From Vulcanimicrobium alpinum (GTDB taxonomy: Bacteria; Vulcanimicrobiota; Vulcanimicrobiia; Vulcanimicrobiales; Vulcanimicrobiaceae), in assembly GCF_027923555.1 (NCBI RefSeq), contig NZ_AP025523.1, positions 868,001-932,000 of the forward strand: DNA of 64,000 bases, written 5' to 3'. Shown here piece after piece: positions 1-64,000 of the stretch. How positions within the stretch are numbered: the stretch's first letter is position 1; the number at the start of each line of letters is the position of its first letter. Below the pieces are notes generated by a model, which saw nothing but the letters and a program-made list of their open reading frames with translations, made no database searches and was not told the origin of the DNA. Both the position numbers and the translations under genes were made by a program.

Positions 1-26
1 AACGAATAACGGCGAGGGGCAGCAGC

Positions 27-869
27 TCAGGGTGACGCCGCCGGCGCCGGCGACGCCAGCTCCTCGCGGCAGGCCACGGAGATCGCGATCACCGTCGGGC
101 TGAGTTTCTGTTCGCGGGCGGCGATGAGATGCTGCTGCAGTTCGAGCGTACCGGCAAGCCGATCCCACACGGTACGGCCGAGCGTCTTCGATGCAACGTA
201 CGAGCGCGGATCGAACGTCGGCGTCCCCGACGGCATGTCGAGCCCCGCTGCGCCGATGTAGTCGCCGTTCGCGTCGGGACCGCGCGCCGCGTTGACGACG
301 GCCCCCTTCGGAAGACTGCCCGGCCCCGTGGCGGAGAGACCCGCGGGAAACTCGTTCTGCATCCGGCCGAGCGCGTCGGTATCGAGCGCGCCGTTCATCA
401 CGTCGAGCGTTTTGCGCTGCTGCCCGGCGACGGCGGCGATCTGCTCGCCGAGCAGCTGCGCGATCCGATCGTCGTCCGTCTTCGGCGTGTTCGGAAAGCG
501 CTTGCGGTCGGCCAGGAGCGTGTCGATCACCGCGAGATTGTGCGCCATCGCGAGCGACGCGCGCCGCAGATAGAGCTGATCGATCTGCAGCGCATTGTCG
601 GAGCCGGTTCGCTGGTCGTCGGCCATCTTCAGAAACGCGCGATGCCCGGCCCCGACGAGTTCGTCGCTCTTCATCAGGCCGAGCACCATCGGCGCGACGC
701 TGTCGCGTACGGTCGCGCACACGCCCCGCGACCGCACGCGGCCGATCTCCGGCAACGTCGGCGCCGGCGTCTGCGGCGCGGGCGATTGCGCGGTCAGCGC
801 AACGAAGACGAGCGCCCCCGCAGCCGTCACCTTGAGCTTGTCGAGGGGCAGCCCCGAGTGACGAGGCAC
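27..869 (-). CDS. exported protein of unknown function
   Basis: I do not recognise this 280-residue protein. The GTG at 869 was chosen because it lies 6 bases after the stop of the upstream gene and opens directly onto a basic residue run followed by a hydrophobic stretch (about residues 11-27), a plausible export signal. A Pro/Ala-rich linker follows, then a largely helical, soluble region without an obvious catalytic motif; a single Cys lies near residue 51. It is the last of a set of consecutive minus-strand genes (2594 down to 27), three of which encode predicted exported proteins, so a shared envelope role is possible but not shown. Certainty is high that it is a gene, low on function. 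Confidence 0.7.
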   Translation of the reverse strand: MPRHSGLPLDKLKVTAAGALVFVALTAQSPAPQTPAPTLPEIGRVRSRGVCATVRDSVAPMVLGLMKSDELVGAGHRAFLKMADDQRTGSDNALQIDQLYLRRASLAMAHNLAVIDTLLADRKRFPNTPKTDDDRIAQLLGEQIAAVAGQQRKTLDVMNGALDTDALGRMQNEFPAGLSATGPGSLPKGAVVNAARGPDANGDYIGAAGLDMPSGTPTFDPRSYVASKTLGRTVWDRLAGTLELQQHLIAAREQKLSPTVIAISVACREELASPAPAASP

Positions 870-874
870 CGCGC

Positions 875-1606
875 TCACATCGAGTCTTCGCCCTTCCCGG
901 CGCTCGCGCTCGGCTTGACGTTGGGGTTCTTGTCGGCGAACTGACCGAGCGGGTTGGGAATGACCCACACCGACACGTCGTAGATCGCGGGATACAGGAA
1001 CACGAACGCGACCTGCGATGCGTCCTTCACGGCGCCGGTCGCGACGAGCCCCTCCGCGGTCGGTGAGGTCGAGCCGTTGTTGGCGGCGCCGTACTTCTTC
1101 GCGCCGACAGCCTTGCCGTAGAGCAGCGTGCCGCCGGGCCCTTTCTCCACGTAGTGCACGTGCGCGCCGATCGTGTCCCAGCGCGACGCATCGATACCGA
1201 AGCGCGTCGGTTTCCCCGTCGACGACTCGGCCTGCGGAACGCTGAAGTCGGCGCCGATCAGCCGGCCTTGCGCGTCGTACCACAACTGCGCGGGATGGCT
1301 GGGATCGGTCGTGTCCCAGTATTTCGTATTCACCCAACTGATCGCGCCGGTACGATCTTCGTTGGAATAGCGGACGTAGCCGGCCGCGGTCGCCGCGGCC
1401 GTCGTCCCGTAACGCTTCGGAAGATCGGTCATGACCTTCTTAAGAAACGCCGCTTCGGCGGCGTTCGGCGACGGCGCCGGAGTCGGCGACGCTTTTACGG
1501 GCATCGCGCCCGTCGGCATCGCCGGCATCGCGGATTGGGCGTCCGCGACCCGGACGCTGCAGCAGAGCGCTCCGATCGCGGCAAGGGCAACGAGACGTCG
1601 ATTCAT
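875..1606 (-). CDS. exported protein of unknown function
   Basis: This 243-residue protein starts with a clear signal peptide (basic MNRR, hydrophobic core to about residue 22, cleavage near the ADAQ motif). A Met/Pro/Ala-rich segment follows, then a globular domain rich in Trp, Tyr and Gly with an H-x-H-Y element near residue 150. The C-terminus is polar. I could not assign it to a family. The stop lies 5 bases before the next minus-strand gene, so the two are almost certainly co-transcribed and perhaps function together outside the cytoplasm. Function is left open. Confidence 0.75.
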   Translation of the reverse strand: MNRRLVALAAIGALCCSVRVADAQSAMPAMPTGAMPVKASPTPAPSPNAAEAAFLKKVMTDLPKRYGTTAAATAAGYVRYSNEDRTGAISWVNTKYWDTTDPSHPAQLWYDAQGRLIGADFSVPQAESSTGKPTRFGIDASRWDTIGAHVHYVEKGPGGTLLYGKAVGAKKYGAANNGSTSPTAEGLVATGAVKDASQVAFVFLYPAIYDVSVWVIPNPLGQFADKNPNVKPSASAGKGEDSM

Positions 1607-1629
1607 GCGCGCGCCGTTCGTGCCGCGGG

Positions 1630-2253
1630 CTACGGCGCCTTCGTCGGCGAGGCGCCGGGGACGGGAACGCTCGTCGGCGTTGTTGCCGGGATCGGCGTCG
1701 CGGTGGGGAGCGGGCGCGCGCGCCCCGGGCTCAGCGGGTGCGGCGGCGCGGTGCGCGCCGGCGTCGGCGTGTAGTACGCAGCCGGCCGGTCCGCCGACAG
1801 GGGAAACGGGAACGGGATCCGGATCGTGATCCGGTCGCCGTCGCGGCCGATCTCAGCCTCGGTGGCGGCATCGATCGTCTCGCCGGCGGTGACCGGTGCG
1901 ACGATCGGCGTGAGGCTGCGGACCGGAAGCAGGCCGGCGTGGATCGTGACGCGGTCGATCGTGATCGACGGAGTCCTTATCCCGGCACTATCGGTGTGGC
2001 CCCCGACGATCAGCCGAGCGCGGGTCCCGGCCGGTGCGACGACGATGCCGTCGAGCGTCAGCGCGTCCCGCAGATGGAGGTTCACGGTCGTCCCCTCGCG
2101 GGCGTGCGCGTCGAGGCTCCCGTCGGCGATGAAAACGACCGGCGTGCCGGCAGGCAAGCCGTGCTCGGGGCCTTTGGCCGCGGCCATCGTTGCCCCGAAG
2201 AGCAGGAAGGCCGTCGCGATGACGGCCGCCCGGCGGGCGTTCCTTGGGATCAG
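1630..2253 (-). CDS. exported protein of unknown function, apparent CTG start
   Basis: The first ATG (2187) would start inside a signal peptide. The 22 codons before it are in frame and read as a classical export signal: basic IPRNARR followed by the hydrophobic run AAVIATAFLLFGAT and a small-residue cleavage region. The only plausible initiator upstream is a CTG at 2251-2253, which overlaps the stop of the previous gene as CTGA. The mature part has a beta-rich domain (about residues 25-150) of unknown family and ends in a Pro/Thr-rich tail that looks like a flexible periplasmic linker. If ATG 2187 were used the product would be cytosolic and 185 residues long. Confidence 0.6.
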   Translation of the reverse strand: MIPRNARRAAVIATAFLLFGATMAAAKGPEHGLPAGTPVVFIADGSLDAHAREGTTVNLHLRDALTLDGIVVAPAGTRARLIVGGHTDSAGIRTPSITIDRVTIHAGLLPVRSLTPIVAPVTAGETIDAATEAEIGRDGDRITIRIPFPFPLSADRPAAYYTPTPARTAPPHPLSPGRARPLPTATPIPATTPTSVPVPGASPTKAP

Positions 2254-2594
2254 GACGCCTTTTTCTCCGCTTCAGCAGCGGCTGCTTCGGCGGCGGCCTT
2301 CTTGCCCTGTTCGATCAGGGCTTTGACCTTCTGGCCGCCCTTTTGGCCGATAGTCTCGTAGAACTCCGGACCGTACCGGTCGCGAGTCGCCTCGCCGCCC
2401 TTTTTACCGCCCTTCTTGCCGATCGCCTCGTAAAATGCGTGGCCGTGGGCTTTCTTGGTGGCCTGGCCGCCTTTGCGGCCGATCATTTCGTAGAACTCCG
2501 GACCGTACTTTTTCTTGACCGTCTCGCCGCCTTTTTGGCCTGCTTCGCGGACGCTCATACCGCTGCCGGACTTCCGTTCGGGGGTGCTGGACAT
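2250..2594 (-). CDS. KGG-repeat general stress-type protein
   Basis: A small, highly charged protein built from three to four copies of a roughly 22-residue unit with the core F-Y-E-x-I-G-x-K-G-G, spaced by T-K/R-rich segments. It belongs to the KGG-repeat group related to Bacillus GsiB and plant Em/LEA-like hydrophilic proteins, which are linked to desiccation and general stress. That link is family knowledge, not something shown here. The frame is open to an upstream start at 2654, but the Met at 2594 gives the usual compact family N-terminus (MSSTPERKSG). The C-terminus is an Ala/Glu/Lys-rich helix. The stop overlaps the next gene's CTG start. Confidence 0.8.
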   Translation of the reverse strand: MSSTPERKSGSGMSVREAGQKGGETVKKKYGPEFYEMIGRKGGQATKKAHGHAFYEAIGKKGGKKGGEATRDRYGPEFYETIGQKGGQKVKALIEQGKKAAAEAAAAEAEKKAS

Positions 2595-2681
2595 CAGTTG
2601 GGGTGAACCTCGTGGATGAAAATCGACCTGTCTCAGTAACGTAAGCGGACTCATGGAAGTTGTCGGCAGAGTGATCGCTTC

Positions 2682-4160
2682 GTGAAGAATCGGGTGCTTT
2701 TTTTCGCCGGGCTGGTCGTGTGCACGGCATGCACCATCCTGGCGCCGGTAGGAGCTGCCCGCAATGAGCAGCCGGGATACCGGCGGTTGATCGAGCTCGA
2801 AAGCACCCGGGCTTTCTCCGACGAGCTGGCCGCACTGCTCGCGTCCGGGGACGTTAGGCAGGCGGGGCGTGCGGCGCTTGCGCTCGGACGGACCGAGGAC
2901 GTGCGCGCGGCCGGACCTCTACATAACGCGACCGCGGCCCAGGACGTTTCGCTCCGGGCCTTGGCAATGTACGGGTATGGTCTGCTGGCCGCTAAGACTG
3001 CCATTGCGACCGAAACGTTGCGTCGCGGGCTTGCCGACCGGGCGGGTGTGGTCCGCGTCGCAGCCGTCGATGCCGCATGGCGCGCGCAGGCCGCCGGCAG
3101 ATCGCCGGGAGCGAGCGCTCTCTCGGCCGAACTGCTCGCGGCCGCGGCGGGCGATCGCGACCCGATCGTTCGGGCTCGCGCCGCCACCGCGCTCTCGGGC
3201 TGGAAGGACGCGACCGAACACGCCCGCATCTCCGGCGCCCTGCAGCAGGCGTTCGCACGCGAACGGAGTCGCATGGTCCGGTGGCACGAGGCGTGGACGC
3301 TCCGGCGCGCGTTCGCGACCGACGTCGCGGCAGCGCTGCTGCGCACCGGGTTGACCGATCGCGACGAGCTCGTCCGCATTCAATTCGCCGATCTTCTCGC
3401 GCGGCGCAAAGTGCAAGGCGAAGCGCCGCTGCTCGAACCGCTGCTGCACGATCCGTCGTGGCGCGTGCGCGAGCAGGCGGCCGAGAGCGTGCGCGTCCTC
3501 GCAGGTGGCGCGCGGACCGAGCATCTCGCCGCGATCCCCGAGAGCATCGCCACGCCGTCGCCCGCGCCGGAGAACGCGGAGGCGCCGCTGCCGCGCCCGG
3601 CCGGGCTCGGCCCGCCGCGCAAACCCGTCGCCGCCGATGCGCTCGTCGATCTCCCGCTTCGTCCGACGACCAGCGCCGCGATGGACGGACCGCTTCCCGG
3701 CCCGCATCCGCGCGTGCGCATCGGCACGACCAAAGGTCCGATCGTCGTGCGCCTGTATCCCGAGTGGGCGCCGCTCACCGTCGCGAACTTCCTGGGCCTC
3801 GTCGATCGCGGCTATTACGACAACCTGCGCTGGTTCCGGGTCGTCCCCGACTTCGTCGCGCAGACCGGCGATCCGCACGACAACGGCGAGGGCGACGCGG
3901 GCTACACGATTCCGGCCGAGGAGAACCCGCTCGAACAACGCTCGGGCGTCATCTCGATGGGCTTGAATTATACGGAGGGCGCGAATCCCGGGCCGATCCG
4001 CGACTCGGCCGGGACGCAGTTCTACATCACGATCTCGCCGCAGCTCCACCTCGATCGCGACTTCACGGTCTTCGGCGAGGTGGAGAGCGGCTTCGCGACG
4101 CTCGGAAGGCTCGCCGAATCGGATCGGATGACGCGCGTGGAGCAGCTTTCCGATCGCTGA
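2682..4160 (+). CDS. HEAT-repeat / cyclophilin-type peptidyl-prolyl isomerase fusion
   Basis: A 492-residue exported protein starting at GTG 2682, with a hydrophobic signal at residues 4-25. Residues about 40-300 form Ala/Leu/Arg-rich helical pairs typical of HEAT repeats. A Pro/Ala-rich linker follows, then a complete cyclophilin domain from about residue 344 to the end. It shows the family landmarks: the strand G-P-I-V-V-R-L-Y, the W-F-R-V-V-P-D-F-V-A-Q-T-G-D-P active-site segment with its catalytic Arg, and the S-A-G-T-Q-F-Y-I substrate strand. Cyclophilins catalyse proline cis-trans isomerisation during folding. Here the enzyme is probably periplasmic, with the repeats acting as a client- or membrane-facing scaffold (inference). 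Confidence 0.9.
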   Translation: MKNRVLFFAGLVVCTACTILAPVGAARNEQPGYRRLIELESTRAFSDELAALLASGDVRQAGRAALALGRTEDVRAAGPLHNATAAQDVSLRALAMYGYGLLAAKTAIATETLRRGLADRAGVVRVAAVDAAWRAQAAGRSPGASALSAELLAAAAGDRDPIVRARAATALSGWKDATEHARISGALQQAFARERSRMVRWHEAWTLRRAFATDVAAALLRTGLTDRDELVRIQFADLLARRKVQGEAPLLEPLLHDPSWRVREQAAESVRVLAGGARTEHLAAIPESIATPSPAPENAEAPLPRPAGLGPPRKPVAADALVDLPLRPTTSAAMDGPLPGPHPRVRIGTTKGPIVVRLYPEWAPLTVANFLGLVDRGYYDNLRWFRVVPDFVAQTGDPHDNGEGDAGYTIPAEENPLEQRSGVISMGLNYTEGANPGPIRDSAGTQFYITISPQLHLDRDFTVFGEVESGFATLGRLAESDRMTRVEQLSDR

Positions 4161-4167
4161 CGGCGGG

Positions 4168-5055
4168 TCAGCGCGCGACGATCGAGCGCAGCGCGAACAG
4201 TGCGTTCTCCGGGCGTTCGGTGATGCGGCGATAGAAATATCCCGCCCAGTGCGTGCCGTAGGGAACGTACACGCGCAGGCGATAGCCGTCGGCGACGAGC
4301 CGGAGCTGCACGTCCGGGCGCACGCCGTAGAGCATCTGAAACTCGAAGCGGTCGCGGCCTATGCCGCGGTCGCGCGCGAACCTCTCGACCGCGGCGATGA
4401 TCCGCTCGTCGTGCGTCGCGATCGCCGGATAGACGCCGCGTTCGAGCAGCGCCTCGGCGGAGCGGAGACACTCGCGGCGGATCGTCGGCATCGCCTTGTA
4501 TGCGACGTCCGGGGATTCGCCGTACGCGCCCTTGCAGAGCCGCACGCGCGCGCCCAAAGCGATCATCCGTTCGACGTCGGCCGGGGTGCGCTTCAAGTAC
4601 GCCTGCAGCACGGGCCCCACGTTGCGCGTATGCGCGAAGGCGCGCTCGAAGACGCGCAGCGTCGCGCCGGTGACCGCGCTCCCTTCCATGTCGATGCGCA
4701 CGAACGGATCGGCGTTCCGTGCCGCATCGTCGAGGATCGTGCGCAGGTTCGCGAACGCGAAGTCTTCGTCGACGAGCAGACCCATCGCGGTCAGCTTCAC
4801 CGAGACGTTCGTCTCGACGCCGCGGCGGCGGATCGCCGAGAGGAGCGCGAGATAGGCATCGCGCGTTCGCTCAGCTTCGTCGCGCTGGGTGACATCCTCG
4901 CCGAGGAAGTCAAGCGTCGCGGTCATCCCGGCCGCGTTGAGCGCGGCGACCGCGTCCATCGCTTCGTCGGCGGTCTCGCCGGCGACGAACCGTTTGGCGA
5001 GGAAGAAGAACCGTTGCTGAAAGCCCGGGGTCTGAATCACGTCGAGCACTGCCAC
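4168..5055 (-). CDS. proline dehydrogenase
   Basis: A monofunctional PRODH of about 295 residues, the usual size of the short bacterial form. It oxidises L-proline to 1-pyrroline-5-carboxylate with FAD and passes electrons to the membrane quinone pool. Family landmarks are the T-A-T-L-D-F-L-G-E strand, the N-V-S-V-K-L-T-A-M-G segment, the R-I-D-M-E-G motif, the R-L-C-K-G-A-Y strand and the C-terminal Y-R-R-I-x-E-R-P substrate-carboxylate motif. The frame stays open to 5190, but that extension is Arg/Pro-rich and overlaps the divergent receiver gene. GTG at 5055 or 5049 gives a normal N-terminus. No P5C dehydrogenase lies nearby. Confidence 0.92.
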   Translation of the reverse strand: MAVLDVIQTPGFQQRFFFLAKRFVAGETADEAMDAVAALNAAGMTATLDFLGEDVTQRDEAERTRDAYLALLSAIRRRGVETNVSVKLTAMGLLVDEDFAFANLRTILDDAARNADPFVRIDMEGSAVTGATLRVFERAFAHTRNVGPVLQAYLKRTPADVERMIALGARVRLCKGAYGESPDVAYKAMPTIRRECLRSAEALLERGVYPAIATHDERIIAAVERFARDRGIGRDRFEFQMLYGVRPDVQLRLVADGYRLRVYVPYGTHWAGYFYRRITERPENALFALRSIVAR

Positions 5056-5188
5056 GGCCCGGCGGCTTCGGGAATGAACCGGCGGGGGCCTCGGGGTAGA
5101 CCGGTGTCGATGGCGCGCGCGCAACGCTTTGCGAGGACTTTTCAGTCGATGGATAGGCACGCGCCGCGGTTTCCGGGAAGCATGGAGC

Positions 5189-5584
5189 ATGGCTTGGCGC
5201 GTCCTGGTCGCCGACGACGATCAGGAGATCTGCACGCTCATCAAGACGGTCCTGGGCAAGGGGCCGTACGAGATCACGCTCTGCCACGATGCGGAAAGCG
5301 CGCTCGTCCATATCAAGAGCGATCCGCCGTACGACATCCTCATCAGCGACTTCATGCTGCCGGGGATCTCGGGGATCGATCTGGTCACGCAGGTGCGGCA
5401 GAACGCGAGCACGTCGCGCATCCCGATCGTGATGATCAGCGCGCACAGCAACTACGCGATGGACGCGCGCGCGAAGACGGCCGGCGCGAACGCGTTTCTG
5501 AACAAGCCGTTCACGATCTCGCAGCTGCGCACGACCGTGCACCAGCTGCTGACGGACCCGCTGCACTCGGCGATGGGCGCGTAG
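5189..5584 (+). CDS. stand-alone response-regulator receiver protein
   Basis: A single CheY-like receiver of 131 residues with no output domain. The acidic pocket (V-A-D-D-D near residues 8-12), the phospho-accepting Asp in I-S-D-F-M-L-P, the switch Ser in M-I-S-A-H and the conserved Lys in N-K-P-F are all present. ATG 5189 was chosen over the upstream in-frame start at 5129 because it follows a GGGAAG ribosome-binding site and yields the normal family start. No histidine kinase is adjacent, so its partner is unknown. It probably passes a phosphoryl signal by protein contact, not DNA binding. Confidence 0.88.
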   Translation: MAWRVLVADDDQEICTLIKTVLGKGPYEITLCHDAESALVHIKSDPPYDILISDFMLPGISGIDLVTQVRQNASTSRIPIVMISAHSNYAMDARAKTAGANAFLNKPFTISQLRTTVHQLLTDPLHSAMGA

Positions 5585-5612
5585 CGCCGGCGCGTCGCGC
5601 GGTACACCGCGC

Positions 5613-6185
5613 GTGACGGTTGCGTCGTTCGCGAAGATCCTCTTCGTCGCGCTCTCACTGGGCCTCGACGTCTTCGCCGTCTCGGTCGGCGTCGGGATGC
5701 GGGGGACGGAGCGCGCGGTCAAGCTGCGGATCGGTGCGGCGTTCGCGTTCGCCGAGGTGACGATGACGCTGCTCGGGGTCGGGATCGGCCGCGCCGCGGG
5801 GAAACTGCTCGGCGATTCGGCCGGGTATCTCGGCTTCGCCGCTCTCGTCGCGGTCGGCGGCTACATGATCTACGAAGCGCTGCACGGGACCGAGGAGGGC
5901 GGCGGCTTCGATCTTTCGCGCGGCTGGGGGCTGACGCTGGGCGCGCTCTCGATCAGTCTGGACTCGCTGGGAATCGGGTTCTCGATTCTCTACATCGGCG
6001 TGCCGCTCGGCGTCAGCGTGATCTTCATCGCTGCGGCTTCGGTGCTGTCGACGGCGCTGGGGCTCGCGCTCGGAAAGCGTCTGGGTATGGTCGCCGAAGA
6101 GCGCGCGGCGTTGTGGGCGGGGATCGTGCTCGTGCTGACGGGGCTCGCCTTTGCGGGACTCAAGTATTTTCGCGTCGGCGCCTGA
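5613..6185 (+). CDS. mntP: MntP/DUF204-family putative manganese efflux pump
   Basis: A 190-residue integral membrane protein with six predicted helices arranged as two repeats. Each half carries the family Asp motif inside a helix: G-L-D-V-F-A-V-S-V-G in the first and S-I-S-L-D-S-L-G-I-G in the second. MntP proteins export Mn(II) to prevent toxicity, and these Asp residues are needed for transport in the E. coli protein. It starts at GTG 5613, and its last 35 bases overlap the next gene, suggesting co-transcription. No yybP-ykoY riboswitch is possible in the 28-base gap upstream. The substrate assignment rests on the family only. Confidence 0.85.
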   Translation: MTVASFAKILFVALSLGLDVFAVSVGVGMRGTERAVKLRIGAAFAFAEVTMTLLGVGIGRAAGKLLGDSAGYLGFAALVAVGGYMIYEALHGTEEGGGFDLSRGWGLTLGALSISLDSLGIGFSILYIGVPLGVSVIFIAAASVLSTALGLALGKRLGMVAEERAALWAGIVLVLTGLAFAGLKYFRVGA

Positions 6186-7065
6186 AGCGCTCTACCGGCT
6201 CGCCGTCGCGGCATCGCGCAGCGTAATCGTCGTCGGGACGGCGAAGAACGCCGGCAAGACGACGGCGTTCAACGCGCTGCGCGCCGTCGCGCAGCGCCGC
6301 GGCGTTGCGATCGCGGTGACGTCGATCGGGCGCGACGGCGAACCGTCGGACGCGCTCGACGTCGAACCGAAACCGCGCGTGCGGCTCGCACCCGGGACGC
6401 TCGTCGCGCTCGCGGCGGGTCTGCTGCCGCGCACGCCGGCGCTCGCGATCCTCGAGACGGGCGCCCCGAGCGCGCTCGGCGCGACGGTATTCGCGCGCGT
6501 CGAAATCGCGACGACGTGCGAGATCGCGGGACCGCCGACGGCGCGCGCGATGCGCGCGACGATCGATCGCCTGCGCACGCTCGGCACCGGTCCGGTGTTC
6601 GTCGACGGCGCGATCGACCGCATCGCACCGCTCGCCGGCGGCGACGACGCGGTGATCCTCGCAACCGGCGCGGTGAGCGGCGCGACCGTCGCGCGGGTGG
6701 CGCAGGTTGCGGCGGCGGCGGTGCAGCGATTGACGCTGCCCGGCCGCGATCCGGCGCACGAACGTGCGCGCGTCGTTCAAGTGCACGGCGCGCTCGACGC
6801 GCGCGACGCGGAAGCGCTGCTCGCCGATGCGCGCGACGCGACGGTGGTGATCGACGATCCGACGCGCATCGCGGTCCGCGGCGCGTTGTTCGCGACGCTG
6901 CGCGCGACCGTCGACCTGCGCTGCGAGCGGCCGCTGCGCGTCGTCGCGTGCACCACGTCGCCGGTCGGGCGCGACGCATCGCTCGAACCGCGCGCGCTCG
7001 TCGAGGCCGTTGCCCGCGCGACCGGTCTGCCGGCTTTCGATGTCGTCGCGGACCTCGCGGCATGA
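6151..7065 (+). CDS. kamB: KamB-like lysine 5,6-aminomutase reactivase subunit
   Basis: A P-loop protein of 304 residues with a Walker A motif (G-T-A-K-N-A-G-K-T-T, residues 29-38) and short switch-like strands. Together with the MutS-like ATPase encoded immediately downstream (4-base ATGA overlap) it matches the KamB/KamC pair, which reactivates B12-dependent lysine 5,6-aminomutase by exchanging damaged cobalamin. TTG 6151 is the only usable initiator before the P-loop and overlaps mntP by 35 bases. The mutase genes kamD/kamE are not in the window, so the true client is uncertain. The name rests on the pairing and P-loop type; a search should confirm it. Confidence 0.65.
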   Translation: MRDSSIFASAPEALYRLAVAASRSVIVVGTAKNAGKTTAFNALRAVAQRRGVAIAVTSIGRDGEPSDALDVEPKPRVRLAPGTLVALAAGLLPRTPALAILETGAPSALGATVFARVEIATTCEIAGPPTARAMRATIDRLRTLGTGPVFVDGAIDRIAPLAGGDDAVILATGAVSGATVARVAQVAAAAVQRLTLPGRDPAHERARVVQVHGALDARDAEALLADARDATVVIDDPTRIAVRGALFATLRATVDLRCERPLRVVACTTSPVGRDASLEPRALVEAVARATGLPAFDVVADLAA

Positions 7066-8630
7066 TCGCTGACGCGCTCACTGCCGAGCGGATCGGGCTG
7101 GACTGGCTGCGCGCGGCGGTCGCACCCCTCGGCGCGTTCGGCCGGGCCGTCGACGAAACGCTCGCTCCGTACGGTCCCGGCGACGAAGACGCGGCGCGCG
7201 CGGAGATCGCCGAGGTTGTTGCGTGCGCGCAGCTGATGGACGACGAAGGCGTCATGCGCGCACGCGCGGCGCTGCGCGCCGTCCCAGAAGCCTCGCCGAT
7301 CGTCGCGCGCGCACGCGTCGGCGACCCGCTCGCCGACGTCGATTTCTACGAACTGGGGCGCTTCATCGACGGGCTCGACGCGCTTGCGCGAGCGTGGGAC
7401 GCCGCCGGCGGCGATGCTGGGCGGCGTCCTCCGCTCCTCGACGGGCTGCGGGCGCTGCTCGCTCCGGGGCGCGCGGGCGGCGGCTTCTATCTCGACGATG
7501 CGTTCGGCGCGGGGCTCCGCGACGCGCGCGCCGCGCTCGCGGCGGCGGAAGCCGCGTACGACGCGCGGCGCGAGGAGATCGCCGCGCTCGTCCGCGACGC
7601 GATCGGCGTCGATCCCGTCGGCGAGGAGTTCGTCGTGCTGCGCGATGCGTACGACGGCGCGCTGCCCGACGTCGTGCGGGTGGTACGCGAGACGCCGACC
7701 TACCGCGTCGTCGTCCCGGCGATCGTCATCCCCGAGCGCGATGCCGCATTCGCGCGGCTGGCGGAGGAAGAAGAGGCGGCGCGCCGGACGCTCGCGGAGC
7801 GGATCGCGCGCGAAGCCGATGCCGTTCGCGCGACGACGCGCGCGCTCGGGGCGCTCGACCGCCTGCTGGCGCGCGTTGCGTTCGCGCAGCGCTGGGGCGG
7901 CTGCGTTCCCACGTTCGCCTCCGACCGGATCGCCTGCGTCGACGCGACGTTCGCGCCGCTCGCCGATGCGCTGGGGGCGCGCGCGCACCCGTACACGCCG
8001 ATCTCGTTCGACCTGCGCGGCGTCACGGTGCTCACCGGACCGAACATGGGGGGGAAAACCGCGGCGCTCGCAGCTGCCGGCTTCGCGTGCGCGTGCGCCG
8101 CGCTCGGCGTCGCGCCGCCGGCGCGCGAGGCAACTCTGCCGCTGCTCGACGCGATCGCGTGGGTCGGCGGCGACGTCGCCGCCGACCGGACGCGCCTGCT
8201 CTCGTCGTACGCGGCGGAGATCCTGCGCGCGCGCGACGTCCTGCGCGCGGCGTCGCCGCGGTCGCTGGTCCTCGTCGACGAGTTCGCGCGCACGACCGGA
8301 CCGCGCGAAGGCCGCGCCCTGCTGGTTGCGTTTGCTGAGGCGCTGCACGCGAGCGGCGCGTTCGCGCTCATCGCAACCCACTTCGACGGCGTCGCTGCCG
8401 CCTCGGGAGCGGCGCACCTGCGCATCGCCGGACTTCGAGAACGGCTCCCGGCGACCGCCGACGGCGAAAGACTCGACGCAGTGCTCGACGCGATCGCTGC
8501 GGCGATGGACTATCGCGTCGTCGCTGCGGTTGAGGGCAGCACCGATTCCGACGCGCTCGCGCTCGCCGAATTGCTCGGCCTGCCCGACGCGCTCGTCGCG
8601 CGCGCCCGTACCCTGCACGAAGCAGGGTGA
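7062..8630 (+). CDS. kamC: KamC-like MutS-family ATPase (aminomutase reactivase)
   Basis: A 522-residue protein whose C-terminal 200 residues are a MutS-type ABC ATPase: Walker A T-G-P-N-M-G-G-K-T (near residue 326), the L-S-S-Y-A-A-E signature region, Walker B L-V-L-V-D-E-F, and the A-T-H-F-D switch. The N-terminal part is helical and has none of the mismatch-recognition domains of MutS1, while a long coiled coil precedes the ATPase. This is the architecture of KamC, the ATPase partner of KamB in lysine 5,6-aminomutase reactivation. ATG 7062 overlaps the kamB stop (ATGA). A generic MutS-like DNA role is the alternative, made less likely by the partner gene. Confidence 0.72.
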   Translation: MIADALTAERIGLDWLRAAVAPLGAFGRAVDETLAPYGPGDEDAARAEIAEVVACAQLMDDEGVMRARAALRAVPEASPIVARARVGDPLADVDFYELGRFIDGLDALARAWDAAGGDAGRRPPLLDGLRALLAPGRAGGGFYLDDAFGAGLRDARAALAAAEAAYDARREEIAALVRDAIGVDPVGEEFVVLRDAYDGALPDVVRVVRETPTYRVVVPAIVIPERDAAFARLAEEEEAARRTLAERIAREADAVRATTRALGALDRLLARVAFAQRWGGCVPTFASDRIACVDATFAPLADALGARAHPYTPISFDLRGVTVLTGPNMGGKTAALAAAGFACACAALGVAPPAREATLPLLDAIAWVGGDVAADRTRLLSSYAAEILRARDVLRAASPRSLVLVDEFARTTGPREGRALLVAFAEALHASGAFALIATHFDGVAAASGAAHLRIAGLRERLPATADGERLDAVLDAIAAAMDYRVVAAVEGSTDSDALALAELLGLPDALVARARTLHEAG

Positions 8631-8641
8631 ACTGCGGTCGT

Positions 8642-8664
8642 GTCACGCTGAGCTCGTCGAAGCG
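8642..8664 (+). repeat. copy of the 23-bp GTCACGCTGAGC dispersed repeat
   Basis: A copy of the family consensus that begins GTCACGCTGAG and ends TGTCGAAGCG, here with a C in place of the T before GTCGAAGCG. It lies between the convergent kamC and gamma-glutamyltransferase genes. Further copies lie at 15188-15693. Confidence 0.85.
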
Positions 8665-8679
8665 CAGCCGGGACGCCGC

Positions 8680-10290
8680 TCATAAGCCGAGCGCGAGCGA
8701 ATCGGCGCGCGGGTCGGCGCCGCCGGCGAGCGTGCCGCGGTCGCGGTCGATCGCGATGCCGTGCGCGTGTCCCATCGCGTTCTCGTAAGGGCCGAGCAGC
8801 GCGACGCGGTGGCCGCGGCGCTCGAGTCCCGCGACGATCTCCTCGGACATCCGCGACTCGACGATCAGCGCCTCGCTGCCGCTGACGTCGGGCCGCTCGG
8901 GGATCGACGCGCGGCCGTAGATCCAGCGCGGCATGTCGAGCGCCTGCTGAACGTTCAAGCCGCGCTCGACGAGATGGTGCAGAAACTGCACGAGGATCTG
9001 CGGCTGACCGTCGCCGCCCATCGAGCCGAAGACGATCTCGGGACGCTCGTCGCGCAGGTACATCGCCGGCGAAAGCGTGTGCATCGGTCGCTTGCCGCCG
9101 GCGTAGACGTTGGGATGCCCGGGTTCGGTCGAGAAGTACGCGCCGCGGTTGTGCAGCACGACACCGGTGCCCTCCGCGACGATCCCCGAGCCGAAATTCA
9201 TGTAGAGGCTCTCGATCAGCGAGACCGCGCCGCCGTCTTCGTCGACCGCGCAGAGCGCGATCGTGTCGCCGTGATCCTCGCGGCTCACCTTCGGCTGCGC
9301 GCGTTCGGGATCGATTTCGGCGCGCAGGGCGCGCAGGCGTTCGGCCGTGAGTTCGGCGTCGATCCCCGACGGCGCGATATCGGGATCGGCGAAGGTCGCG
9401 TCGCGGATCGCGATCGCGCGCTTCATCGCTTCGATCGCGAGATGGTTCCACAGCGGCTCGTCGGCGTGCGCGTCGTGCTCGAGCATCCCCATCGCGAGCA
9501 GCATGCACGCCGCCTGCGAGTTCGGTGGGTGGGCAAGCAGCGCGCCGCCGCGCCACGGGATGCGCAGCGGCGTCGCAGCCTGCGTGCGGTGCCCGGCGAG
9601 ATCGTCGAGCGTCATCAGGTTGCCGCGGGCGCGCAGCGTCGCGACGATCCGCTCCGCGGTGCGGCCGGTATAGAAGGCGTCGGAGCCGCCGCGCCGGATC
9701 GCCGCGAGGGTGTCGGCGAGGTCGGGGTTGCGCAGGATGTCGCCGGGACGCGGCGGCCCGCTCGTGAGGTAGATTCGCGTCGCCTCGGCGTCGTCGCGCA
9801 GTAGCGCTTCGTTGGTCCGCGCGTACGCTGCGACGACGTCGGTGACGGCGAAGCCTTCGCGCGCGACGCGTTCCGCTTCCGCGAGCAGGTCGTCGAGCCC
9901 GCGCGAGCCGTGCGCGCGCAGGACGTCTTCCCACGAGCGCACCGCGCCCGGAACGGTGACGGTCAACGCGCCGCGCTGCGGGACCGTACCGCCGGGGAGG
10001 CGCTCGAGCGACGCCGCACGCGGCGTCCGTCCGCTCCCGTTGTAGGCGTGCGTTGCGCCGGTCTTCGGATCATGCACGATCCAGAACGCGTCGCCGCCGA
10101 TCCCGCAGCTTGCGGGGTAGACGACGGTGAGCACCGCATTGGCGGCGATCGCGGCGTCGACCGCGTTGCCGCCGCGGCGCAGCACGTCGACGCCGGCCGC
10201 CGTCGCCAGCGGATGCGGCGACGCGACCATCGCCCGCGTCGAGCGCGCGACGGCGCGCGAGGGCCAGGCGGCGCGCGGCGGCGCGATCAT
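8680..10290 (-). CDS. ggt: gamma-glutamyltransferase family protein
   Basis: An Ntn-hydrolase of 536 residues, the normal GGT length. The proenzyme is cleaved before the catalytic nucleophile, here T343 in H-G-D-T-I-A-L. The small-subunit landmarks S-L-Y-M-N-F-G-S-G and the G-S-M-G-G-D-G-Q oxyanion region are present, and the large subunit carries the G-N-A-V-D-A-A signature near residue 41. GGTs transfer or hydrolyse gamma-glutamyl groups of glutathione and related amides. No signal peptide is visible, so the protein may be cytoplasmic. ATG 10290 overlaps the stop of the upstream peptide-binding protein gene (ATGA), which suggests coupling of import to gamma-glutamyl processing (inference). 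Confidence 0.93.
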   Translation of the reverse strand: MIAPPRAAWPSRAVARSTRAMVASPHPLATAAGVDVLRRGGNAVDAAIAANAVLTVVYPASCGIGGDAFWIVHDPKTGATHAYNGSGRTPRAASLERLPGGTVPQRGALTVTVPGAVRSWEDVLRAHGSRGLDDLLAEAERVAREGFAVTDVVAAYARTNEALLRDDAEATRIYLTSGPPRPGDILRNPDLADTLAAIRRGGSDAFYTGRTAERIVATLRARGNLMTLDDLAGHRTQAATPLRIPWRGGALLAHPPNSQAACMLLAMGMLEHDAHADEPLWNHLAIEAMKRAIAIRDATFADPDIAPSGIDAELTAERLRALRAEIDPERAQPKVSREDHGDTIALCAVDEDGGAVSLIESLYMNFGSGIVAEGTGVVLHNRGAYFSTEPGHPNVYAGGKRPMHTLSPAMYLRDERPEIVFGSMGGDGQPQILVQFLHHLVERGLNVQQALDMPRWIYGRASIPERPDVSGSEALIVESRMSEEIVAGLERRGHRVALLGPYENAMGHAHGIAIDRDRGTLAGGADPRADSLALGL

Positions 10291-11798
10291 TGCAGGCGCA
10301 TCTCGGTCACGTAGATCGCTTCATCGGGGCGCGGCTGCCAGTGCAGGCGCTTCGAGGTCGCGTAGAGGTCTTCGTATTCGAAGAGGAACAGCCACGGGGC
10401 GTCGTCGTGGACGATGCGCATCGCCTTGGCATAGAGCGCTCTGCGTTTGGCGGGATCGAGTTCGTACCGCGCCGCGTCGACGAGTTTGTCGAACGCGGGG
10501 TTGGCGTAGGTCGAGGAGACGGCGTCGGAGGTGAGCTGCGAGCTGAGCGTGTTGTCGGCGTCGTAGGTGATGTTTCCCCAGCCGAGCAGGTACATCGGCG
10601 AGACCTGGCGCTGCAGCACGCGCCGGTAGTAGCTCACCCATTCCTCGGTGTGGACGTCGACGTGCACGCCCGCCGCCTGCAGTTGACCGGCGATCGCGAG
10701 CGCGACTTCCTTGTCGCTGTTGTAGCGGCCCTGCGGTCCGTAGAGCGCGAGGTTCAGACCTTTGCCGTCGGGATAGCCGGCCTTCGCCAGCAGCGCTTTC
10801 GCCTTCGCGAGATCGTGCGCGTACGACGGCAGGGCGGGATCGTATCCGAAGAAATTCGCCGGTAGCGGTTCGCCGAGTTCGTACGCGCGGCCGCCCAAAA
10901 CCGCTTTCACGATCGCGGGGACGTCGATCGCGTAGTTGAGCGCCTGCCGCACCAGGACGTTCTGCTGCGGGCCGGGCTGCAGTGTGTTGAAGGCGATAAA
11001 GAGGACGCGCACGCTCTTCGCGCTCGCCATCCGCGTGGAGGTTCCGCCCGCCAGCAGCGTCGCGTACTGGTAGGGAACGTTCGTGATCAGGTCCGCGGCG
11101 CCGGTGCGCAGCGCCGAGACGCGAGTCCCCGCCTCGGGGATCGGCTTGAAGATCACCTTGGAAGCGGGCGGGGTGCCGCCCCACCAGTGGGGGTTCACTG
11201 CGAGTTCGAGCGCATCGTCGCGGCGCCACGATGCGAGCACGTACGGGCCGGTTCCCATCGGATGCTCGGCGATGTATGCGTCGCCGTGCTCCGTCCAATA
11301 CTTCGCGTCGGCGATGAAGATCGGGCGCGTGATCGCCGGTGCGAGCGGCGTCGGCCGTTTCGTCACGAAGCGCACCGTGTACGGATCCGGCGTCTCGACC
11401 TTCACGATCGTGTCGACGCGCGGAACTTGCTGGGACTTGTACGCGGGATCGAGGATTTTCTCGACGCTGAACTTCACGTCGGCGCTCGTGAACGGGTCAC
11501 CGTTGGAGAACGTCACGCCGCGCCGCAGCCGGAACTCCCAGATGGCGGGCGCGATCCGCTTCCACGACGTCGCCAATTGCGGCTGGATCGACGTGCCGTC
11601 GGCCGAACGGCGCGCCAGCGTGTCGAAGATCTGGGCCTGGACGTTGGTGTCGGGCGTGACCGAGGCCTTGAGCGGGTCGAGCGTCGAGGCGTCGACGCCC
11701 TGGGTGATGACGACCGTACCGGGGTCGGCCGCGCCGGCGAGAGCCGCGGCGGTCGGGGCGAGCACGGCGACGGCGAGGACCGCGGCGAAGCGACGCAT
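10287..11798 (-). CDS. ABC transporter oligopeptide-binding protein (SBP family 5)
   Basis: A 503-residue periplasmic binding protein with a signal peptide (MRRFAAVLAVAVLAPTAAALAG). It shows the family-5 landmarks: the opening V-V-I-T-Q-G strand, the L-R-R-G-V-T-F-S-N-G-D-P-F-T-S-A-D-V signature, G-T-G-P-Y-V-L, and the A-K-A-L-L-A-K-A-G-Y motif. Such proteins deliver peptides, or sometimes other amino compounds, to DppBC/OppBC permeases. It is a close paralog of the divergently transcribed protein at 11859-13367, with long identical stretches. The following overlapping gene is a gamma-glutamyltransferase, so gamma-glutamyl peptides are a reasonable but untested ligand. Confidence 0.92.
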   Translation of the reverse strand: MRRFAAVLAVAVLAPTAAALAGAADPGTVVITQGVDASTLDPLKASVTPDTNVQAQIFDTLARRSADGTSIQPQLATSWKRIAPAIWEFRLRRGVTFSNGDPFTSADVKFSVEKILDPAYKSQQVPRVDTIVKVETPDPYTVRFVTKRPTPLAPAITRPIFIADAKYWTEHGDAYIAEHPMGTGPYVLASWRRDDALELAVNPHWWGGTPPASKVIFKPIPEAGTRVSALRTGAADLITNVPYQYATLLAGGTSTRMASAKSVRVLFIAFNTLQPGPQQNVLVRQALNYAIDVPAIVKAVLGGRAYELGEPLPANFFGYDPALPSYAHDLAKAKALLAKAGYPDGKGLNLALYGPQGRYNSDKEVALAIAGQLQAAGVHVDVHTEEWVSYYRRVLQRQVSPMYLLGWGNITYDADNTLSSQLTSDAVSSTYANPAFDKLVDAARYELDPAKRRALYAKAMRIVHDDAPWLFLFEYEDLYATSKRLHWQPRPDEAIYVTEMRLQ

Positions 11799-11858
11799 CG
11801 GCCCGCTGTTCTCCGGTTGGATGAAGGGGCCATTCCGGTTCGGTCGTATTCGCGCGCC

Positions 11859-13367
11859 ATGAAGCGCGTCTTTGCAGTGCTCGCCTCCGTCGTCGTTACG
11901 CTGCTGCCCGCGGCCGGACCCCGAGCGGCCGACGCAACGGTCACGATCTCGCAAGGCGTGGATGCCGACACGCTCAACCCGATCGCCACCACGATCACGC
12001 CCACGTTCAATGTCGTCCAGCACGTGTACGAGCGGCTCGCGGACTTCGGCGCGCGTCCCGGCGACTACGAGCCGCGGCTCGCGCTTTCGTGGCGCCGCGT
12101 CAACCCGACGACCGAGGAGTACAAGCTTCGCCGCGGCGTGACGTTCTCGAACGGCGACCCGTTCACGAGCGCCGACGTGCGCTACACCGTCGACTGGATC
12201 AAGAACCCTGCGAACGCGTCGAAGCAAACGCCCTACGTCCGCGACATCGACCGCGTCGAGACGCCCGATCCGTACACCGTGCGGCTGATCTCGAAGGTGC
12301 CCACTGCGATCCCGCCCGGGCTGCAGAACCCGCTGTTCATCGTCGATGCGAAGTACTTTCAAGCCAAGGGCAACGCGTACGTCGCCGAGCACCCGATCGG
12401 CACGGGACCGTACGTCCTGCGGGAATGGAAGCGCGACGATCTGACCGCGTTCGACGCGAACCCGCACTGGTGGGGCGGAAAACCGAAGGTCGAACACGTG
12501 ATCTTCAAGCCGATCCCCGAAGCCGCGGCACGCGTCGCTGCGCTGCGAACCGGTGCGACCGACGTGATCACCAACGTCCCGCCGCAGTATCAGATTCAGC
12601 TGACCGGCGGCACGAACACCAAACTCGTGAGCACGCGCAGCCTGCGCCAGCTCTTCATCGCGTTCAACACGCTGCAGCCCGGGCCGCAACAGAACAAGCT
12701 CGTGCGCCAAGCGATCAATTATGCCGTCGACGTCCCGGCGATCGTGAAGAACGTGCTCGGCGGACGCGGGTACGAGATTGCATCGCCGATCCCGCCGAAC
12801 TACTTCGGCTACGATCCGTCGGTGCCGGCGTACCCGCACGATCTCGCCAAAGCGAAGGCGCTGCTCGCGAAGGCGGGCTTTCCCGACGGCAAAGGGATCG
12901 CGCTCACGGTGAATGCGCCGATCGGCCGCTACAACCGCGACCGCGAAGTCGCCGAAGCGGTCGCCGGCCAACTGCAGGCGGCCGGGATTACCGCGACGGT
13001 GCGGCCGCAGGAGTGGGTGACGTACTCCGATCAGGTCAACCGCCGCGCGCTGACGCCGCTCTACGAATTGGGCTGGAATCAACCTTCGGCCGACGCCGAC
13101 GGGATCATCACGGCGCTCTTTACGTCGAACGCGCCGCTCTCGTGCTACGCGAATCCCGAGATCGACAAACTCGCCGATCAAGCGCGCGGCGAGCTCGACG
13201 TCGCGAAGCGCAAGGCGCTCTACAAGCGGATCGCGACGATTCTGCACGAGGACGCGCCGTGGATCGTGCTCTTCGAATACGAAGATCTCTACGCGACCTC
13301 GAAGCGCGTGCAGTGGCAGCCGCGCGGCGATGAGTACATCCGCGCGTACGAGATGTCGCTGACGTAA
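11859..13367 (+). CDS. ABC transporter oligopeptide-binding protein (SBP family 5)
   Basis: A 502-residue binding protein with a signal peptide (MKRVFAVLASVVVTLLPAAGPRA) and the same family-5 signatures as its divergent neighbour, to which it is clearly paralogous (shared A-F-N-T-L-Q-P-G-P-Q-Q-N, F-E-Y-E-D-L-Y-A-T-S-K-R and other blocks). It is followed after 3 bases by a DppB-type and then a DppC-type permease, forming a binding protein-permease-permease operon. The 60-base gap to the divergent paralog must hold both promoters; I see no convincing -35/-10 pair there. No ATP-binding subunit gene is present. Peptide specificity cannot be read from the sequence. Confidence 0.92.
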   Translation: MKRVFAVLASVVVTLLPAAGPRAADATVTISQGVDADTLNPIATTITPTFNVVQHVYERLADFGARPGDYEPRLALSWRRVNPTTEEYKLRRGVTFSNGDPFTSADVRYTVDWIKNPANASKQTPYVRDIDRVETPDPYTVRLISKVPTAIPPGLQNPLFIVDAKYFQAKGNAYVAEHPIGTGPYVLREWKRDDLTAFDANPHWWGGKPKVEHVIFKPIPEAAARVAALRTGATDVITNVPPQYQIQLTGGTNTKLVSTRSLRQLFIAFNTLQPGPQQNKLVRQAINYAVDVPAIVKNVLGGRGYEIASPIPPNYFGYDPSVPAYPHDLAKAKALLAKAGFPDGKGIALTVNAPIGRYNRDREVAEAVAGQLQAAGITATVRPQEWVTYSDQVNRRALTPLYELGWNQPSADADGIITALFTSNAPLSCYANPEIDKLADQARGELDVAKRKALYKRIATILHEDAPWIVLFEYEDLYATSKRVQWQPRGDEYIRAYEMSLT

Positions 13368-13370
13368 CCG

Positions 13371-14288
13371 ATGGCGGCGTTTCTCGCGCGCCGCGCGCTC
13401 GGCGCGGTGTGGGCGCTCGCCGGCGTCGCGATCGTCGTCTTTCTCATCCTGCACCTGACCGGCGATCCGGCCGCGGTAATGATGCCGCCCGAATCGACCC
13501 AGGCGGAGATCGATGCGTTCCGCCACGCCCAGGGCTTCGACCGCCCGCTGCCCGTGCAGTTCGCGTCGTTCGCGCTGGCCGCGGCGCACGGCGATCTCGG
13601 CGTGTCGCTGCGGCATCAGGAGCCGGCGATGTCGCTCGCGCTAAAGCGCTTTCCGGCGACGATCCTGCTTGCGGGAAGCGCGTTTGCGATCGTGCTGCTC
13701 GTCGGCGTTCCGGCTGGCGTGGCGTCGGCGCTGCGTCCGCGCACGTGGATCGATTATACGGCGCGCATCGTCGCGCTGATCGGGCAGAGCGCGCCGACGT
13801 ACTGGATCGGCCTGATGCTGATCCTGCTCTTCGCCGTGCGGCTGGGCTGGGTGCCGGCGAGCGGGATCGGCGACTGGCGCAACGTGATCCTGCCGGCGGC
13901 GACGCTGGGATTTTTTTCGACCGCGAAGCTGATGCGCCTGACGCGCGCCGCGATGCTCGACGTGCTCACTTCCGACTACCTGCGCACGGCACGCGCGAAG
14001 GGGCTTACGGGGACGCGCGTGGTGCTCGCGCACGCGCTGCGCAACGCGTGGATCCCGATCGTCACGCAGCTCGGCGTCGAGCTCGGCACCCTGCTCTCCG
14101 GCGCGATCATCACCGAGACGGTGTTCGCGTGGCCGGGCGTCGGGCGACTGGCGGTGCAGGCGGTATTCGAGCGCGATTTTCCGGTCGTCGAGGCCGTGGT
14201 GCTGCTCGCGGCGACGACGTTCGTGCTGCTGAACCTCGTCGTCGATCTGCTCTACGCCGCACTCGATCCGCGCATCCGGTACGCATAG
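13371..14288 (+). CDS. DppB/OppB-type ABC transporter permease
   Basis: A 305-residue inner-membrane permease with about six helices. The N-terminal helix (A-G-V-A-I-V-V-F-L-I-L) is followed by the periplasmic segment with D-R-P-L-P-V-Q-F typical of DppB. The cytoplasmic EAA loop is visible as the Y-L-R-T-A-R-A-K-G-L segment, and the family motif E-T-V-F-A-W-P-G-V-G-R-L is present. It starts 3 bases after the binding-protein gene, and its TAG stop shares a base with the GTG of the DppC partner. It would form a heterodimer with that partner and recruit an ATPase encoded elsewhere. Confidence 0.92.
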   Translation: MAAFLARRALGAVWALAGVAIVVFLILHLTGDPAAVMMPPESTQAEIDAFRHAQGFDRPLPVQFASFALAAAHGDLGVSLRHQEPAMSLALKRFPATILLAGSAFAIVLLVGVPAGVASALRPRTWIDYTARIVALIGQSAPTYWIGLMLILLFAVRLGWVPASGIGDWRNVILPAATLGFFSTAKLMRLTRAAMLDVLTSDYLRTARAKGLTGTRVVLAHALRNAWIPIVTQLGVELGTLLSGAIITETVFAWPGVGRLAVQAVFERDFPVVEAVVLLAATTFVLLNLVVDLLYAALDPRIRYA

Positions 14289-15187
14289 TGGCGACCGCCG
14301 TCGCCGCCGCACCGTCCGCGCACGCGGAAGGCGCGCCGAACCGCACCGCCGCGCTGCGCCGCATCGCGCGCGATCCCGGCGCGGTCGTGGGCGCGGTGAT
14401 CGTCGCGCTGGTGGCGCTGTGCGCGCTGTTCGCGCCGCTGATCGCGCGCGGCGATCCCAACGCGCAGGATCTCGCATCGACGCTGCTCCCGCCGATGTGG
14501 ATCGCCGGCGGCTCCCACGCGCATGTCCTGGGCACCGACAATCTCGGACGCGACGTGCTGGTTCGGATCATCTGGGGCTCGCGGATCTCAGCGATCGTGG
14601 GGATCTCGGTGGTGGCGATCGGCGCGTCGATCGGCGTCACCGCCGGCCTCCTCGCCGGCTATCGGCGCGGCTGGGTCGACGCGCTCATCGCGCGCATCAC
14701 CGACGTGCAGCTCGCGTTCCCGCTGGTGCTGCTTGCGGTTGCGATCGTCGCGGTCGTGGGTCCGGGGCTGTGGACGGTGATCGCCGCGATCGGCCTCACC
14801 TCGTGGGTGCAGTACGTGCGGGTCGTGCGCGCGGAGACGCTGAGCCTGCGCGAGCGCGAGTTCGTCGCCGCGGCGCATGCCGCCGGCGCGAGCAGCGCGC
14901 GCGTTCTCGTGCGGCACCTGCTTCCCAACGTCGGCTCGGCCGCGATCGTCCTGGGCACGTTCGAGATCGCGCGCGCCGTCGTGCTCGAATCGTCGCTCTC
15001 GTTCCTCGGTCTGGGCGTGCCGCCGACGATCGCATCGTGGGGCGGGATGCTCGCCGACGGCCGCCAGTATCTCGACACCGCCTGGTGGATCGCTCTGTTC
15101 CCCGGGCTCGCGATCGTGATCGCGGTAATGGGCGTGAACCTCCTCGGCGACGGCCTCCGCGACGCCCTCGACCCCGGCATGCGCTAA
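14288..15187 (+). CDS. DppC/OppC-type ABC transporter permease
   Basis: A 299-residue permease starting at GTG 14288, one base overlapping the DppB stop. It has the DppC N-terminal cytosolic extension (about 40 residues), the H-V-L-G-T-D-N-L-G-R-D motif, the EAA loop (R-E-F-V-A-A-A-H-A-A-G-A) and the C-terminal S-F-L-G-L-G-V-P-P and G-D-G-L-R-D-A-L-D-P signatures. The operon ends here without DppD/DppF ATPases: the next 500 bases hold dispersed repeats and a GIY-YIG gene on the other strand. The transporter must borrow an ATPase from another locus. Confidence 0.92.
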   Translation: MATAVAAAPSAHAEGAPNRTAALRRIARDPGAVVGAVIVALVALCALFAPLIARGDPNAQDLASTLLPPMWIAGGSHAHVLGTDNLGRDVLVRIIWGSRISAIVGISVVAIGASIGVTAGLLAGYRRGWVDALIARITDVQLAFPLVLLAVAIVAVVGPGLWTVIAAIGLTSWVQYVRVVRAETLSLREREFVAAAHAAGASSARVLVRHLLPNVGSAAIVLGTFEIARAVVLESSLSFLGLGVPPTIASWGGMLADGRQYLDTAWWIALFPGLAIVIAVMGVNLLGDGLRDALDPGMR

Positions 15188-15241
15188 GTCACGCTGAGCT
15201 TGTCGAAGCGCCGCCCCGTCACGCTGAGCTTTGTCGAAGCG
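15188..15241 (+). repeat. two direct copies of the 23-bp dispersed repeat
   Basis: Copies at 15188-15210 and 15218-15241 (the second with one extra T) begin immediately after the DppC stop codon. A 7-base spacer separates them. They lie just downstream of the 3' end of the GIY-YIG gene. Confidence 0.85.
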
Positions 15242-15247
15242 CCGCCA

Positions 15248-15553
15248 TCAGCGATATCCGCCGCCGCTCCGCGCGAGACGCGCAATCCCAAGCCAATCCC
15301 CTTCGACGAGCGCGCGTTTCTTCGCCCACGACCACCCTTTGAGCTGCTTCTCCGCCGCGATCGCGTCCGTAGCATCGGAGAACTCCTGCGAGTACACGAG
15401 GCGCACCGGCCGGCGCGAAGAGGTGTAGCAGTACTCAAAGTCGCCGCGTTCACGCTGCACGACTCGCTGCTCGAGATTCGACGTCACGCCGACGTAGAAC
15501 GACCCGTCAGCGCAGCACAGCATGTAGACCCAGAACGTTTTCACGTGCGTCAT
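15248..15553 (-). CDS. small GIY-YIG nuclease-fold protein
   Basis: A roughly 101-residue single-domain protein of the YhbQ/UPF0213-like group. The GIY-YIG core is present as V-Y-M-L-C-C-A-D-G-S-F-Y-V-G-V-T-S-N, followed by the R-V...R-P-V-R-L-V-Y element and the conserved Glu in A-A-E-K-Q-L-K-G-W. These are the catalytic Tyr, Arg and Glu positions of the family. Met 15553 gives the usual family N-terminus; a start at 15571 is also in frame. The gene is bracketed on both sides by the dispersed 23-bp repeat. Its biological role in this group is unsettled; DNA processing linked to the repeats is a hypothesis. Confidence 0.88.
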   Translation of the reverse strand: MTHVKTFWVYMLCCADGSFYVGVTSNLEQRVVQRERGDFEYCYTSSRRPVRLVYSQEFSDATDAIAAEKQLKGWSWAKKRALVEGDWLGIARLARSGGGYR

Positions 15554-15586
15554 CTGCGCCGCCCGCCGCATTCGGCAAGCCCCCCC

Positions 15587-15664
15587 GTGTCACGCTGAGC
15601 CTGTCGAAGCGTAGTCCAAATCGTGCACGAAGGCTACTGCGCTTCGACAGGCTCAGCGTGACAC
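15587..15664. repeat. inverted pair of dispersed repeats forming a long hairpin
   Basis: Two copies in opposite orientation (15589-15611 and 15640-15662) extend into perfectly complementary 25-base arms, 15587-15611 and 15640-15664. Inward pairing adds four more pairs (one G-T), leaving a loop of about 20 bases that itself contains the palindrome CGTGCACG. It lies upstream of the GIY-YIG gene and downstream of the class II aldolase gene. It could act as a bidirectional terminator or as a single-strand hairpin substrate. No T-run follows. Confidence 0.85.
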
Positions 15665-15669
15665 GGCTG

Positions 15670-15693
15670 CGCATCGACAAGCCTCAGCGTGAC
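15670..15693 (-). repeat. diverged copy of the 23-bp dispersed repeat
   Basis: A reverse-oriented copy carrying one substitution in the GAAGC part and one inserted base relative to the others, ending 3 bases before the stop of the class II aldolase gene. It looks like an older or decayed member of the family. Confidence 0.7.
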
Positions 15694-15696
15694 GGG

Positions 15697-16458
15697 TTAG
15701 TCGAACATGTCGGGCTGGGTTGCGGCGAGGTGATTGTAGATCGTTTGAAAGTGCAGCCAGCCGATGAAATCGTTGCCGACGTGCTCGCGGCTGTACCGCG
15801 CGCTCTTTTCGGAGACCGTTTTCGGTTTGACGCCCGACGCTTCGACGAGCAGTTGGACCTGGCAGCAGCGCTCCAGCGCGATGAACCAGAATGCGGCGTC
15901 GTCGATGCTGTGATGACTCGCAGTCAGCAGGCCGTGATTTTGATGCAGCGCCGCCCGGTTGTTGCCGAACATCTCCGCGACCGACTTTCCCGACTGCTTC
16001 TCGACGGCCACCGCCCCCGCCGACGCGCCGATCACGACGTGATTCTCATAGAAACACGCCGCGTCCTGACTGATCATGTCGAGCGGACGGCCGGTCGTGC
16101 ACCACGCCGTACCGTAGGTCGTGTGTGCGTGACACATCGCGACGATCTCCGGATTCGCCGCGTGAATCGACGAATGCAGCACGAATCCGGCGCGATTGAC
16201 GGCGTACTTGCCCTCGACGACGTTGCCGTCGTGATCCGCCAGAATCAGATTCGACAGCTTCACTTGCGAGAAGTGAACGCACATCGGGTTCGTCCAATAG
16301 AGATCTTTGTGTTCGGGATCGCGCACCGTGAGGTGACCGGCGAACCCGTAATCGAAGCCCTGCTGGGCGAACGCGCGTACCGCCGCCACTAGGTGCTTCT
16401 TGCGATATTCCCGTTCTTCCGCAAAACTGGAGAACGTCGGAACCTCCGGAAAAATCAA
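15697..16458 (-). CDS. class II aldolase/adducin family protein
   Basis: A 253-residue class II aldolase-fold protein. The metal-binding His pair is visible in A-M-C-H-A-H-T-T-Y-G (H110, H112), and the third His lies in the H-Q-N-H-G-L-L segment. Members cleave or epimerise sugar phosphates or act on related hydroxy-acids; the substrate cannot be named. TTG 16458 is the only in-frame initiator after an amber codon at 16474-16476. A better start signal (AAAAGGGAGA, then ATG 16506) lies in the same frame 16 codons upstream, so this may be a gene with a premature stop. The core domain is intact either way. Confidence 0.85.
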   Translation of the reverse strand: MIFPEVPTFSSFAEEREYRKKHLVAAVRAFAQQGFDYGFAGHLTVRDPEHKDLYWTNPMCVHFSQVKLSNLILADHDGNVVEGKYAVNRAGFVLHSSIHAANPEIVAMCHAHTTYGTAWCTTGRPLDMISQDAACFYENHVVIGASAGAVAVEKQSGKSVAEMFGNNRAALHQNHGLLTASHHSIDDAAFWFIALERCCQVQLLVEASGVKPKTVSEKSARYSREHVGNDFIGWLHFQTIYNHLAATQPDMFD

Positions 16459-16473
16459 GCCGGGCTGTTCGGG

Positions 16474-16506
16474 CTAATAGATCGAGATGCGATTGTCCAG
16501 AAGCAT
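16474..16506 (-). other. in-frame ATG with strong RBS, closed by amber at codon 11
   Basis: ATG 16506 follows GGGAGA by 6 bases and opens a 10-codon frame (MLLDNRISIY) that stops at TAG 16474-16476. The frame continues without further stops through TTG 16458 into the aldolase. Either the original start was here and codon 11 mutated to TAG, or this is a translated leader peptide. Confidence 0.55.
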
Positions 16507-16591
16507 GCGTGTTCTCCCTTTTCGTGCGTGCGGAGAATCGTCGGTCGGCGAATATTCAGCACCGGAACGCCGCCGCCCTCGACCGTGCGGC

Positions 16592-18868
16592 TCAGCGTGA
16601 GGTGAACGTGAGAATCACACGCAGCGCCGCCGGCTGGAGCACCAAGGCGTCGCGCGGTTGGGGCGCCGCGTTGGGGATCGGGTAGGGCGTTCCCTCGCCG
16701 ATGCGGGTGAAGCGGCCGCTGACGGCGTTCGTGAAGTTCGTTCCGGCGAACGTCACGTCGACACCGCCCATCCGTTTGCCGATCGCGGCGTCGAGCGTCG
16801 CGTACCGTCCTTGCGCGAGCCAGTTGTTCGCCGATGTCTGCGCGAGGTTCAGCGCGCCGTGCGCGCCGTCGCGCGCGTACCGCACGCCGAGCGTGAGCCG
16901 CTGCAGCGGGATCCCTGCGAACTGCTGGCCGACGACCAGATCGGAACCGGAGGTCGGGTTTGCGGCGCTCACCGCGGCGGGAAGCGAGACCGGGTACGCG
17001 GCGTTCACGCCGTACTCGGCCGTCGCGAACCATGCCGAGCCGAAGCGGTGCGCGATGCGCAGCGCGCCTCCCTGATACACGACGTTGCCGGCGTTGATCG
17101 GAGAACTCTGCGCGATCGGGACGGTCGGGTCGACGCCGCACCGCGCGTTGAGCGGATAGAAGTTCTCGATCGGGTCGCGCAGGTTCGTGCGGTAGAGCGT
17201 CGCGTCGACGGTCGTCGCGCCGAACCGCTTCCCGTAACCGAGTTCGTATTCGGTTGCGTGCTCGGCGCGCTCGTTCGGGTTCCCGTTGGGCGAAACGCAG
17301 TTTTGATCCGGCGGCGGCAACTGCGCGAACGGTACGGCATAGCGTTCCGCCAGCAGCGGCGCGCGAAATCCCGTCCCCGCCGCGACGCGGAACGTTCCGC
17401 CGGAACCGTCGTCGACGGTGACGCCGATCCGCCCGTCGGTGCTCGTCCCGAACGTCGACCAGCGCGACGTCACGACGCTCGCGGCGACGTGCGCCTGCGC
17501 GGAGAGGTCTGCGCCGGCGCGCAGCCACGCCGACGTCGCGTGCTCGCGCAGCGTCTCGCCGAATTGATCGGGCGACGAGAGCGTCTCGCTTCGCGTCGAG
17601 CCGCCGAGCGCAAACGTCGACGCACCGGCGCTGCGGCTCCACTCCATCGTCGTCGTCGCCGAACGATCCGCGAGCGAGAAATCGTACGGCGTGCGTCCGA
17701 CGCCGCCGGCGAGCGCGTTGACGCTGTCGGAGATTGCGCTCGTCGCGCTGAGCGACCCGGCGCCGAGCGGAAGGGTCGCGCCGATCAGCGTCGCGTGCAG
17801 CGTCTGCGCCCGCGTCAGCGGACCGCTGCCGGCGAAAAGCGCGTTCGGCGCCTCATCGCGCGGGTCGAGCGGCGCCGTCTCGCTCGCGCTCAGATCGCGC
17901 GTGTCGGCCAGCGTGAAACTGCGCGCGCGCAGCTTCGCGCGCGGCGAGAGATCGTACGTCAGGTGCACGAGCGCCGTCGACGCCGCGATGCTCGATCCGA
18001 GCACCGCCGTCGTGCTTCCCTGCGGCGACGAGAACGTCACCGGGTAGTCGTGAACGTAGCCGTCGCTGTGCGCGCTGCCGGCCGCAAGTGCGTAACCGAG
18101 CCGGCCGATCCGTCCCGTGCCGCCTGCGTCGATCGTCGAGGTGCCGAACGAACCGGCGGAGAGACGCAGCAGCCGTTGCGGCGTCGCCGTCGGCCGCAGC
18201 GAGACCAGATTGACCTCGCCGCCGATCGTGTCGGCGCCGCGATGATCCTCGGGGCCGAGACCTTCGCTCACCTCGACCGCGCCGAGCACCGCCGACGGAA
18301 ACAGCGCGAGATCGACGTCGCCGGTGTTCGCATCGTTGAGCGGCTGACCGTCGAGCGAGATCCGCGTCTCCGACGGATCGGGGCCACGCAGCGCGACGAC
18401 GGCGGCCGATCCCGGCTCGCCGCCCCCCGGCTTCACCAGCGTCACCGACGGCAGCGTCGCGAGCGCATCGACGGCGCGATCGTATCCCGACGCGGTGAGA
18501 TCGGCGCGCGTGATCTCGCGCGACGGCACGGTCGAACGCGCGGGGGCGAGCCGGCCGTCGACGCTGATGCGCCCGATCTCGCGCAGCTTCCCGGCGCCCG
18601 CCGGTTCGAGCGCGACATCGAGCCGTTCGCCCTCGTGCACGACGACGTCGGTGATCGCGGGCGCGTAGCCGGGCGCGGAGATCACGACACGATAACGGCC
18701 GGCCGGGAGCTGCAGGCGGAAGCGTCCGGCCGTGTCGCTGTCGGCATCCGCGCTCGCGGTCCCGCCGGCATGAACGTGCGCTCGCAGCGGCACGCCGTCG
18801 ACGGACGTGACCGATCCGGAGACGCCGCAGCATCCCAGCGCGGCGGCAGCGAGGAGCGGAACCGGCAT
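16592..18868 (-). CDS. TonB-dependent receptor with N-terminal carboxypeptidase-regulatory-like domain
   Basis: A 758-residue outer-membrane receptor. A short signal region (MPVPLLAAAALGCCG) is followed by a beta-sandwich carboxypeptidase-regulatory-like domain (about residues 15-95, with F-R-L-Q-L-P-A-G-R-Y-R-V). A plug domain comes next (about 115-225, with V-A-L-R-G-P-D-P-S-E-T-R-I-S-L-D-G-Q-P-L), then a 22-strand-type barrel ending in aromatic-poor L-R-V-I-L-T-F-T-S-R. Such receptors import siderophores, cobalamin or oligomers with TonB energy. No TonB/ExbBD lies here. Cobalamin would fit the nearby kamBC genes, but no ligand motif supports it. Confidence 0.9.
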   Translation of the reverse strand: MPVPLLAAAALGCCGVSGSVTSVDGVPLRAHVHAGGTASADADSDTAGRFRLQLPAGRYRVVISAPGYAPAITDVVVHEGERLDVALEPAGAGKLREIGRISVDGRLAPARSTVPSREITRADLTASGYDRAVDALATLPSVTLVKPGGGEPGSAAVVALRGPDPSETRISLDGQPLNDANTGDVDLALFPSAVLGAVEVSEGLGPEDHRGADTIGGEVNLVSLRPTATPQRLLRLSAGSFGTSTIDAGGTGRIGRLGYALAAGSAHSDGYVHDYPVTFSSPQGSTTAVLGSSIAASTALVHLTYDLSPRAKLRARSFTLADTRDLSASETAPLDPRDEAPNALFAGSGPLTRAQTLHATLIGATLPLGAGSLSATSAISDSVNALAGGVGRTPYDFSLADRSATTTMEWSRSAGASTFALGGSTRSETLSSPDQFGETLREHATSAWLRAGADLSAQAHVAASVVTSRWSTFGTSTDGRIGVTVDDGSGGTFRVAAGTGFRAPLLAERYAVPFAQLPPPDQNCVSPNGNPNERAEHATEYELGYGKRFGATTVDATLYRTNLRDPIENFYPLNARCGVDPTVPIAQSSPINAGNVVYQGGALRIAHRFGSAWFATAEYGVNAAYPVSLPAAVSAANPTSGSDLVVGQQFAGIPLQRLTLGVRYARDGAHGALNLAQTSANNWLAQGRYATLDAAIGKRMGGVDVTFAGTNFTNAVSGRFTRIGEGTPYPIPNAAPQPRDALVLQPAALRVILTFTSR

Positions 18869-18960
18869 CGACCTGAAATTCTCGTGATTCCTGCGGAGCG
18901 GGCCTTCCAGGCGAACGAGCCCAGACGGTTCCGTGACGCCGGACGCGAACGAACGATCGC

Positions 18961-19782
18961 GTGGACCCGCTGATCATCACCGTCGCCCCGGTCGGGGGCG
19001 AAGTCATGCCGGACCAGACGCCGTATCTGCCGGTCACGCCCGCGCAGCTCGGCGAGACGGCCCGCGAGGTGCGCGCCGCCGGCGCCGGCATCATCCACGT
19101 CCACTGCCGAAACGACGACGGGAGCAACACTCACGACGTCGCGCGCTTCCGCGAGGCGTACGACGCGATCCGCGCCGCGAGCGACCTGATCGTCCAATTC
19201 TCAACCGGCGGCGCGATCGGGATGACCCCGGCGGAACGCGCCGCGCCGCTGGAGTTGCGGCCGGAGATGGCGACGCTCACCTGCGGGACGGTGAACTTCG
19301 GCGACGACGTCTTCGAGAACAGCTTTCCGATCATGCGCGGGATCGCGGCGGCGATCGCGCAGCACGGCGTCGTCCCCGAACTCGAGATCTTCGATCTGGG
19401 CCACGTCGCAAACGCAAAACGGCTGGCCGCCGAAGGTGCGATCCGCCTCCCCGCGCACGTCGATTTCGTCCTCGGCGTCCCCGGCGCGCTCGAAGCCACC
19501 GTCGAAAACCTCGTCGATTGCGTCCGCGCGCTCCCTCCGGGCTGCTCCTGGAGCGTCGCGGGGATCGGCCGCATGCAGCTCCCGCTCGCGACGGTGGCGA
19601 TCGCGATGGGCGGCCACGTTCGCGTCGGGCTGGAAGACAATCTCTACTACGCGAAGGGGCGCTTGGCGCGAAACGAGGAGCTGGTGGCCCGCGTGGCGCG
19701 GATCGCCAGCGAACTCGGGCGCCCGGTCGCGACGCCCGACGAAGCCCGCGGCCTGCTCCTCCGAACCGCGACCACGGCCTGA
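18961..19782 (+). CDS. BKACE-family (DUF849) beta-keto acid cleavage enzyme
   Basis: A 273-residue TIM-barrel enzyme of the family that includes Kce, which condenses 3-keto-5-aminohexanoate with acetyl-CoA to give acetoacetate and 3-aminobutyryl-CoA in lysine fermentation. The Zn-binding H46-x-H48 is in I-I-H-V-H-C-R, E14 lies in the P-V-G-G-E loop, and the C-terminal G-L-E-D-N-L-Y motif carries the conserved Glu. Family members use many beta-keto acids, so the Kce role is only one option. It gains some support from the kamB-kamC genes about 11 kb away. GTG 18961 gives a normal start. The DppBC pair follows after about 66 bases. Confidence 0.85.
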   Translation: MDPLIITVAPVGGEVMPDQTPYLPVTPAQLGETAREVRAAGAGIIHVHCRNDDGSNTHDVARFREAYDAIRAASDLIVQFSTGGAIGMTPAERAAPLELRPEMATLTCGTVNFGDDVFENSFPIMRGIAAAIAQHGVVPELEIFDLGHVANAKRLAAEGAIRLPAHVDFVLGVPGALEATVENLVDCVRALPPGCSWSVAGIGRMQLPLATVAIAMGGHVRVGLEDNLYYAKGRLARNEELVARVARIASELGRPVATPDEARGLLLRTATTA

Positions 19783-19848
19783 GCGTTCCTAGGAAACTGC
19801 GAGTCCCCGCGGGAACTCGCGTCGGTTCGTTCCCCGGAGGCACCTCCA

Positions 19849-20823
19849 CTGTTCACGTACGTCGTCCGCCGGACGCTGCAGAACATCCCGCTGCTGTTTC
19901 TCGTCTCGATCGTGCTTTTCACGATCCTGCTGCAGGCGCCGGGTGGTCCCCTGACCCCGTATCTGCAGAATCCGCACATCACCGAAGCCGACATCGCCCG
20001 GCTCAAGCACAATCTCGGCCTCGATCAGCCGCCGCCGGTGCAATACTTCCACTGGCTCGGCCGCGTGGTCACGGGCGATTTCGGATGGTCGCTGTCGAAC
20101 TCGGAACCAGTGACGCAGGCGATCCTCGATCGCATGCCGGCGACGCTCGAGCTGATGGGCTGCTCGTTCGCGCTCTCGATCATCATCGGCGTGTCGTTCG
20201 GGATCATCAGCGCGATCAAGCAGTACTCGTGGGTCGACTATCTGATCACCACCTTCGCGTTTTTCGGCCAGTCGATGCCGGTGTTCTGGTTCGCGCTGAT
20301 GCTGCAGCTGCTCTTCGCAGTGTACGGCATCCCGCTGGGGTTCGGGTATAAGATTCAATTGCCGTCGGCGGGGATGAACGAGAGCGACACGTTCGTGCTG
20401 GCCGATCGCTTGCGGCATCTGGTCCTTCCGACGATCGTGCTCTCGCTCGCGTTCATCGCGCAGTACAGCCGCTTCATGCGCAGCTCGATGCTCGAGGTGA
20501 TCCGCACCGACTACATGCGCACCGCCGCGGCGAAAGGCGTCTCGCGCGGCGCGGTGATTTTCAAGCACGGACTCAAGAACGCACTGATTCCGCTGGTGAC
20601 GATCATTGCGCTCACGCTCCCCGGCATCGTCGCCGGTGCGGTCGTCACGGAGACGATCTTCGCGTGGCCCGGGATGGGGCGGCTGTTCTTCAACGCCCTG
20701 CAGCAGTTCGATTTCGCGCTGCTGATGGGCTACATGATGCTGGTGTCGTTCCTGGTCATTTTCTGCAACCTGCTCGCGGACGTGTGCTACGCGTGGCTCG
20801 ACCCGCGGGTGAAGTACAGCTGA
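19849..20823 (+). CDS. DppB/OppB-type ABC permease, apparent CTG start
   Basis: A DppB-family permease. The frame downstream of GTG 19912 would lack half of the first membrane helix. The 21 preceding in-frame codons give the canonical DppB N-terminus F-T-Y-V-V-R-R-T-L-Q-N-I-P-L-L-F-L-V-S. The only initiator there is CTG 19849-19851, placed 8 bases after a perfect GGAGG (19836-19840). The rest is normal: about six helices, the D-Q-P-P-P-V-Q-Y segment, the EAA loop (Y-M-R-T-A-A-A-K-G-V), and E-T-I-F-A-W-P-G-M-G-R-L. The stop overlaps the DppC start as TGATG. This pair is distinct from the one at 13371-15187. Confidence 0.88.
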   Translation: MFTYVVRRTLQNIPLLFLVSIVLFTILLQAPGGPLTPYLQNPHITEADIARLKHNLGLDQPPPVQYFHWLGRVVTGDFGWSLSNSEPVTQAILDRMPATLELMGCSFALSIIIGVSFGIISAIKQYSWVDYLITTFAFFGQSMPVFWFALMLQLLFAVYGIPLGFGYKIQLPSAGMNESDTFVLADRLRHLVLPTIVLSLAFIAQYSRFMRSSMLEVIRTDYMRTAAAKGVSRGAVIFKHGLKNALIPLVTIIALTLPGIVAGAVVTETIFAWPGMGRLFFNALQQFDFALLMGYMMLVSFLVIFCNLLADVCYAWLDPRVKYS

Positions 20824-21746
20824 TGGCGGCGACCGTACCGCTCGGCGCCGCGCCGGCCGCCGCCGCCGACGATGTCATCATCTCGCGCAATACGGTTTGG
20901 CGCCGCTTCCGCCGGCATAAAGTCGCGATCGCTGGCGCCGTCGTCATCGTGTTCCTGGCGCTGATCGCGGCGCTCGCGAACTTCATCGCGCCGGCCGACC
21001 CGAACTTCATCGACCAGGTGCACTGGCAGGGCTACCCGCTCGCGCCGGGTGCGTTCGGGCACATCCTCGGCACTGACGAGAACGGCCGCGATCTCCTCGC
21101 GCGGCTCATCTTCGGCGCGCGCATCTCGCTGACAGTCGCGCTGTTCGCGGTCATCATGGAGATCACGATCGGCACGGTGCTCGGCGCGATCTCCGGCTAC
21201 TACGGCGGCTGGGTCGATTTCGTCATCATGCGCGTGACCGACGTCGTCCTGTCGATCCCGTTGCTCCCGCTGCTGCTCGTGATCACCGCGATCGTCGCGG
21301 GGACGTCGAACAAGGCGGCGCTGAACTTCGGCGTCATCGTGCTCATCATCGGCGGGCTTTCGTGGCCGGCCGTCGCGCGTTTGGTGCGCGCGTCGTTTCT
21401 GTCGCTGCGCGAACGCGAGTTCGCGGAAGCGGCGAAGGCGCTCGGCAACAAAGACGGGCGGATCATCTTCCGGCATCTGCTCCCCAACGCGATCGCGCCG
21501 ATCATCGTGCAGGCGACGCTCGAGGTGGCGAACGTCATCATCCTCGAGTCGACGCTCTCGTTCCTCGGATTCGGGATTCAGCCGCCGACGGCGTCGTGGG
21601 GCAACATGCTCGCCAACGCGCAGTCGAACATCACCGTTGCGCCTTGGGCGGCGATCTTTCCGGGGTTGTGCATTTTGATCACCGTGCTGGCGATCAACTA
21701 CCTTGGAGACGGATTGCGCGACGCGCTGGATCCGAATACGCGCTGA
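20823..21746 (+). CDS. DppC/OppC-type ABC permease
   Basis: A 307-residue permease starting at ATG 20823 within the upstream stop (TGATG). It has the DppC N-terminal extension, the H-I-L-G-T-D-E-N-G-R-D motif, six helices, the EAA loop (R-E-F-A-E-A-A-K-A-L-G-N) and the S-F-L-G-F-G-I-Q-P-P and G-D-G-L-R-D-A-L-D-P signatures. No ATPase or binding protein follows; the region after it is low in coding signal. The BKACE enzyme precedes the pair, so a keto- or amino-acid derivative could be the cargo (inference from position only). Confidence 0.92.
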   Translation: MAATVPLGAAPAAAADDVIISRNTVWRRFRRHKVAIAGAVVIVFLALIAALANFIAPADPNFIDQVHWQGYPLAPGAFGHILGTDENGRDLLARLIFGARISLTVALFAVIMEITIGTVLGAISGYYGGWVDFVIMRVTDVVLSIPLLPLLLVITAIVAGTSNKAALNFGVIVLIIGGLSWPAVARLVRASFLSLREREFAEAAKALGNKDGRIIFRHLLPNAIAPIIVQATLEVANVIILESTLSFLGFGIQPPTASWGNMLANAQSNITVAPWAAIFPGLCILITVLAINYLGDGLRDALDPNTR

Positions 21747-21851
21747 CCGTGGAGGCGGGCGGCGCGCCCGCGACGCTTGGCACCCTGGTTGGTTGTGGAA
21801 CGGACGGGCGTGCTGGGTACGTTATGTGGTGTACGAAGGACGGGGATCGAC

Positions 21852-22190
21852 ATGCAGCAGCACGCGCAGTTTGGGGAAGTTGTGGCGGTTTCTCGGTACT
21901 GGACGCCGGGACACCTCGATGTGACCGATGCGCCGGTGCGGTATGCGGCGCCGAAGGCGGCGTGGATCGATCGGATGCCGAAGCGGGCTCGCGTGCGGCG
22001 GATCGATGATGTCGATCGGCTGTGGCGGCGGCGGGCGCATAGCGGGGCCATCGTGGCGGCAAGTGAGATTTCGGTGCTGCCGGCGTTGAATTTGGCGCCC
22101 GTCGATGAGGTTTCCGAGGTGCGGAGTCCGCTGGGTGAGATTTATGGGGCGGTGGCTCGGCGTTTGACGAGCAGGCGGCTCGCGACGTAG
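21852..22190 (+). CDS. hypothetical protein, weak support
   Basis: An open frame of 112 codons fills most of the 395-base gap after the DppC gene and overlaps the 3' end of the convergent anti-sigma gene by 49 bases. The product would be basic (W-I-D-R-M-P-K-R-A-R-V-R-R-I-D-D-V-D-R-L-W), with an Ala/Val-rich middle and no recognised motif. Codons use more T-ending forms (GAT, TTT, GGT) than neighbouring genes, and no clear ribosome-binding site precedes the ATG. It may be a fast-evolving or transferred gene, or a chance frame. If it is not a gene, 21747-22141 holds nothing I can name. Confidence 0.35.
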   Translation: MQQHAQFGEVVAVSRYWTPGHLDVTDAPVRYAAPKAAWIDRMPKRARVRRIDDVDRLWRRRAHSGAIVAASEISVLPALNLAPVDEVSEVRSPLGEIYGAVARRLTSRRLAT

Positions 22191-23353
22191 AGCGCGCCCG
22201 CGAGGGTGAGCGGGACGGGTGAGAGTGCGAGGCACCAGGCGATGGTGCTGAGCAGCGAGACGACGGTGTCGGCGAGGGTGGTGAGGCCGGTGTGCCAGGC
22301 GCCTTCGATGCGGGTGCCGGGGCCGGGTTTGGCGGGCGCGGTGCCGGGGCGGTCTTCGGTGAGCGCGACGGCGATCGTGCTGGTTGCGACGCGGTGGAGA
22401 TCGCGTGCGTGCTGCGCGTCGAGCTGTTCGATTTGACCGCGGACGGCGCTGAGGTTTTGCTGGACGGTCAGGATGTCGGTGACTTTGCCGCCTTTGTCCA
22501 TGAGGGTGCGCAGGTCGGTTTCTTCGCGGCGCAGGTTGCGCAGGCGCGCTTCCTCGTCGACGATCGCGGCGTCGACGTCGTCGGCGTCGATCGCGCGTGT
22601 CTGCACCGCGCCGAGCTGGGCGAGCCGGTCGAGCGTGTCGTCCAGGCGCGCGGCGGGGAGCTCGACGGTGAGCGAGGCGGTGTGAAGTTCGCCGCCGGCG
22701 GGGGTTGCGTCGGCGAGCGCGGTGACGTCGCCGCCGGCGGCGCGGACCGCCGCTTGCGCGCCGCCGAGCGCGGTTTCGACGTCGCGGACCAAGAGGTCGA
22801 GCCGGGCTTTCTTGGCGAGCCGGTGCGGTGCGGCGACGCTCGGATTCGCGAGCGTGCCGGTTTGCGCGGCGGCGTCGGCAACGCCGGCCGGTTCGGCTGC
22901 GCGTTTTTCTGCGATGTGCGGGCCCGGGCTCACGCGATACACGACGTTTGCGGAGCGCGTGCCGTCGGCGATGCCGCGTGACGCGAGCGCGGTCTCGGTG
23001 ACCGCGGCGTCGTGCGCGTGCCAAGCGGCGACGGCGGCGCCGCTGATGCCCAGCACCAGCGCGGCGGCGGCGGCGTAGCGCGCCGGCGTTCCCCACCAGG
23101 CGGTGACGACGCGCGCACTGGCCGCGGCAAGCGGCGGGGTGTTGATGCGTGCGAGCGCATCGTCGAAGGCGCGCTGCGGAAACGGTTCCGCGGCGGCGCG
23201 GGCGCGCAGCGTCGCGGCGAGCGTTTCCAGCGCGCGCAGTTCGTCGGCGCACGCGGTGCACGTTGCGAGTTCGGTTTCGACGCGTGCGCGTTCATCGGGT
23301 GCGAGCGTGCCGTTCGCGTAGAACGGCAGCAGTTCGGCGATCTCGTGCGTCAT
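22142..23353 (-). CDS. anti-sigma factor with zinc-finger-like head and DUF4349 domain
   Basis: A 403-residue membrane protein translationally coupled (ATGA) to the ECF sigma gene. The N-terminal 40 residues form a zinc-finger-type anti-sigma head with H3 and the pair C-T-A-C. A membrane helix follows (about residues 90-112). The periplasmic part is a DUF4349 domain with a long coiled coil (E-E-A-R-L-R-N-L-R-R-E-E-T-D-L-R, about 255-330). A second helix near residues 373-398 returns to a basic tail. The head should hold the sigma factor inactive until an envelope signal is received. DUF4349 as the sensor is inferred from the architecture. Confidence 0.85.
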   Translation of the reverse strand: MTHEIAELLPFYANGTLAPDERARVETELATCTACADELRALETLAATLRARAAAEPFPQRAFDDALARINTPPLAAASARVVTAWWGTPARYAAAAALVLGISGAAVAAWHAHDAAVTETALASRGIADGTRSANVVYRVSPGPHIAEKRAAEPAGVADAAAQTGTLANPSVAAPHRLAKKARLDLLVRDVETALGGAQAAVRAAGGDVTALADATPAGGELHTASLTVELPAARLDDTLDRLAQLGAVQTRAIDADDVDAAIVDEEARLRNLRREETDLRTLMDKGGKVTDILTVQQNLSAVRGQIEQLDAQHARDLHRVATSTIAVALTEDRPGTAPAKPGPGTRIEGAWHTGLTTLADTVVSLLSTIAWCLALSPVPLTLAGALYVASRLLVKRRATAP

Positions 23354-23901
23354 GAAGGATGCTCCGCGGTGGCGAGTGCGTCGCGCAGCCGCGCTTTGGC
23401 GTAGAAGGCGCGCGTCTTGACCGTTGCGACGGGACACGACACGATCTCGGCGATCTCTCTTTGCGAGAAGCCGGCGACGAAGGTGAGTTCGAGGACCGCG
23501 CGGTGTTCCGCGCTGAGGGAGGCGAGCGCGGCTTCGAGATGCCGCCGTTCCGCCATCCGCAGCGCTGCGTCTTCAGGTCCCTCGGCGTCGCTGGCAACGG
23601 CGAGCAGATCGTCGAGCGGGACGGTCAGCGCGCGCCGCCGGCGCAGCGCGTCGACCGCCTTGTGGTGGGCGATGCCGAAGAGCCACGTCCGCACCCGCGA
23701 GCGGCCGCCGAACTTGCCGGCACCGCGCCACACCTCGACCATCACGTCGCTTGTCAACTCCTCGGCGAGGCCGTCGTCGCGCACGAGATCGCGCACGAAC
23801 CGCCGGACGCCGGCGCCGTGCGCAACGAAGAACGTCTCGAACGCGACGCGGTCGCGCGCGGCGATCCGTTCCAAAAGACGTCGGTCGTCCGGGTCGCTCA
23901 T
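23350..23901 (-). CDS. ECF-type RNA polymerase sigma factor
   Basis: A 183-residue sigma-70 family factor of ECF size. Region 2 (about residues 20-88) contains the core-binding and -10 recognition helices, with D-V-M-V-E-V-W-R-G and R-T-W-L-F-G-I-A-H-H-K-A-V-D. Region 4 (about 122-175) has the helix-turn-helix F-S-Q-R-E-I-A-E-I-V-S-C-P-V-A-T-V-K-T-R. The gene overlaps its cognate anti-sigma gene and lies 54 bases after msrB in the same direction, which suggests an envelope or oxidative stress response. I could not find a convincing autoregulated promoter in the 54-base gap. Confidence 0.93.
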   Translation of the reverse strand: MSDPDDRRLLERIAARDRVAFETFFVAHGAGVRRFVRDLVRDDGLAEELTSDVMVEVWRGAGKFGGRSRVRTWLFGIAHHKAVDALRRRRALTVPLDDLLAVASDAEGPEDAALRMAERRHLEAALASLSAEHRAVLELTFVAGFSQREIAEIVSCPVATVKTRAFYAKARLRDALATAEHPS

Positions 23902-23955
23902 CGGCCCTCCATCACCCCTCGGTCGAGGAACGGACGGCCGAGGTTCACGCGTCGC

Positions 23956-24354
23956 TCAGCGCTCGCCGGGCGTGAATTCCAGCGCGAGCGAGTTGATGCA
24001 GTAGCGCTGTCCGGTCGGCTTTGGGCCGTCGTCGAAGACGTGTCCGAGGTGCGAGCCGCACGCCGCGCAACGCGCCTCGGTGCGGACCATCCCGTGGGAG
24101 CGGTCCTCGATCAGTTCGATGCGGTCGCGGTCCTCGGGCGCCCAGAAGCTCGGCCAGCCGCTCCCGCTCTCGAATTTCGTGGCGGAGGAGAAGAGGGTCG
24201 TGCCGCACGCGGCGCACCGGTAGTCGCCCTCGGCGTGGTTGCGATAGAGCGCGCCGCTGAACGCGCGCTCCGTCGCGCCCTCGCGCAAGACCGCGTAGCG
24301 GTCGGGGCTCAACTCCGCGCGCCACGCGGCGTCGGATTTCTCGATCTTGTTCAC
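23956..24354 (-). CDS. msrB: peptide-methionine (R)-S-oxide reductase
   Basis: A 132-residue MsrB that reduces methionine-R-sulfoxide in proteins using thioredoxin. Zn is held by C47/C50 (R-C-A-A-C-G) and C96/C99 (R-C-A-A-C-G). The catalytic C119 lies in G-Q-R-Y-C-I-N-S, and the G-W-P-S-F substrate loop is complete. GTG 24354 overlaps the stop of the Fur-family gene (GTGA), so the repair enzyme is co-expressed with a peroxide- or metal-responsive regulator. No signal peptide is seen; the enzyme is cytoplasmic. The open frame extends upstream to 24852, but that part is an alternative frame of the regulator gene. Confidence 0.95.
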
Positions 24355-24770
24355 ACCCGTTCCAACCCGTCGTCGGACGCGCACGTGGCGCACCGGCCGG
24401 TGAAGGTGATCGTCTCGGCCTCGATCGCGACGCCGAGCCGAGCGGCGAGGGCCTTCACCGTCTCGGCCGGGACGGCGAACGCCAGATCGTCGATCGTGCC
24501 GCAACCGGCACAGCGGAAGTGCGCGTGAGGCGTCGCCGCCGGTTCGTACACGGCGGAGGCACCGCCGGGAACCTCGATCTTCATTACGGCGCCCAACTGG
24601 TGAAGCCGGAGCAGCCCGCGGTGGACCGTCGCGAAGCCGATGCGCGGCTGCAGGCGGCGCGAGCGCAGCCAGATCTCCTGGGCGGTCAGATGGGTCCCCG
24701 GGCCGGCGGCCTCGACGACGTCGAGGACCGTCCGGTAGTTGGCCGGGAGTGCCGGGATGGTGCTTGACAT
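24351..24770 (-). CDS. Fur-family regulator, PerR-like
   Basis: A 139-residue Fur-superfamily repressor. A winged helix (about residues 10-80, recognition helix [11 protein letters not shown]) precedes a dimerisation domain with the sensor cluster [10 protein letters not shown] (H82, H84, C87, C90) and the structural Cys pair C-A-T-C (C127, C130). Divergence from an AhpC peroxiredoxin and overlap with msrB favour a PerR-type peroxide sensor over an iron or zinc sensor, but metal choice cannot be read from the sequence. Its start codon and the ahpC -35 element share bases, and a dyad lies just downstream, a typical autoregulated divergent arrangement. Confidence 0.87.
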
Positions 24771-24793
24771 CGGTTCGCTCGCTGCGGTAGGCT
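24764..24793 (+). promoter_or_regulatory. predicted ahpC promoter
   Basis: TTGACA (24764-24769) and TAGGCT (24788-24793) are separated by 18 bases, giving a start point near 24800 and a leader of about 77 bases before the ahpC GTG. The -35 element overlaps the start of the divergent Fur-family gene. Confidence 0.6.
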
Positions 24794-24804
24794 CGATACT
24801 TGGG

Positions 24805-24823
24805 AGTGAAATCGATTCTCACT
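24805..24823. promoter_or_regulatory. candidate Fur/PerR-family operator
   Basis: A dyad with 5-base arms AGTGA and TCACT around a 9-base centre that contains ATCGAT. It lies just downstream of the predicted ahpC start point, where a repressor would block transcription. It is not a classical PerR box, so assignment to the adjacent regulator is by position. Confidence 0.5.
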
Positions 24824-24876
24824 ATCACTGTAGCGGGAAACGGCTCCCACACGCAAGCGTTACCGGAGGAATTTTT

Positions 24877-25434
24877 GTGCTAGCGAAGGTCGGCCAGCCC
24901 GCACCCGCATTCACGCTCCCGTCCACGAAGGGCGCGACGAGCCCGAAGGACCTGGGCAAAGAGATCAGCCTGTCGGACTACAAGGGCAAGTGGCTGATTT
25001 TCTTCTTCTATCCGCTCGACTTCACGTTCGTCTGCCCGACGGAGATCCTGGCGCTCTCGGACCGCCTGGACGACTTCACCGACCTCGACACCGAGATCGT
25101 CGGCTGTTCGACGGATAGCGTCCACTCGCACTTCGCGTGGCTGAACACGCCCCGCGACAAGAACGGAATCGCCGGGACGGCGTACCCGCTCGTCGCCGAC
25201 TACACCAAGGAAGTCGCCCGCGCGTACGGCGTGCTCAACGAGCAGACCGGCGCGGCTCAGCGCGGCCTGTTCATCATCGATCCGGAAGGCGTGCTCCGCT
25301 ACGCGGTCGTCACCAACGACAACGTCGGCCGCTCGGTCGAAGAGACGCTGCGCGTGCTGCAGGCTCTGCAGACCGGCGGGCTCTGCGCCGCCGACTGGTC
25401 GCCCGGCAAAGACCTGCTGAAGGTCGGAGCCTAG
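24877..25434 (+). CDS. ahpC: AhpC-type 2-Cys peroxiredoxin
   Basis: A 185-residue typical 2-Cys peroxiredoxin that reduces hydrogen peroxide and organic peroxides. The peroxidatic C53 is in F-T-F-V-C-P-T-E and the resolving C170 in [12 protein letters not shown] 24877 sits 6-7 bases after a strong GGAGGA, which decides the start over in-frame codons further upstream. No AhpF partner is present. The thioredoxin-fold protein encoded 6 bases downstream may supply electrons (inference). Divergence from a PerR-like regulator and msrB makes this a coherent oxidative-stress locus. Confidence 0.95.
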
Positions 25435-25440
25435 TCCGCG

Positions 25441-25905
25441 ATGCCGCTGCGTACGGGAAGCGCGCTGCCGTCGTTCGACGGCGTTGCGACGTGGGCCGGC
25501 GGCGTTGCCCCGAAGACCGAGGAGCTGGCAGGGAAGCCGCTCCTCGTCCACTTCTGGTCGATCAGCTGCTACATCTGCCACAACGTCGCCGAAGACGTCG
25601 CGAAGTGGCAGGCGGAGTATGGTCCGCAGGGGCTCGAGGTGATCGCGGTCCATCAGCCGCGCGGCCCGGAAGAACTCGATATCGCCACGGTGATCGACGA
25701 CGCGCAGGGACCGATGGGGATCACGTGGCCGCTCGCGATCGACAACGAACACACGCTCGTCCAGCGCTTCGAGAACCAGTTCGTCCCCGCGTACTACGTG
25801 TTCGACCGCGACCACAAACTCGTGCATCGCCAAGCCGGCGACCGCGGCTTCGAGCGCCTGCACGAGAAAATCGGCGAGATGCTCGCCGCTAAGCCCGCCG
25901 CGTAG
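25441..25905 (+). CDS. TlpA/redoxin-family thioredoxin-like protein
   Basis: A 154-residue thioredoxin-fold protein with a C-Y-I-C active site (C43, C46) in H-F-W-S-I-S-C-Y-I-C, and the cis-Pro region V-P-A-Y-Y-V-F-D. The redoxin/TlpA-like insert (H-Q-P-R-G-P-E-E-L-D) follows the first beta-alpha unit. There is no signal peptide or membrane helix, so it is cytoplasmic, unlike most TlpA proteins. It starts 6 bases after ahpC and is probably co-transcribed. A role as reductant of AhpC or MsrB is plausible from position. It resembles the C-terminal thioredoxin parts of NHL-repeat proteins in general layout. Confidence 0.88.
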   Translation: MPLRTGSALPSFDGVATWAGGVAPKTEELAGKPLLVHFWSISCYICHNVAEDVAKWQAEYGPQGLEVIAVHQPRGPEELDIATVIDDAQGPMGITWPLAIDNEHTLVQRFENQFVPAYYVFDRDHKLVHRQAGDRGFERLHEKIGEMLAAKPAA

Positions 25906-25923
25906 ACCGCCCGCGCGGCGGTC

Positions 25924-25952
25924 TTGCGCCCGCGAAGCCGATGGCGTATGCT
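25924..25952 (+). promoter_or_regulatory. predicted tRNA-Leu promoter
   Basis: TTGCGC (25924-25929) and TATGCT (25947-25952) are separated by 17 bases, placing the start point near 25959, some 37 bases before the mature tRNA. Confidence 0.55.
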
Positions 25953-25995
25953 CTCTGAGTTGTCGGCCGCGCCCCCGCGCAGCCCGCTTCACCCT

Positions 25996-26082
25996 GCGCG
26001 AGTGGCGGAATTGGTAGACGCACTAGCTTGAGGGGTTAGCGCCTTCACCGGCGTGCTGGTTCAAATCCAGTCTCGCGCACCA
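25996..26082 (+). tRNA. tRNA-Leu (anticodon GAG)
   Basis: An 87-base class II tRNA with the CCA end encoded. The acceptor arms GCGCGAG and CTCGCGC pair perfectly. The D-loop carries GGAATTGGTAGAC, the anticodon stem CTAGC/GTTAG encloses the loop TTGAGGG, and a long variable arm (CGCC..CGGCG type) and TTCAAATC T-loop follow. Anticodon GAG reads CUC/CUU leucine codons; CTC is heavily used in this window. Confidence 0.96.
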
Positions 26083-26089
26083 AGTACCG

Positions 26090-26114
26090 ACGCCCGGGTC
26101 CCACGCCCGGGCGT
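26090..26114 (+). terminator. hairpin downstream of tRNA-Leu
   Basis: Arms ACGCCCGGG (26090-26098) and CCCGGGCGT (26106-26114) form a 9-bp GC-rich stem with a 7-base loop, starting 7 bases after the tRNA. There is no T-run after it, so it may act as a processing or rho-type terminator, not a classical intrinsic one. Confidence 0.6.
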
Positions 26115-26213
26115 TCGCGCATGGTGCCGGTCCGTCGGCCGCGGCAACGGTAGAATTAGGAGACGGCGCGAAACATCAGGGAGCCCCCCTCCGTAGTTCG
26201 GGTCGACCGACGA

Positions 26214-26226
26214 GAGGACGGTCCTC
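26214..26226 (+). promoter_or_regulatory. small palindrome over the RND gene ribosome-binding site
   Basis: GAGGAC-G-GTCCTC lies 5 bases before ATG 26232. The GAGG that would bind the ribosome is inside the palindrome and would be partly masked if it folded. This could dampen initiation or be a small operator; there is no further evidence. Confidence 0.35.
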
Positions 26227-26231
26227 ATCGT

Positions 26232-29200
26232 ATGTGGCTGACGCGGTTCTCCATCCAGCGCCCCATCATCGTTGCGATGCTGTTCATCGCCATCGGGGTT
26301 TTCGGCGTCATCTCGTTCCAGAAGTTGGGGCGCAGCCTCAACCCGAACGTGACGTTTCCGATCGTCGTCGTCTCGGCTTCGTATCCGGGTGCTTCACCCG
26401 AAGAGATGGAGCGGCTGGTCATCAAGCCCATCGAAGACCAGATCGACGGGATCGACAACCTCGACCGCATGTCCGCAACGGCGCAGGAAGGCCGTGCATC
26501 GGTCGTCGTGCAGTTCAAACTCGACACGAACCTCGACTTCGCCGCGATCGACGTGCAACGGCGCGTGGACACCGCGCGCGTGTACATGCCGACGGACCTC
26601 GACCCGCCGGTCGTCGACAAGAGCGCGGGCGACCAGCAGGCGCCGATCCTCGAACTCGCGCTGAGTTCGAAGTCGCTCTCGGGGACCGCGCTCTCCGATT
26701 TGGTCGATCAGCGCATCGTGCCGGAGATCAAGCACATCCCCGACGTACAGAGCGTCGATGCACGCGGTGAGGTGAAGCGCGAGTTCCACGTCAGCCCCGA
26801 TCCGCTGCGGTTGTTGGGTACCGGAGCGACGCTCCCGGACGTCTTCAGCGCCGTCTCCAGCAACAATCAGAACTTGCCGGGCGGCCGGCTCGACTCGCCG
26901 TCGCGGGAGACCGAAGTCTCGATCCGCTCCGACATCGTGCAGGCGAGCGACATGCTCGGGATCCCGCTCGCGGTGCCGAGCCTTACCGGTGCATCAAATC
27001 CGAACGGTCTCAAGATCGGCAACGTCGCGACGACCGAAGACGGTCACGTCGAGCAGCGCATCGTCTCGAAGTACAATGGTTCGCCGACGGTGATCCTCGA
27101 TGTCAACCGCGTCATTCGCTCCGACGAGATTCACTCCACGGAGGTCGCACGCGCGCGGCTCGCCGAGATCGCGAAGCGCTATCCCGCCGTCAAGTTCGAA
27201 GAGATCGACGCGCCCGCCGAGTACACGCAGGCGTCGCTGAACGGCGTCATCCAGAGCCTGCTCGAAGGGATCGTCCTCACCGCGGTCGTGCTGATGCTCT
27301 TCCTGCACGCCTGGCGCAACGCGGTCGTCGTGATGATCGCGATCCCCGCTTCTCTGCTCGCGACCTTCATCGTGATGCGGGAACTGCACTTCACGCTCAA
27401 CATCGTCTCGCTGATGGGCCTCTCGCTGATCATCGGGATCCTGGTCGACGACTCGATCGTCGTGCTTGAGAACATCACCCGCCACCTCGACATGGGCCAG
27501 CGTCCGTTCGACGCGGCGATCGCGGGGCGCAGCGAGATCGGCGGCGCGGCCGTCGCGATCACGCTCGTCGACGTCGTCGTGTTCCTCCCGATCGCGTTCC
27601 TGAGCGGGATCGTCGGGAAGTACATGATCGAGTTCGGGATCGTCGTCGTGGTCGCGACGCTGTTCTCGCTGCTCGTCTCGTTCACGCTGACGCCGATGCT
27701 CGCGGCGCGCTGGTCGGTCCGCCGCCGTCATCCCGAGCCGCCGCGCTCGCTGGCATGGTTTCAGTACGGCTTCGAGCGGCTCACCGCGTGGTATCGCGAC
27801 ATCGCCTTCATGTACGTCGTGCGCCATCGCTGGCTGACGATCTCGGTCTGCATCCTGCTGTTGATCAACGCGATCGTCCTCGTCGCCGCCGCGTTCCCGA
27901 TCGCGCTCGGAATCGATGCGCTCGCGATTGCGGTCGCCCTGCTGTGGATTCCGTTCGCGGGTCTGCTCGGGCGCGCTGGAGACCGGCTCCAGTTTCCGCG
28001 CCTCGCGCGCACGCGCAAGGTCGTGAAGATCGCCGCGATCTGCGCCGTCGTGCTCGCGGTCGCCGGCGGCCTCACGAGCATCGCTGCACCCTCGGCTGGC
28101 GCGATCGTCGCCGCGGTCGGCGGCGCGGCCCTCGTGCTTGCGCTGGTGACGTGGTTCCTCGTACGCGTGATGATGGATCGCCCGCGCGTCAGTCCGAAGA
28201 GTTCGCTCGGCGTGAGCGGCGTGATCGCCGGGATCGCGGCCGTCGTCGCGCTGCTGATGATCACCAACCACGGGATCGAATCCGAGTTCATCCCGTCTAC
28301 CGAAGACGGATCGATCTACATGACGCTGACCTATCCGACGGGGACGCCGATGGCGACGACGCAGGCGGCGGCCGACCGCCTCGAGTCGAAGATCATCGGC
28401 GTCGACGGCGTGCGGAAAGTGATCACGACTGTCGGTACCAAGCCGGCGGGTTGGGGGGCGACGATCGGCGGCAACGTTGCGCGCCTATACGCCGGGATGG
28501 ACAAGAGTCGGCGCCGCGAGACGAACCGCGCCGTGCACGAGATCCGTGCGTTCTCGAGCGTCGTTCCGGGCGCGGTCTTCAACGTCGCCGGCGCCGGCGG
28601 CGGCGGCGGGGGCGGCGACCCGTTGTTCTACACGCTCTCAGGTCCAGAAGACGTTATCCAAGGCGCGGCCGACAAGCTCGCCGCGTATATCCGAGCGATC
28701 CCCGGCACCACCAACGTGCAGACCGGCGCGGAGAGTGAGGCCGACCGGCTCAACATCGTGATCGACCGCGCGAAGTGCGCAGTGCTCGGCGTGAGCCCGG
28801 GAACCGCCGCGACCGCGGCGCGCATCGCGATCGGCGGCGCGGTTGCGACGCGTGTCCGCACGGCGAGCGGCCTGGTCGACGTGCGCGTGCAGCTTCCGGC
28901 GGAATACCGCAACCGGCTCGGCGACGTGCAGAGCATCAAGCTGCGCGCGAACGACGGCTCCATCTACCGGTTGGGCGACGTAGCATCGTTCAGCTATGCG
29001 AAGGCGCCGACGAAAATCGAACGGCTCGACAAACAGCGCGTCGTGCGCGTGACGGGCGGATTCGATCCGGGGGCGACGACGCTGGGGCCGATCGTCTCGA
29101 AGATCAACGAAGCGGTCGCGCGTCCCGGTTTTCTGCCGAGCGGCGTCTCACTGCGCGCGTCGGGCGATTCGCAATTCTTCGCCGAGACGATGTCGAGCAT

Positions 29201-29771
29201 GGGCTTCGCCCTGCTGACCTCGTTCACGCTCGTCTACGTGTTGATGGTGATCCTGTACGGCTCGTTCTTCACGCCGGCGGTGATCATGCTCTCCGTCCCG
29301 GTCGCGCTGGTCGGCGCGCTCTTCGGCCTCGCCGCGACGCATCAAACGATCAATCTCTTCTCGATGATCGGGATCATCATGCTCTTCGGCCTCGTCGCGA
29401 AGAACGGGATCCTGCTCGTCGACTATGCGAACACGATGCGCAAGCGCGGCATGCGCGCCGTCGAGGCAATGCGCACCGCGGCCGGGACGCGATTGCGGCC
29501 GATCGTCATGACGACGGCGGCGATGGTCTTCGGGATGCTGCCGCTCGCGCTGGGCATCGCGGAGGGCGCCGAGTTCCGCAAGTCGATGGGGACCGTGCTC
29601 ATCGGCGGGCTGCTCAGCTCGCTGATCTTGACGCTCTTCCTCGTTCCGGTCGTGTACAGCTGGGTGGTCGGCTGGCTCGAACTGCGCGCCGATCGGCGCG
29701 CGATGCGGCACGAACACGACGACGACGACATTACCGAGTCGCGGATCCTCGCGGGCGCGGTCGGAGACTGA
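26232..29771 (+). CDS. RND-family efflux transporter with enlarged central membrane region
   Basis: An 1179-residue HAE1/AcrB-type proton-driven exporter. The opening helix after M-W-L-T-R-F-S-I-Q-R-P, the periplasmic porter repeats and the helix 4 motif G-I-L-V-D-D-S-I-V-V-L-E-N with its paired Asp are intact. Normal relatives are about 1040 residues. The excess lies between residues about 545 and 680, where three to four extra hydrophobic helices separate the first membrane half from the second porter half. A poly-Gly run lies near residue 795. No adaptor (MFP) or TolC-type gene is adjacent, so the pump works with distant partners or in a reduced form. Substrate unknown. Confidence 0.9.
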   Translation: MWLTRFSIQRPIIVAMLFIAIGVFGVISFQKLGRSLNPNVTFPIVVVSASYPGASPEEMERLVIKPIEDQIDGIDNLDRMSATAQEGRASVVVQFKLDTNLDFAAIDVQRRVDTARVYMPTDLDPPVVDKSAGDQQAPILELALSSKSLSGTALSDLVDQRIVPEIKHIPDVQSVDARGEVKREFHVSPDPLRLLGTGATLPDVFSAVSSNNQNLPGGRLDSPSRETEVSIRSDIVQASDMLGIPLAVPSLTGASNPNGLKIGNVATTEDGHVEQRIVSKYNGSPTVILDVNRVIRSDEIHSTEVARARLAEIAKRYPAVKFEEIDAPAEYTQASLNGVIQSLLEGIVLTAVVLMLFLHAWRNAVVVMIAIPASLLATFIVMRELHFTLNIVSLMGLSLIIGILVDDSIVVLENITRHLDMGQRPFDAAIAGRSEIGGAAVAITLVDVVVFLPIAFLSGIVGKYMIEFGIVVVVATLFSLLVSFTLTPMLAARWSVRRRHPEPPRSLAWFQYGFERLTAWYRDIAFMYVVRHRWLTISVCILLLINAIVLVAAAFPIALGIDALAIAVALLWIPFAGLLGRAGDRLQFPRLARTRKVVKIAAICAVVLAVAGGLTSIAAPSAGAIVAAVGGAALVLALVTWFLVRVMMDRPRVSPKSSLGVSGVIAGIAAVVALLMITNHGIESEFIPSTEDGSIYMTLTYPTGTPMATTQAAADRLESKIIGVDGVRKVITTVGTKPAGWGATIGGNVARLYAGMDKSRRRETNRAVHEIRAFSSVVPGAVFNVAGAGGGGGGGDPLFYTLSGPEDVIQGAADKLAAYIRAIPGTTNVQTGAESEADRLNIVIDRAKCAVLGVSPGTAATAARIAIGGAVATRVRTASGLVDVRVQLPAEYRNRLGDVQSIKLRANDGSIYRLGDVASFSYAKAPTKIERLDKQRVVRVTGGFDPGATTLGPIVSKINEAVARPGFLPSGVSLRASGDSQFFAETMSSMGFALLTSFTLVYVLMVILYGSFFTPAVIMLSVPVALVGALFGLAATHQTINLFSMIGIIMLFGLVAKNGILLVDYANTMRKRGMRAVEAMRTAAGTRLRPIVMTTAAMVFGMLPLALGIAEGAEFRKSMGTVLIGGLLSSLILTLFLVPVVYSWVVGWLELRADRRAMRHEHDDDDITESRILAGAVGD

Positions 29772-29831
29772 CCGCTCGCCGCCTCTGCACCGTCGCCCCG
29801 ACACTCTTAGAATCTGCTGGGACCGGGTAAG

Positions 29832-29865
29832 GGAACCTTCGGCAACTCGCAAGCACGGAGGTTCC
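29832..29865 (+). promoter_or_regulatory. hairpin that pairs with the GGAGG of the stalk-domain gene
   Basis: GGAACCTTC (29832-29840) can pair over 9 bp with GGAGGTTCC (29857-29865), leaving a 16-base loop. The right arm contains the only good Shine-Dalgarno sequence upstream of ATG 29875. The structure could control translation (temperature, ligand or protein dependent) or reflect an RNA-stability element. Confidence 0.5.
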
Positions 29866-29874
29866 TTCCAGCCT

Positions 29875-30996
29875 ATGCATTCATCTCCAGCACACCGTGC
29901 GACGGCGATCGCCGCCGTTGCGCTCCTCTCGACATGCGTCGCCGTTCCGGCCGGAGCGGCCGGTCCGGTCTCGGTCACGGTCAACGGTTCGGCGATCTCG
30001 CTGAACCCGCCGCCGACGACGCGCGCGGGACGCGTCTTCGTCCCGCTGCGCGGCGTCTTCGAAAACCTCGGCGCAACCGTCGTCTACTCGAACGGGCAGA
30101 TCAACGCGACCGGCCGGAGCCACAACATCTCGTTGCGCATCGGTTCTCAGCAAGCGACCGTTGACGGCCAGCAGCAGACGGTCGACGTGGCGCCGTTCAT
30201 CATCGGCGCCTCGACGTACGTCCCGCTGCGCTTCGTCTCGCAGGCGCTCGGCGCGACGGTCAACTACGACGGCAACAACAACCTCGTCGCCATCTCGACC
30301 GGCGGCGGCAACCGGCCCGCGGCGCCGAATCCGCCGCCCGCGGCGAACAACAACGGCAACGAGAGCCCGGTGACGATCGGCAACCTGCTGCCGCGCCGCG
30401 ACGCGACGATCCAGGCCAATCGCCCGACGATCCAGGCAACGTTCGAGAACGGCACGGTCGATCCGAATACCGTGCACGTGGCCTTCGACGGCCGCGACGT
30501 GACGTCGCGCGCGTACATCTCGGATCGCGGCGTCACGTACACCCCGCCGGAGCTCCCGGCCGGGAAGCACGAAGTGCGGATCTCGGGCAAAGACTCCGCG
30601 GGCGCATCGTTCCAGCGCGGCTGGTCGTTCACGACGGGCGGCGGATCCTCGGTAACGAACTCGATCACGAACGTCTCGCCGGCAGCCGGATCGACGGTGC
30701 ACAACGCGTTCACCATCAGCGGACATACCGTGCCGGGCTCGACGGTGACCATACAGGTCGGCGTCGCGCAGCAGGCGGCAACGAACATCGGCCAGGTCGT
30801 CGGCGCGATCCTCGGTGTCGGCGGCGGCAACCAGGGTGTGCAGAACACCGTGACGGCCGATGCGAACGGCAACTTCTCCTCAGCAGTGAACGTCGGCGCG
30901 CCGAGCGGAAGCGTCCTTGGCATCGTGATCACGTCGACCGAGCCGAATTACGGCGTCGCCGCGACGCCGGTCAAACTGAACGTGCGCGTGCAGTAA
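29875..30996 (+). CDS. exported stalk-domain (copper amine oxidase N-like) protein with Ig-like repeats
   Basis: A 373-residue exported protein with a signal peptide ending near AGA (residue 29). Residues about 32-140 hold two copper-amine-oxidase-N/stalk units, each with the V-F-V-P-L-R or Y-V-P-L-R motif, a downstream L-G-A-x-V segment, and a short beta tail. A Pro/Asn/Gly-rich linker follows (about 145-165). The C-terminal half has two bacterial Ig-like beta sandwiches (P-A-G-K-H-E-V-R-I-S-G-K-D and P-G-S-T-V-T-I-Q-V). Stalk domains are adhesion- or surface-type modules with no known catalytic role. A surface or cell-wall role is inferred. Confidence 0.88.
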   Translation: MHSSPAHRATAIAAVALLSTCVAVPAGAAGPVSVTVNGSAISLNPPPTTRAGRVFVPLRGVFENLGATVVYSNGQINATGRSHNISLRIGSQQATVDGQQQTVDVAPFIIGASTYVPLRFVSQALGATVNYDGNNNLVAISTGGGNRPAAPNPPPAANNNGNESPVTIGNLLPRRDATIQANRPTIQATFENGTVDPNTVHVAFDGRDVTSRAYISDRGVTYTPPELPAGKHEVRISGKDSAGASFQRGWSFTTGGGSSVTNSITNVSPAAGSTVHNAFTISGHTVPGSTVTIQVGVAQQAATNIGQVVGAILGVGGGNQGVQNTVTADANGNFSSAVNVGAPSGSVLGIVITSTEPNYGVAATPVKLNVRVQ

Positions 30997-31135
30997 CCCG
31001 CCCGCACGCTGCGTTTCGCGGGGCCGTCGTTCTCTTCGGAGGACGCCGGCTTCGTTGCGTCCGGGACGGGCGAGCAGGGCGCGGCAGGTATCGTGTCTCA
31101 CGAGAGGCCGTGGCCGTGCAGACCGAAGGTGCGTC

Positions 31136-31876
31136 ATCTCTCGCCTTGCGCTGATCACCGGCGCCGCCGCCGGGCTCGCCAAGGGGATCGCCGTCGCCCT
31201 CGCGCGCGACGGCTGCCGTGTCGTTCTGACCGCCCGCCCCGGTGGAACGCCTGCGGATGCCGCGCTGGCGCTCGCGCGCGAGCACGATCCGGGCGCACTC
31301 GCCGTCGCCGCCGACCTCGCCGATCCGGCCGCTGCCGCCCGCGTGGTTGCGGAGATCGAGCGGGAACGCGGGCCGATCGAGATCCTCGTCCACGCGGTCG
31401 GCCCGATCGTCGTAAAGCGCTTCGCGCGCAGCACGCCCGACGAGTACCGCGCGATGATCGACGGAAATTTGGGTTCGGCGGTCGCGCTGGCGTTCGCGCT
31501 GCTGCCCGGGATGCGCGAGCGCCGTTTCGGGCGGCTGGTGTACTTTGGCATGAACGGCTCGTCGGTGACGCTGCCCGCGCGCGGCATGGCGCTCTACGGC
31601 GCCGCCAAAGCCGGCGTGGTCACCTTCGCTCGCGCGCTCGCGCTCGAAGAGGCGTCCTACGGCATCACCGTCAACGTCATCGAGCCGGGCGACATCCGCG
31701 ACAAAGACGCCGGGCGTCATGCTGCGCGCGCAACCGCGGCGAACAATCCTACCGGCCACGCCGGTTCGTGGGAGGACGTCGCGGCGGCGGTGCGCTTTGC
31801 GATCGCCGACGATCACGGGTTTCTCAACGGGATGGTGCTGGGCGTGAACGGCGGACTCACGGAACCTCACGAGTGA
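31136..31876 (+). CDS. short-chain dehydrogenase/reductase, start codon uncertain (ATC or TTG)
   Basis: A classical SDR with the cofactor motif T-G-A-A-A-G-L-A-K-G at the N-terminus, the N-x-G region as M-I-D-G-N-L-G-S, and the catalytic Y-G-A-A-K. The usual active-site Ser region reads Y-F-G-M-N-G-S-S. Homologs start a few residues before the first beta strand. That position is an ATC codon (31136) located 6 bases after AAGG; no ATG, GTG or CTG is available there. The only standard in-frame initiator is TTG 31055, which would add 27 mostly basic residues. It overlaps the glycosyltransferase gene (GTGA) and heads a five-gene run. Substrate unknown. Confidence 0.8.
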   Translation: MSRLALITGAAAGLAKGIAVALARDGCRVVLTARPGGTPADAALALAREHDPGALAVAADLADPAAAARVVAEIERERGPIEILVHAVGPIVVKRFARSTPDEYRAMIDGNLGSAVALAFALLPGMRERRFGRLVYFGMNGSSVTLPARGMALYGAAKAGVVTFARALALEEASYGITVNVIEPGDIRDKDAGRHAARATAANNPTGHAGSWEDVAAAVRFAIADDHGFLNGMVLGVNGGLTEPHE

Positions 31877-33411
31877 AGTACGCGACCTGGGCGATCGTCG
31901 CGTTCGTCACCCTGCTGCGCGCGATCGCGGCGGCGAAAGTTCCGCTGACCGGCGACGAAGCGTACTACTGGGAGTGGGCCAAACATCCGGCGCTTGGCTA
32001 TGCCGATCATCCGCCGATGGTCGCCTATCTGATCCTGCCGTTTGCATGGGCGACGGCGAACCCGATCTGGATCCGGCTCGGATTTCTTGCCTGCGGCGTG
32101 ATCGCCACGCTTGCCGCCGCCGCGACGGCGCGGCGCCTCACCGGCGATGAGCGCGCCGGGATGGTCACGGCGCTCGCGATGATGCTCACGCCGATGCTCT
32201 CGGTGGGGTTCGTGATCGCGACGCCCGACGGGCCGCTGATGGCGGCGTGGGCCTGCGTGCTCTACGGCACGGTGCGCGCGATGCAGTCGCGCTCGCGCGC
32301 CGACTTCGTGCTGCTCGGCGTCGCGCTCGCGGCGGCGCTGCTCTCGAAGATGTTCGCCTACGCGCTGGTCGCCGGGATCGTCGCGTGGTCGCTCGCACCG
32401 GCGCGCCGCGCGCTCTGGCGCGAAGGACTCTGGCTCTCGTTCGCCGTCGCGGCGGTGCTGTACGCACCGTTCGTCGCCTGGAACGCCTCGCATCATTGGG
32501 TGACGTTCGCGTTCGCGTTCGAGCAGCGTCACGTCGCCGAACCCTCGCCGATCCGGCCGCTCACCTACCTCATCGCGCTCGCCGGCGCGTACTCGCCGGG
32601 TCTGTGGGTCGCGGCGACGATCGTTGCGATGCGTCCGCGCAATGCATTGGTCGCGTGGACCGCGCTGCCGCTGCTCGGCCTCCTCGTGCTCCTGAACTTC
32701 CACGAGCGGATCGAACTTCACTGGGTCTTCGGCCCGTACATCTCCCTCTGCGTCGGGATGGGGACGGCCTTCGCGCCGCTCGCGCAGCGCGCGCGCGTGC
32801 TGTGGGCGACGGCGGCCGCCGTTCCGGCGGCCGTGCTGATTCCGTTCCTGTTCGCGGCCTCGGCGTTTCCGGGTCAACTCTACATGCAGTTCCGCCAGAC
32901 CGGCTCGACGCTGCGCAACACCGGCCCGTTCGAGATCTTCACCTACTGGCCCCTCGCACAGGACGTGCGCCGCATGGCCGACGCGAACGACGCGGTCGTC
33001 GTGACCGACGGCTACGGCTTCTCATCGTCGCTCGACTACGAAGCGGGGATCCCGCCAGTCTTCATCGGCTACAACGCGCAAGGTCAGGAGGCGAAGCGCT
33101 GGTACGATCGCGACATGCATCCCAAGCGCATTCTGTTTGTCGACAAGGAAGCGCTGATCGCGGTTCCCGGCCGGCCGGAGACCAAACCCGGCCGCCCCGA
33201 CTTCGAACGGCGGTTCCGGCTCGCGTGCGGACACATCGAACCGGGTCCCGGGCTCGAGTACTCCTACACCGATCCGACGGGACACACGGTGCCGGCGCGG
33301 CGCTATTTCCTCACGTGGTGCGACGAGCCGCGTCCGAATGCGCTGCGCATCTTGCGCTGGGATGACGGCGTCGCGCAGGCATCGGTCGACCACGTGGGAG
33401 CCGCGCGATGA
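31873..33411 (+). CDS. GT39/ArnT-like membrane glycosyltransferase
   Basis: A 512-residue polytopic protein. The first periplasmic loop carries the GT-C catalytic signature T-G-D-E-A-Y-Y-W (Asp-Glu) followed by H-P-P-M. About ten helices span residues 5-345, and a C-terminal soluble domain (about 350-512) follows. GT39/PMT-type enzymes move a sugar from a polyprenyl-phosphate donor to lipid or protein acceptors in the periplasm. GTG 31873 overlaps the SDR stop, and the stop overlaps the next gene. The acceptor is unknown; lipid A or envelope glycan modification would suit the DacB gene at the end of the run. Confidence 0.88.
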   Translation: MKYATWAIVAFVTLLRAIAAAKVPLTGDEAYYWEWAKHPALGYADHPPMVAYLILPFAWATANPIWIRLGFLACGVIATLAAAATARRLTGDERAGMVTALAMMLTPMLSVGFVIATPDGPLMAAWACVLYGTVRAMQSRSRADFVLLGVALAAALLSKMFAYALVAGIVAWSLAPARRALWREGLWLSFAVAAVLYAPFVAWNASHHWVTFAFAFEQRHVAEPSPIRPLTYLIALAGAYSPGLWVAATIVAMRPRNALVAWTALPLLGLLVLLNFHERIELHWVFGPYISLCVGMGTAFAPLAQRARVLWATAAAVPAAVLIPFLFAASAFPGQLYMQFRQTGSTLRNTGPFEIFTYWPLAQDVRRMADANDAVVVTDGYGFSSSLDYEAGIPPVFIGYNAQGQEAKRWYDRDMHPKRILFVDKEALIAVPGRPETKPGRPDFERRFRLACGHIEPGPGLEYSYTDPTGHTVPARRYFLTWCDEPRPNALRILRWDDGVAQASVDHVGAAR

Positions 33412-33950
33412 TCGATTACATCCCGCTCACCGCGCTTGCCGGGAAGAAGACCACGACGGCCGAATTGCGCGCGCTTGCGAGCGAGCGGATGAAGCGGCTC
33501 GGGTACCCGTACGTCGCAACCGAGTTCGCGCCGAGCTGCGGCGGCTGCCGTTTCGATGTCATCGGATTGGGACGCTATACGCGCCAAGTGCGCATTTACG
33601 AAGTGAAGTCGTCGCGCGCCGACTATCTCGCCGACACGAAGTGGGAGTCGTATCTGCCGTTCTGCACGCATTTCGCGTTCGTCGCGCCGGCCGGCGCTAT
33701 CCAGCGCTGGGAACTCGACGGGGCGGTGGGGTTGATCGAGTACGGTCATCCGTCGTTCGAGCGGATGATCGCGAACCGCCGCTTCGGCTGGACGATCCGG
33801 CCCGAAGACGCGCTGCGCGCGTCGCGTCCCGCCCGCCGCCTGCGCGACGCGGTCGGCGACGACGAATGGCACGCGTTGCTGGAGACCATCGCCTTCGGAC
33901 GGCCGCTTCCGGCCGCCGATCTCACCTTCACCGACGGAGCCGGTATTTGA
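33408..33950 (+). CDS. MmcB-like PD-(D/E)XK-fold protein
   Basis: A 180-residue protein with the restriction-endonuclease-like core: D50 in C-R-F-D-V-I-G-L, then E65-V-K67 in I-Y-E-V-K-S-S, and the W-E-S-Y-L-P-F-C segment typical of MmcB-related DNA repair proteins. MmcB of Caulobacter is tied to LexA-controlled mutagenic repair; a nuclease role is assumed, not proven. A Cys pair at residues 44 and 47 is next to the active site. It overlaps both neighbours by 4 bases, which is surprising for a DNA-repair gene between a glycosyltransferase and a peptidase gene. Confidence 0.75.
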   Translation: MIDYIPLTALAGKKTTTAELRALASERMKRLGYPYVATEFAPSCGGCRFDVIGLGRYTRQVRIYEVKSSRADYLADTKWESYLPFCTHFAFVAPAGAIQRWELDGAVGLIEYGHPSFERMIANRRFGWTIRPEDALRASRPARRLRDAVGDDEWHALLETIAFGRPLPAADLTFTDGAGI

Positions 33951-36487
33951 GCGAACATCGTCCCTTCCCGTTGCCCGGCGCGATGCCGCAATACGGTCCC
34001 GACAAGCGCGTCGACGTGCTGCACATCGACCTCGACCTCCGCCCCGACCTCGAAACGCAGCGTCTCGACGCGACCTGCACGACGACGGTGCGCGCGATCG
34101 AGGACGGCGTCGACCGGCTCGTCCTCGACGCGAACGATCTCGACGTTGCGGCGGTGCGTGCGGAGAGCGGCGCGGCACTGCGGTTCCGCTCCGCCAGCCG
34201 CACGCTCGAGGTCGAACTGTCGCCGCCGCTGGGCGCGGGCGAGCGCTTCGTGTTCGCCGTCGACTATCGGGTCGAGCGCCCGACGCGCGGGCTCTACTTC
34301 GTCGAATCAGAACCGAAGCACGCGTGGACGCAGAGTCAGGACACCGATGCGCGCTACTGGTTTCCGTGCTTCGATTATCCGACCGAGAAGCAGACGACGT
34401 CGCATCGCATCACCGTTCCCAACGGCCACTTCGCCCTCGGGAACGGCGCGCTGGTCGAACGGACCGCCGGCGCGACGCACACGGTATTCCGCTACGAGCA
34501 GGCGATCCCGCACCCCACCTACCTCGTGACGCTGGTGACCGGACCGTTCAGTGAGATCGAACAGCCGCATGCGGGCGTCCCGGTCTGGTACTACACGCTG
34601 CCGGGGCGGGAAGCCGACGGCGAGCGCGCGTTCGGCAAGACGCCGCGGATGCTCGATGTATTCGAACAGGTCATCGGCGTGCCGTATCCGTACGCGCGGT
34701 ACGGGCAGATTGCGGTCGCCGATTTCATTTTCGGCGGGATGGAGAACACCGCCGCGACGACGCAGACCGATCGCGTGCTGCACGACGAGCGCGCGCACCT
34801 CGACTACTCGGCCGACTTTCTCGCCTCGCACGAATTGGCGCACCAGTGGTTCGGCGACCTCGTCACCTGCCGAGATTGGTCGCAGGCGTGGTTGAACGAA
34901 GGGTTTGCGACCTACTTCGAGGCGGTGTGGCTGGAGGCCGACAAGGGCTGGGACGAATACCAGTACGACGTCTACACCGCGACCCAGCGCTATTTCGAAG
35001 AGGACGACGAGCGCTATCGCCGCCCGATCGTCTGCAACGTGTACCGCGATCCCATCGAGCTGTTCGACCGCCACCTCTACGAAAAGGGCGGCGCGGTGCT
35101 GCACATGCTGCGCGGTGAACTCGGCTGGGAACGGATGAAGCGCGCGATTAAGCGTTACGTCTCCGACAATGCAGGACGCAACGTGGAGACGATCGATCTG
35201 ATCCGTGCGATCGAACGCGAGACCGGACGCAACCAGCGGCAGTTCTTCGCGCAGTGGGTCGAGCGCGGCGGCCACCCCGATCTCGAAGCGTCGTACCGCT
35301 GGTACGCCGAGCGGTCGACGGCGATCGTCACGATCGCGCAGAAGCAGACCGTCGACGACGCGCACCCGGCGTACGTCTTCGATCTCGACGTCGCGTTCGT
35401 CACCGCCGCGCCGGCCGTGCCCGCCGCCGATGCCGGCGACGCGCCGCTCGACGGCGAGATGCGCACGCGGCTGCGCGTCGAACGCGCGCCGCAGACGTTC
35501 GCGATCCCGCTGCCGCAGGAGCCGGCACTGATCCGGATCGACCCGTCGGCCTGGATCCTCGCGTCGTGGACGTGGTCGCTCGGCACCGATATGCACGTCG
35601 CGATCCTGCGCGGCGATCCGGCACCCGTCGCGCGGATCCGAGCCGCGCGAGCGCTTGCGAGGGAGGGGACGCGCACGGGACTCGCCGCGCTCGCGCTCGC
35701 GCTCGCCGGCGACCCGTTCTGGGGCGTGGCGGCAGAGGTCGCCGCCGCGCTCGGCGAGACGCGCGCGCCCGCGGCCCTGCGCGCGCTGCTGGGCAACGCG
35801 CGCCACGCGCATCCGAAAGTCCGGCGCGCCGTCGCCGAAGCGCTCGGCACGTTCGTCGGCGACGCGGACGCCGCGGCGGCGCTCCTGGCGATGCGGGACG
35901 ACGCCTCGTACTTCGTCGTCGCCGAGGCGCTGCACGCGCTCGGGAAGACGCGCGATTCGCGCGCGTTCGACGCGCTGGGCGCCGGGATGACGACGCCGTC
36001 GTGGAACGCGACGATCGCGTCGGGCGCTGCGCGCGGGCTCGGCGCGCTCGGCGACGAGCGCGCGCTTCCGCCGCTGCGTGACGCGCTCGCGCCCGACGTC
36101 CCCGAGGCGCTGCGCCGAGCGGCGCTCGGCGCGCTGGCCGAACTCGGCACGCTCGCCGAACCGGTGCGCACCGCGGCGTTCGAGGCGATCGACCGCGCGC
36201 TGCGCGATCCGGCGTACCTGGTGCGCGTCTCGGCGTTCGCCGCGGCCGAGAAACTCAACGACGCGCGGCTGCTGCCGTCCCTCGATGCGCTGGCGGCGTC
36301 AGAGGTCGACGGCCGGCTGCGCCGCGATGCGCAGGAGGCGGCGCAGCGCGTGCGGGAGGGACAGCAAAAACCCGCCGAACTTGCCAAGATGCGCGAGGAT
36401 CTCGAGCGGCTCCGTGCCGAGGCGCACGCGTTGCGCGAACGTGTCGATACGTTGAGCGCGTCGCGCGCCGAACTGCCCGCTCGGTGA
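33947..36487 (+). CDS. M1-family aminopeptidase fused to C-terminal HEAT repeats
   Basis: An 846-residue zinc aminopeptidase. Substrate recognition uses F-G-G-M-E-N (near residue 263). Zinc is held by H-E-L-A-H (H295, H299) and the downstream Glu of N-E-G-F-A-T-Y-F-E (near residue 318). The N-terminal beta domain is complete. Instead of the ERAP1-like C-terminus, residues about 545-800 form HEAT-type helical repeats, ending in a coiled coil (about 800-846). TTG 33947 lies 8 bases after GGAG and overlaps the preceding stop (TTGA). There is no signal peptide, so it probably trims cytoplasmic peptides, consistent with the peptide importers in the window. Confidence 0.93.
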   Translation: MSEHRPFPLPGAMPQYGPDKRVDVLHIDLDLRPDLETQRLDATCTTTVRAIEDGVDRLVLDANDLDVAAVRAESGAALRFRSASRTLEVELSPPLGAGERFVFAVDYRVERPTRGLYFVESEPKHAWTQSQDTDARYWFPCFDYPTEKQTTSHRITVPNGHFALGNGALVERTAGATHTVFRYEQAIPHPTYLVTLVTGPFSEIEQPHAGVPVWYYTLPGREADGERAFGKTPRMLDVFEQVIGVPYPYARYGQIAVADFIFGGMENTAATTQTDRVLHDERAHLDYSADFLASHELAHQWFGDLVTCRDWSQAWLNEGFATYFEAVWLEADKGWDEYQYDVYTATQRYFEEDDERYRRPIVCNVYRDPIELFDRHLYEKGGAVLHMLRGELGWERMKRAIKRYVSDNAGRNVETIDLIRAIERETGRNQRQFFAQWVERGGHPDLEASYRWYAERSTAIVTIAQKQTVDDAHPAYVFDLDVAFVTAAPAVPAADAGDAPLDGEMRTRLRVERAPQTFAIPLPQEPALIRIDPSAWILASWTWSLGTDMHVAILRGDPAPVARIRAARALAREGTRTGLAALALALAGDPFWGVAAEVAAALGETRAPAALRALLGNARHAHPKVRRAVAEALGTFVGDADAAAALLAMRDDASYFVVAEALHALGKTRDSRAFDALGAGMTTPSWNATIASGAARGLGALGDERALPPLRDALAPDVPEALRRAALGALAELGTLAEPVRTAAFEAIDRALRDPAYLVRVSAFAAAEKLNDARLLPSLDALAASEVDGRLRRDAQEAAQRVREGQQKPAELAKMREDLERLRAEAHALRERVDTLSASRAELPAR

Positions 36488-37953
36488 GCCGCCGACGTAC
36501 GCTTGCCGCCGCGACGCTCGCCGTCGCGGTGCTGACGTCGTGCGCCCGCCCGGCGCCGCCGCCGCGTCCGGCGCCGCGCGTCTCGGCGACGCCGATCGCC
36601 GCCGCCGCGCACGCACCGGCCTGGACCGCGGCCGAGATGCGCGCGCTGCAAGCGAAATTGAGCGCCGCGCTCGGCCCCTCGGCGCTGGCGAGCAGCGGAA
36701 TCGCGATCGTCGACGCGCAGGGCCGCCCGCTCTTCCTGCGCCGCGAGCGCACCCCGTTCACGCCGGCGTCGACGTTCAAAGTCCTGGTGGGCGCGACGGC
36801 GCTCGAGATGCTCGGTCCCCAATTCCGGTTTCCGACGACGTTCGAGTCGCTCGCGGAGCCGCAGGACGGCACGCTCCACGGCGACGTGTATCTCGTGGGG
36901 ACGGGCGATCCGACGCTCACGCGCGACGACCTGCGCGCCGGCGTCGCCGCGCTCGCGCGCACCGGCGTGCGTTCCGTCGACGGCGCGCTCGTCGCCGACG
37001 CGTCCGTCTTCGCGGGAGCCGAGGTGAATCACGACTGGGATGCCGACGACCTGCAGTACGGCTACGCAGCGGGGACCAGCGCGCTCGCGCTCGATCAAGG
37101 GACCGTCGAGTTTCATCTCGAGCCGACGTCGGTCGGCGCGCCGGTGCGGATCCAGGTCGTCCCGCCGTCGGATGCGGTCCGCGTTCGCGGCGGCCTCGTG
37201 ACGGGCTACTCGACGATGCTCACGATCCAGCGCGATCCTTCGCGCAACGACTTCACCTTCGACGGGCACGTGAGCCCGTACGCGGAACAGTCGTTCTGGC
37301 GTCCGGTCGTCGGACTGCCGCAGTATACCGCGGAGGTCGCGCGCGCGATGATGCGCCGGCGCGGAATCACCATCGAGGGCGGCGTGAAGACCGGTCTCGC
37401 GCCCCTGGCGCCGAGCGTGCTGTGGAGGCATCGCTCGCCTCCGCTCGGGACGATCGTGCGCGAGATGTTCTTCGAGTCGAACAACCACTTCGCCGAGCAA
37501 TTGCTGCGCGCGGTCGGCGCGACGCGCGGCGTCGGAACCGAGGCGAACGGTGCGCTCGTCGAGCGGGCCGAACTCGACCGCGTCGGCGCGCCCAGCGCGG
37601 GCCTGCACGTCGTCGACGGGAGCGGACTTGCACCGACCGACCGTATCGCGCCGCTCACGCTCGCCACGCTGCTCGCGCGCGTCGCGGCCGAACGGATCGG
37701 TCCCGCGTTCGTGAGCGCGCTTCCGCGGGTCGGGATCGAGGGGACCGTACGGCGGCGCGGGGTGACCGACGCGCTCGGACGCGCACGCGCGAAGAGCGGC
37801 CATATCAAGAACGTGAACGCGCTGACCGGCTACGTCGATACGCGCCGGCACGGTCGCGTCGCCTTCGCGATCCTCGTCAACGACCGGCGCGCCGACGACG
37901 GGCCGGTCGACCAAGGGATCAGCGATGCGCTCGACGTCCTCGCGCGAAGCTGA
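36484..37953 (+). CDS. dacB: PBP4-type D-alanyl-D-alanine carboxypeptidase/endopeptidase, predicted lipoprotein
   Basis: A 489-residue class C penicillin-binding protein that trims or cuts peptidoglycan stem peptides. The three active-site motifs are present: S96-T-F-K99, S332-N-N, and K437-S-G. The large insert after SxxK is typical of PBP4/DacB. The signal ends in L-T-S-C, a lipobox, so it is predicted to be a lipoprotein in the periplasm. A Pro/Ala-rich tether follows. GTG 36484 overlaps the aminopeptidase stop (GTGA). It closes the five-gene run starting at 31136. Confidence 0.92.
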   Translation: MSRRRTLAAATLAVAVLTSCARPAPPPRPAPRVSATPIAAAAHAPAWTAAEMRALQAKLSAALGPSALASSGIAIVDAQGRPLFLRRERTPFTPASTFKVLVGATALEMLGPQFRFPTTFESLAEPQDGTLHGDVYLVGTGDPTLTRDDLRAGVAALARTGVRSVDGALVADASVFAGAEVNHDWDADDLQYGYAAGTSALALDQGTVEFHLEPTSVGAPVRIQVVPPSDAVRVRGGLVTGYSTMLTIQRDPSRNDFTFDGHVSPYAEQSFWRPVVGLPQYTAEVARAMMRRRGITIEGGVKTGLAPLAPSVLWRHRSPPLGTIVREMFFESNNHFAEQLLRAVGATRGVGTEANGALVERAELDRVGAPSAGLHVVDGSGLAPTDRIAPLTLATLLARVAAERIGPAFVSALPRVGIEGTVRRRGVTDALGRARAKSGHIKNVNALTGYVDTRRHGRVAFAILVNDRRADDGPVDQGISDALDVLARS

Positions 37954-37964
37954 ACGTCGCCGTC

Positions 37965-37992
37965 ACGCTGAATCCTGACGGGAGTTCAGCGT
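37965..37992. terminator. hairpin after dacB
   Basis: ACGCTGAA (37965-37972) and TTCAGCGT (37985-37992) pair perfectly around a 12-base loop, 12 bases after the dacB stop. The left arm resembles the start of the dispersed repeat (GTCACGCTGA). No T-run follows, so termination is possible but unproven. Confidence 0.45.
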
Positions 37993-38102
37993 ACTCGCGC
38001 GTCCAGGTTGACGAAGAACGAGCGCCCCGGCAGGCCGTAGTGTTCGCTGGCGGCGCTCCCGAGCGGACCGTAGGCCGACGCGGGCGCGAGCGCGTTGAGC
38101 GC
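37986..38102 (-). pseudogene. remnant of a TonB-dependent receptor C-terminus
   Basis: The minus strand reads 38 codons (A-L-N-A-L-A-P, then Y-G-L-P-G-R-S-F-F-V-N-L-D-A-R-V-R, stop) with the look of the last barrel strands of a TonB receptor: an aromatic G-x-P-G-R-S-F-F-V-N-L strand and a terminal basic residue. A TAA lies immediately upstream in this frame (38103-38105). A neighbouring frame continues the similarity briefly (S-L-A-L-A-L-N-Q-D, to about 38130). No plug or start is present. It is most simply the 3' end of a deleted receptor gene. Confidence 0.6.
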
Positions 38103-38115
38103 TTAGCGTCTTGGT

Positions 38116-38685
38116 TCAGCGCGAGTGCGAGTGAACGGACGGGCCGAGGATCCGAGGCGGCGCGCGAGCCGCGGATGCGCGCGCGTGCAGATGCGGCGCG
38201 TGCGCGGGAGCAAGCCCGCGCCGGTGCACGGCGCGCAGCGCACGGTTGCGCGGAACGCGTTGGAAGACTGCGACGATGACGGAGGCGAGACACCGGTGCG
38301 CCGCCGTCGCCACCGCGTGCAGCAGGCGGATCGCCAGCCTCGCCGCCGCGGATGCCGCTGCGACACACGCGAGCGCGAGCAGCGGCGAGCCGCCGACCAG
38401 GTCGACGAGATCGTCGACGCGGCCGCCGGCGGAGACGACGTCGAAGGCTTCCATTGCGATCACGCCGGCAGACGTCAGCGGCAGTATGGCGAGCGCGAGC
38501 GTCCGCCACGACACCGCGGCGCTCTTCGGCCGCCTCGGCGAGCGCATTCCAGATCAGCCGCAGGACGATCGTCAGCACGACGGCCGCGATCGCCGCGAGC
38601 GCGACGCCGCGCGAGCGGTGAGCGCGACGACGCCGGCGAGCACGAGGATCGTCGCGCGAAAGGCGCGATCGAGAGCGATCTGCAT
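38116..38685 (-). pseudogene. frame-disrupted small membrane protein
   Basis: Three successive minus-strand frames each give one part of a coherent membrane protein. ATG 38685 opens M-Q-I-A-L-D-R-A-F-R-A-T-I-L-V-L-A-G-V-V. A shift near 38625 leads to V-A-L-A-A-I-A-A-V-V-L-T-I-V-L-R-L-I-W-N-A-L. A second shift near 38540 leads to W-R-T-L-A-L-A-I-L-P-L-T-S-A-G-V-I-A and then D-L-V-G-G-S-P-L-L-A-L-A-C-V-A-A-A. That is about four hydrophobic helices split by two frameshifts. The third part alone is open from 38547 and might be called a gene. Mutation or assembly error are both possible; the family is not recognised. Confidence 0.5.
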
Positions 38686-38802
38686 GACGGCACGCCAGCG
38701 TTGCACGGCGCCGGGCCGCACGCCTGCGGCCTTACGCGCATCTTAAGGTGCCCATTACCGCCTCATGAGGACGCGGGGAGGAACGGCACGAATCGGGCGG
38801 CG

Positions 38803-40206
38803 GTGATCACCGCGCTCGATCCCGACCTGCTGGCTCGCGTGCTCGCGCGTGCGCTGCGGCGCGGCGGCGACTTCGCCGACGTGTTCTACGAGTATCGCCT
38901 CGTGCAGGCGTTCCGCCTCGAGGACGGGCAGATCCGCTCCGCATCCTCGACGATCGTCCGCGGGACCGGCATCCGCGTCGTCGAAGGCGAGCGCTCCGGT
39001 TTCGCGCACAGCGACGACATCGAGGAGGACGCGCTGCTCCGCGCCGCCGACGCCGCGTCGCTGATCGTCCGCGACGGCCGGCGGCGCGACGCCGTCGTCG
39101 CGCTGGCGAGCGTCCAGGCGCCGCTTCTTTACGAGGAGCACGCCGATGATCCGGCGGACTCCGCGCGCTACGTGGATCTGCTCGCGCGCGCCGACGTCGC
39201 CGCCCGCGGCAGCGATCCGCGCGTCGCGTCGGTGAATGCGTTCGTCACCGACGAACTGCAGTATGTGCAGATCGCCGACAGCGACGGGCGCGTCGTCACC
39301 GACCGTCGTCCGCTCGTCGCGCTCGGCGTGCAGGTCGTCGCCAAAGACGGCACGCGGCGCGAGACGGGGTACGCGGCCGACGGCGGACGCACGAGCATCG
39401 CGATCTACGACGGCCGCACGCCGGAGTCGATCGCGCTCGAATCGGCGCGGATCGCGACGACGAAACTCGCGGCGGCCGATGCCCCGGCCGGCGAGATGCC
39501 GGTGGTGATCGGACCGGGCGGCGGCGGCGTGCTCCTGCACGAAGCGGTCGGCCACGGGCTCGAGGCCGATTTCAACCGCAAGGGGACGTCGCTCTACAGC
39601 GGCCGGATCGGCGAGCGCGTCGCGAGCGAACTGGTGACCGTGATCGACGACGGCGCGCTCGAGGGCGAACGCGGAACCGTCGCCGTCGACGACGAGGGAA
39701 CTCCGGGGTCGCGCAAAGTCCTCGTCGAGAACGGCATCCTGCGCGGCTACATGCACGATCGCCTCAACGCGCGTCTGATGGGCGTCGCGTCGACGGGGAG
39801 CGGACGGCGCGAGTCGTTTCGCGTCCTCCCGCAGCCGCGCATGTGCAACACGTTCATGCTCGGCGGCAGCGCGACGCCGGAGGAGATCGTCGGCTCGATC
39901 GACCGCGGCCTCTACGCCGCGTCGTTCAGCGGCGGACAAGTGGAGATCAGCAAGGGCGATTTCGTGTTCATGATCGCCGAAGGCTATCTGATCGAAGGCG
40001 GCAAGATCACCGCGCCCGTGAGTGGTGCGACACTGATCGGCAACGGCCCCGACGCGCTCACGAAGGTGACGATGGTCGGCGGCGACGCCCGGCTGGCAAA
40101 CCGCTCGTACACCTGCGGCAAAGGCGGACAGCGCGTTCCGGTCGGCGTGGGGATCCCGACCGTGAAGCTGGCGTCGTGCACCGTCGGCGGCAACGCTCGT
40201 GGCTGA
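38803..40206 (+). CDS. tldD: TldD metalloprotease subunit
   Basis: A 467-residue TldD. The zinc site is H-E-A-V-G-H (H246 to H251), with the Cys near residue 460 (L-A-S-C-T-V-G-G) as the expected third ligand. TldD/TldE form a heterodimeric protease that degrades peptides threaded into a central chamber and is needed for microcin maturation and CcdA turnover in E. coli. GTG 38803 was chosen as the start. The tldE gene overlaps by 8 bases. No obvious substrate peptide gene lies nearby; small ribosomal peptide substrates would have to be searched for. Confidence 0.94.
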   Translation: MITALDPDLLARVLARALRRGGDFADVFYEYRLVQAFRLEDGQIRSASSTIVRGTGIRVVEGERSGFAHSDDIEEDALLRAADAASLIVRDGRRRDAVVALASVQAPLLYEEHADDPADSARYVDLLARADVAARGSDPRVASVNAFVTDELQYVQIADSDGRVVTDRRPLVALGVQVVAKDGTRRETGYAADGGRTSIAIYDGRTPESIALESARIATTKLAAADAPAGEMPVVIGPGGGGVLLHEAVGHGLEADFNRKGTSLYSGRIGERVASELVTVIDDGALEGERGTVAVDDEGTPGSRKVLVENGILRGYMHDRLNARLMGVASTGSGRRESFRVLPQPRMCNTFMLGGSATPEEIVGSIDRGLYAASFSGGQVEISKGDFVFMIAEGYLIEGGKITAPVSGATLIGNGPDALTKVTMVGGDARLANRSYTCGKGGQRVPVGVGIPTVKLASCTVGGNARG

Positions 40207-41545
40207 TCCGCGCGACGAAGCGCTCGCGATCGCCGAGTCGGCGGTGCGCGCGCTGCAGGCGGCCGGCGCGAGCGACGCCGAGGCGACGGTCTCGATCGTC
40301 GACGCGTTCAACTGCGAAGCGCGCGATCGCGCGCTGACGACACTCGAGCGCTCGCGCGGCCGCTCGATCGCCGTGCGCGCGTTCGCCGGGACGCGCCGCG
40401 CGACGTTCTCGAGCACCGATCTCGGCGACGCCGGCGTCGCGGAGCTCGCACGGCGCGCCGTCGCGGCGGCGGCGTTCGTCGGCGAAGACCCGCATGCCGG
40501 CCTCCCCGACGGTGCGCCGTCCGACGGCGTCTGCGATCACGATCTGTTCACCGTCGCCGACGACGTCGCGGCGCGCGGCGACGAAGAGAAGATCGAGGAG
40601 GCGATGCTGATGGAGCGGCTCGTTCGCGACGCCGATGCGCGCGTCGCCAACTCCGACGGCTCGCGCGTGCGCAGCGCGACTGCGTCGTGGGCGATCGCGA
40701 ACTCGCGCGGGTTCCGCGGCGTCACGCAGGGGACGAGCGTCACGCGCTCGGCGTCGCCGGTGGTGCACGACGGCGAGGCGAAGCGGATCGGCCACTACGG
40801 GACCGCCGCGCGCGGCTGGGCGACGGCGGAGCCGGCCCAGGCGGTTGCACTGCACGCGGTGCATCGCGCCGTCGCGCTCGTCGGCGCGCGCAAGCCGCCG
40901 ACGATGCGCGTCCCGGTGATCTTCGAGCGCGACGTCGCTGCGTCGGTCCTCGGCGACGTGTTCGCCGCGCTCAGCGCGGCGAACGTCGCGGTCGGCAACT
41001 CGTGGCTCGCCGACCGCGTCGGGGAGCGGATCGGGAGCGAACGCGTCACGATGGTCGACGACGGCCGCCTGCGCGGCGGTCTGGGAAGTTCGCCGTTCGA
41101 CGCCGAGGGCGTTGCGACGCGCGAGACCGTTGCGTTCGAGCGCGGCGTGCTGCGCACGTATCTGAGCGACACGTACTGGGGACGGCGGCTCGGGATCGCG
41201 TCGACCGGCAACGCGGCGAACGGCGGTGTCGGGCCGAGCAATCTCTTCCTGATCCCCGGCACGGGGACGCTCGACGATCTCGTCGCGCAGACCGAACGCG
41301 GCATCCTGATCGTGGATACGATCGGCTTCGCGACCGAACACGCGAGCGGGATCTACAGCCGCGGCGCGCGCGGCATCTACATCGAAGACGGGGCGCCGCA
41401 GCATGCGGTCGACGAGTTCACGATCTCGTCGACGTTCCCCGAGATGCTCGCGGCGATCGACGCGGTCGCGGGCGACCTACGCTTCGACGGCACGATCGTC
41501 TCGCCGTCGTTCCGCGTCGCGGAGATGCAGATCAGCGGGACGTGA
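40199..41545 (+). CDS. pmbA: TldE/PmbA protease subunit
   Basis: A 448-residue TldE/PmbA, paralogous to TldD but lacking the HExxxH zinc motif, as expected for the non-catalytic partner. Recognisable parts are the N-terminal A-x-D-A-E-A-T-V-S-I strand, the central N-S-D-G-S-R-V-R motif, and the C-terminal G-P-S-N-L-F-L-I-P-G-T-G segment. GTG 40199 starts inside the 3' end of tldD (8-base overlap), indicating translational coupling and a 1:1 complex. The following gene is convergent. Confidence 0.94.
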   Translation: MADPRDEALAIAESAVRALQAAGASDAEATVSIVDAFNCEARDRALTTLERSRGRSIAVRAFAGTRRATFSSTDLGDAGVAELARRAVAAAAFVGEDPHAGLPDGAPSDGVCDHDLFTVADDVAARGDEEKIEEAMLMERLVRDADARVANSDGSRVRSATASWAIANSRGFRGVTQGTSVTRSASPVVHDGEAKRIGHYGTAARGWATAEPAQAVALHAVHRAVALVGARKPPTMRVPVIFERDVAASVLGDVFAALSAANVAVGNSWLADRVGERIGSERVTMVDDGRLRGGLGSSPFDAEGVATRETVAFERGVLRTYLSDTYWGRRLGIASTGNAANGGVGPSNLFLIPGTGTLDDLVAQTERGILIVDTIGFATEHASGIYSRGARGIYIEDGAPQHAVDEFTISSTFPEMLAAIDAVAGDLRFDGTIVSPSFRVAEMQISGT

Positions 41546-41562
41546 TCACGCGACCGAGCGTG

Positions 41563-42519
41563 TCAGCGCGTACGTGCGGATGACGAGGTCTGGTACGTGT
41601 TGATGCGCCGCACCAGCGCAACGTGCTCGAAGCCGAAGACGTCGATCGGATCGCGTTTGCCGCGGACGATGTGCGCGCCGAGCGGCCGCACGACGTAGCG
41701 ATCGGCGTCGCGCAGCGCGTTGACGACCTCCTGGGTGCCGACGACCGCGACGCTCATGCGCTTCGAAAGCCCTTCGACGCGTTTGGCGGTGTTGACGGTG
41801 TCGGAGACGACCGTCGTGTCGATGTGGCGCGCGTCGCCGACGGTTCCGAACGTCACCGGTCCGGTATGCAGGCCGATCCCGATCTGGATCGGCGGCCCGA
41901 GCCCGTCGCGGTTGAGTTCGCGCACGGCATCCTGCAGCGCGATCGCCGCGTCGATCGCGTCTTCGACGCGGCGCGGGAACAGCGCCATGTAGCCGTCTCC
42001 GAGATACTTGTCGACGCTGCCGCGATGATCGCGGATGACGCGGGCGGAGCGGGCGAAGAACTCGGCGATCAGCACGAACGCCTGTTCCGAGGTCAGCGTC
42101 TCGGTGAGCGAGGTCGAGTCGCGGATGTCGGCGAGCAGCACGGTCATCTGTTCGGTCGCACGGTCGCCCAGCGCGACGTCGGCGAGCGAAGCGCGGCCCA
42201 GGCGGTCGACGAGGGTGCGCGGGAGGAAGCGGCCCTTCGCCGCGCTTTCCCGTTCGAGCGCCGCCCACAACTGCGAAGGCCGGTCGCGCTTCGCCGCGAT
42301 CACGGCATGCGCGTAGCGTGCGGCGCCTGCGCCTCCGAGCAGGACGACGACACCCGTCAGCACGCCCTCGACGTCCAACACGGCGGCGATGGTACCCAGG
42401 GCTGCGGCAGCCGCCGCTTCGATGGTCTCGCGCCGGCGCCGAAGCGCCGGACCGGTCGCCGCCGCGACGACGGCAAGGGTCCCCAGCGACCCTGCGATCG
42501 CTGCTGTGACCGAGGTCAT
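41563..42519 (-). CDS. membrane-anchored class III adenylate/guanylate cyclase
   Basis: A 318-residue protein with two to three N-terminal helices (about residues 5-85) and a class III cyclase domain (about 125-295). Both metal-binding Asp residues are present (L-L-A-D-I-R-D-S-T and Y-L-G-D-G-Y-M). The transition-state Asn/Arg lie in V-N-T-A-K-R-V-E. The Lys of V-D-K-Y-L-G-D-G is at the purine-recognition position, favouring ATP, though cGMP cannot be excluded. There is no HAMP or sensor domain, so regulation would come through the short membrane part. It is divergent from the malic enzyme gene. Confidence 0.9.
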   Translation of the reverse strand: MTSVTAAIAGSLGTLAVVAAATGPALRRRRETIEAAAAAALGTIAAVLDVEGVLTGVVVLLGGAGAARYAHAVIAAKRDRPSQLWAALERESAAKGRFLPRTLVDRLGRASLADVALGDRATEQMTVLLADIRDSTSLTETLTSEQAFVLIAEFFARSARVIRDHRGSVDKYLGDGYMALFPRRVEDAIDAAIALQDAVRELNRDGLGPPIQIGIGLHTGPVTFGTVGDARHIDTTVVSDTVNTAKRVEGLSKRMSVAVVGTQEVVNALRDADRYVVRPLGAHIVRGKRDPIDVFGFEHVALVRRINTYQTSSSARTR

Positions 42520-42646
42520 GGTCCTAGCATGCAGAGAACGCGACCCGGCGTCGACGGTCGACCGCCCACTTCCTTGCCTGCTTGCACCCGAATCGGCGTG
42601 CTCATTTCATAGGACGTTCGCCGAAAGATACCGTACCGCCATCCTG

Positions 42647-44095
42647 ATGGCCACCGCTCCTTCGATCGGCACCCAACTCGTCATGCGGCTCGAGACGCCG
42701 AATACGGCCGGGTCGTTCGGGACGCTTGCCTCCGCGATCGGCGATGCCGGCGGGATGGTCGGCGCCGTCGACACCCGGACCGTCGGCAAAACGACGATCG
42801 TCCGCGACGTCACGGTCACCGTCAACAGCGACGCGATCGCGAACGCGGTCCGGCAGGCGATCGAAAAAATCGACGGCGTCCGCGTCCTCAGCGTCTCCGA
42901 CTCGACCTTCCTCGCCCATCTCGGCGGAAAGATCCGCACCGGGATCACCCGCCCGGTGAAGACGCGTCAGGATCTCTCGACCGTCTACACGCCGGGCGTA
43001 GCACGGGTCTCCAGCGCGATCGCGAACGATCCTGCGAAGGCCTACGCGCTGACGATCAAGCGCAACACGGTCTGTGTTCTCAGCGACGGCACGGCCGTCC
43101 TCGGCCTCGGCGACATCGGCCCCTACGGCGCCGCCCCGGTGATGGAAGGCAAGTGCATGCTGTTCAAGCAGTTTGCGGATATCGACGCCTTCCCCATCTG
43201 CCTGGACACGAAGAACGTCGATGAGATCGTGGAGACGGCCAGGCGCATCGCTCCGATCTTCGGCGGGATCAACCTCGAAGACATCAGCGCGCCGCGCTGC
43301 TTCGAAGTCGAACGCCGGCTGGTCGAAGAGCTCGACATCCCGGTGATGCACGACGACCAGCACGGGACCGCCGTCGTGATCCTCGCCGCGCTGATGAACG
43401 CCGCAGCCGTGGTCAACAAACGGATGGAAGATCTGACGATCGTCCTCACCGGGAGCGGCGCGGCCGGGACGGCGACGATCAAGATGCTGCTGGCCGCGGG
43501 CGTGCGCGACGTGATCGCCGTCGATCGCGGCGGCGCCCTCAATCGCGACGAGCACTACGACAACTCGCACTGGACGTGGCTGGCCGAGCACACGAACCGC
43601 CAGAACCGCCGCGGTTCGCTCAAGGACGTGCTGGTCGGCGCCGACGTGTTCATCGGCGTCAGCGCGCCGGGGATTCTGCAGCCGGAATGGATCGGCGGGA
43701 TGGCGCGCGATCCGATCGTGTTCGCGATGGCGAATCCGACGCCGGAGGTGATGCCCGATCAAGCCGCCGGCTACGCGGCGGTGATCGCGACCGGCCGCAG
43801 CGACTTCCCGAACCAAGTGAACAACCTGCTGGCCTTCCCGGGGATCTTCCGCGGCGCGCTCGACGTGCGCGCGCGCAAGATCACCGAAGGGATGAAGCTG
43901 GCCGCCGCGCGCGCGATCGCGGGGATCGTCGGCGACGAGCGCAGCGCCGAGTACATCATCCCCAGCGTCTTCGATACGAGGGTGGTCGACGCGGTCGCGC
44001 AGGCGGTGACGCAGGCGGCGATCGACGACGGCGTCGCCCGGCGCGAACTGCTGATGCCGGACGACGAAGCGGCCGCGGAGCCGGTGAGGAGTTGA
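42647..44095 (+). CDS. malic enzyme with N-terminal ACT-like domain
   Basis: A 482-residue NAD(P)-dependent malic enzyme converting malate to pyruvate and CO2. An ACT-like regulatory domain (about residues 1-85) precedes the catalytic part. Landmarks are V-Y-T-P-G-V-A-R-V (active-site Tyr), the L-G-D-I-G-P-Y-G-A-A-P-V-M-E-G-K segment with the catalytic Lys, H-D-D-Q-H-G-T-A, and the nucleotide motif G-S-G-A-A-G-T-A. ATG 42647 is preferred; the open frame extends upstream only through non-coding-like sequence. The ACT domain suggests amino-acid feedback (inference). It is followed after 1 base by a response regulator gene. Confidence 0.93.
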   Translation: MATAPSIGTQLVMRLETPNTAGSFGTLASAIGDAGGMVGAVDTRTVGKTTIVRDVTVTVNSDAIANAVRQAIEKIDGVRVLSVSDSTFLAHLGGKIRTGITRPVKTRQDLSTVYTPGVARVSSAIANDPAKAYALTIKRNTVCVLSDGTAVLGLGDIGPYGAAPVMEGKCMLFKQFADIDAFPICLDTKNVDEIVETARRIAPIFGGINLEDISAPRCFEVERRLVEELDIPVMHDDQHGTAVVILAALMNAAAVVNKRMEDLTIVLTGSGAAGTATIKMLLAAGVRDVIAVDRGGALNRDEHYDNSHWTWLAEHTNRQNRRGSLKDVLVGADVFIGVSAPGILQPEWIGGMARDPIVFAMANPTPEVMPDQAAGYAAVIATGRSDFPNQVNNLLAFPGIFRGALDVRARKITEGMKLAAARAIAGIVGDERSAEYIIPSVFDTRVVDAVAQAVTQAAIDDGVARRELLMPDDEAAAEPVRS

Positions 44096-44096
44096 T

Positions 44097-44783
44097 GTGG
44101 CCGAGCGGATCCTGATCATCGAGGACGATGCGGACGTCGCAACGTTCGAGAAAATGATCCTGGAGCGAGGAGGCTACGAAGTCCGCGTCGCCAGCACCGG
44201 ATCCGCGGGGCTCGAAGCCGAGCCCGTGTTCAAGCCGTCGATCGTCCTGCTCGACGTCGAGCTTCCCGACATCTCGGGACTCGACGTCTGCACCTCGCTT
44301 GCGAACTCGTCCGACGCGTTCATTCTGATGGTGAGTTCGCACGCGAGGGAGAACGACGTCCTGCGGGGTCTCGGGCTCGGCGCCGACGACTACATCCGCA
44401 AGCCGTTCTCCGGCAACGAGCTCGTCGCGCGCGTGCAGTCGTTCCTGCGCCGGCGCGAGCGCTCGCGCCGGACCGATCAGGAAGGCCGCCTGCAGCTCGG
44501 CGGCGCGACGCTGGTCCGCGACTTCCACACCCTGGACGCCAACGGGAAGAGCGTGACGCTCACCGCGCTCGAATTTCGCCTGCTGTGGTATCTCGCAGAG
44601 AACGTCGGCAAGCTGCTCACGCGCGCGCAGATCCTCGAACGCGTGTGGAACGACGTCTCGGGCGTTCCGACGCGCGTCGTCGACGTGCACGTCGCTGCGC
44701 TGCGCAAGAAGCTCGGTGAGGTCGACGCGGCGCTCGCGATCTCGTCGGTGCGCGGCATCGGCTACCGGCTCGACGAGAAGTAG
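44097..44783 (+). CDS. OmpR/PhoB-type response regulator
   Basis: A 228-residue two-domain regulator. The receiver has the acidic pair in I-I-E-D-D-A-D, the phospho-acceptor Asp in V-L-L-D-V-E-L-P, and the Lys in I-R-K-P-F. The winged-helix effector (about residues 125-228) has the R-V-W-N-D recognition-turn region and the closing R-G-I-G-Y-R-L motif. GTG 44097 follows AGGAG at good spacing and overlaps nothing but the last base region of the malic enzyme gene. There is no histidine kinase next to it, so the kinase must be elsewhere. Confidence 0.92.
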   Translation: MAERILIIEDDADVATFEKMILERGGYEVRVASTGSAGLEAEPVFKPSIVLLDVELPDISGLDVCTSLANSSDAFILMVSSHARENDVLRGLGLGADDYIRKPFSGNELVARVQSFLRRRERSRRTDQEGRLQLGGATLVRDFHTLDANGKSVTLTALEFRLLWYLAENVGKLLTRAQILERVWNDVSGVPTRVVDVHVAALRKKLGEVDAALAISSVRGIGYRLDEK

Positions 44784-44816
44784 CACCGCGCCGGCCCGCA
44801 GCCTGCGCAGCCGCCG

Positions 44817-46259
44817 ATGATCCCGGCGATCGCGCTCGACGCGCGCGATCCGCGCCCGCTCTACGTCCAGATCGCCGACGCGCTCGCGACGGCGATCGAA
44901 CGCGGCGAGCTCGCGCCCGACGAACGGCTGCCGGCGATACGCACGCTCGCGCACGATCTCGACGTCGCGCTCGTCACCGTCTCGCAGGCGTACGAGACGC
45001 TGGCGGCGCGCGGGCGCGTCACCTCGCGCGCCGGTCGCGGGACCTTCGTGACGGCGCGCGGCCCGCACGACGACGCCCCGTTCGCGCGTACGTGGGAACC
45101 GTCGCTGGGACGCTTCGCGCGCGGGGAGCGGATGGAGGGCGTGATGGAGCGTCTCGCCGAGGCGCGCGTCCCCGGCGTGATCTCGCTCGCGAGCGCGCAC
45201 CCCGCGCCCGAGACGTTTCCGATGGCGGAGTTCGCGCGCGCGATGCAGCGGACGTTCGCCGACGACAAGCCCGAACTGATGCAGTATCGCGCGTCGACCG
45301 GCGATCCCGACCTGTGCGCGACGCTCGCCGAGGGTCTCGCGGCACGCGGCTGCGACGCCGGCGCCGGCGAGATCATCGTCACCTCGGGCGCGCAGCAGGC
45401 CGCGGATCTGATCGCGAGCGTCCTGCTCACCGAACGCGCGGTCGTGGCGTCCGAATCGCCGACCTATCCGGGGACGCTGGGCGTCTTCGACGCGCGCGGC
45501 GTGTCGTACGTCGAGGTGCGCAGCGACGCGGACGGCGTGCGCATCGACGACGTCGAGCGCGTCTTCGCCGAGTACCGCCCGCGGCTGTTCTCGATCTGCC
45601 CGATCGCGGAGAATCCCACCGGAACCGTGCTCCCGGCGCGGCGCGGCCGCGCGATCGTCGAACTCGCGCGGCGCTACGACGTCGTCGTGCTCGAAGACCA
45701 GACCGGCTGGACGTTCGCCTACGACGCCGCCGCGCCGCCGCCGCTCGCCGCCTACGACCCGGAGGGTCGCGTCGTGATGATGGAGTCGCTCTCGAAGTCG
45801 ATCTTCCCGGCGCTGCGCATCGGGTATCTGCGCGTGAAGGGAGCGCTGCGCGATTCGATCGAGGCGGCGAAGGTGCGGACCGATTCGTTCACCTCGACGC
45901 TGACGCAGCGCGCGCTCTGGCGCTATCTGCGCGCGCCCGCGTATCCGCGTCACCTCAAGTCGGCGCGCGGGCTCTACCGTCATCGCCGCGATCTGTTCGT
46001 CGAGGCGCTCGCGCTCGCGCTGCCCTGGGCCGAGGTCGCGCCGCCGCAGGCTGGGACGAACGTGTGGCTGCGGCTGCCGCAGCGCCTTTCGACGCAGGCC
46101 GCGTTCGAGCGCTGCGCACGCGAGGGCGTGCTGGTGATGCCGGCCGACCCGTTCTATCCGACGCGCACCGGACCGCCGGCCCTGCGCCTCTCCTTCGGCG
46201 ACCTGCAGGACGACGCGCTGCGCGAAGCGGCGCAGCGGCTGGGCCGCGCGCTCGCCTAA
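44817..46259 (+). CDS. MocR-type GntR regulator / PLP-dependent aminotransferase-like protein
   Basis: A 480-residue fusion of a GntR winged helix (about residues 10-78, R-T-L-A-H-D-L-D-V-A-L-V-T-V-S-Q-A-Y) with a fold-type I aminotransferase domain. The PLP Lys is K327 in S-L-S-K-S-I-F-P-A-L-R-I-G-Y, and the Asn/Asp cofactor contacts (I-A-E-N-P-T-G and L-E-D-Q-T) are present. MocR proteins sense PLP or amino-compound ligands and usually regulate a divergent or neighbouring gene; some act as true aminotransferases such as LysN. Given the kam/BKACE lysine-related genes in the window, a 2-aminoadipate-type role is worth testing, but nothing in the sequence settles it. Confidence 0.9.
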   Translation: MIPAIALDARDPRPLYVQIADALATAIERGELAPDERLPAIRTLAHDLDVALVTVSQAYETLAARGRVTSRAGRGTFVTARGPHDDAPFARTWEPSLGRFARGERMEGVMERLAEARVPGVISLASAHPAPETFPMAEFARAMQRTFADDKPELMQYRASTGDPDLCATLAEGLAARGCDAGAGEIIVTSGAQQAADLIASVLLTERAVVASESPTYPGTLGVFDARGVSYVEVRSDADGVRIDDVERVFAEYRPRLFSICPIAENPTGTVLPARRGRAIVELARRYDVVVLEDQTGWTFAYDAAAPPPLAAYDPEGRVVMMESLSKSIFPALRIGYLRVKGALRDSIEAAKVRTDSFTSTLTQRALWRYLRAPAYPRHLKSARGLYRHRRDLFVEALALALPWAEVAPPQAGTNVWLRLPQRLSTQAAFERCAREGVLVMPADPFYPTRTGPPALRLSFGDLQDDALREAAQRLGRALA

Positions 46260-46317
46260 GTCAGCATGACGAGGCGCAGGGCGGAACCGGTCGCATGCGG
46301 GCGGAACCTCGCGCGCC

Positions 46318-49080
46318 GTGACCTTTCCGCGTGCTCTCGCGTCGGCGCTCGCCCTGCTCGTGCTCGCGACGCCATGGACCGTCTCGGCCGCGAAGCGCCG
46401 CCCGGCGCCGAAAAGCACCGTCTCGTATGCGGCGCCGGCGGGCAACGTCCCGGCCGGCCATCTGCACGGCGCGACGTTTGATGCGGTGCTCCCCTCGGGG
46501 CGCATCGTCACGCCGGCCGGAACGAGCGTCCTCACCGGGATGAACGCGCTCGGCGTCGCGCTCACGCCCGACGGCCGGTTCGCGATCGTCACCTGCGACG
46601 ACGAACGGGAGGGCAGCGTACACTCCCTCGTCGATGCGAACGCGGTCGGCGGCTATTCGCTCGCGGTCGTCGACGTTGCGACGATGCAGGTCGTGACCCG
46701 CTATCACGCCGCCGACGAACGGTATTGGGTCGGCGTCGCCGCGCTTCCCGATCCGCAGAATCCGGCTCGCACGCTCGTGCTCGCGTCGGGCGGTCCGGCC
46801 AACGTCGTGTACGCGTTCACCCTCGATGCGAACGGAAAGCTGGCGCCCGACGCCCGCCATGTCATCGCGATGCCGGCGCCGGTGGAGCCGGCGTTCGCCG
46901 ACCAGGGACACAGCTTTCCCGGTACGCTCGTCCTCGCAAAAGACAATCGCCGCGCGTACGTGGTGAACGAAGCGGCGGAAACCGTCAGCGCGATCGACAC
47001 GGCGACGCGGACGTTGAGCGGCCCGGCGGCGCGGGTCGGATTTTTCCCATTCGGTGCGGCGCTCGCCGGCGACCGTCTGATCGTGAGCAACGAAGGGCTG
47101 ATGCGCTACGCGGTGATGCCGCAGACGGCACCGGTACCGCCGTTTCGCACCGTCGCCGGGGACGTGCAGCGCGCATCGTCGCTCTCGTTCGTCCCGCTCG
47201 CCGCGGGCGGCGATCTCTCGGCGCTCCCGCAATCCGCGCCCCCGTTCGCGAACGCCGCGCTGGCGATGGATCCCGCGCCCGACGGGATGCGCACCGTCGG
47301 CGGCGCGCATCCGACGTCGATCGTGACCACGCCCGACGGTGCCTACGCGTACGTCGCGATGACCAACGTCGATCGCATCGCGACGGTCGCGCTGAACGGG
47401 ACGCCGCACGCGGTCGGCGGAACCGAACTCCGCCTGTTCGACCGCGGCCCGTACGGGACGCAGCCCGCGGCGCTCGCACTCTCCAAAGACGGGTCGCGTC
47501 TCTACGTCGCGCTCGCCGGGCTCAACGCGGTCGCCGTGATCGACGCCCGCGATCCCGTCCGCCTCCATCGTTTGGGGCTGATCCCTACCGGCTGGTATCC
47601 GACGGCGCTCGCGCTCTCGGCCGACGACCGCACGCTGTTCGTCGCGAACACCAAGGGCTACGGCCACGATCCGAACTTCACCGGCGACCCGCCGGCGGCG
47701 GATGCCAACGCGGTGTGGTCGACGCTGCAGAAGGTCGATTTGAGCGCCGTGCGACTCGGCAGCGCGACGCTGACGACGCTCGCGAACACGCGCCGCGTCG
47801 TGACCGCGCCGGTGACGTATCCGAAGGGGATCACGCACGTCGTCGTGATCCTCGAGGAGAACAAGACGTTCGACGCGATGCTCGGCGATCTCGGGCCGCC
47901 CTACGGCGATCCGTCGCTGGTCGCGTTCGGGCGCAGCGTGACGCCGAATCTGCACGCGCTCGCCGAGCGTTACGGCCTCGCCGTCAACATGTTCGCCGAC
48001 GCCGAGGAATCCGACGCGGGGCATCAGTTCTTCGCGGGCGGGATGGCGACGCTGTACAGCGAGCGCACCCTGTTCGACAAGAACGGCCGCACGCCGCTGG
48101 TGAACAAGAACGAAGATCCCGAAGATTATCCCCGGCTGGGTTACGTCTTCAACGCGCTCGCGCGCAAGCGCGTCCCGTTCCGCGACTACGGCGATCTGAT
48201 TCGCGTCAGCGGGTATGACGAGGGCGGCGCGGCCGATCCGAAGACCGACGATCCTGCGTTTGCGGGCGTCGATGACCGCGAGGCGCCGACGCAGGGGCTG
48301 GGCGGGCTCTACGCGCTCGACGTTCCGGCGCCGGCGGTCCTCGCCGACAACGTCGATCCGAACTATCCCGGCTGGAACCTGCGCATCCGCGACGAGCGGC
48401 GCGCGCGCGAGTTCATCCGCGACTACGGCGCGCTGGCCGCGCGCGGGCGCGAGCCGCGCTACACGTACATCTGGCTCCCCGCCGATCACGGCGGCTTCGG
48501 CCGCAACATCCCGCCGCTTCCCGAGGAAGTCGCCGACGGCGACCGCGCGCTCGGAACGATCGTGGATTACCTCTCGCACCGGCCGTCGTGGAAGCACACC
48601 GCGCTCTTCGTAGCGCCCGACGACGGACAGTCATCGCGCGATCACATCGACGTCTACCGCACCTACACGATCGTCGCCGGACCGTTCGTGAAGCGGCACT
48701 ACACGAGCACGCGCCATCTTTCGACCGTCAGCATCCTCAAGACGAGCGAACAGCTCTTGGGCCTCGGCCGGCTCGCGCTGGGCGATCTGCTCGCGACCGA
48801 TATGAGCGATTTCTTCACCGCGCGCGGCGGCGACGCGGCGCCGTACGCCGCGATTCCGGTGCCGGCCCAAACCGCGAGCGCAGAGGGCACGCGCATCGCC
48901 GCGCTGCTTGCGCGCACCGACCAGACGCGTCCCGACGCTGACAGCGCTCGCGGCGCGCGGATCGTCACGCTCTCGCGCGAAGCCGACGCCCTGGCGGCGC
49001 GGCGGGCAGCGCTTCCGGCGGCGCGCTACCGGGCGGAACAAGACGCACTCTACGACGCCGCGCTCGCCGTCCTGCGCTGA
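46318..49080 (+). CDS. exported YncE-like beta-propeller / phosphoesterase (alkaline-phosphatase superfamily) protein
   Basis: A 920-residue exported protein. The signal peptide (L-A-L-L-V-L-A-T-P-W-T-V-S-A-A) ends near residue 25. Residues about 60-480 form a YncE-type beta-propeller with repeated x-V-A-x-D-x-x-x-V-x-R motifs. Residues about 500-860 are an alkaline-phosphatase-superfamily phosphoesterase of the phospholipase C/AcpA type: V-V-V-I-L-E-E-N-K-T-F-D near the start, then S-D-A-G-H-Q-F-F, and the late metal site D-D-G-Q-S-S-R-D-H-I-D. The combination is known in soil bacteria as a bifunctional propeller/phosphatase family, probably acting on phospholipid or organic phosphate. Start GTG 46318. 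Confidence 0.88.
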   Translation: MTFPRALASALALLVLATPWTVSAAKRRPAPKSTVSYAAPAGNVPAGHLHGATFDAVLPSGRIVTPAGTSVLTGMNALGVALTPDGRFAIVTCDDEREGSVHSLVDANAVGGYSLAVVDVATMQVVTRYHAADERYWVGVAALPDPQNPARTLVLASGGPANVVYAFTLDANGKLAPDARHVIAMPAPVEPAFADQGHSFPGTLVLAKDNRRAYVVNEAAETVSAIDTATRTLSGPAARVGFFPFGAALAGDRLIVSNEGLMRYAVMPQTAPVPPFRTVAGDVQRASSLSFVPLAAGGDLSALPQSAPPFANAALAMDPAPDGMRTVGGAHPTSIVTTPDGAYAYVAMTNVDRIATVALNGTPHAVGGTELRLFDRGPYGTQPAALALSKDGSRLYVALAGLNAVAVIDARDPVRLHRLGLIPTGWYPTALALSADDRTLFVANTKGYGHDPNFTGDPPAADANAVWSTLQKVDLSAVRLGSATLTTLANTRRVVTAPVTYPKGITHVVVILEENKTFDAMLGDLGPPYGDPSLVAFGRSVTPNLHALAERYGLAVNMFADAEESDAGHQFFAGGMATLYSERTLFDKNGRTPLVNKNEDPEDYPRLGYVFNALARKRVPFRDYGDLIRVSGYDEGGAADPKTDDPAFAGVDDREAPTQGLGGLYALDVPAPAVLADNVDPNYPGWNLRIRDERRAREFIRDYGALAARGREPRYTYIWLPADHGGFGRNIPPLPEEVADGDRALGTIVDYLSHRPSWKHTALFVAPDDGQSSRDHIDVYRTYTIVAGPFVKRHYTSTRHLSTVSILKTSEQLLGLGRLALGDLLATDMSDFFTARGGDAAPYAAIPVPAQTASAEGTRIAALLARTDQTRPDADSARGARIVTLSREADALAARRAALPAARYRAEQDALYDAALAVLR

Positions 49081-49095
49081 AGGCGCGTGGCGAGA

Positions 49096-49671
49096 TCAGC
49101 CGTGTCGCGGAACGATCGACGCGACCGCGATGACGGCATCCGGGAACGCGGCGAGCGCCACGCGTTCGGTCCTTGAAACGGTGCATACCGACGCGTACGC
49201 GCCGTCGCGCGGCTGCGTGCAGACCGTGACGGTTCCGCGCGTGACGTCGACGATCCAATATTTGGGTATGCCGGCGTCGGCATACGCGCGCAGCTTCTCG
49301 CCGCGATCGTAGGACCGCGTCGCAAACGACACTTTGACGACGGCGATGATGTCGGCTGCTTCCAGATGCGCGTGCGCGTACCGCTCGTCCGGCCCGCGGG
49401 CGATCACGATATCGGGTTGCGGTATCGAGAGGGCGCTCAACCGGGCCGAGTTCTGCGCGGTGATCGTCACATCGGCGCCGAGCGCCTCGATCAGGATCCG
49501 GACGAGCCGCGTGACGGCAACCGTGTTCCGGGCTCGGAGGCGGCATCGTGCGCAGCCGGCCGTTCAGCAGTTCGATGCGTTCTTCAGGGCCGAAAATCCC
49601 CGCGCCCGCCATCCGTTCGAATTCTTCCGAAGAATCGGTCGCTGGAAGGGGACCTCGATCGCGCTCTCCAT
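49096..49671 (-). pseudogene. Uma2-family (DUF820) endonuclease gene broken by two frameshifts
   Basis: ATG 49671 opens M-E-S-A-I-E-V-P-F-Q-R. The next family block (S-E-E-F-E-R-M-A-G-A-G-I-F-G-P-E-E-R-I-E-L-L-N-G) continues in a second frame, and the third block (Q-P-D-I-V-I-A-R-G-P, then K-L-R-A-Y-A-D-A-G-I-P-K-Y-W-I-V-D-V) in a third frame to the stop at 49096. Read together they rebuild a normal Uma2 protein of about 190 residues with the PD-(D/E)XK core. The breaks lie near 49640 and 49525. The last frame alone is open for 124 codons from 49470. Uma2 genes are often multicopy and decay quickly. Confidence 0.8.
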
Positions 49672-49789
49672 ATCACGCACGGCAGCGTACCTCGCTGAGG
49701 CTTCGGATTCGTGAGCGCGGGATGACCGCCTTGCGGTGCGCTCGGCGGAGTGGGGACTGCCCCGGCTCGGCGGCGAACGCAAACCGGTC

Positions 49790-50638
49790 GTGACCGTGAA
49801 ATCGTTCGCTCCGCCGTTCGTCTCGTCCGATGCAGGCGCGTTGACCGCGTGCCTGGTGCTGCGTCCGTCGGCGGCCGTCGACCGGCTTGCGCCGATCAAG
49901 GGTGAGCCCTCGCCGATCGCCGACCGCGCGCAGGAACAGCACGCGATCCTGGTCGGGACGCTGCGCGACCACAAGGTCGGCGTGCACGAGCTCGTCTCGC
50001 ACACCGGTTCTCCCACCGAATCGCTGGTCGCCGACTGCGCGATCGTGCTACCGCAGGGAGCCGTCATCGCGCGGCCGTCGCAGATCGAGCGGCGCGGCGA
50101 GGTCGCCGAGATCGAGCGGTATCTCAGCCAGCTCGGGATCCCGATCGCTGGGCGCATCGAGGCGCCGGGCGTGCTCGACGGAACCGACGTCGCGCTCGGC
50201 CCCGGCCGGGTCTACGTCGGCGTGCCGCTCGCGGGCGCCGGCCTGCGGCCGCGGTCGAACGAACTCGGCCGCCGCCAGCTCGAGGCGATCGCAGCGCAGC
50301 AGGGGATGACCGTCGTCGAACTCGCGGTCGCGAACGACGTCCCGCGCCTGCGCGACGTGTTCGCCGTCGTGGGCAGCGATCTCGTGCTCGCCGCGCCCGA
50401 TCGTGTCGACCTCGCGCAGGTCACCGGCGTACGCGTCGTCGCGCTGCCGCGCGGCGAAGAGTTCGCCGCGGGCGTACTCCCCGTCGGCGAACGGCGCGTC
50501 ATCGCGAACCTGCGCTTCCGCGAGTCGATTGCGATCATGCGCCGGGCGAAGATCGCAGTCGACGCGATCGACTTGTGGGAGTTCGGCAAAGCGGGATTCG
50601 GCCCGTTCTCGCTGGCGCTCGCCGTGAAACGAGGCTGA
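49790..50638 (+). CDS. DDAH/arginine-deiminase-fold protein lacking catalytic residues
   Basis: A 282-residue pentein-fold protein aligned over its full length to dimethylarginine dimethylaminohydrolase-type enzymes: A-P-G-V-L-D-G-T-D-V, V-Y-V-G-V, R-S-N-E-L-G-R-R-Q-L and the repeated beta-beta-alpha units are clear. The residues needed for catalysis are changed. The His position (usually H-L-K-S) reads R186-L-R-D, the C-terminal nucleophile (usually T-C-L-S) reads P-F273-S-L, and the F-x-E-D motif reads L-V-A-D. It is therefore likely a pseudoenzyme or acts by another chemistry. GTG 49790 follows an open frame from 49736. It is coupled to the downstream metallophosphoesterase. Confidence 0.8.
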   Translation: MTVKSFAPPFVSSDAGALTACLVLRPSAAVDRLAPIKGEPSPIADRAQEQHAILVGTLRDHKVGVHELVSHTGSPTESLVADCAIVLPQGAVIARPSQIERRGEVAEIERYLSQLGIPIAGRIEAPGVLDGTDVALGPGRVYVGVPLAGAGLRPRSNELGRRQLEAIAAQQGMTVVELAVANDVPRLRDVFAVVGSDLVLAAPDRVDLAQVTGVRVVALPRGEEFAAGVLPVGERRVIANLRFRESIAIMRRAKIAVDAIDLWEFGKAGFGPFSLALAVKRG

Positions 50639-50640
50639 GC

Positions 50641-51378
50641 CTGCGCATCGCGGTCCTCTCCGATCTGCACGGAAACCAGCACGCGCTCAAACGCTGCCTT
50701 GCGGATCTGCGGTCGCGCGGCGGCGCCGACGTCATCGTCGCCGCCGGCGATCTCTGTCTCGACGGTCCGAAACCGCGCGCCGTGCTCAAACGCTTGCGGG
50801 CCGAGGGCGTGCGCTCGCTGCGCGGCAACACCGATCGCATGATCGCGCTTTCCGACATCACCGTGCTCGATCCGGAGGATGCTCGCGCGGTGCGCTGGGC
50901 GCGCAAGAAGATCGGCCGCGAGTGGTCGATCTGGCTGGGCGAACTCCCGCTGACGATCGAGTTCGGCAACGACGAGAACGGCCTGCTGATCTGTCACGCC
51001 AACCCGAAGAACGACGACGAGCACGTGTGGCCGGACGCCGACGACGCGCAGCTCGAGCGCCTCTTCGCCGGCGTCCCGCAGCGCACGATCGCGTTCGGTC
51101 ACCTGCATTTGCCGTACGTGCGCGTGTGGCGCGGGCGCATGCTGGTGAACGTCGCTTCGGCGGGACTCCCGAAAGACGGCGATCCGCGCGCGCACTACAC
51201 GATCTTCACGCGCCGCGCCGACGGCTGGGAAGTGCAGCCGCGCCGGGTCGACTTCAACGTGAAGAAGGTCGCGCGGCAAGTGCGCCGCAGCGGGATGCCC
51301 GATTTCGACAAGCACGTCGCGACGCTGCGGCGGCACCGGTATCCAAAACTCGGTGCGCCGGGTTCCCTGATACCGTGA
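50641..51378 (+). CDS. YfcE/MJ0936-type metallophosphoesterase, apparent CTG start
   Basis: A 245-residue calcineurin-like phosphoesterase. Metal ligands are in L-S-D-L-H-G-N, A-A-G-D-L, R-G-N-T-D, C-H-A-N and F-G-H-L-H. Homologs start with M-R-I-A-V-L-S-D-L-H. Here the Met position is CTG 50641, 6 bases after the GAGG of C-G-A-G-G and 2 bases after the previous stop (TGA 50636-50638). No ATG, GTG or TTG is close by, and the standard-codon alternative at 50575 would add 22 unrelated residues. It probably cleaves phosphodiesters; the substrate is unknown. The next gene overlaps by 4 bases (GTGA). Confidence 0.85.
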   Translation: MRIAVLSDLHGNQHALKRCLADLRSRGGADVIVAAGDLCLDGPKPRAVLKRLRAEGVRSLRGNTDRMIALSDITVLDPEDARAVRWARKKIGREWSIWLGELPLTIEFGNDENGLLICHANPKNDDEHVWPDADDAQLERLFAGVPQRTIAFGHLHLPYVRVWRGRMLVNVASAGLPKDGDPRAHYTIFTRRADGWEVQPRRVDFNVKKVARQVRRSGMPDFDKHVATLRRHRYPKLGAPGSLIP

Positions 51379-52094
51379 GCGTTCCGGCACTCAAAATCGA
51401 CGGACTGATCAAGCGCTACGGCGAGTTCACGGCAGTCGACGGCATCTCGTTCGAGGTCGAAGAGGGCGCGTTCTTCGGACTGCTCGGGCCGAACGGCGCG
51501 GGGAAGACGACGACGATCAACGCGATCGTCGGCTTGGCGAAGATCTCCGGCGGCTCGATCGCGCTCTTCGGCCACGACGTCCAGCGGGACTGGCGCACCG
51601 CTCGCCCACTCGTCGGCGTCGCGCCGCAGGAATACAACTTCGACCGCTATCTCAACATCCGCGACGTCCTGATCTATCAGGCCGGCTACTACGGTCAGCG
51701 CGGCGCGGCCGTCGCCAAGCGCGCCGATCTGCTGCTCGAACGCTTCGACCTGACCTCGAAGGCGAAACAGCCGTACACCCGCCTCTCGGGCGGGATGAAG
51801 CGGCGGCTGACGCTGGCGCGCGCGCTGATCCACGAGCCCCGGCTGGTGATCCTCGACGAACCCACGGCCGGCGTCGATGTCGAGCTTCGTCTCGAACTCT
51901 GGTCGCTGCTGCGCGAGCTGAACACCAAGGGAACGACGATCATCCTGACGACGCACTATCTCGAAGAGGCCGAGGAACTGTGCGACCGCATCGGGATCAT
52001 CCAGTCGGGAAAACTCGTCGCGCTCGAGACGACGCGCCGGCTGGTCGGCGAAGGGAACCTGCAGGACGTTTTCCTCGAATTGACGCGCCGCTGA
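51375..52094 (+). CDS. ABC transporter ATP-binding protein (ABC-2 exporter type)
   Basis: A 239-residue ATPase with Walker A G-P-N-G-A-G-K-T, Q-loop (A-P-Q-E-Y), signature L-S-G-G-M, Walker B L-V-I-L-D-E-P and the switch His in T-T-H-Y-L-E-E-A-E. The short P-T-A-G-V-D-V D-loop and the absence of a long C-terminal domain fit the DrrA/CcmA-like exporters. GTG 51375 overlaps the phosphoesterase stop, and its own stop overlaps the permease start (TGATG). It powers the ABC-2 permease encoded next. Cargo is unknown; lipids, drugs or polysaccharide are all possible for this class. Confidence 0.94.
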   Translation: MSVPALKIDGLIKRYGEFTAVDGISFEVEEGAFFGLLGPNGAGKTTTINAIVGLAKISGGSIALFGHDVQRDWRTARPLVGVAPQEYNFDRYLNIRDVLIYQAGYYGQRGAAVAKRADLLLERFDLTSKAKQPYTRLSGGMKRRLTLARALIHEPRLVILDEPTAGVDVELRLELWSLLRELNTKGTTIILTTHYLEEAEELCDRIGIIQSGKLVALETTRRLVGEGNLQDVFLELTRR

Positions 52095-52858
52095 TGACGA
52101 ACTTCGTCGGCTTCGAGACGCTGGTGAAGCGCGAGATGGTCCGCACGTTCTCGATCATCAACCAGGTCATCTGGCCGCCGGTGATCCAGACGCTGCTCTA
52201 CGTCTTCGTGTTCGGCCTCGCGCTCGGAAGCCGCATCCACAACGTGCAGGGCGTCTCGTACGCGCAGTTCCTGATCCCGGGCCTCATCATGCTGCAGGTC
52301 ATCGATCAGACGTACAGCGAGAGCTCCAGTTCCGTGTTCCAGGGACGGTTCATGAACTCGATTCAGGAACTGCTGATCGCGCCGCTCTCGGCGGCGGAGA
52401 TCGTGTTCGGCTACGTCGTCGCGGGCGCGGTACGCGCGCTCTTCATCGCGCTGCTGATCACCTTGCTCGGGATCGTCTTCGTGCACACGGCGCCGATCAA
52501 CTGGGGACTCTACGTGCTGACGATCCTGCTGGTCGCAGTACTGTTCTCGGCGCTCGGGGTCATCTTCGGGCTGATGGCGGAGAAATTCGACCACATCGCG
52601 GTGCTCACGACGTTCTTCATCACGCCGCTGGTCTTCGTCGGCGGCGTGTTCACCTCGACGCAATTCCTGCCGCCGCTCGTGCAGAAGATCTCGCTGGTCA
52701 ACCCGATGTTCCACATGATCGACGCGTTCCGGTACAGCTACACCGGGACCGGCGACGAACCGCTGGGCGTCGCGCTTGCGATCGTGACCGTGCTCGCCGC
52801 CGCCGCGCTCGCGGTGGCGCTCTCCCTCACTGCCGCCGGATACAAGCTGCGCACCTGA
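52094..52858 (+). CDS. ABC-2 type transporter permease
   Basis: A 254-residue permease with six predicted helices and the ABC-2 signature (late segment N-P-M-F-H-M-I-D-A-F-R-Y, usual for DrrB/NodJ-type proteins). It starts at ATG 52094 inside the ATPase stop (TGATG), so the two subunits are made together. A 55-base gap with no clear terminator separates it from the TlpA-TPR pair. It would form the membrane channel for the exporter; no accessory periplasmic protein is adjacent. Confidence 0.93.
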   Translation: MTNFVGFETLVKREMVRTFSIINQVIWPPVIQTLLYVFVFGLALGSRIHNVQGVSYAQFLIPGLIMLQVIDQTYSESSSSVFQGRFMNSIQELLIAPLSAAEIVFGYVVAGAVRALFIALLITLLGIVFVHTAPINWGLYVLTILLVAVLFSALGVIFGLMAEKFDHIAVLTTFFITPLVFVGGVFTSTQFLPPLVQKISLVNPMFHMIDAFRYSYTGTGDEPLGVALAIVTVLAAAALAVALSLTAAGYKLRT

Positions 52859-52913
52859 GGGCGGGGCCGCCCGTCTGCAACCCTCCCGCGGTCGGCGCCC
52901 GTCGCTACGGTCG

Positions 52914-54524
52914 ATGAACCGCTTCGTCCTCGGCGCCGCGCTCGCGGTGCTCGCGCTCACCGGATCGCTTGCCGCGCAGGCTGCCCCCCTCCCCGGTCCG
53001 GTCGTCGGGGCGCCGGCGCCCGAATTCGCGCTCACGACGATCGACGGGAAACGCGTCCGGCTCGCGGACTATCGCGGCAGGACGCTGGTCGTGAACGTCT
53101 GGGGTTCGTGGTGCCCGCCGTGCCGGCTCGAGACGTCCGACCTGAACGCCGAGGCCGCCGCGCAGGCCGCGCACGGCGTCGCGTTCCTCGGCGTCGACAC
53201 GACCGAACCCGTGGCAACCGTCCGCGCGTTCGTCGCCGCGAAGGCGATCGTCTACCCGCAGGCCGCGACCGACGAAGCCGGCGAGTTCGTGCGCGCGTAC
53301 GGCATTCGCAACTTTCCGACCACGCTGGTCATCGATCCGCAGGGCATCCTGCGGGCGCGGCACGCCGACAACGTCCTCCCGCGCGCGCAACTGCACGCGT
53401 ACATCGTCGCCGCGCAGGCGTGGAAGAGCGCTCCGCTGACGAGCGCGTTCCAAACACAGCTCGACGCACTGCTCGCCCCCGCGTCGTATCCGTTCGCCGG
53501 CGATCCGGCGGCCGTGCGTTCCGCGGCGGCGCGCGCGGCGGCGGCGATCGCGCAGGCGGAGAACGCGCTCGACGACGCGATGGACGATACCTCGCGCGAC
53601 CACGATCTGATCAAGACGCACGAAGAAGAAGAGACGCTGCGCGCCGCCGCCATCGCCGCGCTGGCGCCGGTCGCCGTGTCTGACGCAGATCGCGCCCTGC
53701 TGGCGCGGCTGCGCGGCGACGAAGCGTCGGCGCTGGGCGATTGGAAGGCCGCCGACGCGGCATACGCGCAGGCGCTGCGGCTCGCGCCCGGCGACCTCGA
53801 CGCGCTCGCCGCCGACGCGTACGCCGTCTCGCAGCTCGGCGATCCGGCGCGCGCCGTCGCGATCGACGCGCAGCTCGCGGCGAAGAAGCCGTCGTACTAT
53901 GCGTTCGCCGGGCTCGGCCGCGCACAGGCAGACGCCGGCGACGTCGCCGCCGCGGAGGTCTCGTTCGACCGCGCGCAAACGCTTGCCGCGATGCCGGCAC
54001 AGCTCGCGTGGACGAACCTCTACTACGGCCGGATGGAGGCGAAAGCGCAGAACCCCGCCAAAGCGCGCGCCGCCTTCGCGCGCGCCCTGGCCGCCGCGCA
54101 GACAATCCCCTCGAACGACCCGCGCGCAGCGTGGTACGCGGAGCAGGCGCAGGAAGGGATGATCGCGCTGGGGATCCTGCCGGGCGCGGCGACTGCGCTC
54201 TCGCTCGCTCCCTGGACAGGCCCCGATCTCCCGGGTTCGGTCGCGAGCACGATCAAATACCGGCTCGCCGTCACCGGGAAGCCGGGCGCGAACGTTGCGC
54301 TCGCAGCCGGCGGCTTGCCGCCGCATTGGATCGGCTCGTTCTGCTCGGACCGCGTCTGCGCGCCGTTCCGCACCTCGGTGATCGTCCCGGCGGGCGGCGT
54401 GAAGATCGTCGAGTTTCAAGTCGTTCCGCTCGGTCCCGCGAAGGTCTCGACGATCAGCGTGCACGTCGACGCATCGGAACACCGCAAGCGCGTGGCGAGC
54501 GCCGTCGCGGAGGTACGGGTCTGA
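52914..54524 (+). CDS. exported TlpA-type thioredoxin with TPR-like C-terminal half
   Basis: A 536-residue exported protein: signal peptide to about residue 24, then a TlpA/ResA thioredoxin domain (about 28-175) with W-C-P-P-C (C67, C70) and the F-P-T-T cis-Pro. Residues about 200-430 form tetratricopeptide-like helical pairs rich in Ala. A beta-rich end domain carries S-F-C-S-D-R-V-C (two Cys). It is paralogous over its full length to the next gene, which overlaps its stop (TGATG). A periplasmic disulfide-reductase role, for example in cytochrome c or cofactor assembly, is likely from the domain. The Cys-containing end domain is not assigned to a family. Confidence 0.9.
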   Translation: MNRFVLGAALAVLALTGSLAAQAAPLPGPVVGAPAPEFALTTIDGKRVRLADYRGRTLVVNVWGSWCPPCRLETSDLNAEAAAQAAHGVAFLGVDTTEPVATVRAFVAAKAIVYPQAATDEAGEFVRAYGIRNFPTTLVIDPQGILRARHADNVLPRAQLHAYIVAAQAWKSAPLTSAFQTQLDALLAPASYPFAGDPAAVRSAAARAAAAIAQAENALDDAMDDTSRDHDLIKTHEEEETLRAAAIAALAPVAVSDADRALLARLRGDEASALGDWKAADAAYAQALRLAPGDLDALAADAYAVSQLGDPARAVAIDAQLAAKKPSYYAFAGLGRAQADAGDVAAAEVSFDRAQTLAAMPAQLAWTNLYYGRMEAKAQNPAKARAAFARALAAAQTIPSNDPRAAWYAEQAQEGMIALGILPGAATALSLAPWTGPDLPGSVASTIKYRLAVTGKPGANVALAAGGLPPHWIGSFCSDRVCAPFRTSVIVPAGGVKIVEFQVVPLGPAKVSTISVHVDASEHRKRVASAVAEVRV

Positions 54525-56089
54525 TGAGCGTCCTCATCGCGGCCGCCGTCGCGAGCGCGCTCGCGCTCAGCGGACCGCAGGTCGGCGCGCCGGCCCCGGA
54601 GTTCCATCTCACCACGCTCGACGGGCGGTCCGTCTCGCTGGCGTCGTATCGCGGCAAGACGCTCGTCGTCAACGACTGGGCGACGTGGTGCCCGCCGTGC
54701 CGCGAAGAGACCTCCGATCTCATCGCGTCGGCGAAATCGCTGAGCGCACGCGGCGACGTCGCGTTTCTCGGCGTCGACTCGACCGAAACGGCGCCGATCG
54801 TGCGCGCGTTCGTCGCGTCGAAAGCGGTGCCGTACCCGCAGGCGATCGACGACGCGCACGGCTTCCAGCACGCCTACGACATCCGCGCGTTCCCCACCAC
54901 AATCGTGATCGGCCCCGACGGGATGCTGCGCGCGCGCTACGTCGGCAACATCACCCCCGCGGTGCTCGGCGGTTTCGTCGCCGACGCGCGCGCCGGGCGC
55001 GACGGCGTCCTCGCATCGGCGGCGCAGCGCCGCGTCGACGCGCTCCTCGCGCCGTCGGCGTTCACGTTCACCGGTGATGCCGCCGCGCTGCGAGCGACGG
55101 CCGCAAAGGTCGCGTCCGCGATGGAGAAGGCCGAGGCGGTGGACGGCGATACCGATTATCTGCGTACGCAAGCCGAAGAGAACGCCCTGCGCGACAAGCT
55201 CGCGGCTGCGTTCGCGCCCGTCGCGACCGAAGACCGCGACCGCGCCGTCGTTGCGCGTCTGCAAGGCGACGCCGCCGTCGCGCGCGAGCAGTGGGACGAC
55301 GCGATCGCGGCGTATCGCCGCGGACTTGCTCTGTCGCCGAACGACGCCGATCTCGCGGGCGGGTACGCTGAAGCGCTGCGCGGCAAGGGTGAGTACGGCG
55401 CCGCTGCCGACGCCTACGCGCGGCTTGCCGAACTCGCGCCGAGCGTCGATGCGTACGTCTCGCTCGGCGAGGCCGACGCGCACGCCCGCCGCTTCGCCGA
55501 CGGGTCCGTCGCGTACGCGCAAGCGATCGGCCGCGCGCGCGCCGCGGTCGCCGCGTCGCCGAAGGATGCCAAAGCGATCCGGAAACTGGCATGGGCGTAC
55601 CTCTACCAAGGGCGGCTCTACGCGCTCGCGGGCGACCGCGCGCGAGCACGCGCGTCGTTCGCACAGACGAGCGCCTGGGCGTCGCGCCTGCCGAAGAACG
55701 ACACCCGGTACGCGATGTACCTCGAAGAAGCGCAGGAGGCGACGGTCGCATTCGACGCCGCACATCACGGCGGGAAAACGACGGTCTCGCTCGCGCCGTG
55801 GACGGGTCCCGACCTCCCGGGCTCGGCGGCGAGCACCTTCAAGTACCGGCTCGTCGTGGCGGGTGCGCCCGGCAAGACCGTTGCGCTGAACGCGACCGGT
55901 CTGCCGAAGCGCTGGATCGCGTCGTTCTGCAGCGACCGGCTGTGCACGCCGTTCCGCACGACGATCGCGCTCCCCGACTCCGGCGTGAAGGTCGTCGAGT
56001 TCACCGTCGTCCCGCGCACGCCGGCAGCGACGTCGCCGTTTGTCGGCGTCGAAGCCGACGGCGCGCACGCGGCCGTGCAGGTGCGTTAA
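54524..56089 (+). CDS. exported TlpA-type thioredoxin with TPR-like C-terminal half (paralog)
   Basis: A 521-residue tandem paralog of the preceding gene. The thioredoxin domain has W-C-P-P-C (C56, C59) and F-P-T-T. The helical repeat region (about residues 190-420) contains clearer TPR signatures (A-I-A-A-Y-R-R-G-L-A-L-S-P-N-D-A-D-L). The C-terminal domain repeats S-L-A-P-W-T-G-P-D-L-P-G-S and S-F-C-S-D-R-L-C. The N-terminal hydrophobic stretch is short, so export is likely but less clear than for its neighbour. The coupling and shared end domain suggest a heterodimer or two substrates of one pathway. Confidence 0.9.
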   Translation: MSVLIAAAVASALALSGPQVGAPAPEFHLTTLDGRSVSLASYRGKTLVVNDWATWCPPCREETSDLIASAKSLSARGDVAFLGVDSTETAPIVRAFVASKAVPYPQAIDDAHGFQHAYDIRAFPTTIVIGPDGMLRARYVGNITPAVLGGFVADARAGRDGVLASAAQRRVDALLAPSAFTFTGDAAALRATAAKVASAMEKAEAVDGDTDYLRTQAEENALRDKLAAAFAPVATEDRDRAVVARLQGDAAVAREQWDDAIAAYRRGLALSPNDADLAGGYAEALRGKGEYGAAADAYARLAELAPSVDAYVSLGEADAHARRFADGSVAYAQAIGRARAAVAASPKDAKAIRKLAWAYLYQGRLYALAGDRARARASFAQTSAWASRLPKNDTRYAMYLEEAQEATVAFDAAHHGGKTTVSLAPWTGPDLPGSAASTFKYRLVVAGAPGKTVALNATGLPKRWIASFCSDRLCTPFRTTIALPDSGVKVVEFTVVPRTPAATSPFVGVEADGAHAAVQVR

Positions 56090-56103
56090 GTCGGCTACGG
56101 ACC

Positions 56104-56520
56104 TCAGTGCGCGGCGGCGCGTTCGAAGCCGCGCAGGACGGCTGCGAGCCTCCCGTTGATGTCGGCGGCCAGCGGCGCGAGCGCGTCGTTGCCGACGATC
56201 CCGAGCATCGCGCCGGCGTCGATGACGCCGACGGTCGTGCGGCCCTGCGCGCGTCGGACGAGGACGTTGCACGGCAGCAGCAGGCCGAGATCGGGCTCGG
56301 CGGCGAGCGCGGTGCGGGCAGCATCGGGGCGGCATGCGCCGAGGATGACGTACTCTCCGATCTCGGCGCCGAGCTTCGCGCGCAACGTCGCGGCGACGTC
56401 GATCTCGCACAGCACACCGAACCCCTGCTCGGCGAGCAGTTCTTTCGCGCGCGCGATCGCGGCCGGCACGTCGAGCGCGACCTCGGTACTGTTGCCGTAG
56501 GGCAGCGAAGTGATGTTCAT
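56104..56520 (-). CDS. DUF302-domain protein
   Basis: A 138-residue DUF302 protein with the family blocks G-F-G-V-L-C-E-I-D-V, G-A-C-R-P-D-A-A and L-G-L-L-L-P-C-N-V-L-V. DUF302 proteins have no fixed function but are often found with sulfur- or metal-related genes; the conserved Cys in the last block is present. ATG 56520 overlaps the stop of the RND pump gene (ATGA), so the two are co-expressed under the divergent CsoR-family regulator. There is no signal peptide. Confidence 0.92.
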   Translation of the reverse strand: MNITSLPYGNSTEVALDVPAAIARAKELLAEQGFGVLCEIDVAATLRAKLGAEIGEYVILGACRPDAARTALAAEPDLGLLLPCNVLVRRAQGRTTVGVIDAGAMLGIVGNDALAPLAADINGRLAAVLRGFERAAAH

Positions 56521-59500
56521 GCGGGTTGATACTCCTCGCGGTGAAGGGGAGTGCGGTTCGCGCGCGCGGCGGCGTGCTGCGCCGCAGCAGGCCGCGCGAC
56601 TGCGGCGTAGAGCAAGGGGACGATGAACAGCGAGAGCACGGCGCTGGCGCCCATCCCGAACACGAGCGCCCACGCCAGACCGCTCCACACCGGGTCGAAC
56701 GCGATGACCACCGCCGAGAGCATTCCGGCGGCCGCGGTGAGGGCGATCGGCCGGGCGCGCACGCTCCCCGCGTCGATGAGCGCTTCGCGCAGCGGCGCTC
56801 CCTGCGCGAGACGTTCTTCGACGAACTCGACCAGCACGATCGAATTACGTACAACGATTCCCGCCAGCGCGATGACGCCGATCATCGCCGTGGCGCTGAA
56901 GTACACGCCGAACGGTGCGAGCAGCGCGAAGCCCGGCATCACGCCGATCAGGCCGAGCGGAACGGCGCTCAGAACGACCAGCGGGACGCGCAGCGAGCGG
57001 AAGCGCGCGACGAGCACGAGGTAGATAAGCACGAGTGCACCGGCCATCGCAAGCCCGAGATCGCGGAACACGTCGAGCGTCAGCTGCCATTCGCCGTCCC
57101 AGCGCACGGCGTAGCCCGGCAAGATCGCGGCGTTGCGGCGCAGAGCGAGAAGCGTATCGATCACCGCATAGGTCGAGCTGCGCCCCGCCATCTCGCCCGA
57201 AACGTAGTCGACGTCCTGTCGATCTTCGCGGATCGCGGCTGCCGGCGTGCGTTCGGTGACGACGCGTGCGACCGACGCGAGCGGGACGGTCCCCGCGGTC
57301 GTGCTGGGGATCTGCGTCTGCGCGAGCGCGTCCAGCGAACGCCGCCGCTCGTCACCGTAGCGCAGGAAGATCGGAACGGGGTCACGAGCCTCGGGAAGGC
57401 GCACCGTTCCGGACGCGATGCCGCCGAGCGCGGCGGCCGCCTCGGTTGCCGCGAGCTGCGGGGAGACACCGCTCAGCGCGGCGCTGCGCTGGTCGACAAC
57501 CAGGTGCGCGCGCACCGGCTGCTGTTTCACGGAGCTGTCGACGTCGACCACGCCGGGCTCGGCGCTTACGAGATTCTCGACACTGCGCGCGATCGACGCG
57601 CGCACGGCGGGATCGGGGCCGCTCACCACGCCGAGAACCGTCGCGCGCACCGGCGGGCCGGGTGGCTCCTCGACGAGCCGCACCGCCGCTGCGTACGGCG
57701 CACCCGCGGCCTGAAGCGCTGGGCGCATGCGCCGCACGAACGATTCGGAACTCTCGTGCCGCTCGTGCGTGCCGATCAAGTTCACGCGCAGTTCGGCGTT
57801 CCAGGCGGCGTCACGGAAGAACGAGCCGCGGAGCACGCCGTTGAAATCCGGGACGGCGTGCGTGCCGACGAACGTTTCCACGTCGCGCACCGTCGGCTCG
57901 CGCAGCAGCACCGCTTCGACGGCGGCGGAGGCGCGACGCGTCCGTTCGAGATCGGTCCCGGCCGGCTCGTCGATCGCGACTGAGAACGTCTCTTCGTTCT
58001 GCGCCGGGAGCATCCGGAAGCGCACCAATTGCGCGAGGGGGAGGAGCATCGCGACGGCGAGCGCCGCCGCGACCGCGCCAACGAACAGACGCGCGCGCCG
58101 GCGATTGTCGAGCAGCCCGCCGAGCAGTCGGCGGTACGTCGTCTCCCAACGGCTGCGCGCCGCGTGCCGCACCGTCGGCGCCATCCGCAAGATGCGCACG
58201 GCGGCCCACGGCGTGACCACCAACGCGATCGCGAGCGACGCCAGCATCGCGATCGGGACGTCGAGCGGGATCGGACGCATGTACGGGCCCATCAGCCCGG
58301 TGACGAACGCCATGGGGAGAAATGCGAGGATCACGGTGAGCGTGGCGAGGATCGTCGGGCTCGCGACTTGAGCGACCGCGCTCACGACGAGCTCGCGGCG
58401 CTCGCGGCTCCCGGCGCGCGCGTGGCGATGAATGTTCTCGATGACGACGATCGCGTCGTCGACGAGCAGACCGAGCGAGAGGATCAGCGCAAAGAGCGTG
58501 ATGCGGTTGATCGTCTGGTGCGCGAGCGTCGCGACGCCCAACGTGATGAAAAGGGTCAACGGGATCGCCATCGCGACGACTGCGGCTTCGCGCCAGCCCA
58601 GCGCGACGAGCAGCAGCAACGAAACGATTCCGATCGCTTCGAGCAGGCGTTGAAAGAGTTCGTTTACCGCCGCGTTCGCTTTCGCGCCGTCGTTGCGCGT
58701 CACGGCGAGGCGCACTCCGGCGGGGAGCGCAAACGCGCGCGTCGCCGTAAGGACCGCCGACGCGACTTGGACGACGTTCGTCCCGCTGCGTTTGGCGATC
58801 GCGATGCTCACCGCGCGTTCGTCGCGCACCGCGCCGCGTTCGGAATACGTCGCATACGTCTCGCGCGGTGCGAGGGCTGGAGCGACCGTCGCGATCGCAC
58901 CGAGCGCGATCGGCACGCCGGCACGTACGCCCACGGTCGCGTTCGCGACGTCGGCAACCGATGCGAGCGGTGCGCCCGCGCGCACGTCGATCCGCGACGT
59001 CCCGTCGCCGACGTATCCGGCCGGCTGCTCGGCGTTTCCGCGCAGGGCCGCGTCGATCTGGGCGAACCCGACGCCGTAGCCCGCCAGCCGTGCCGGGTCG
59101 ATGGTGACGTTGACGATTCGGCCGCGGCCGCCGTAGAGCGTCAGCGTACCGACTCCCGGAAGCGGGGCGAGCGCGTCGCTCAGCCGGTAGGCGAGATCCC
59201 GCAGCGCGCCATCATCGTACGTAGCACTCGCGAGCGTGAGCACGACGACGGGAACGTCGTCGACATCGATCCGCGAGACGACCGGCGTTTGCGCATCCGG
59301 AGGAAGGGCGCTGCGATTGCCCAGCAGGCGCGTGTAGAGGTCGACATAGGCGGCGGTGGGATCGGTTCCCACGCGATAGCGGACGGTGATCGTCGATCGG
59401 CCGTCCTGCGAGTTCGCGTAGAGGTGCTCGACGTCGCCGATCTGGCCGATTACGCGCTCGAGCGGGACCGTCACCAGGCGCGCGATCTCGTCGCGGGAGC

Positions 59501-59678
59501 GGCCCTGCGCATCGGTCGTCACGATCGCCGTCGGGACGTTGATCCGCGGATTCTCCTCACGCGGCGTTACGGCGAGAGCAAGCACACCGCCCGCCACGAC
59601 CGCGGCGACCAGCACGGCGGTGAGCTTGGCATCGAGAAAGGCGCGCACGATGCGCGCGAGCGGGCCGAAATCGTCCAT
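56517..59678 (-). CDS. RND-family efflux transporter
   Basis: A 1053-residue RND exporter of normal length. The N-terminal helix, two porter repeats and the central helix with L-L-V-D-D-A-I-V-V-I-E-N (proton-relay Asp pair) are present. The CusA-type metal-binding Met residues are not evident, so an HAE-type or general substrate is more likely than Cu/Ag, despite the CsoR-family gene next to it. No membrane-fusion protein gene is adjacent. ATG 59678 lies just after a candidate operator shared with the divergent regulator. The downstream DUF302 gene is coupled. Confidence 0.92.
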   Translation of the reverse strand: MDDFGPLARIVRAFLDAKLTAVLVAAVVAGGVLALAVTPREENPRINVPTAIVTTDAQGRSRDEIARLVTVPLERVIGQIGDVEHLYANSQDGRSTITVRYRVGTDPTAAYVDLYTRLLGNRSALPPDAQTPVVSRIDVDDVPVVVLTLASATYDDGALRDLAYRLSDALAPLPGVGTLTLYGGRGRIVNVTIDPARLAGYGVGFAQIDAALRGNAEQPAGYVGDGTSRIDVRAGAPLASVADVANATVGVRAGVPIALGAIATVAPALAPRETYATYSERGAVRDERAVSIAIAKRSGTNVVQVASAVLTATRAFALPAGVRLAVTRNDGAKANAAVNELFQRLLEAIGIVSLLLLVALGWREAAVVAMAIPLTLFITLGVATLAHQTINRITLFALILSLGLLVDDAIVVIENIHRHARAGSRERRELVVSAVAQVASPTILATLTVILAFLPMAFVTGLMGPYMRPIPLDVPIAMLASLAIALVVTPWAAVRILRMAPTVRHAARSRWETTYRRLLGGLLDNRRRARLFVGAVAAALAVAMLLPLAQLVRFRMLPAQNEETFSVAIDEPAGTDLERTRRASAAVEAVLLREPTVRDVETFVGTHAVPDFNGVLRGSFFRDAAWNAELRVNLIGTHERHESSESFVRRMRPALQAAGAPYAAAVRLVEEPPGPPVRATVLGVVSGPDPAVRASIARSVENLVSAEPGVVDVDSSVKQQPVRAHLVVDQRSAALSGVSPQLAATEAAAALGGIASGTVRLPEARDPVPIFLRYGDERRRSLDALAQTQIPSTTAGTVPLASVARVVTERTPAAAIREDRQDVDYVSGEMAGRSSTYAVIDTLLALRRNAAILPGYAVRWDGEWQLTLDVFRDLGLAMAGALVLIYLVLVARFRSLRVPLVVLSAVPLGLIGVMPGFALLAPFGVYFSATAMIGVIALAGIVVRNSIVLVEFVEERLAQGAPLREALIDAGSVRARPIALTAAAGMLSAVVIAFDPVWSGLAWALVFGMGASAVLSLFIVPLLYAAVARPAAAQHAAARANRTPLHREEYQPA

Positions 59679-59696
59679 TTCCGTCCCCGTTGTATC

Positions 59697-59712
59697 ATAC
59701 CCATGGGGGTAT
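59697..59712. promoter_or_regulatory. candidate CsoR/CstR-family operator
   Basis: ATACCCATGGGGGTAT is a near-palindrome with the C-tract/G-tract form typical of CsoR-family operators. It lies between the divergent RND and regulator genes. A related half-site (GGGGGTAT) recurs at 59729-59736 over the regulator -10 element, so the regulator could control both directions. Confidence 0.65.
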
Positions 59713-59733
59713 ATACAAGAATACTGTCGGGGG

Positions 59734-59739
59734 TATAAT
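59734..59739 (+). promoter_or_regulatory. -10 element of the CsoR-family gene, probably leaderless
   Basis: A perfect TATAAT ends 6 bases before the second GTG (59746) and 3 bases before the first (59743). A start point at normal distance falls on the start codon itself, so the message is probably leaderless. No good -35 is seen, compatible with an operator-dominated promoter. Confidence 0.55.
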
Positions 59740-59745
59740 CGAGTG

Positions 59746-60045
59746 GTGCCCGCAGCTTCGAAGTCCGACTCCCGGCGGCTGACCCTTCCCGACGACGAGG
59801 TACGTGCGCTTCAGCGCCGCCTGCGGCGCGTCGAAGGCCAGATCCGCGCCATCCAGCGCATGCTCGACGAGCGCGCCGATTGTCACGCCGTCGTCCAGCA
59901 GATGTCGGCAGCACGCGGAGCGCTCGACCGCTCGATGGTGCAGCTCATGGTGGGCAGCATGGCCGAGTGCATGCGCGATCCCCGCGGCGCCGTCGACGAG
60001 CGCGAGATGCGCCGCCTCGGGGAACGCTTCGCAAAGCTGCTCTGA
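59746..60045 (+). CDS. CsoR/CstR-family transcriptional repressor with Cys-Ser-Cys site
   Basis: A 99-residue all-helical CsoR-family repressor (R-R-L-R-R-V-E-G-Q-I-R-A-I-Q-R-M-L). Copper CsoR uses Cys-His-Cys with the two Cys 29 residues apart and the His 4 residues before the second. Here C46 and C75 have that spacing but the His position is S71, so the copper site is incomplete. Persulfide sensors (CstR) keep the two Cys and lack that His. Neighbouring DUF302 and DUF2892 genes fit sulfur stress. GTG 59746 or 59743 is the start, directly after TATAAT. It diverges from the RND pump operon it probably controls. Confidence 0.88.
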   Translation: MPAASKSDSRRLTLPDDEVRALQRRLRRVEGQIRAIQRMLDERADCHAVVQQMSAARGALDRSMVQLMVGSMAECMRDPRGAVDEREMRRLGERFAKLL

Positions 60046-60058
60046 ACGAGCGATCGTG

Positions 60059-60310
60059 TTAATGCGGCGCGTTATGCGCGCCGCCTCGCGATCGCGAGCG
60101 GTTCGACATCAGGCACCAGCCGGTGTACGCCGACTGAATCAAGTTCACGCCGACGAACGCGCCGAGCCAGAGCCAGCGGAGATCGACGTACGCCGCGAGC
60201 ACGAGGCTCGCGAGGGCCACCGTTCCGCCGACCGCTCGGACGATGCGTTCGATCGTCCATCCGCGACGGTCGGCGGGTGCTCCCAGTTCCGACCACAATG
60301 ACGTTCGCAT
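60059..60310 (-). CDS. DUF2892 (YgaP-type) inner-membrane protein
   Basis: An 83-residue protein with two helices (V-G-G-T-V-A-L-A-S-L-V-L-A-A-Y and W-L-W-L-G-A-F-V-G-V-N-L-I-Q) and the characteristic loop end S-A-Y-T-G-W-C. DUF2892 forms the membrane anchor of YgaP-type rhodaneses and is often found in persulfide-responsive operons. ATG 60310 was chosen over the upstream open frame because GGAGG lies 5 bases before it. It is convergent with the CsoR-family gene, 14 bases apart. Confidence 0.85.
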   Translation of the reverse strand: MRTSLWSELGAPADRRGWTIERIVRAVGGTVALASLVLAAYVDLRWLWLGAFVGVNLIQSAYTGWCLMSNRSRSRGGAHNAPH

Positions 60311-60412
60311 GAGCGCCTCCGTCCGCCATCGTTGCACGGAGATGCGAAGCGCCGGCGAAGGCCCGTTCCGAACTCGCTCCCGCAGCGCCGCGTCAGCGCG
60401 CGGAGCCACCCA

Positions 60413-60601
60413 TCACCACAGAACGCCGTCGCCGACGAGGATGTAGAGAATCGGGCCAACGCCCCACAGCAGGGCGACGATCGCCCAGATCGCTTTCTGC
60501 ATGCTCGTGAGGTCGCTGCGCGCGGCGAGGTTGATCCACGTGAGTACGACCGCGACCGGATGCAGAAACGCCGAGATGAGGATTTCGAGCGTGAGCTTCA
60601 T
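60413..60601 (-). CDS. small PLDc_N-like membrane protein
   Basis: A 62-residue protein with two helices. The C-terminal A-I-W-A-I-V-A-L-L-W-G-V-G-P-I-L-Y-I-L-V-G-D resembles the PLDc_N segment found at the N-terminus of cardiolipin synthases and in free-standing small membrane proteins. The role is unknown. It starts 4 bases after the end of the metallo-beta-lactamase gene on the same strand and may be the last gene of that operon. Confidence 0.7.
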   Translation of the reverse strand: MKLTLEILISAFLHPVAVVLTWINLAARSDLTSMQKAIWAIVALLWGVGPILYILVGDGVLW

Positions 60602-60605
60602 GCGC

Positions 60606-61445
60606 TCAGAAGAACGGGTTGTGGGCGCGTTCCGCGCCGATCGTCGAGGGCGGCCCGTGGCCCGGCATCACCACCGTCGCCTCGTCGAGCGCGAACAGCT
60701 TGAGCCTCACGCTCGCGAGCAGATCCGCGTAGGTCGACACGTCGGCGAAGATCCCGCCTACCGAACCAGCGAACAGCGTGTCGCCGGTGAAGACCGTCGA
60801 GCGGAAGAGGAAGCACGACGAGCCGTCGGTGTGGCCCGGCGTGTGCAGCATGCGGATCGCCGCGTCGTCGCCGAACGGCAGGTCGTCGCCGTCGGCGACA
60901 GGGAGCGCGCGGTGCGCGAGCGCGCCGATTGCGTGTGCGTCGCTGCGGTGCATCACGATCTGCGCGTCGGGAAAAGCGCGCGCGACGTCGGCGGTCGCGT
61001 CGCAGTGGTCGGCGTGCTTGTGCGTGATGAGGATGTAGCGCAGCGCGTAGGGCCCGTCATTCACCGCGCGCAGCAGCGTCTGCGGAAGCCCGGCCGGATC
61101 GATGAGCGCGGCCGTCTTCCCGTCGCCCAGGAAGAAGAGATAGCCGTTCGACGGATGCGGATCGTGGGGGTGGTGACGCACGTCGTGCGGGATCTCGGCG
61201 TCGGGGTACCAGCGCCGGGCCGCGGCGTCGGCGAACTTCCCCGGATCGAGCCGCAGCACGGTCGCGACGGCACGCGCCTCGTCATCGCGCGGAACGCCGT
61301 CGCCGCGGGTCCAGCCCGCGATCGTTGCCGCGTCGAGCCCGGTGCGCTGCGCGAGCGTCCGCGAATCGAGCCCTGCCCCGCGCATCGCCTTGCGGAGCAC
61401 GTCCGCCGGATCGTCTTCGAGCGGGATGCGCGGCCAAGCATCCAT
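60606..61445 (-). CDS. metallo-beta-lactamase-fold hydrolase with N-terminal HTH
   Basis: A 279-residue protein. Residues about 10-70 form a Cro/C1-type helix-turn-helix (L-A-Q-R-T-G-L-D-A-A-T-I-A-G-W). The rest is an MBL domain of the glyoxalase II-like type with T-H-K-H-A-D-H (H142, H144, D146, H147), the T-P-G-H-T-D-G-S loop, G-D-T-L-F and a final M-P-G-H-G. Such HTH-MBL fusions are uncommon; the HTH may bind DNA or act as a protein-interaction module. ATG 61445 shares bases with the stop of the preceding phosphatase gene (TAATG), so the two are coupled. Confidence 0.9.
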   Translation of the reverse strand: MDAWPRIPLEDDPADVLRKAMRGAGLDSRTLAQRTGLDAATIAGWTRGDGVPRDDEARAVATVLRLDPGKFADAAARRWYPDAEIPHDVRHHPHDPHPSNGYLFFLGDGKTAALIDPAGLPQTLLRAVNDGPYALRYILITHKHADHCDATADVARAFPDAQIVMHRSDAHAIGALAHRALPVADGDDLPFGDDAAIRMLHTPGHTDGSSCFLFRSTVFTGDTLFAGSVGGIFADVSTYADLLASVRLKLFALDEATVVMPGHGPPSTIGAERAHNPFF

Positions 61446-63025
61446 TACGTCGCTTCGATCGTGTCCAGCCCGGCGAACGTTGCACCCGGGGTCGGAGCGC
61501 CGCCACGGCCGGCACCCGGGCCGAGGACCACGCGCGCGTGGCTGCCGCCGTCCGGACGCCGCGTCACCGAGAAGTCCTCCGCCAGCGCCGCGACGATGTA
61601 CAGCCCGCGCCCGGACTCGCTCAGCACGTCGGCGGGCAGTTTGGGCAGATGCCGGAATCCCGGGCCGCGATCGAAGACGTGCAGCACCGGGAGCGGCCCG
61701 TTGCGATCGAGCGCGACCTCGGTCGTGCCGCCGGCGTACCGCACGACGTTGCCGACGAGTTCCGCGAACAGCAGTTCCGCCGATCCGATCGCGTCGACCG
61801 GGAGTCCGTGATCGCGCAGCGCGTCGGAGAATTCCCGGCGCACGTCGCGCGCCGCGTCGGCGTCGCCCGATGCGAACGACCAGCGCCGGATCGCGCGCTC
61901 GTCGCCGCCGGCGCGGCGCAGGGTGAACACCGCGACATCGTCGTGCGACGGCTCGGAGAGCACGGTGTCGTGGAGCGTGCGCGCAGGGTGCGGTGACTCG
62001 ACGATCGCGCCGGCGCGCGACGCATCGCGCAGCCGCGCTTCGCCGGGTTCGACGTCGCGCGTCGCTTCGATGAGGCCGTCGGTGTAGAGCACCAGCATCG
62101 CATCCGGCAGCATCGGGGTCGTGAGTGTCACCCGCGGGAGACGGCCCGGGACGCCGAGCGGCAAACCCTCCGCGGCGAGTTCGGTCAGCGTCCCGTCGGC
62201 CGAGCGCAGAAACGGGCGAGGGTGGGCCGCCGATCCGTACGTGAGGAGCGAGGTCACCGGGTCGAAGACGGCGACGAAGGCGGTGGCGATCCGGTCGTTG
62301 CCTTCGGCCTGCAGCGTCCGATCCGCGGCATCGAGCATGATCGCCGGGTCGGGATGCACGTGCGCGACCCCGCGCAGGACTTGGCGCAGGTTCGTCATCG
62401 TGACCGCGGCGTCGATCCCCGATCCGCAGACGTCGCCGATCGAGATCACGATGCGGCCGTCGACGAGCCGCAGCGCGTCGTACCAGTCGCCGCCGACGCG
62501 CGAGGCGTCGCTGGCCGGACGATAGTACGCGTCGAAGGCGAGGCCGGGCGTGCGCGGGAGCGCGTTCGGCAGCGCGGCCTCCTGCAGCGTGCGCGCGATC
62601 CGCCGCTCGTGTTCGTAGCGTTGCGACATCTCGTGCAGCTTCAGCGAGAGCCGGCGTCCGCGCATCATCGTCTCGACGCGTGCGGTCAGCTCGACCCGTT
62701 CCACCGGGCGCAGCAGCACGTCGTCGATCACGCGCCAGGCGTCGCGCGTGACGAGCCCGACGTCTCGGCGATCGCTGATCAGCAGGATCGGCAGCAGAAT
62801 CGGTTCCTGCGCCGCGCGCAGCGCTGCGAGCGCCGACCAGCGTCGATGCAGGGTCAGGCCGTCGACGACGCAAAGGTCGACGCCCGCGTCGATCTCGCCT
62901 TCGACGACGTCGTAGCGCTGAGCCAGCAGAGCGGCGAGCAGCCGCTGATTCGCCCGCGCCGCGAGTTGGACGAAGATGCGTTCGCGCGCCGGGCGCGGTT
63001 CAACTGGGGAGGACCAGCGGTTCAT
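61445..63025 (-). CDS. receiver-like / SpoIIE-type PP2C phosphatase / HATPase fusion
   Basis: A 526-residue signalling protein. The N-terminal 130 residues resemble a degenerate receiver (L-L-P-I-L-L-I-S-D-R-R-D, L-L-R-P-V) and lack the canonical phospho-acceptor motif. A SpoIIE/RsbU phosphatase follows (about 150-350), with V-G-G-D-W-Y-D and I-G-D-V-C-G-S-G metal sites. The C-terminal 130 residues are an RsbW-like HATPase (E-L-V-G-N-V-V-R-Y-A, F-D-R-G-P-G-F, G-R-G-L-Y-I-V). This joins the phosphatase and kinase activities of a partner-switching pathway in one chain. The upstream KaiC-like gene overlaps by 26 bases. The anti-sigma antagonist it would act on is not in the window. Confidence 0.92.
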   Translation of the reverse strand: MNRWSSPVEPRPARERIFVQLAARANQRLLAALLAQRYDVVEGEIDAGVDLCVVDGLTLHRRWSALAALRAAQEPILLPILLISDRRDVGLVTRDAWRVIDDVLLRPVERVELTARVETMMRGRRLSLKLHEMSQRYEHERRIARTLQEAALPNALPRTPGLAFDAYYRPASDASRVGGDWYDALRLVDGRIVISIGDVCGSGIDAAVTMTNLRQVLRGVAHVHPDPAIMLDAADRTLQAEGNDRIATAFVAVFDPVTSLLTYGSAAHPRPFLRSADGTLTELAAEGLPLGVPGRLPRVTLTTPMLPDAMLVLYTDGLIEATRDVEPGEARLRDASRAGAIVESPHPARTLHDTVLSEPSHDDVAVFTLRRAGGDERAIRRWSFASGDADAARDVRREFSDALRDHGLPVDAIGSAELLFAELVGNVVRYAGGTTEVALDRNGPLPVLHVFDRGPGFRHLPKLPADVLSESGRGLYIVAALAEDFSVTRRPDGGSHARVVLGPGAGRGGAPTPGATFAGLDTIEAT

Positions 63026-64000
63026 CGTCGGTCAGCGGAATGTTCGAGAAGATCGACTTCAACTGGAGCGGCGGCCCGATACGCACCCCCGACGCGGTGA
63101 TCGCGAACTCGCGCACGGTTTTCTCGAAGTCGCTGAGCCGTTTCTTCAACACGCCGATGCCGCGCCGGATTTCTACAGCGCCGTCGCTGACGCGTTCGAT
63201 ATAGCGCAGAAAGATCACGTTGTCGGCCAGATATCTGATCCCGACGTCGGTCACGCGAAAGTTGAGCAAGTCCTTGAGTTCGTCGATCAGGAGCACGGTC
63301 ACGCCGACGTTCTGCAGGTAGCGCCCGAGCGCGTGGATGCGCTCGGAGAGATCGTCGGAGACGGAGATCCGGTAGCCGCTCACGCTGTCGATCATCACGA
63401 TGCGCGTGTCGCGCTCTTCGACGTCGCGGCGGACGATGTTCGCGAATTCGTCCGGGCCGAAGCGGAGCGCTTCGAGTTCCACGACGCGCAGCTTTCCGGC
63501 GGCGATCATCGCGCGCACCGGGATTCGTACTGCCTCGCTGCGCCGGATCAGCGTCTCGGCGCGTTCGTCGAAGGTGTAGATCACGCACGAATCGCCGCGT
63601 CGCGCGGCCTCGACGACGAGCTGGATGCCGAGCGTGGTCTTGCCGACGCCGGTCGGCCCGCTGATCAGCGAGACGGTGCCGCGCTCGATCCCGCCGTGCA
63701 GCAGCGCGTCGAACTCCGCGATCCCCGACGAGAGCGGATGCGGTTCGAACGCCCGCCGGTGCGTCTCGGGGATGAGGCGCGGAAAGACCTTCGCGCCGTG
63801 GCGGTCGAGCGAGAGCGCGTGCATTCCGCCGCGAAACCCCGAGCCGCGAAACTTCGTCACCGCGATCTCGCGGTTGCGCTTGCCGAACCCGAGCTCGATC
63901 ACGCCGTCGGTGATGAATCGCAGATCGTCGTCGGGCGCTTCGCGCGTCGACTCGGAGGTGACGACGACCGAAGCCCCGTTCTCAGCGAGGAAGCGGAGCA
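63000..64000 (-). CDS. KaiC-type RecA-superfamily ATPase, 5' end outside the window
   Basis: The 3' 1001 bases of a gene that runs off the right edge. The visible C-terminal KaiC domain has Walker A G-P-T-G-V-G-K-T and Walker B R-I-V-M-I-D-S. The sequence upstream of the internal Met at 63902 continues in frame to base 64000 and looks like the end of a first KaiC domain (F-I-T-D-G-V-I-E-L), so the full protein is probably a two-domain KaiC homolog. Non-cyanobacterial KaiC proteins act in signal output or stress timing. It heads the overlapping operon with the SpoIIE-HATPase and HTH-MBL proteins. Confidence 0.9.
   Translation of the reverse strand, partial: LRFLAENGASVVVTSESTREAPDDDLRFITDGVIELGFGKRNREIAVTKFRGSGFRGGMHALSLDRHGAKVFPRLIPETHRRAFEPHPLSSGIAEFDALLHGGIERGTVSLISGPTGVGKTTLGIQLVVEAARRGDSCVIYTFDERAETLIRRSEAVRIPVRAMIAAGKLRVVELEALRFGPDEFANIVRRDVEERDTRIVMIDSVSGYRISVSDDLSERIHALGRYLQNVGVTVLLIDELKDLLNFRVTDVGIRYLADNVIFLRYIERVSDGAVEIRRGIGVLKKRLSDFEKTVREFAITASGVRIGPPLQLKSIFSNIPLTDDEPLVLPS

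Follow-up and report, generated by a model that had tools for sequence, protein, structure and literature searches.

A GIY-YIG nuclease subfamily associated with dispersed, tagged hairpin repeats: a candidate REP/RAYT-like partnership

The described system closest to the one considered here is that of the REPs, their REPIN doublets and the REP-associated tyrosine transposases (RAYTs). In both systems, a small gene is flanked by a pair of tagged hairpin repeats in inverted orientation, copies of which are dispersed elsewhere in the genome, often as inverted doublets, and the type of repeat tracks the protein tree. According to excerpts of PMC2817692, the definition of a RAYT includes a gene flanked by two inverted REPs. 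The two systems differ in enzyme and tag: a Y1/HUH transposase and GTAG in the one, a GIY-YIG nuclease and a tag of the GTC/CTC type in the other.

A further set of repeats that bears on the present study is the CGTC-tagged REP superfamily of Di Nocera, De Gregorio and Rocco (2013), which takes in the Neisseria repeat dRS3 (the CGTC-1 repeats) and the Rickettsia repeats RPE-4 and RPE-6. As characterized in the excerpted text of that paper (PMC3733652), the superfamily has a CGTC, TGTC or CCTC tag, a stem of 8-9 bp beginning with AT, a loop of 4-5 and a tail near CCA. The same excerpts describe CGTC repeats as not associated with transposase genes and apparently lacking a dedicated transposase, and leave their mobiliser open; the paper reports no partner gene and contains no occurrence of GIY-YIG.

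GIY-YIG nucleases are tied to mobile DNA in GIY-YIG homing endonucleases and in Penelope-like elements, as they are in the loci described below. These loci nevertheless differ from both in having no intron, intein, reverse transcriptase or DNA-binding domain, and in having tagged hairpins as their ends. Among open PubMed Central papers, we found none that links GIY-YIG genes with REPs, and searches with the repeat letters gave either no matches or ones that, by title, looked like primers. A term search found neither GIY nor nuclease nor RAYT in RepRanger, a 2025 REP survey, and no palindrome term in the 2006 GIY-YIG family paper. Here, we describe a subfamily of small GIY-YIG genes which, in many bacteria that are not related to each other, is bracketed by inverted copies of such repeats, and conclude, from the comparison of loci and genomes, that this is a partnership of the REP/RAYT kind with a GIY-YIG nuclease as its enzyme.

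The locus in Vulcanimicrobium alpinum

The window analysed is a stretch of 64,000 nucleotides from the V. alpinum genome. An original prediction from its letters held that five copies of one repeat surround a single GIY-YIG gene within 510 bases, with one other clear copy in the remainder; both statements were confirmed, the cluster lying at 15188-15693 and the single outlying copy, a pattern match on the plus strand, at 8643-8664. Copy 1 (15188-15210, plus) starts at the first base past the stop codon of an OppC/DppC-type ABC permease gene (14288-15187, plus), which we give for context. Copy 2 (15218-15241, plus) has one extra T and lies 6 nt from the stop codon of the GIY-YIG gene, which occupies 15248-15571 on the minus strand and encodes 107 amino acids, its start codon being uncertain. 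Thirteen nucleotides upstream of the annotated start is an 82-nt near-perfect palindrome (15585-15666), a REPIN-like doublet made up of copy 3 (15589-15611, plus) and copy 4 (15640-15662, minus); folded as DNA it reaches -41.7 kcal/mol (z -11), and in an Rfam search of the locus it drew sub-threshold matches only. The diverged copy 5 (15670-15693, minus) completes the cluster.

With up to three mismatches, the pattern TCACGCTGAGCNTGTCGAAGCG matches the window four times, three times at the GIY-YIG locus and once at 8643-8664, against a chance expectation of 0.01; none of 100 shuffles reached four. The pattern misses the copies at 15218 and 15670, owing to the insertion and the divergence respectively, and these were recognised by eye and in a separate analysis. 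Four of the five copies carry a CGTC or TGTC tag and the fifth an AGTC, on a stem of 4-5 bp that starts with AC, encloses a loop of about 11 and has no CCA tail. Tag and architecture are thus common to these repeats and the CGTC-tagged REPs, while the AT start, the stem length and the CCA tail are not, so that the window repeat is better regarded as a relative in kind than as a member of that superfamily.

The genome-wide count that was proposed with the original prediction as a check gave 159 copies in the 3.51-Mb genome, compared with one for the reversed pattern. Of the 100 copies listed, neighbours closer than 150 nt form 19 pairs; every one of these pairs is inverted in the same way, with a spacing of 50-51 nt in seven and 61-88 nt in twelve. 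These pairs, like the 82-nt palindrome, have the REPIN features of inversion, a short spacer, a long hairpin and preferred spacing. The GIY-YIG locus is the sole group of three or more copies within 600 nt among the 100 listed. A search of the same genome for the RAYT domain Y1_Tnp (PF01797) found no match, while 5 of 14 control genomes did match, and a RAYT as driver of the repeats in this genome was rejected on that ground; the window protein itself matches GIY-YIG rather than a Y1/HUH tyrosine transposase domain.

That match, to Pfam PF01541, scores 52.7 bits against a cut-off of 22.6. The protein retains Y16, G28, R36 and E74, and hence the catalytic Tyr, Arg and Glu by which the GIY-YIG superfamily is recognised; the corresponding Y, G, R and E are invariant in all 57 aligned proteins of the subfamily defined below. 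A His four residues past the catalytic Arg is near-invariant in that subfamily and is replaced in the window protein by R40 (15452-15454), so that this copy may be altered or impaired. One other GIY-YIG domain was found in the V. alpinum genome, in a 693-aa open frame that we take, from its length, to be UvrC. Searches of NCBIfam, PADLOC and PHROGs with the protein gave no informative family. The nearest solved structures by sequence are UPF0213/YhbQ-type proteins (PDB 1ZG2, E 2.5e-21; 1YWL, 1.8e-16), which like the window protein are one single small domain; SLX1 and UvrC are weak sequence relatives.

The KxW subfamily and its brackets

Of 149 genomes from the phylum searched at the protein level, 113 gave matches, which fall into two tiers, one close (about 45-60% identity) and one distant. 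In a protein tree of 165 rows, 134 form a clade (SH-aLRT 94) that includes the window protein and almost all bracketed genes, and that we call KxW after a Lys-x-Trp near the protein end. The tree was built on 110 columns, so many of its forks are unresolved; on it the window protein sits inside the KxW clade and is therefore not placed with the UPF0213/YhbQ-type proteins, whose YhbQ-like rows lie outside the clade and, unlike KxW genes, are in no case bracketed.

A first scan covered 30 close-tier flanks, the window's own included, by motif search and by eye, and in most of them one wider repeat family lies beside the gene: GTCAYCCTGAG, a variable middle that often forms its own hairpin, and then TCGAAGGRYGAC. 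A first core motif, CTGAGCNTGTCGAAG, was dropped since it overlooked many brackets, the family being wider than the motif. To avoid such motif bias, an alignment-free test was adopted, which takes the best inverted match between the 250 bases to the left and the 250 to the right of a gene and uses 100 dinucleotide shuffles per locus. It was applied to 166 loci from the host phylum, Alphaproteobacteria, Ignavibacteriales, Acidobacteria and plasmid-collection records, six of which were dropped for short flanks. The phylum loci are the 30 best automatic ones, 20 of 25 further close matches and 20 hand-chosen distant ones on long contigs; the close matches left out are four at contig edges and one (G040) found bracketed separately. 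The alphaproteobacterial loci are 29 automatic ones plus another 40 picked in the order of the match list; those skipped on the way include second copies and matches that have internal stops or lie close to a contig end. Two duplicates (L062 and L064) were removed, and L057-L060 (L045, L050, L051 and L042 refetched) and L072 were not entered.

The outcome separates the two kinds of gene. At the lowest attainable p, 108 of 129 KxW loci are bracketed, compared with 1 of 31 other GIY-YIG loci (Fisher 1e-17, kinship ignored; all p-values here are inflated by relatedness of the loci). The 31 are mostly YhbQ/UPF0213-like, and the sole bracketed one, L070, is not. A score of 18 or more is reached by 86 of the 129 real KxW genes and by none of 639 displaced positions at the same KxW loci. 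In the seven genomes with both kinds of gene (G074, G077, G101, G102, G103, G104 and G106), the KxW gene is bracketed in six and the YhbQ-type gene in none. The unbracketed YhbQ-like controls rule out the idea that any GIY-YIG gene would do, and the displaced positions and within-genome pairs rule out REP richness alone as an explanation of the brackets. The predicted clustering of repeats around the GIY-YIG genes of relatives accordingly holds for the KxW subfamily and fails for the others. KxW loci show the layout of a gene flanked by two inverted REPs that helps to define RAYTs; their heads are of the GTC/CTC type and not GTAG or GTGG. Given so strong and KxW-specific an association, the suggested analogy with RAYTs holds as one of architecture.

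Relatives that carry the gene mostly carry the brackets as well, with exceptions. The test failed at 21 of the 129 KxW loci, although visual inspection reveals a repeat at one flank or at both in at least nine of them. Eight of ten further named plasmid-collection loci are bracketed, the two KxW genes that are not being those of Rhizobium tumorigenes (L187) and a Photobacterium (L190); simple rather than dinucleotide shuffles were used for these ten, and for three re-searched alphaproteobacterial copies discussed below. On a Sphingomonas paeninsulae plasmid (L046:1501-1872), a KxW gene with an internal stop lies between rnc and era, usually a tight gene pair, and no clear brackets are left.

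The repeats themselves have a consistent anatomy. Where a recognised repeat lies on both sides (53 loci), the heads, that is the GTC or CTC tags, face outward in 46, inward in four and otherwise in three. In the commonest type, for which 106 distinct cores were compared, three stem pairs covary more than in any shuffle: standard pairing is found in 98, 95 and 96% of the cores, and in at most 87, 68 and 82% after shuffling. The tag positions do not covary. Mapped on the protein tree, bracket type changes 17 times, against a shuffled minimum of 35; it changes 9 times in the host phylum (mean 13.5) and 6 times in Alphaproteobacteria (mean 17.9), with none of 300 shuffles as low in either. One genome (G050) has two KxW genes that differ in bracket type, CGAAGT in one and CYTGT in the other, and each type is also dispersed in that genome. 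The same genome contains long head-to-tail repeat arrays with a spacing of about 33 nt (C12:10128-11164 and C21:17032-17260), unlike the doublets elsewhere. At L021:988-1482, 13 repeats of mixed orientation lie on one side of the gene, partly as a 16-nt tandem array.

A second KxW branch, in Alphaproteobacteria, has brackets that include repeats such as CGTCATCCCCGCGAAGGCGGGGATCCAG and CGTCATGCCCGGGCTTGGCCCGGGCATCCA. The superfamily tag (CGTC, TGTC or CCTC) is found in the alphaproteobacterial brackets as in the V. alpinum copies, and many brackets from Alphaproteobacteria and Neisseria also have the AT stem and CCA tail. Azospirillum lipoferum, Sinorhizobium meliloti and Novosphingobium aromaticivorans, which are among the hosts named in the excerpts of PMC3733652, have bracketed KxW genes, and in Neisseria gonorrhoeae the KxW gene is bracketed by CGTC-1 repeats, which those excerpts equate with dRS3. 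The plasmid collection holds two chromosome-sized N. gonorrhoeae records, NZ_CP119140.1 and NZ_CP119142.1, each with a KxW gene; the dRS3 bracketing was read in NZ_CP119142.1, for which the collection's incomplete table lists no gene.

Gain, loss and possible mobility

Do gene and repeats travel together? In A. lipoferum, the KxW gene lies between sufB and sufC with a CGTC doublet on each side, and in the three relatives read, at about 94% identity, the sufB-sufC spacer is 90-130 nt long and has neither gene nor repeats. Eight more Azospirillum records (H98-H105) give the same shortened match, known from the match alone. The permease upstream of the window cassette is kept at 82-84% in six congeners; in all six the cassette is absent after it, and there is no repeat core within about 420 nt either. 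The cassette-free sites, being free of repeats, indicate that gene and repeats came or went together, and the association of gene and repeats, with gain and loss as a unit, is supported. Five gene-bearing congeners have the gene at four different sites, and in one congener (G128) it is frameshifted. In G122 and G126, both of them congeners, a gene that looks BKACE-like by eye comes immediately after the permease; in the window, where Pfam places a BKACE gene at 18961, the interval between the two (15188-18961) is taken up by the GIY-YIG cassette together with an aldolase gene and one that resembles a TonB receptor. At the gltA-lpxB site of S. meliloti Ak57 (L186:1640-2300), a repeat-bounded gene remnant of the last 27 codons or so lies directly before a full repeat-gene-repeat copy, and the same site in Sinorhizobium K101 has repeats and no gene. 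To judge from its structure, the deleted derivative in S. meliloti resembles the way in which autonomous elements yield short derivatives. Neither a transposition event nor an intermediate was observed.

At the level of whole genomes, the association is strong and has exceptions, for repeats also occur where the gene does not. Ten or more general-pattern repeats are found in 46 of 50 host-family genomes with the gene (E 1e-14 or better), in 17 of 49 without it, and in none of 50 outside the family; two of the 17 contain gene fragments. Incomplete drafts may account for some of the gene-less, repeat-rich genomes. Four gene-bearing genomes with few pattern matches looked like exceptions of the opposite kind; three (G068, G070 and G092) are not, as they carry CCCGAG...CGAGGG variants that the pattern misses, and the fourth is G111. 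Among 289 Alphaproteobacteria, five or more CGTC-type REPs occur in 39 of 101 genomes with a GIY-YIG match and in 16 of 188 without (p 1.5e-9), a comparison diluted by some YhbQ-like genes in the match list. When the 16 were searched again with a KxW profile, KxW genes were found in two (twice in G314, once in G185), and all three copies are unbracketed; the profile found no KxW gene in G429 (132 REPs), G420 (75) or G257 (39). In 32 repeat-free control genomes it gave five matches, none KxW-type by eye. The REP-rich genomes without a bracketed KxW gene imply that the repeats can outlive the gene or do without it.

Taking these results together, we lean towards the reading that the GIY-YIG gene and its bracketing repeats are one mobile unit, with the dispersed repeats as its non-autonomous relatives, as REPs and REPINs are to RAYTs. 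The KxW nuclease would then be a candidate enzyme for the spreading of dispersed hairpin repeats; recognition, cleavage and mobilisation, and the direction of causation, are what we infer. The main rival reverses that direction: the nuclease would be a homing parasite that cuts a pre-existing REP doublet and is copied in by repair, the repeats having spread by other means. GIY-YIG is indeed a classic homing-nuclease domain (PMC1564403, in excerpt), gene brackets share the inverted, heads-out layout of free doublets, and repeats without the gene occur while genes without any nearby repeat are fewer; the gltA-lpxB site, with repeats alone in K101 and gene plus repeats in S. meliloti, fits homing as well. 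We nevertheless consider homing unlikely. The empty sites read have no repeats, in three of three Azospirillum relatives and six of six congeners of the window's host. Moreover, with intact repeats at either end the locus would still be open to cutting, and the Y1_Tnp search of the V. alpinum genome turned up no other mobiliser that could have spread them.

Less probable again is a domesticated role: the enzyme would act on REP cruciforms, processing or silencing them in the course of repair, say, or of mRNA or chromosome maintenance, and would stay beside its substrates for regulation, any spread being incidental or long past. The V. alpinum genome has a single copy of the gene, the repeats abut it, the very stable palindrome 13 nt upstream of its start is where an autoregulatory site might be, and the Pfam domain also occurs in the structure-specific repair enzymes SLX1 and UvrC. 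Such a role is harder to reconcile with a gene found at four sites in five congeners and missing or broken by a frameshift in others, and the cassette-free sites and the deleted derivative suit a mobile unit better. Passive co-location, by which tolerant intergenic space accumulates both repeats and small dispensable genes without any functional link between them, is strongly disfavoured: the repeats do occupy the same compact intergenic regions, and REP-rich genomes offer many chances, yet GIY-YIG genes of other kinds lack brackets, even within the same genomes, displaced positions never reach a score of 18 (0 of 639), orientation is fixed, and repeat type tracks the protein tree. It is just as improbable that a RAYT or other known transposase mobilises the repeats with the GIY-YIG gene as a passenger. 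Excerpts of PMC2817692 present RAYTs as the established partners of GTAG REPs, but the V. alpinum genome has no Y1_Tnp match where 5 of 14 controls do, and the excerpts of PMC3733652 do not associate CGTC repeats with transposase genes.

How might a nuclease spread such repeats? If gene and repeats form one mobile unit, its ends would be marked by two repeat copies facing outward, each of them a hairpin whose GTC/CTC-type tag is left unpaired. The nuclease would recognise such a tagged hairpin in its extruded or single-stranded form, for instance on the lagging strand, and would nick next to the tag, freeing or copying the DNA between two tags: rarely the gene itself, more often a short doublet. 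Host enzymes would then join or repair the cut ends. The most likely course, on our analysis, would be recognition and nicking by the nuclease followed by low-rate spread of the cassette and the doublets via host repair. To our knowledge, a GIY-YIG enzyme that spreads DNA without a reverse transcriptase or integrase would be new for the fold. RAYTs are likewise thought, in the excerpted text of PMC2817692 and PMC3116915, to spread REPINs at a low rate through host repair.

We see about an even chance that KxW nucleases are the missing mobilisers of the CGTC-tagged REP superfamily and of the wider family of GTC/CTC-tagged hairpins in several phyla. With a GIY-YIG partner, the question of the CGTC-REP mobiliser can be put to a direct test that needs one small protein and one short hairpin. 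If the proposal is true, there is a second, independently evolved solution to the spread of REPs, with a hydrolytic nuclease in place of an HUH tyrosine transposase, and partnerships of the REP kind would have originated on at least two occasions, with enzymes that are not related. A role would also be assigned to a very common small gene, annotated only as "GIY-YIG nuclease family protein" or "excinuclease ABC subunit C".

Repeat-derived protein ends

The closeness of gene and repeat extends to the reading frames. At several loci (L019, L022, L027, L042, L085 and L108), KxW frames often continue into the flanking repeat, and the C-termini are then repeat-encoded, PSTSSG-like peptides or near variants. 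Because frames run on in this way, the annotated ends of KxW proteins are often repeat-derived, as judged from the sequence. At L108, the predicted protein has also gained its N-terminus from a flanking repeat.

Follow-up and report, generated by a model that had tools for sequence, protein, structure and literature searches.

A CstR-like repressor, probably responsive to per- or polysulfides, beside an RND–DUF302 operon of Vulcanimicrobium alpinum

The window, i.e., the whole 64,000-nucleotide stretch of Vulcanimicrobium alpinum DNA that was analysed, has a GC content of 69%, and its nearest named relatives are WPS-2/Eremiobacterota MAGs. It contains a small regulator gene which is divergent from a pump gene and features the following elements in its surroundings:

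56104..56526, minus strand: DUF302 protein, 140 aa (PF03625, 1.2e-21)
56517..59678, minus strand: RND (AcrB-type) permease, 1053 aa (PF00873, 5e-153), divergent from the regulator
59697..59712, no strand: predicted operator 1, ATACCCATGGGGGTAT, an exact 6-4-6 palindrome; unique exact match in the genome, shared with most relatives
59712..59739, plus strand: predicted regulator promoter, TATACA, 16 nt, TATAAT; 10/12 match, 0.1 expected in shuffles
59721..59736, no strand: probable operator 2, ATACTGTCGGGGGTAT, 2 mismatches; a weaker copy overlapping the regulator's -10 element
59746..60045, plus strand: CsoR/RcnR-family (PF02583) repressor with a C46-S71-C75 site, 99 aa, apparently leaderless GTG start (Pfam, alignment, tree, conserved -10 gap)
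60059..60310, minus strand: DUF2892/YgaP-like membrane protein, 83 aa (PF11127, 8e-10), convergent with the regulator

An earlier note on this DNA had described the repressor as lying beside DUF302 and DUF2892 genes. This holds for DUF2892, which adjoins the regulator and whose PF11127 match also bears out the proposed YgaP-type membrane domain; the DUF302 gene is not adjacent but sits past the RND gene, downstream of it and with an overlap of 10 bp with its end. The solved homologs of the DUF302 protein, 1j3m and 1q9u, are of unknown function, and to our knowledge the same is true of the family as a whole, for which structures are available. Neither an adaptor nor a TolC gene was found adjoining the permease gene at the window locus, and adaptor genes are present elsewhere in the genome. 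With 275 bits, the permease falls short of the 701 bits that serve as threshold for metal pumps of the CusA/CzcA type. A special clade of permeases dedicated to sulfide was considered and is unsupported, as the permease tree mixes sulfur-linked with TetR-linked pumps; several rows of own paralogs in this tree are unreliable, since they contain sequence from upstream or from a wrong frame. A second RND permease is encoded inside the window (26241-29663, plus strand). Convergent with the DUF302 gene are two tandem, overlapping genes on the plus strand (52914-54524 and 54497-56089) for TlpA-like thioredoxin domains fused to TPR repeats, which are about 50% alike. Furthermore, a small membrane protein with a weak PLDc_N match just below the cut-off (60413-60601, minus strand) and an MBL-fold hydrolase (60606-61445, minus strand) are encoded there, the latter being an odd fusion of a GloB-like enzyme with an N-terminal helix-turn-helix domain. 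It is not claimed as a persulfide dioxygenase, its best profile being GloB-like and below the cut-off.

The regulator matches the PF02583 profile (CsoR/RcnR family, DUF156) over its helical core with an E value of 4.8e-20 and 72 bits, far above the cut-off of 22.8, which substantiates the initial assignment to the CsoR family. The residues C46, S71 and C75 likewise stand as first counted from GTG 59746; with a start at GTG 59743 they become C47, S72 and C76. The site thus reads Cys-Ser-Cys where the Cu(I) site of copper CsoR is Cys-His-Cys, and the second Cys occupies the position at which RcnR, like the genome's own RcnR/FrmR-type paralog, has a His. An alignment of 30 orthologs, one from each phylum genome that features a close ortholog of the regulator, shows no variation at either Cys or at the Ser. 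In an alignment with CstR (PDB 7mq1) and relatives, the two Cys match the positions C31 and C60 of CstR. The residue at the His position varies between lineages: the regulator and all phylum orthologs have Ser, most actinobacterial relatives Gly or Thr, CstR (7mq1) and Bacillota Asn, and copper CsoR, InrS and basal Chloroflexi His. The genome (a contig of 3,508,363 bp) contains two further PF02583 paralogs, one with a canonical Cys-His-Cys CsoR core adjoining a permease gene and the other one of the RcnR/FrmR type. Elsewhere in the family, the Pseudomonas members L113, L117, L119 and L127 are without the second Cys; for L117, L119 and L127, genes of MBL, rhodanese and cytochrome bd-like proteins are found in the vicinity.

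A maximum-likelihood tree of 88 cores over 77 columns places the regulator inside a clade of 22 rows (99/97) which is nested in a clade of 75 rows (99/96). The larger clade takes in the entries 7mq1 and 7mq2, identified as CstR (PMC9774590), and leaves out copper CsoR, InrS, FrmR, RcnR and the genome's own paralogs. In addition, the regulator is grouped with actinobacterial regulators adjoining genes of dioxygenase-rhodaneses. The sampling is uneven, because most of the 75 rows stem from a search seeded with the regulator's own subfamily; Cys-His-Cys CsoRs were among the results of this search as well and fall outside the clade. The phylogenetic comparison suggested in the earlier note came out in favour of CstR and away from copper CsoR in the maximum-likelihood tree, but approximately unbiased (AU) tests on the 77 columns rejected none of the alternatives, i.e., grouping with copper CsoR (p 0.085), with FrmR/RcnR (p 0.21) or with CstR alone (p 0.3). 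Hence, the tree supports the CstR grouping and does not prove it. The Chloroflexi sequences L096, L099, L106, L107 and L122, which are basal in the clade on the CstR side, keep the His; its loss may have taken place within this clade.

The intergenic region between the divergent genes was expected to hold an operator of C-tract/G-tract type, and this was confirmed. The candidate operator has the layout ATACCC-ATGG-GGGTAT, and in a pattern search of the 3,508,363-bp genome the palindrome ATACCCNNNNGGGTAT had its only exact match at 59697-59712, so that no second exact site of a wider regulon emerged. The single site with one mismatch (C1:3005580) adjoins an apparently transporter-like gene without a sulfur link, and sites with two mismatches amount to 22 versus 5 with a reversed-pattern control. 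No operator match was found in the DNA upstream of the DUF2892 gene (60059-60310). The palindrome recurs upstream of the regulators of most orthologs, of the G015 operon and of many relatives outside the phylum, Paenibacillus sulfur operons adjoining CstR-type genes among them; a second G-tract site comparable to operator 2 occurs in several relatives. In relatives, the operator is located inside the spacer of a likely divergent promoter, where a self-complementary TTGCAA can act as -35 element in both directions, the window version being less exact. The regulator transcript had been proposed to be leaderless. In agreement with this, TATAAT (59734-59739) ends 6 nt ahead of GTG 59746 and the same gap is kept in 17 of 20 relatives, so that a leaderless transcript appears to be a conserved feature.

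The gene content of relatives adds functional context. Their typical divergent operon has the order DUF2892-adaptor-RND-TolC-DUF302, with some members absent or located elsewhere in some genomes. DUF2892 is its first gene, and compared to this arrangement the window copy is reduced, with DUF2892 on the regulator's other side. In a same-genus genome (G126), the RND gene and the regulator likewise diverge directly from each other and DUF302 follows RND, these genes being spread over two contigs. The pump is found beside the regulator in nearly all of the 30 phylum genomes. Among 149 genomes, regulator and close RND pump occur together in 27, the regulator alone in three and the pump alone in one (Fisher p 3e-25, with related genomes counted as independent); two of the three regulator-only genomes have cut contigs carrying partial RND genes. 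Genes of H2S or persulfide oxidation adjoin seven of the orthologs, while the window operon comprises only RND and DUF302. An SQR-like flavoprotein ends the operon in L038, L043, L046, L047, L051 and L054. The L038 protein, the one flavoprotein tested in full, matched solved sulfide:quinone reductases (SQR) with an E value of 1e-37, and was far under the cut-off of the sole NCBIfam SQR model that it matched. In the alignment with the A. ferrooxidans SQR, its C133 and C171 fall on two Cys that are known to be catalytic. The seventh ortholog, L053 (G015), is without a pump and is flanked by a DUF442-type gene and a CstB-like dioxygenase-rhodanese fusion matching 3r2u and 3tp9, a cluster resembling cstR-cstB of Staphylococcus. 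Moreover, cydAB adjoins the regulator in one relative's genome, and outside the phylum, the nearest relatives often adjoin dioxygenase-rhodanese, rhodanese, DUF302 or SQR genes. In the window genome itself, a search for a close homolog of the relatives' SQR gave only an NDH-2-like match. A persulfide-dioxygenase-like gene of the same genome, L166 (C1:2588962-2589768), matches L053 across in-frame stops and is possibly a truncated gene, or else the match overruns the gene ends.

CstR-type sensors (CsoR-like sulfurtransferase repressors) have been described in Firmicutes, in which they control enzymes of sulfide oxidation. CstR of Staphylococcus, Streptococcus and Enterococcus and YrkD of Bacillus licheniformis share with the regulator the PF02583 family, both Cys positions, the replaced copper His, a palindromic GC-tract operator, sulfur-oxidation genes as neighbours (in the regulator's orthologs) and the maximum-likelihood grouping. 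They differ from it in the residue at the His position (Asn in CstR, Ser here) and in the operon, which comprises rhodanese, CstB and SQR instead of an RND pump and DUF302. Copper CsoR of M. tuberculosis, Streptomyces and Geobacillus is alike in family and in the positions of the two Cys, and differs in its His ligand and its target genes, besides being represented by a separate CsoR in the genome. Accordingly, there is good support for the proposal that the regulator is a thiol sensor of CstR-like type and not a copper sensor, namely the invariant Ser of the 30 orthologs, the grouping with CstR, the SQR-like, CstB-like, rhodanese and DUF302 neighbours in relatives, and that separate Cys-His-Cys CsoR.

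The regulator is thus probably a CstR-like, dithiol-based repressor of the RND-DUF302 operon which senses per- or polysulfides. Its family, residues, predicted operator and gene neighbourhood, together with their conservation, are direct observations; from these, we infer its ligand, the Cys bridge, derepression and export by the pump as follows. The reduced repressor, a tetramer by analogy, would bind to operator 1 (the palindrome, 59697-59712) and to the weaker operator 2 (59721-59736). Since both sites overlap the divergent promoter region, it would thereby shut off its own gene as well as the RND-DUF302 operon. Sulfide stress would raise the level of low-molecular-weight persulfides or polysulfides, whereupon a di- or polysulfide bridge could form between C46 and C75' of different subunits, comparable to the C31-C60' bridges of S. 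aureus CstR (PMC5480029; PMC9774590). The bridged repressor would leave the DNA, allowing production of the pump and the DUF302 protein. The replacement of the copper-ligand His by Ser71 would have abolished the copper site. Possible export candidates are persulfides, polysulfides, metal-sulfide complexes and organic toxicants. Several points count against this CstR-like reading, i.e., the AU results for copper CsoR and FrmR/RcnR, the His of basal Chloroflexi within the large clade and the lack of a close SQR homolog in the window genome. Moreover, TTHA1953 of Thermus, a CsoR-family sulfur regulator, showed no response to NaHS (PMC10318464). The published Vulcanimicrobium alpinus strain WC8-2 has a Sox system (PMC9758169).

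A broader function in thiol stress, with C46 and C75 mainly answering electrophiles, quinones, nitroxyl or oxidants, the pump exporting organic toxicants and the sulfur link of relatives being secondary, is rather unlikely, but draws on several observations. Pumps of the same RND branch occur under TetR control as well, in settings without a sulfur link, S. aureus CstR is crosslinked by nitroxyl as well (PMC5480029), and the window copy is without SQR and dioxygenase neighbours. Against it stands the recurrence of SQR-like, CstB-like, DUF442, rhodanese, cytochrome bd and DUF302 genes as neighbours across relatives. Even less probable is a sensor of Cu(I) or another metal which has lost the His, binds the metal via its two Cys and controls a metal-exporting RND pump, in spite of the family membership, the AU value of 0.085 and the existence of metal exporters among RND pumps. 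The low score of the permease against the CusA/CzcA models argues against it, as does the RcnR/FrmR-type paralog that the genome holds besides its CsoR. In particular, a copper CsoR with a lost His was judged unlikely because of the invariant Ser, the separate CsoR and the maximum-likelihood placement. FrmR features Pro2 and Cys35 (PMC5016687), and, counted from GTG 59746, the second residue of the regulator is Pro, too. Still, a formaldehyde sensor of this kind is hardly conceivable, since this Pro sits 44 residues before Cys46, compared to 33 in FrmR, and is not conserved in relatives, which rules out the assignment on Pro2 grounds. Besides, no frmA-like gene was present among the neighbours searched, and FrmR clusters with the genome's other paralog in the tree.

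Returning to the CstR-like sensor, its pairing with an RND pump and the Cys-Ser-Cys branch in the phylum are new as far as found, the sensor type and the kind of pump being already known. The pump had been regarded as an unusual target for CstR. This appears correct for the CsoR/CstR family, as no report of such a regulator on an RND operon was found in the literature searched, which excluded the main CstR papers. Nevertheless, the target is less unusual than claimed, since sulfide-related RND operons have been linked to ArsR-type regulators and an H2S-induced SQR-RND operon has been published. For sulfane-sulfur sensors of the ArsR type, RND pumps have been predicted as targets (PMC12423496), and plasmid pPAN2 of Paracoccus pantotrophus carries an RND module under an ArsR-type sensor (BigR/SqrR/sHdrR type) with the same DUF2892-adaptor-RND order, adjoining genes of an MBL hydrolase, a TIGR01244-type sulfurtransferase and YgaP-like proteins. 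Its repressor is of the ArsR and not the CsoR family, and the permease is only about 38% identical. In Azospira suillum PS (PMC5358917), an RND pump, adaptor and SQR form one operon (Dsui_3440-3443), as they occur together in relatives of the regulator; this operon was H2S-induced and fitness-linked, a DUF2892 gene was induced about tenfold, and deletion of the operon left the H2S oxidation rate unchanged. Similar pumps thus occur near sulfur genes under ArsR in Paracoccus and near SQR in Azospira, which suggests efflux as a recurrent yet neglected part of the sulfide response.

Going further, the RND pump together with the DUF302 and DUF2892 proteins might serve a dedicated export of persulfides, polysulfides or their products under a separate Cys-Ser-Cys CstR branch in Vulcanimicrobiota (Eremiobacterota), which we consider possible, though doubtful; if true, DUF302 would gain a role in sulfur handling. 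A CstR-like repressor would in any case be linked to an efflux pump and DUF302 in a phylum from which very few isolates are available, and the regulator, its single predicted operator and the operon are small enough for direct testing. DUF302 genes have also been found in sox clusters (PMC5037610) and in the sqr1 plasmid operon of Synechocystis (PMC5061849), and a Pseudanabaena plasmid features a rhodanese-adaptor-RND arrangement with cydAB.
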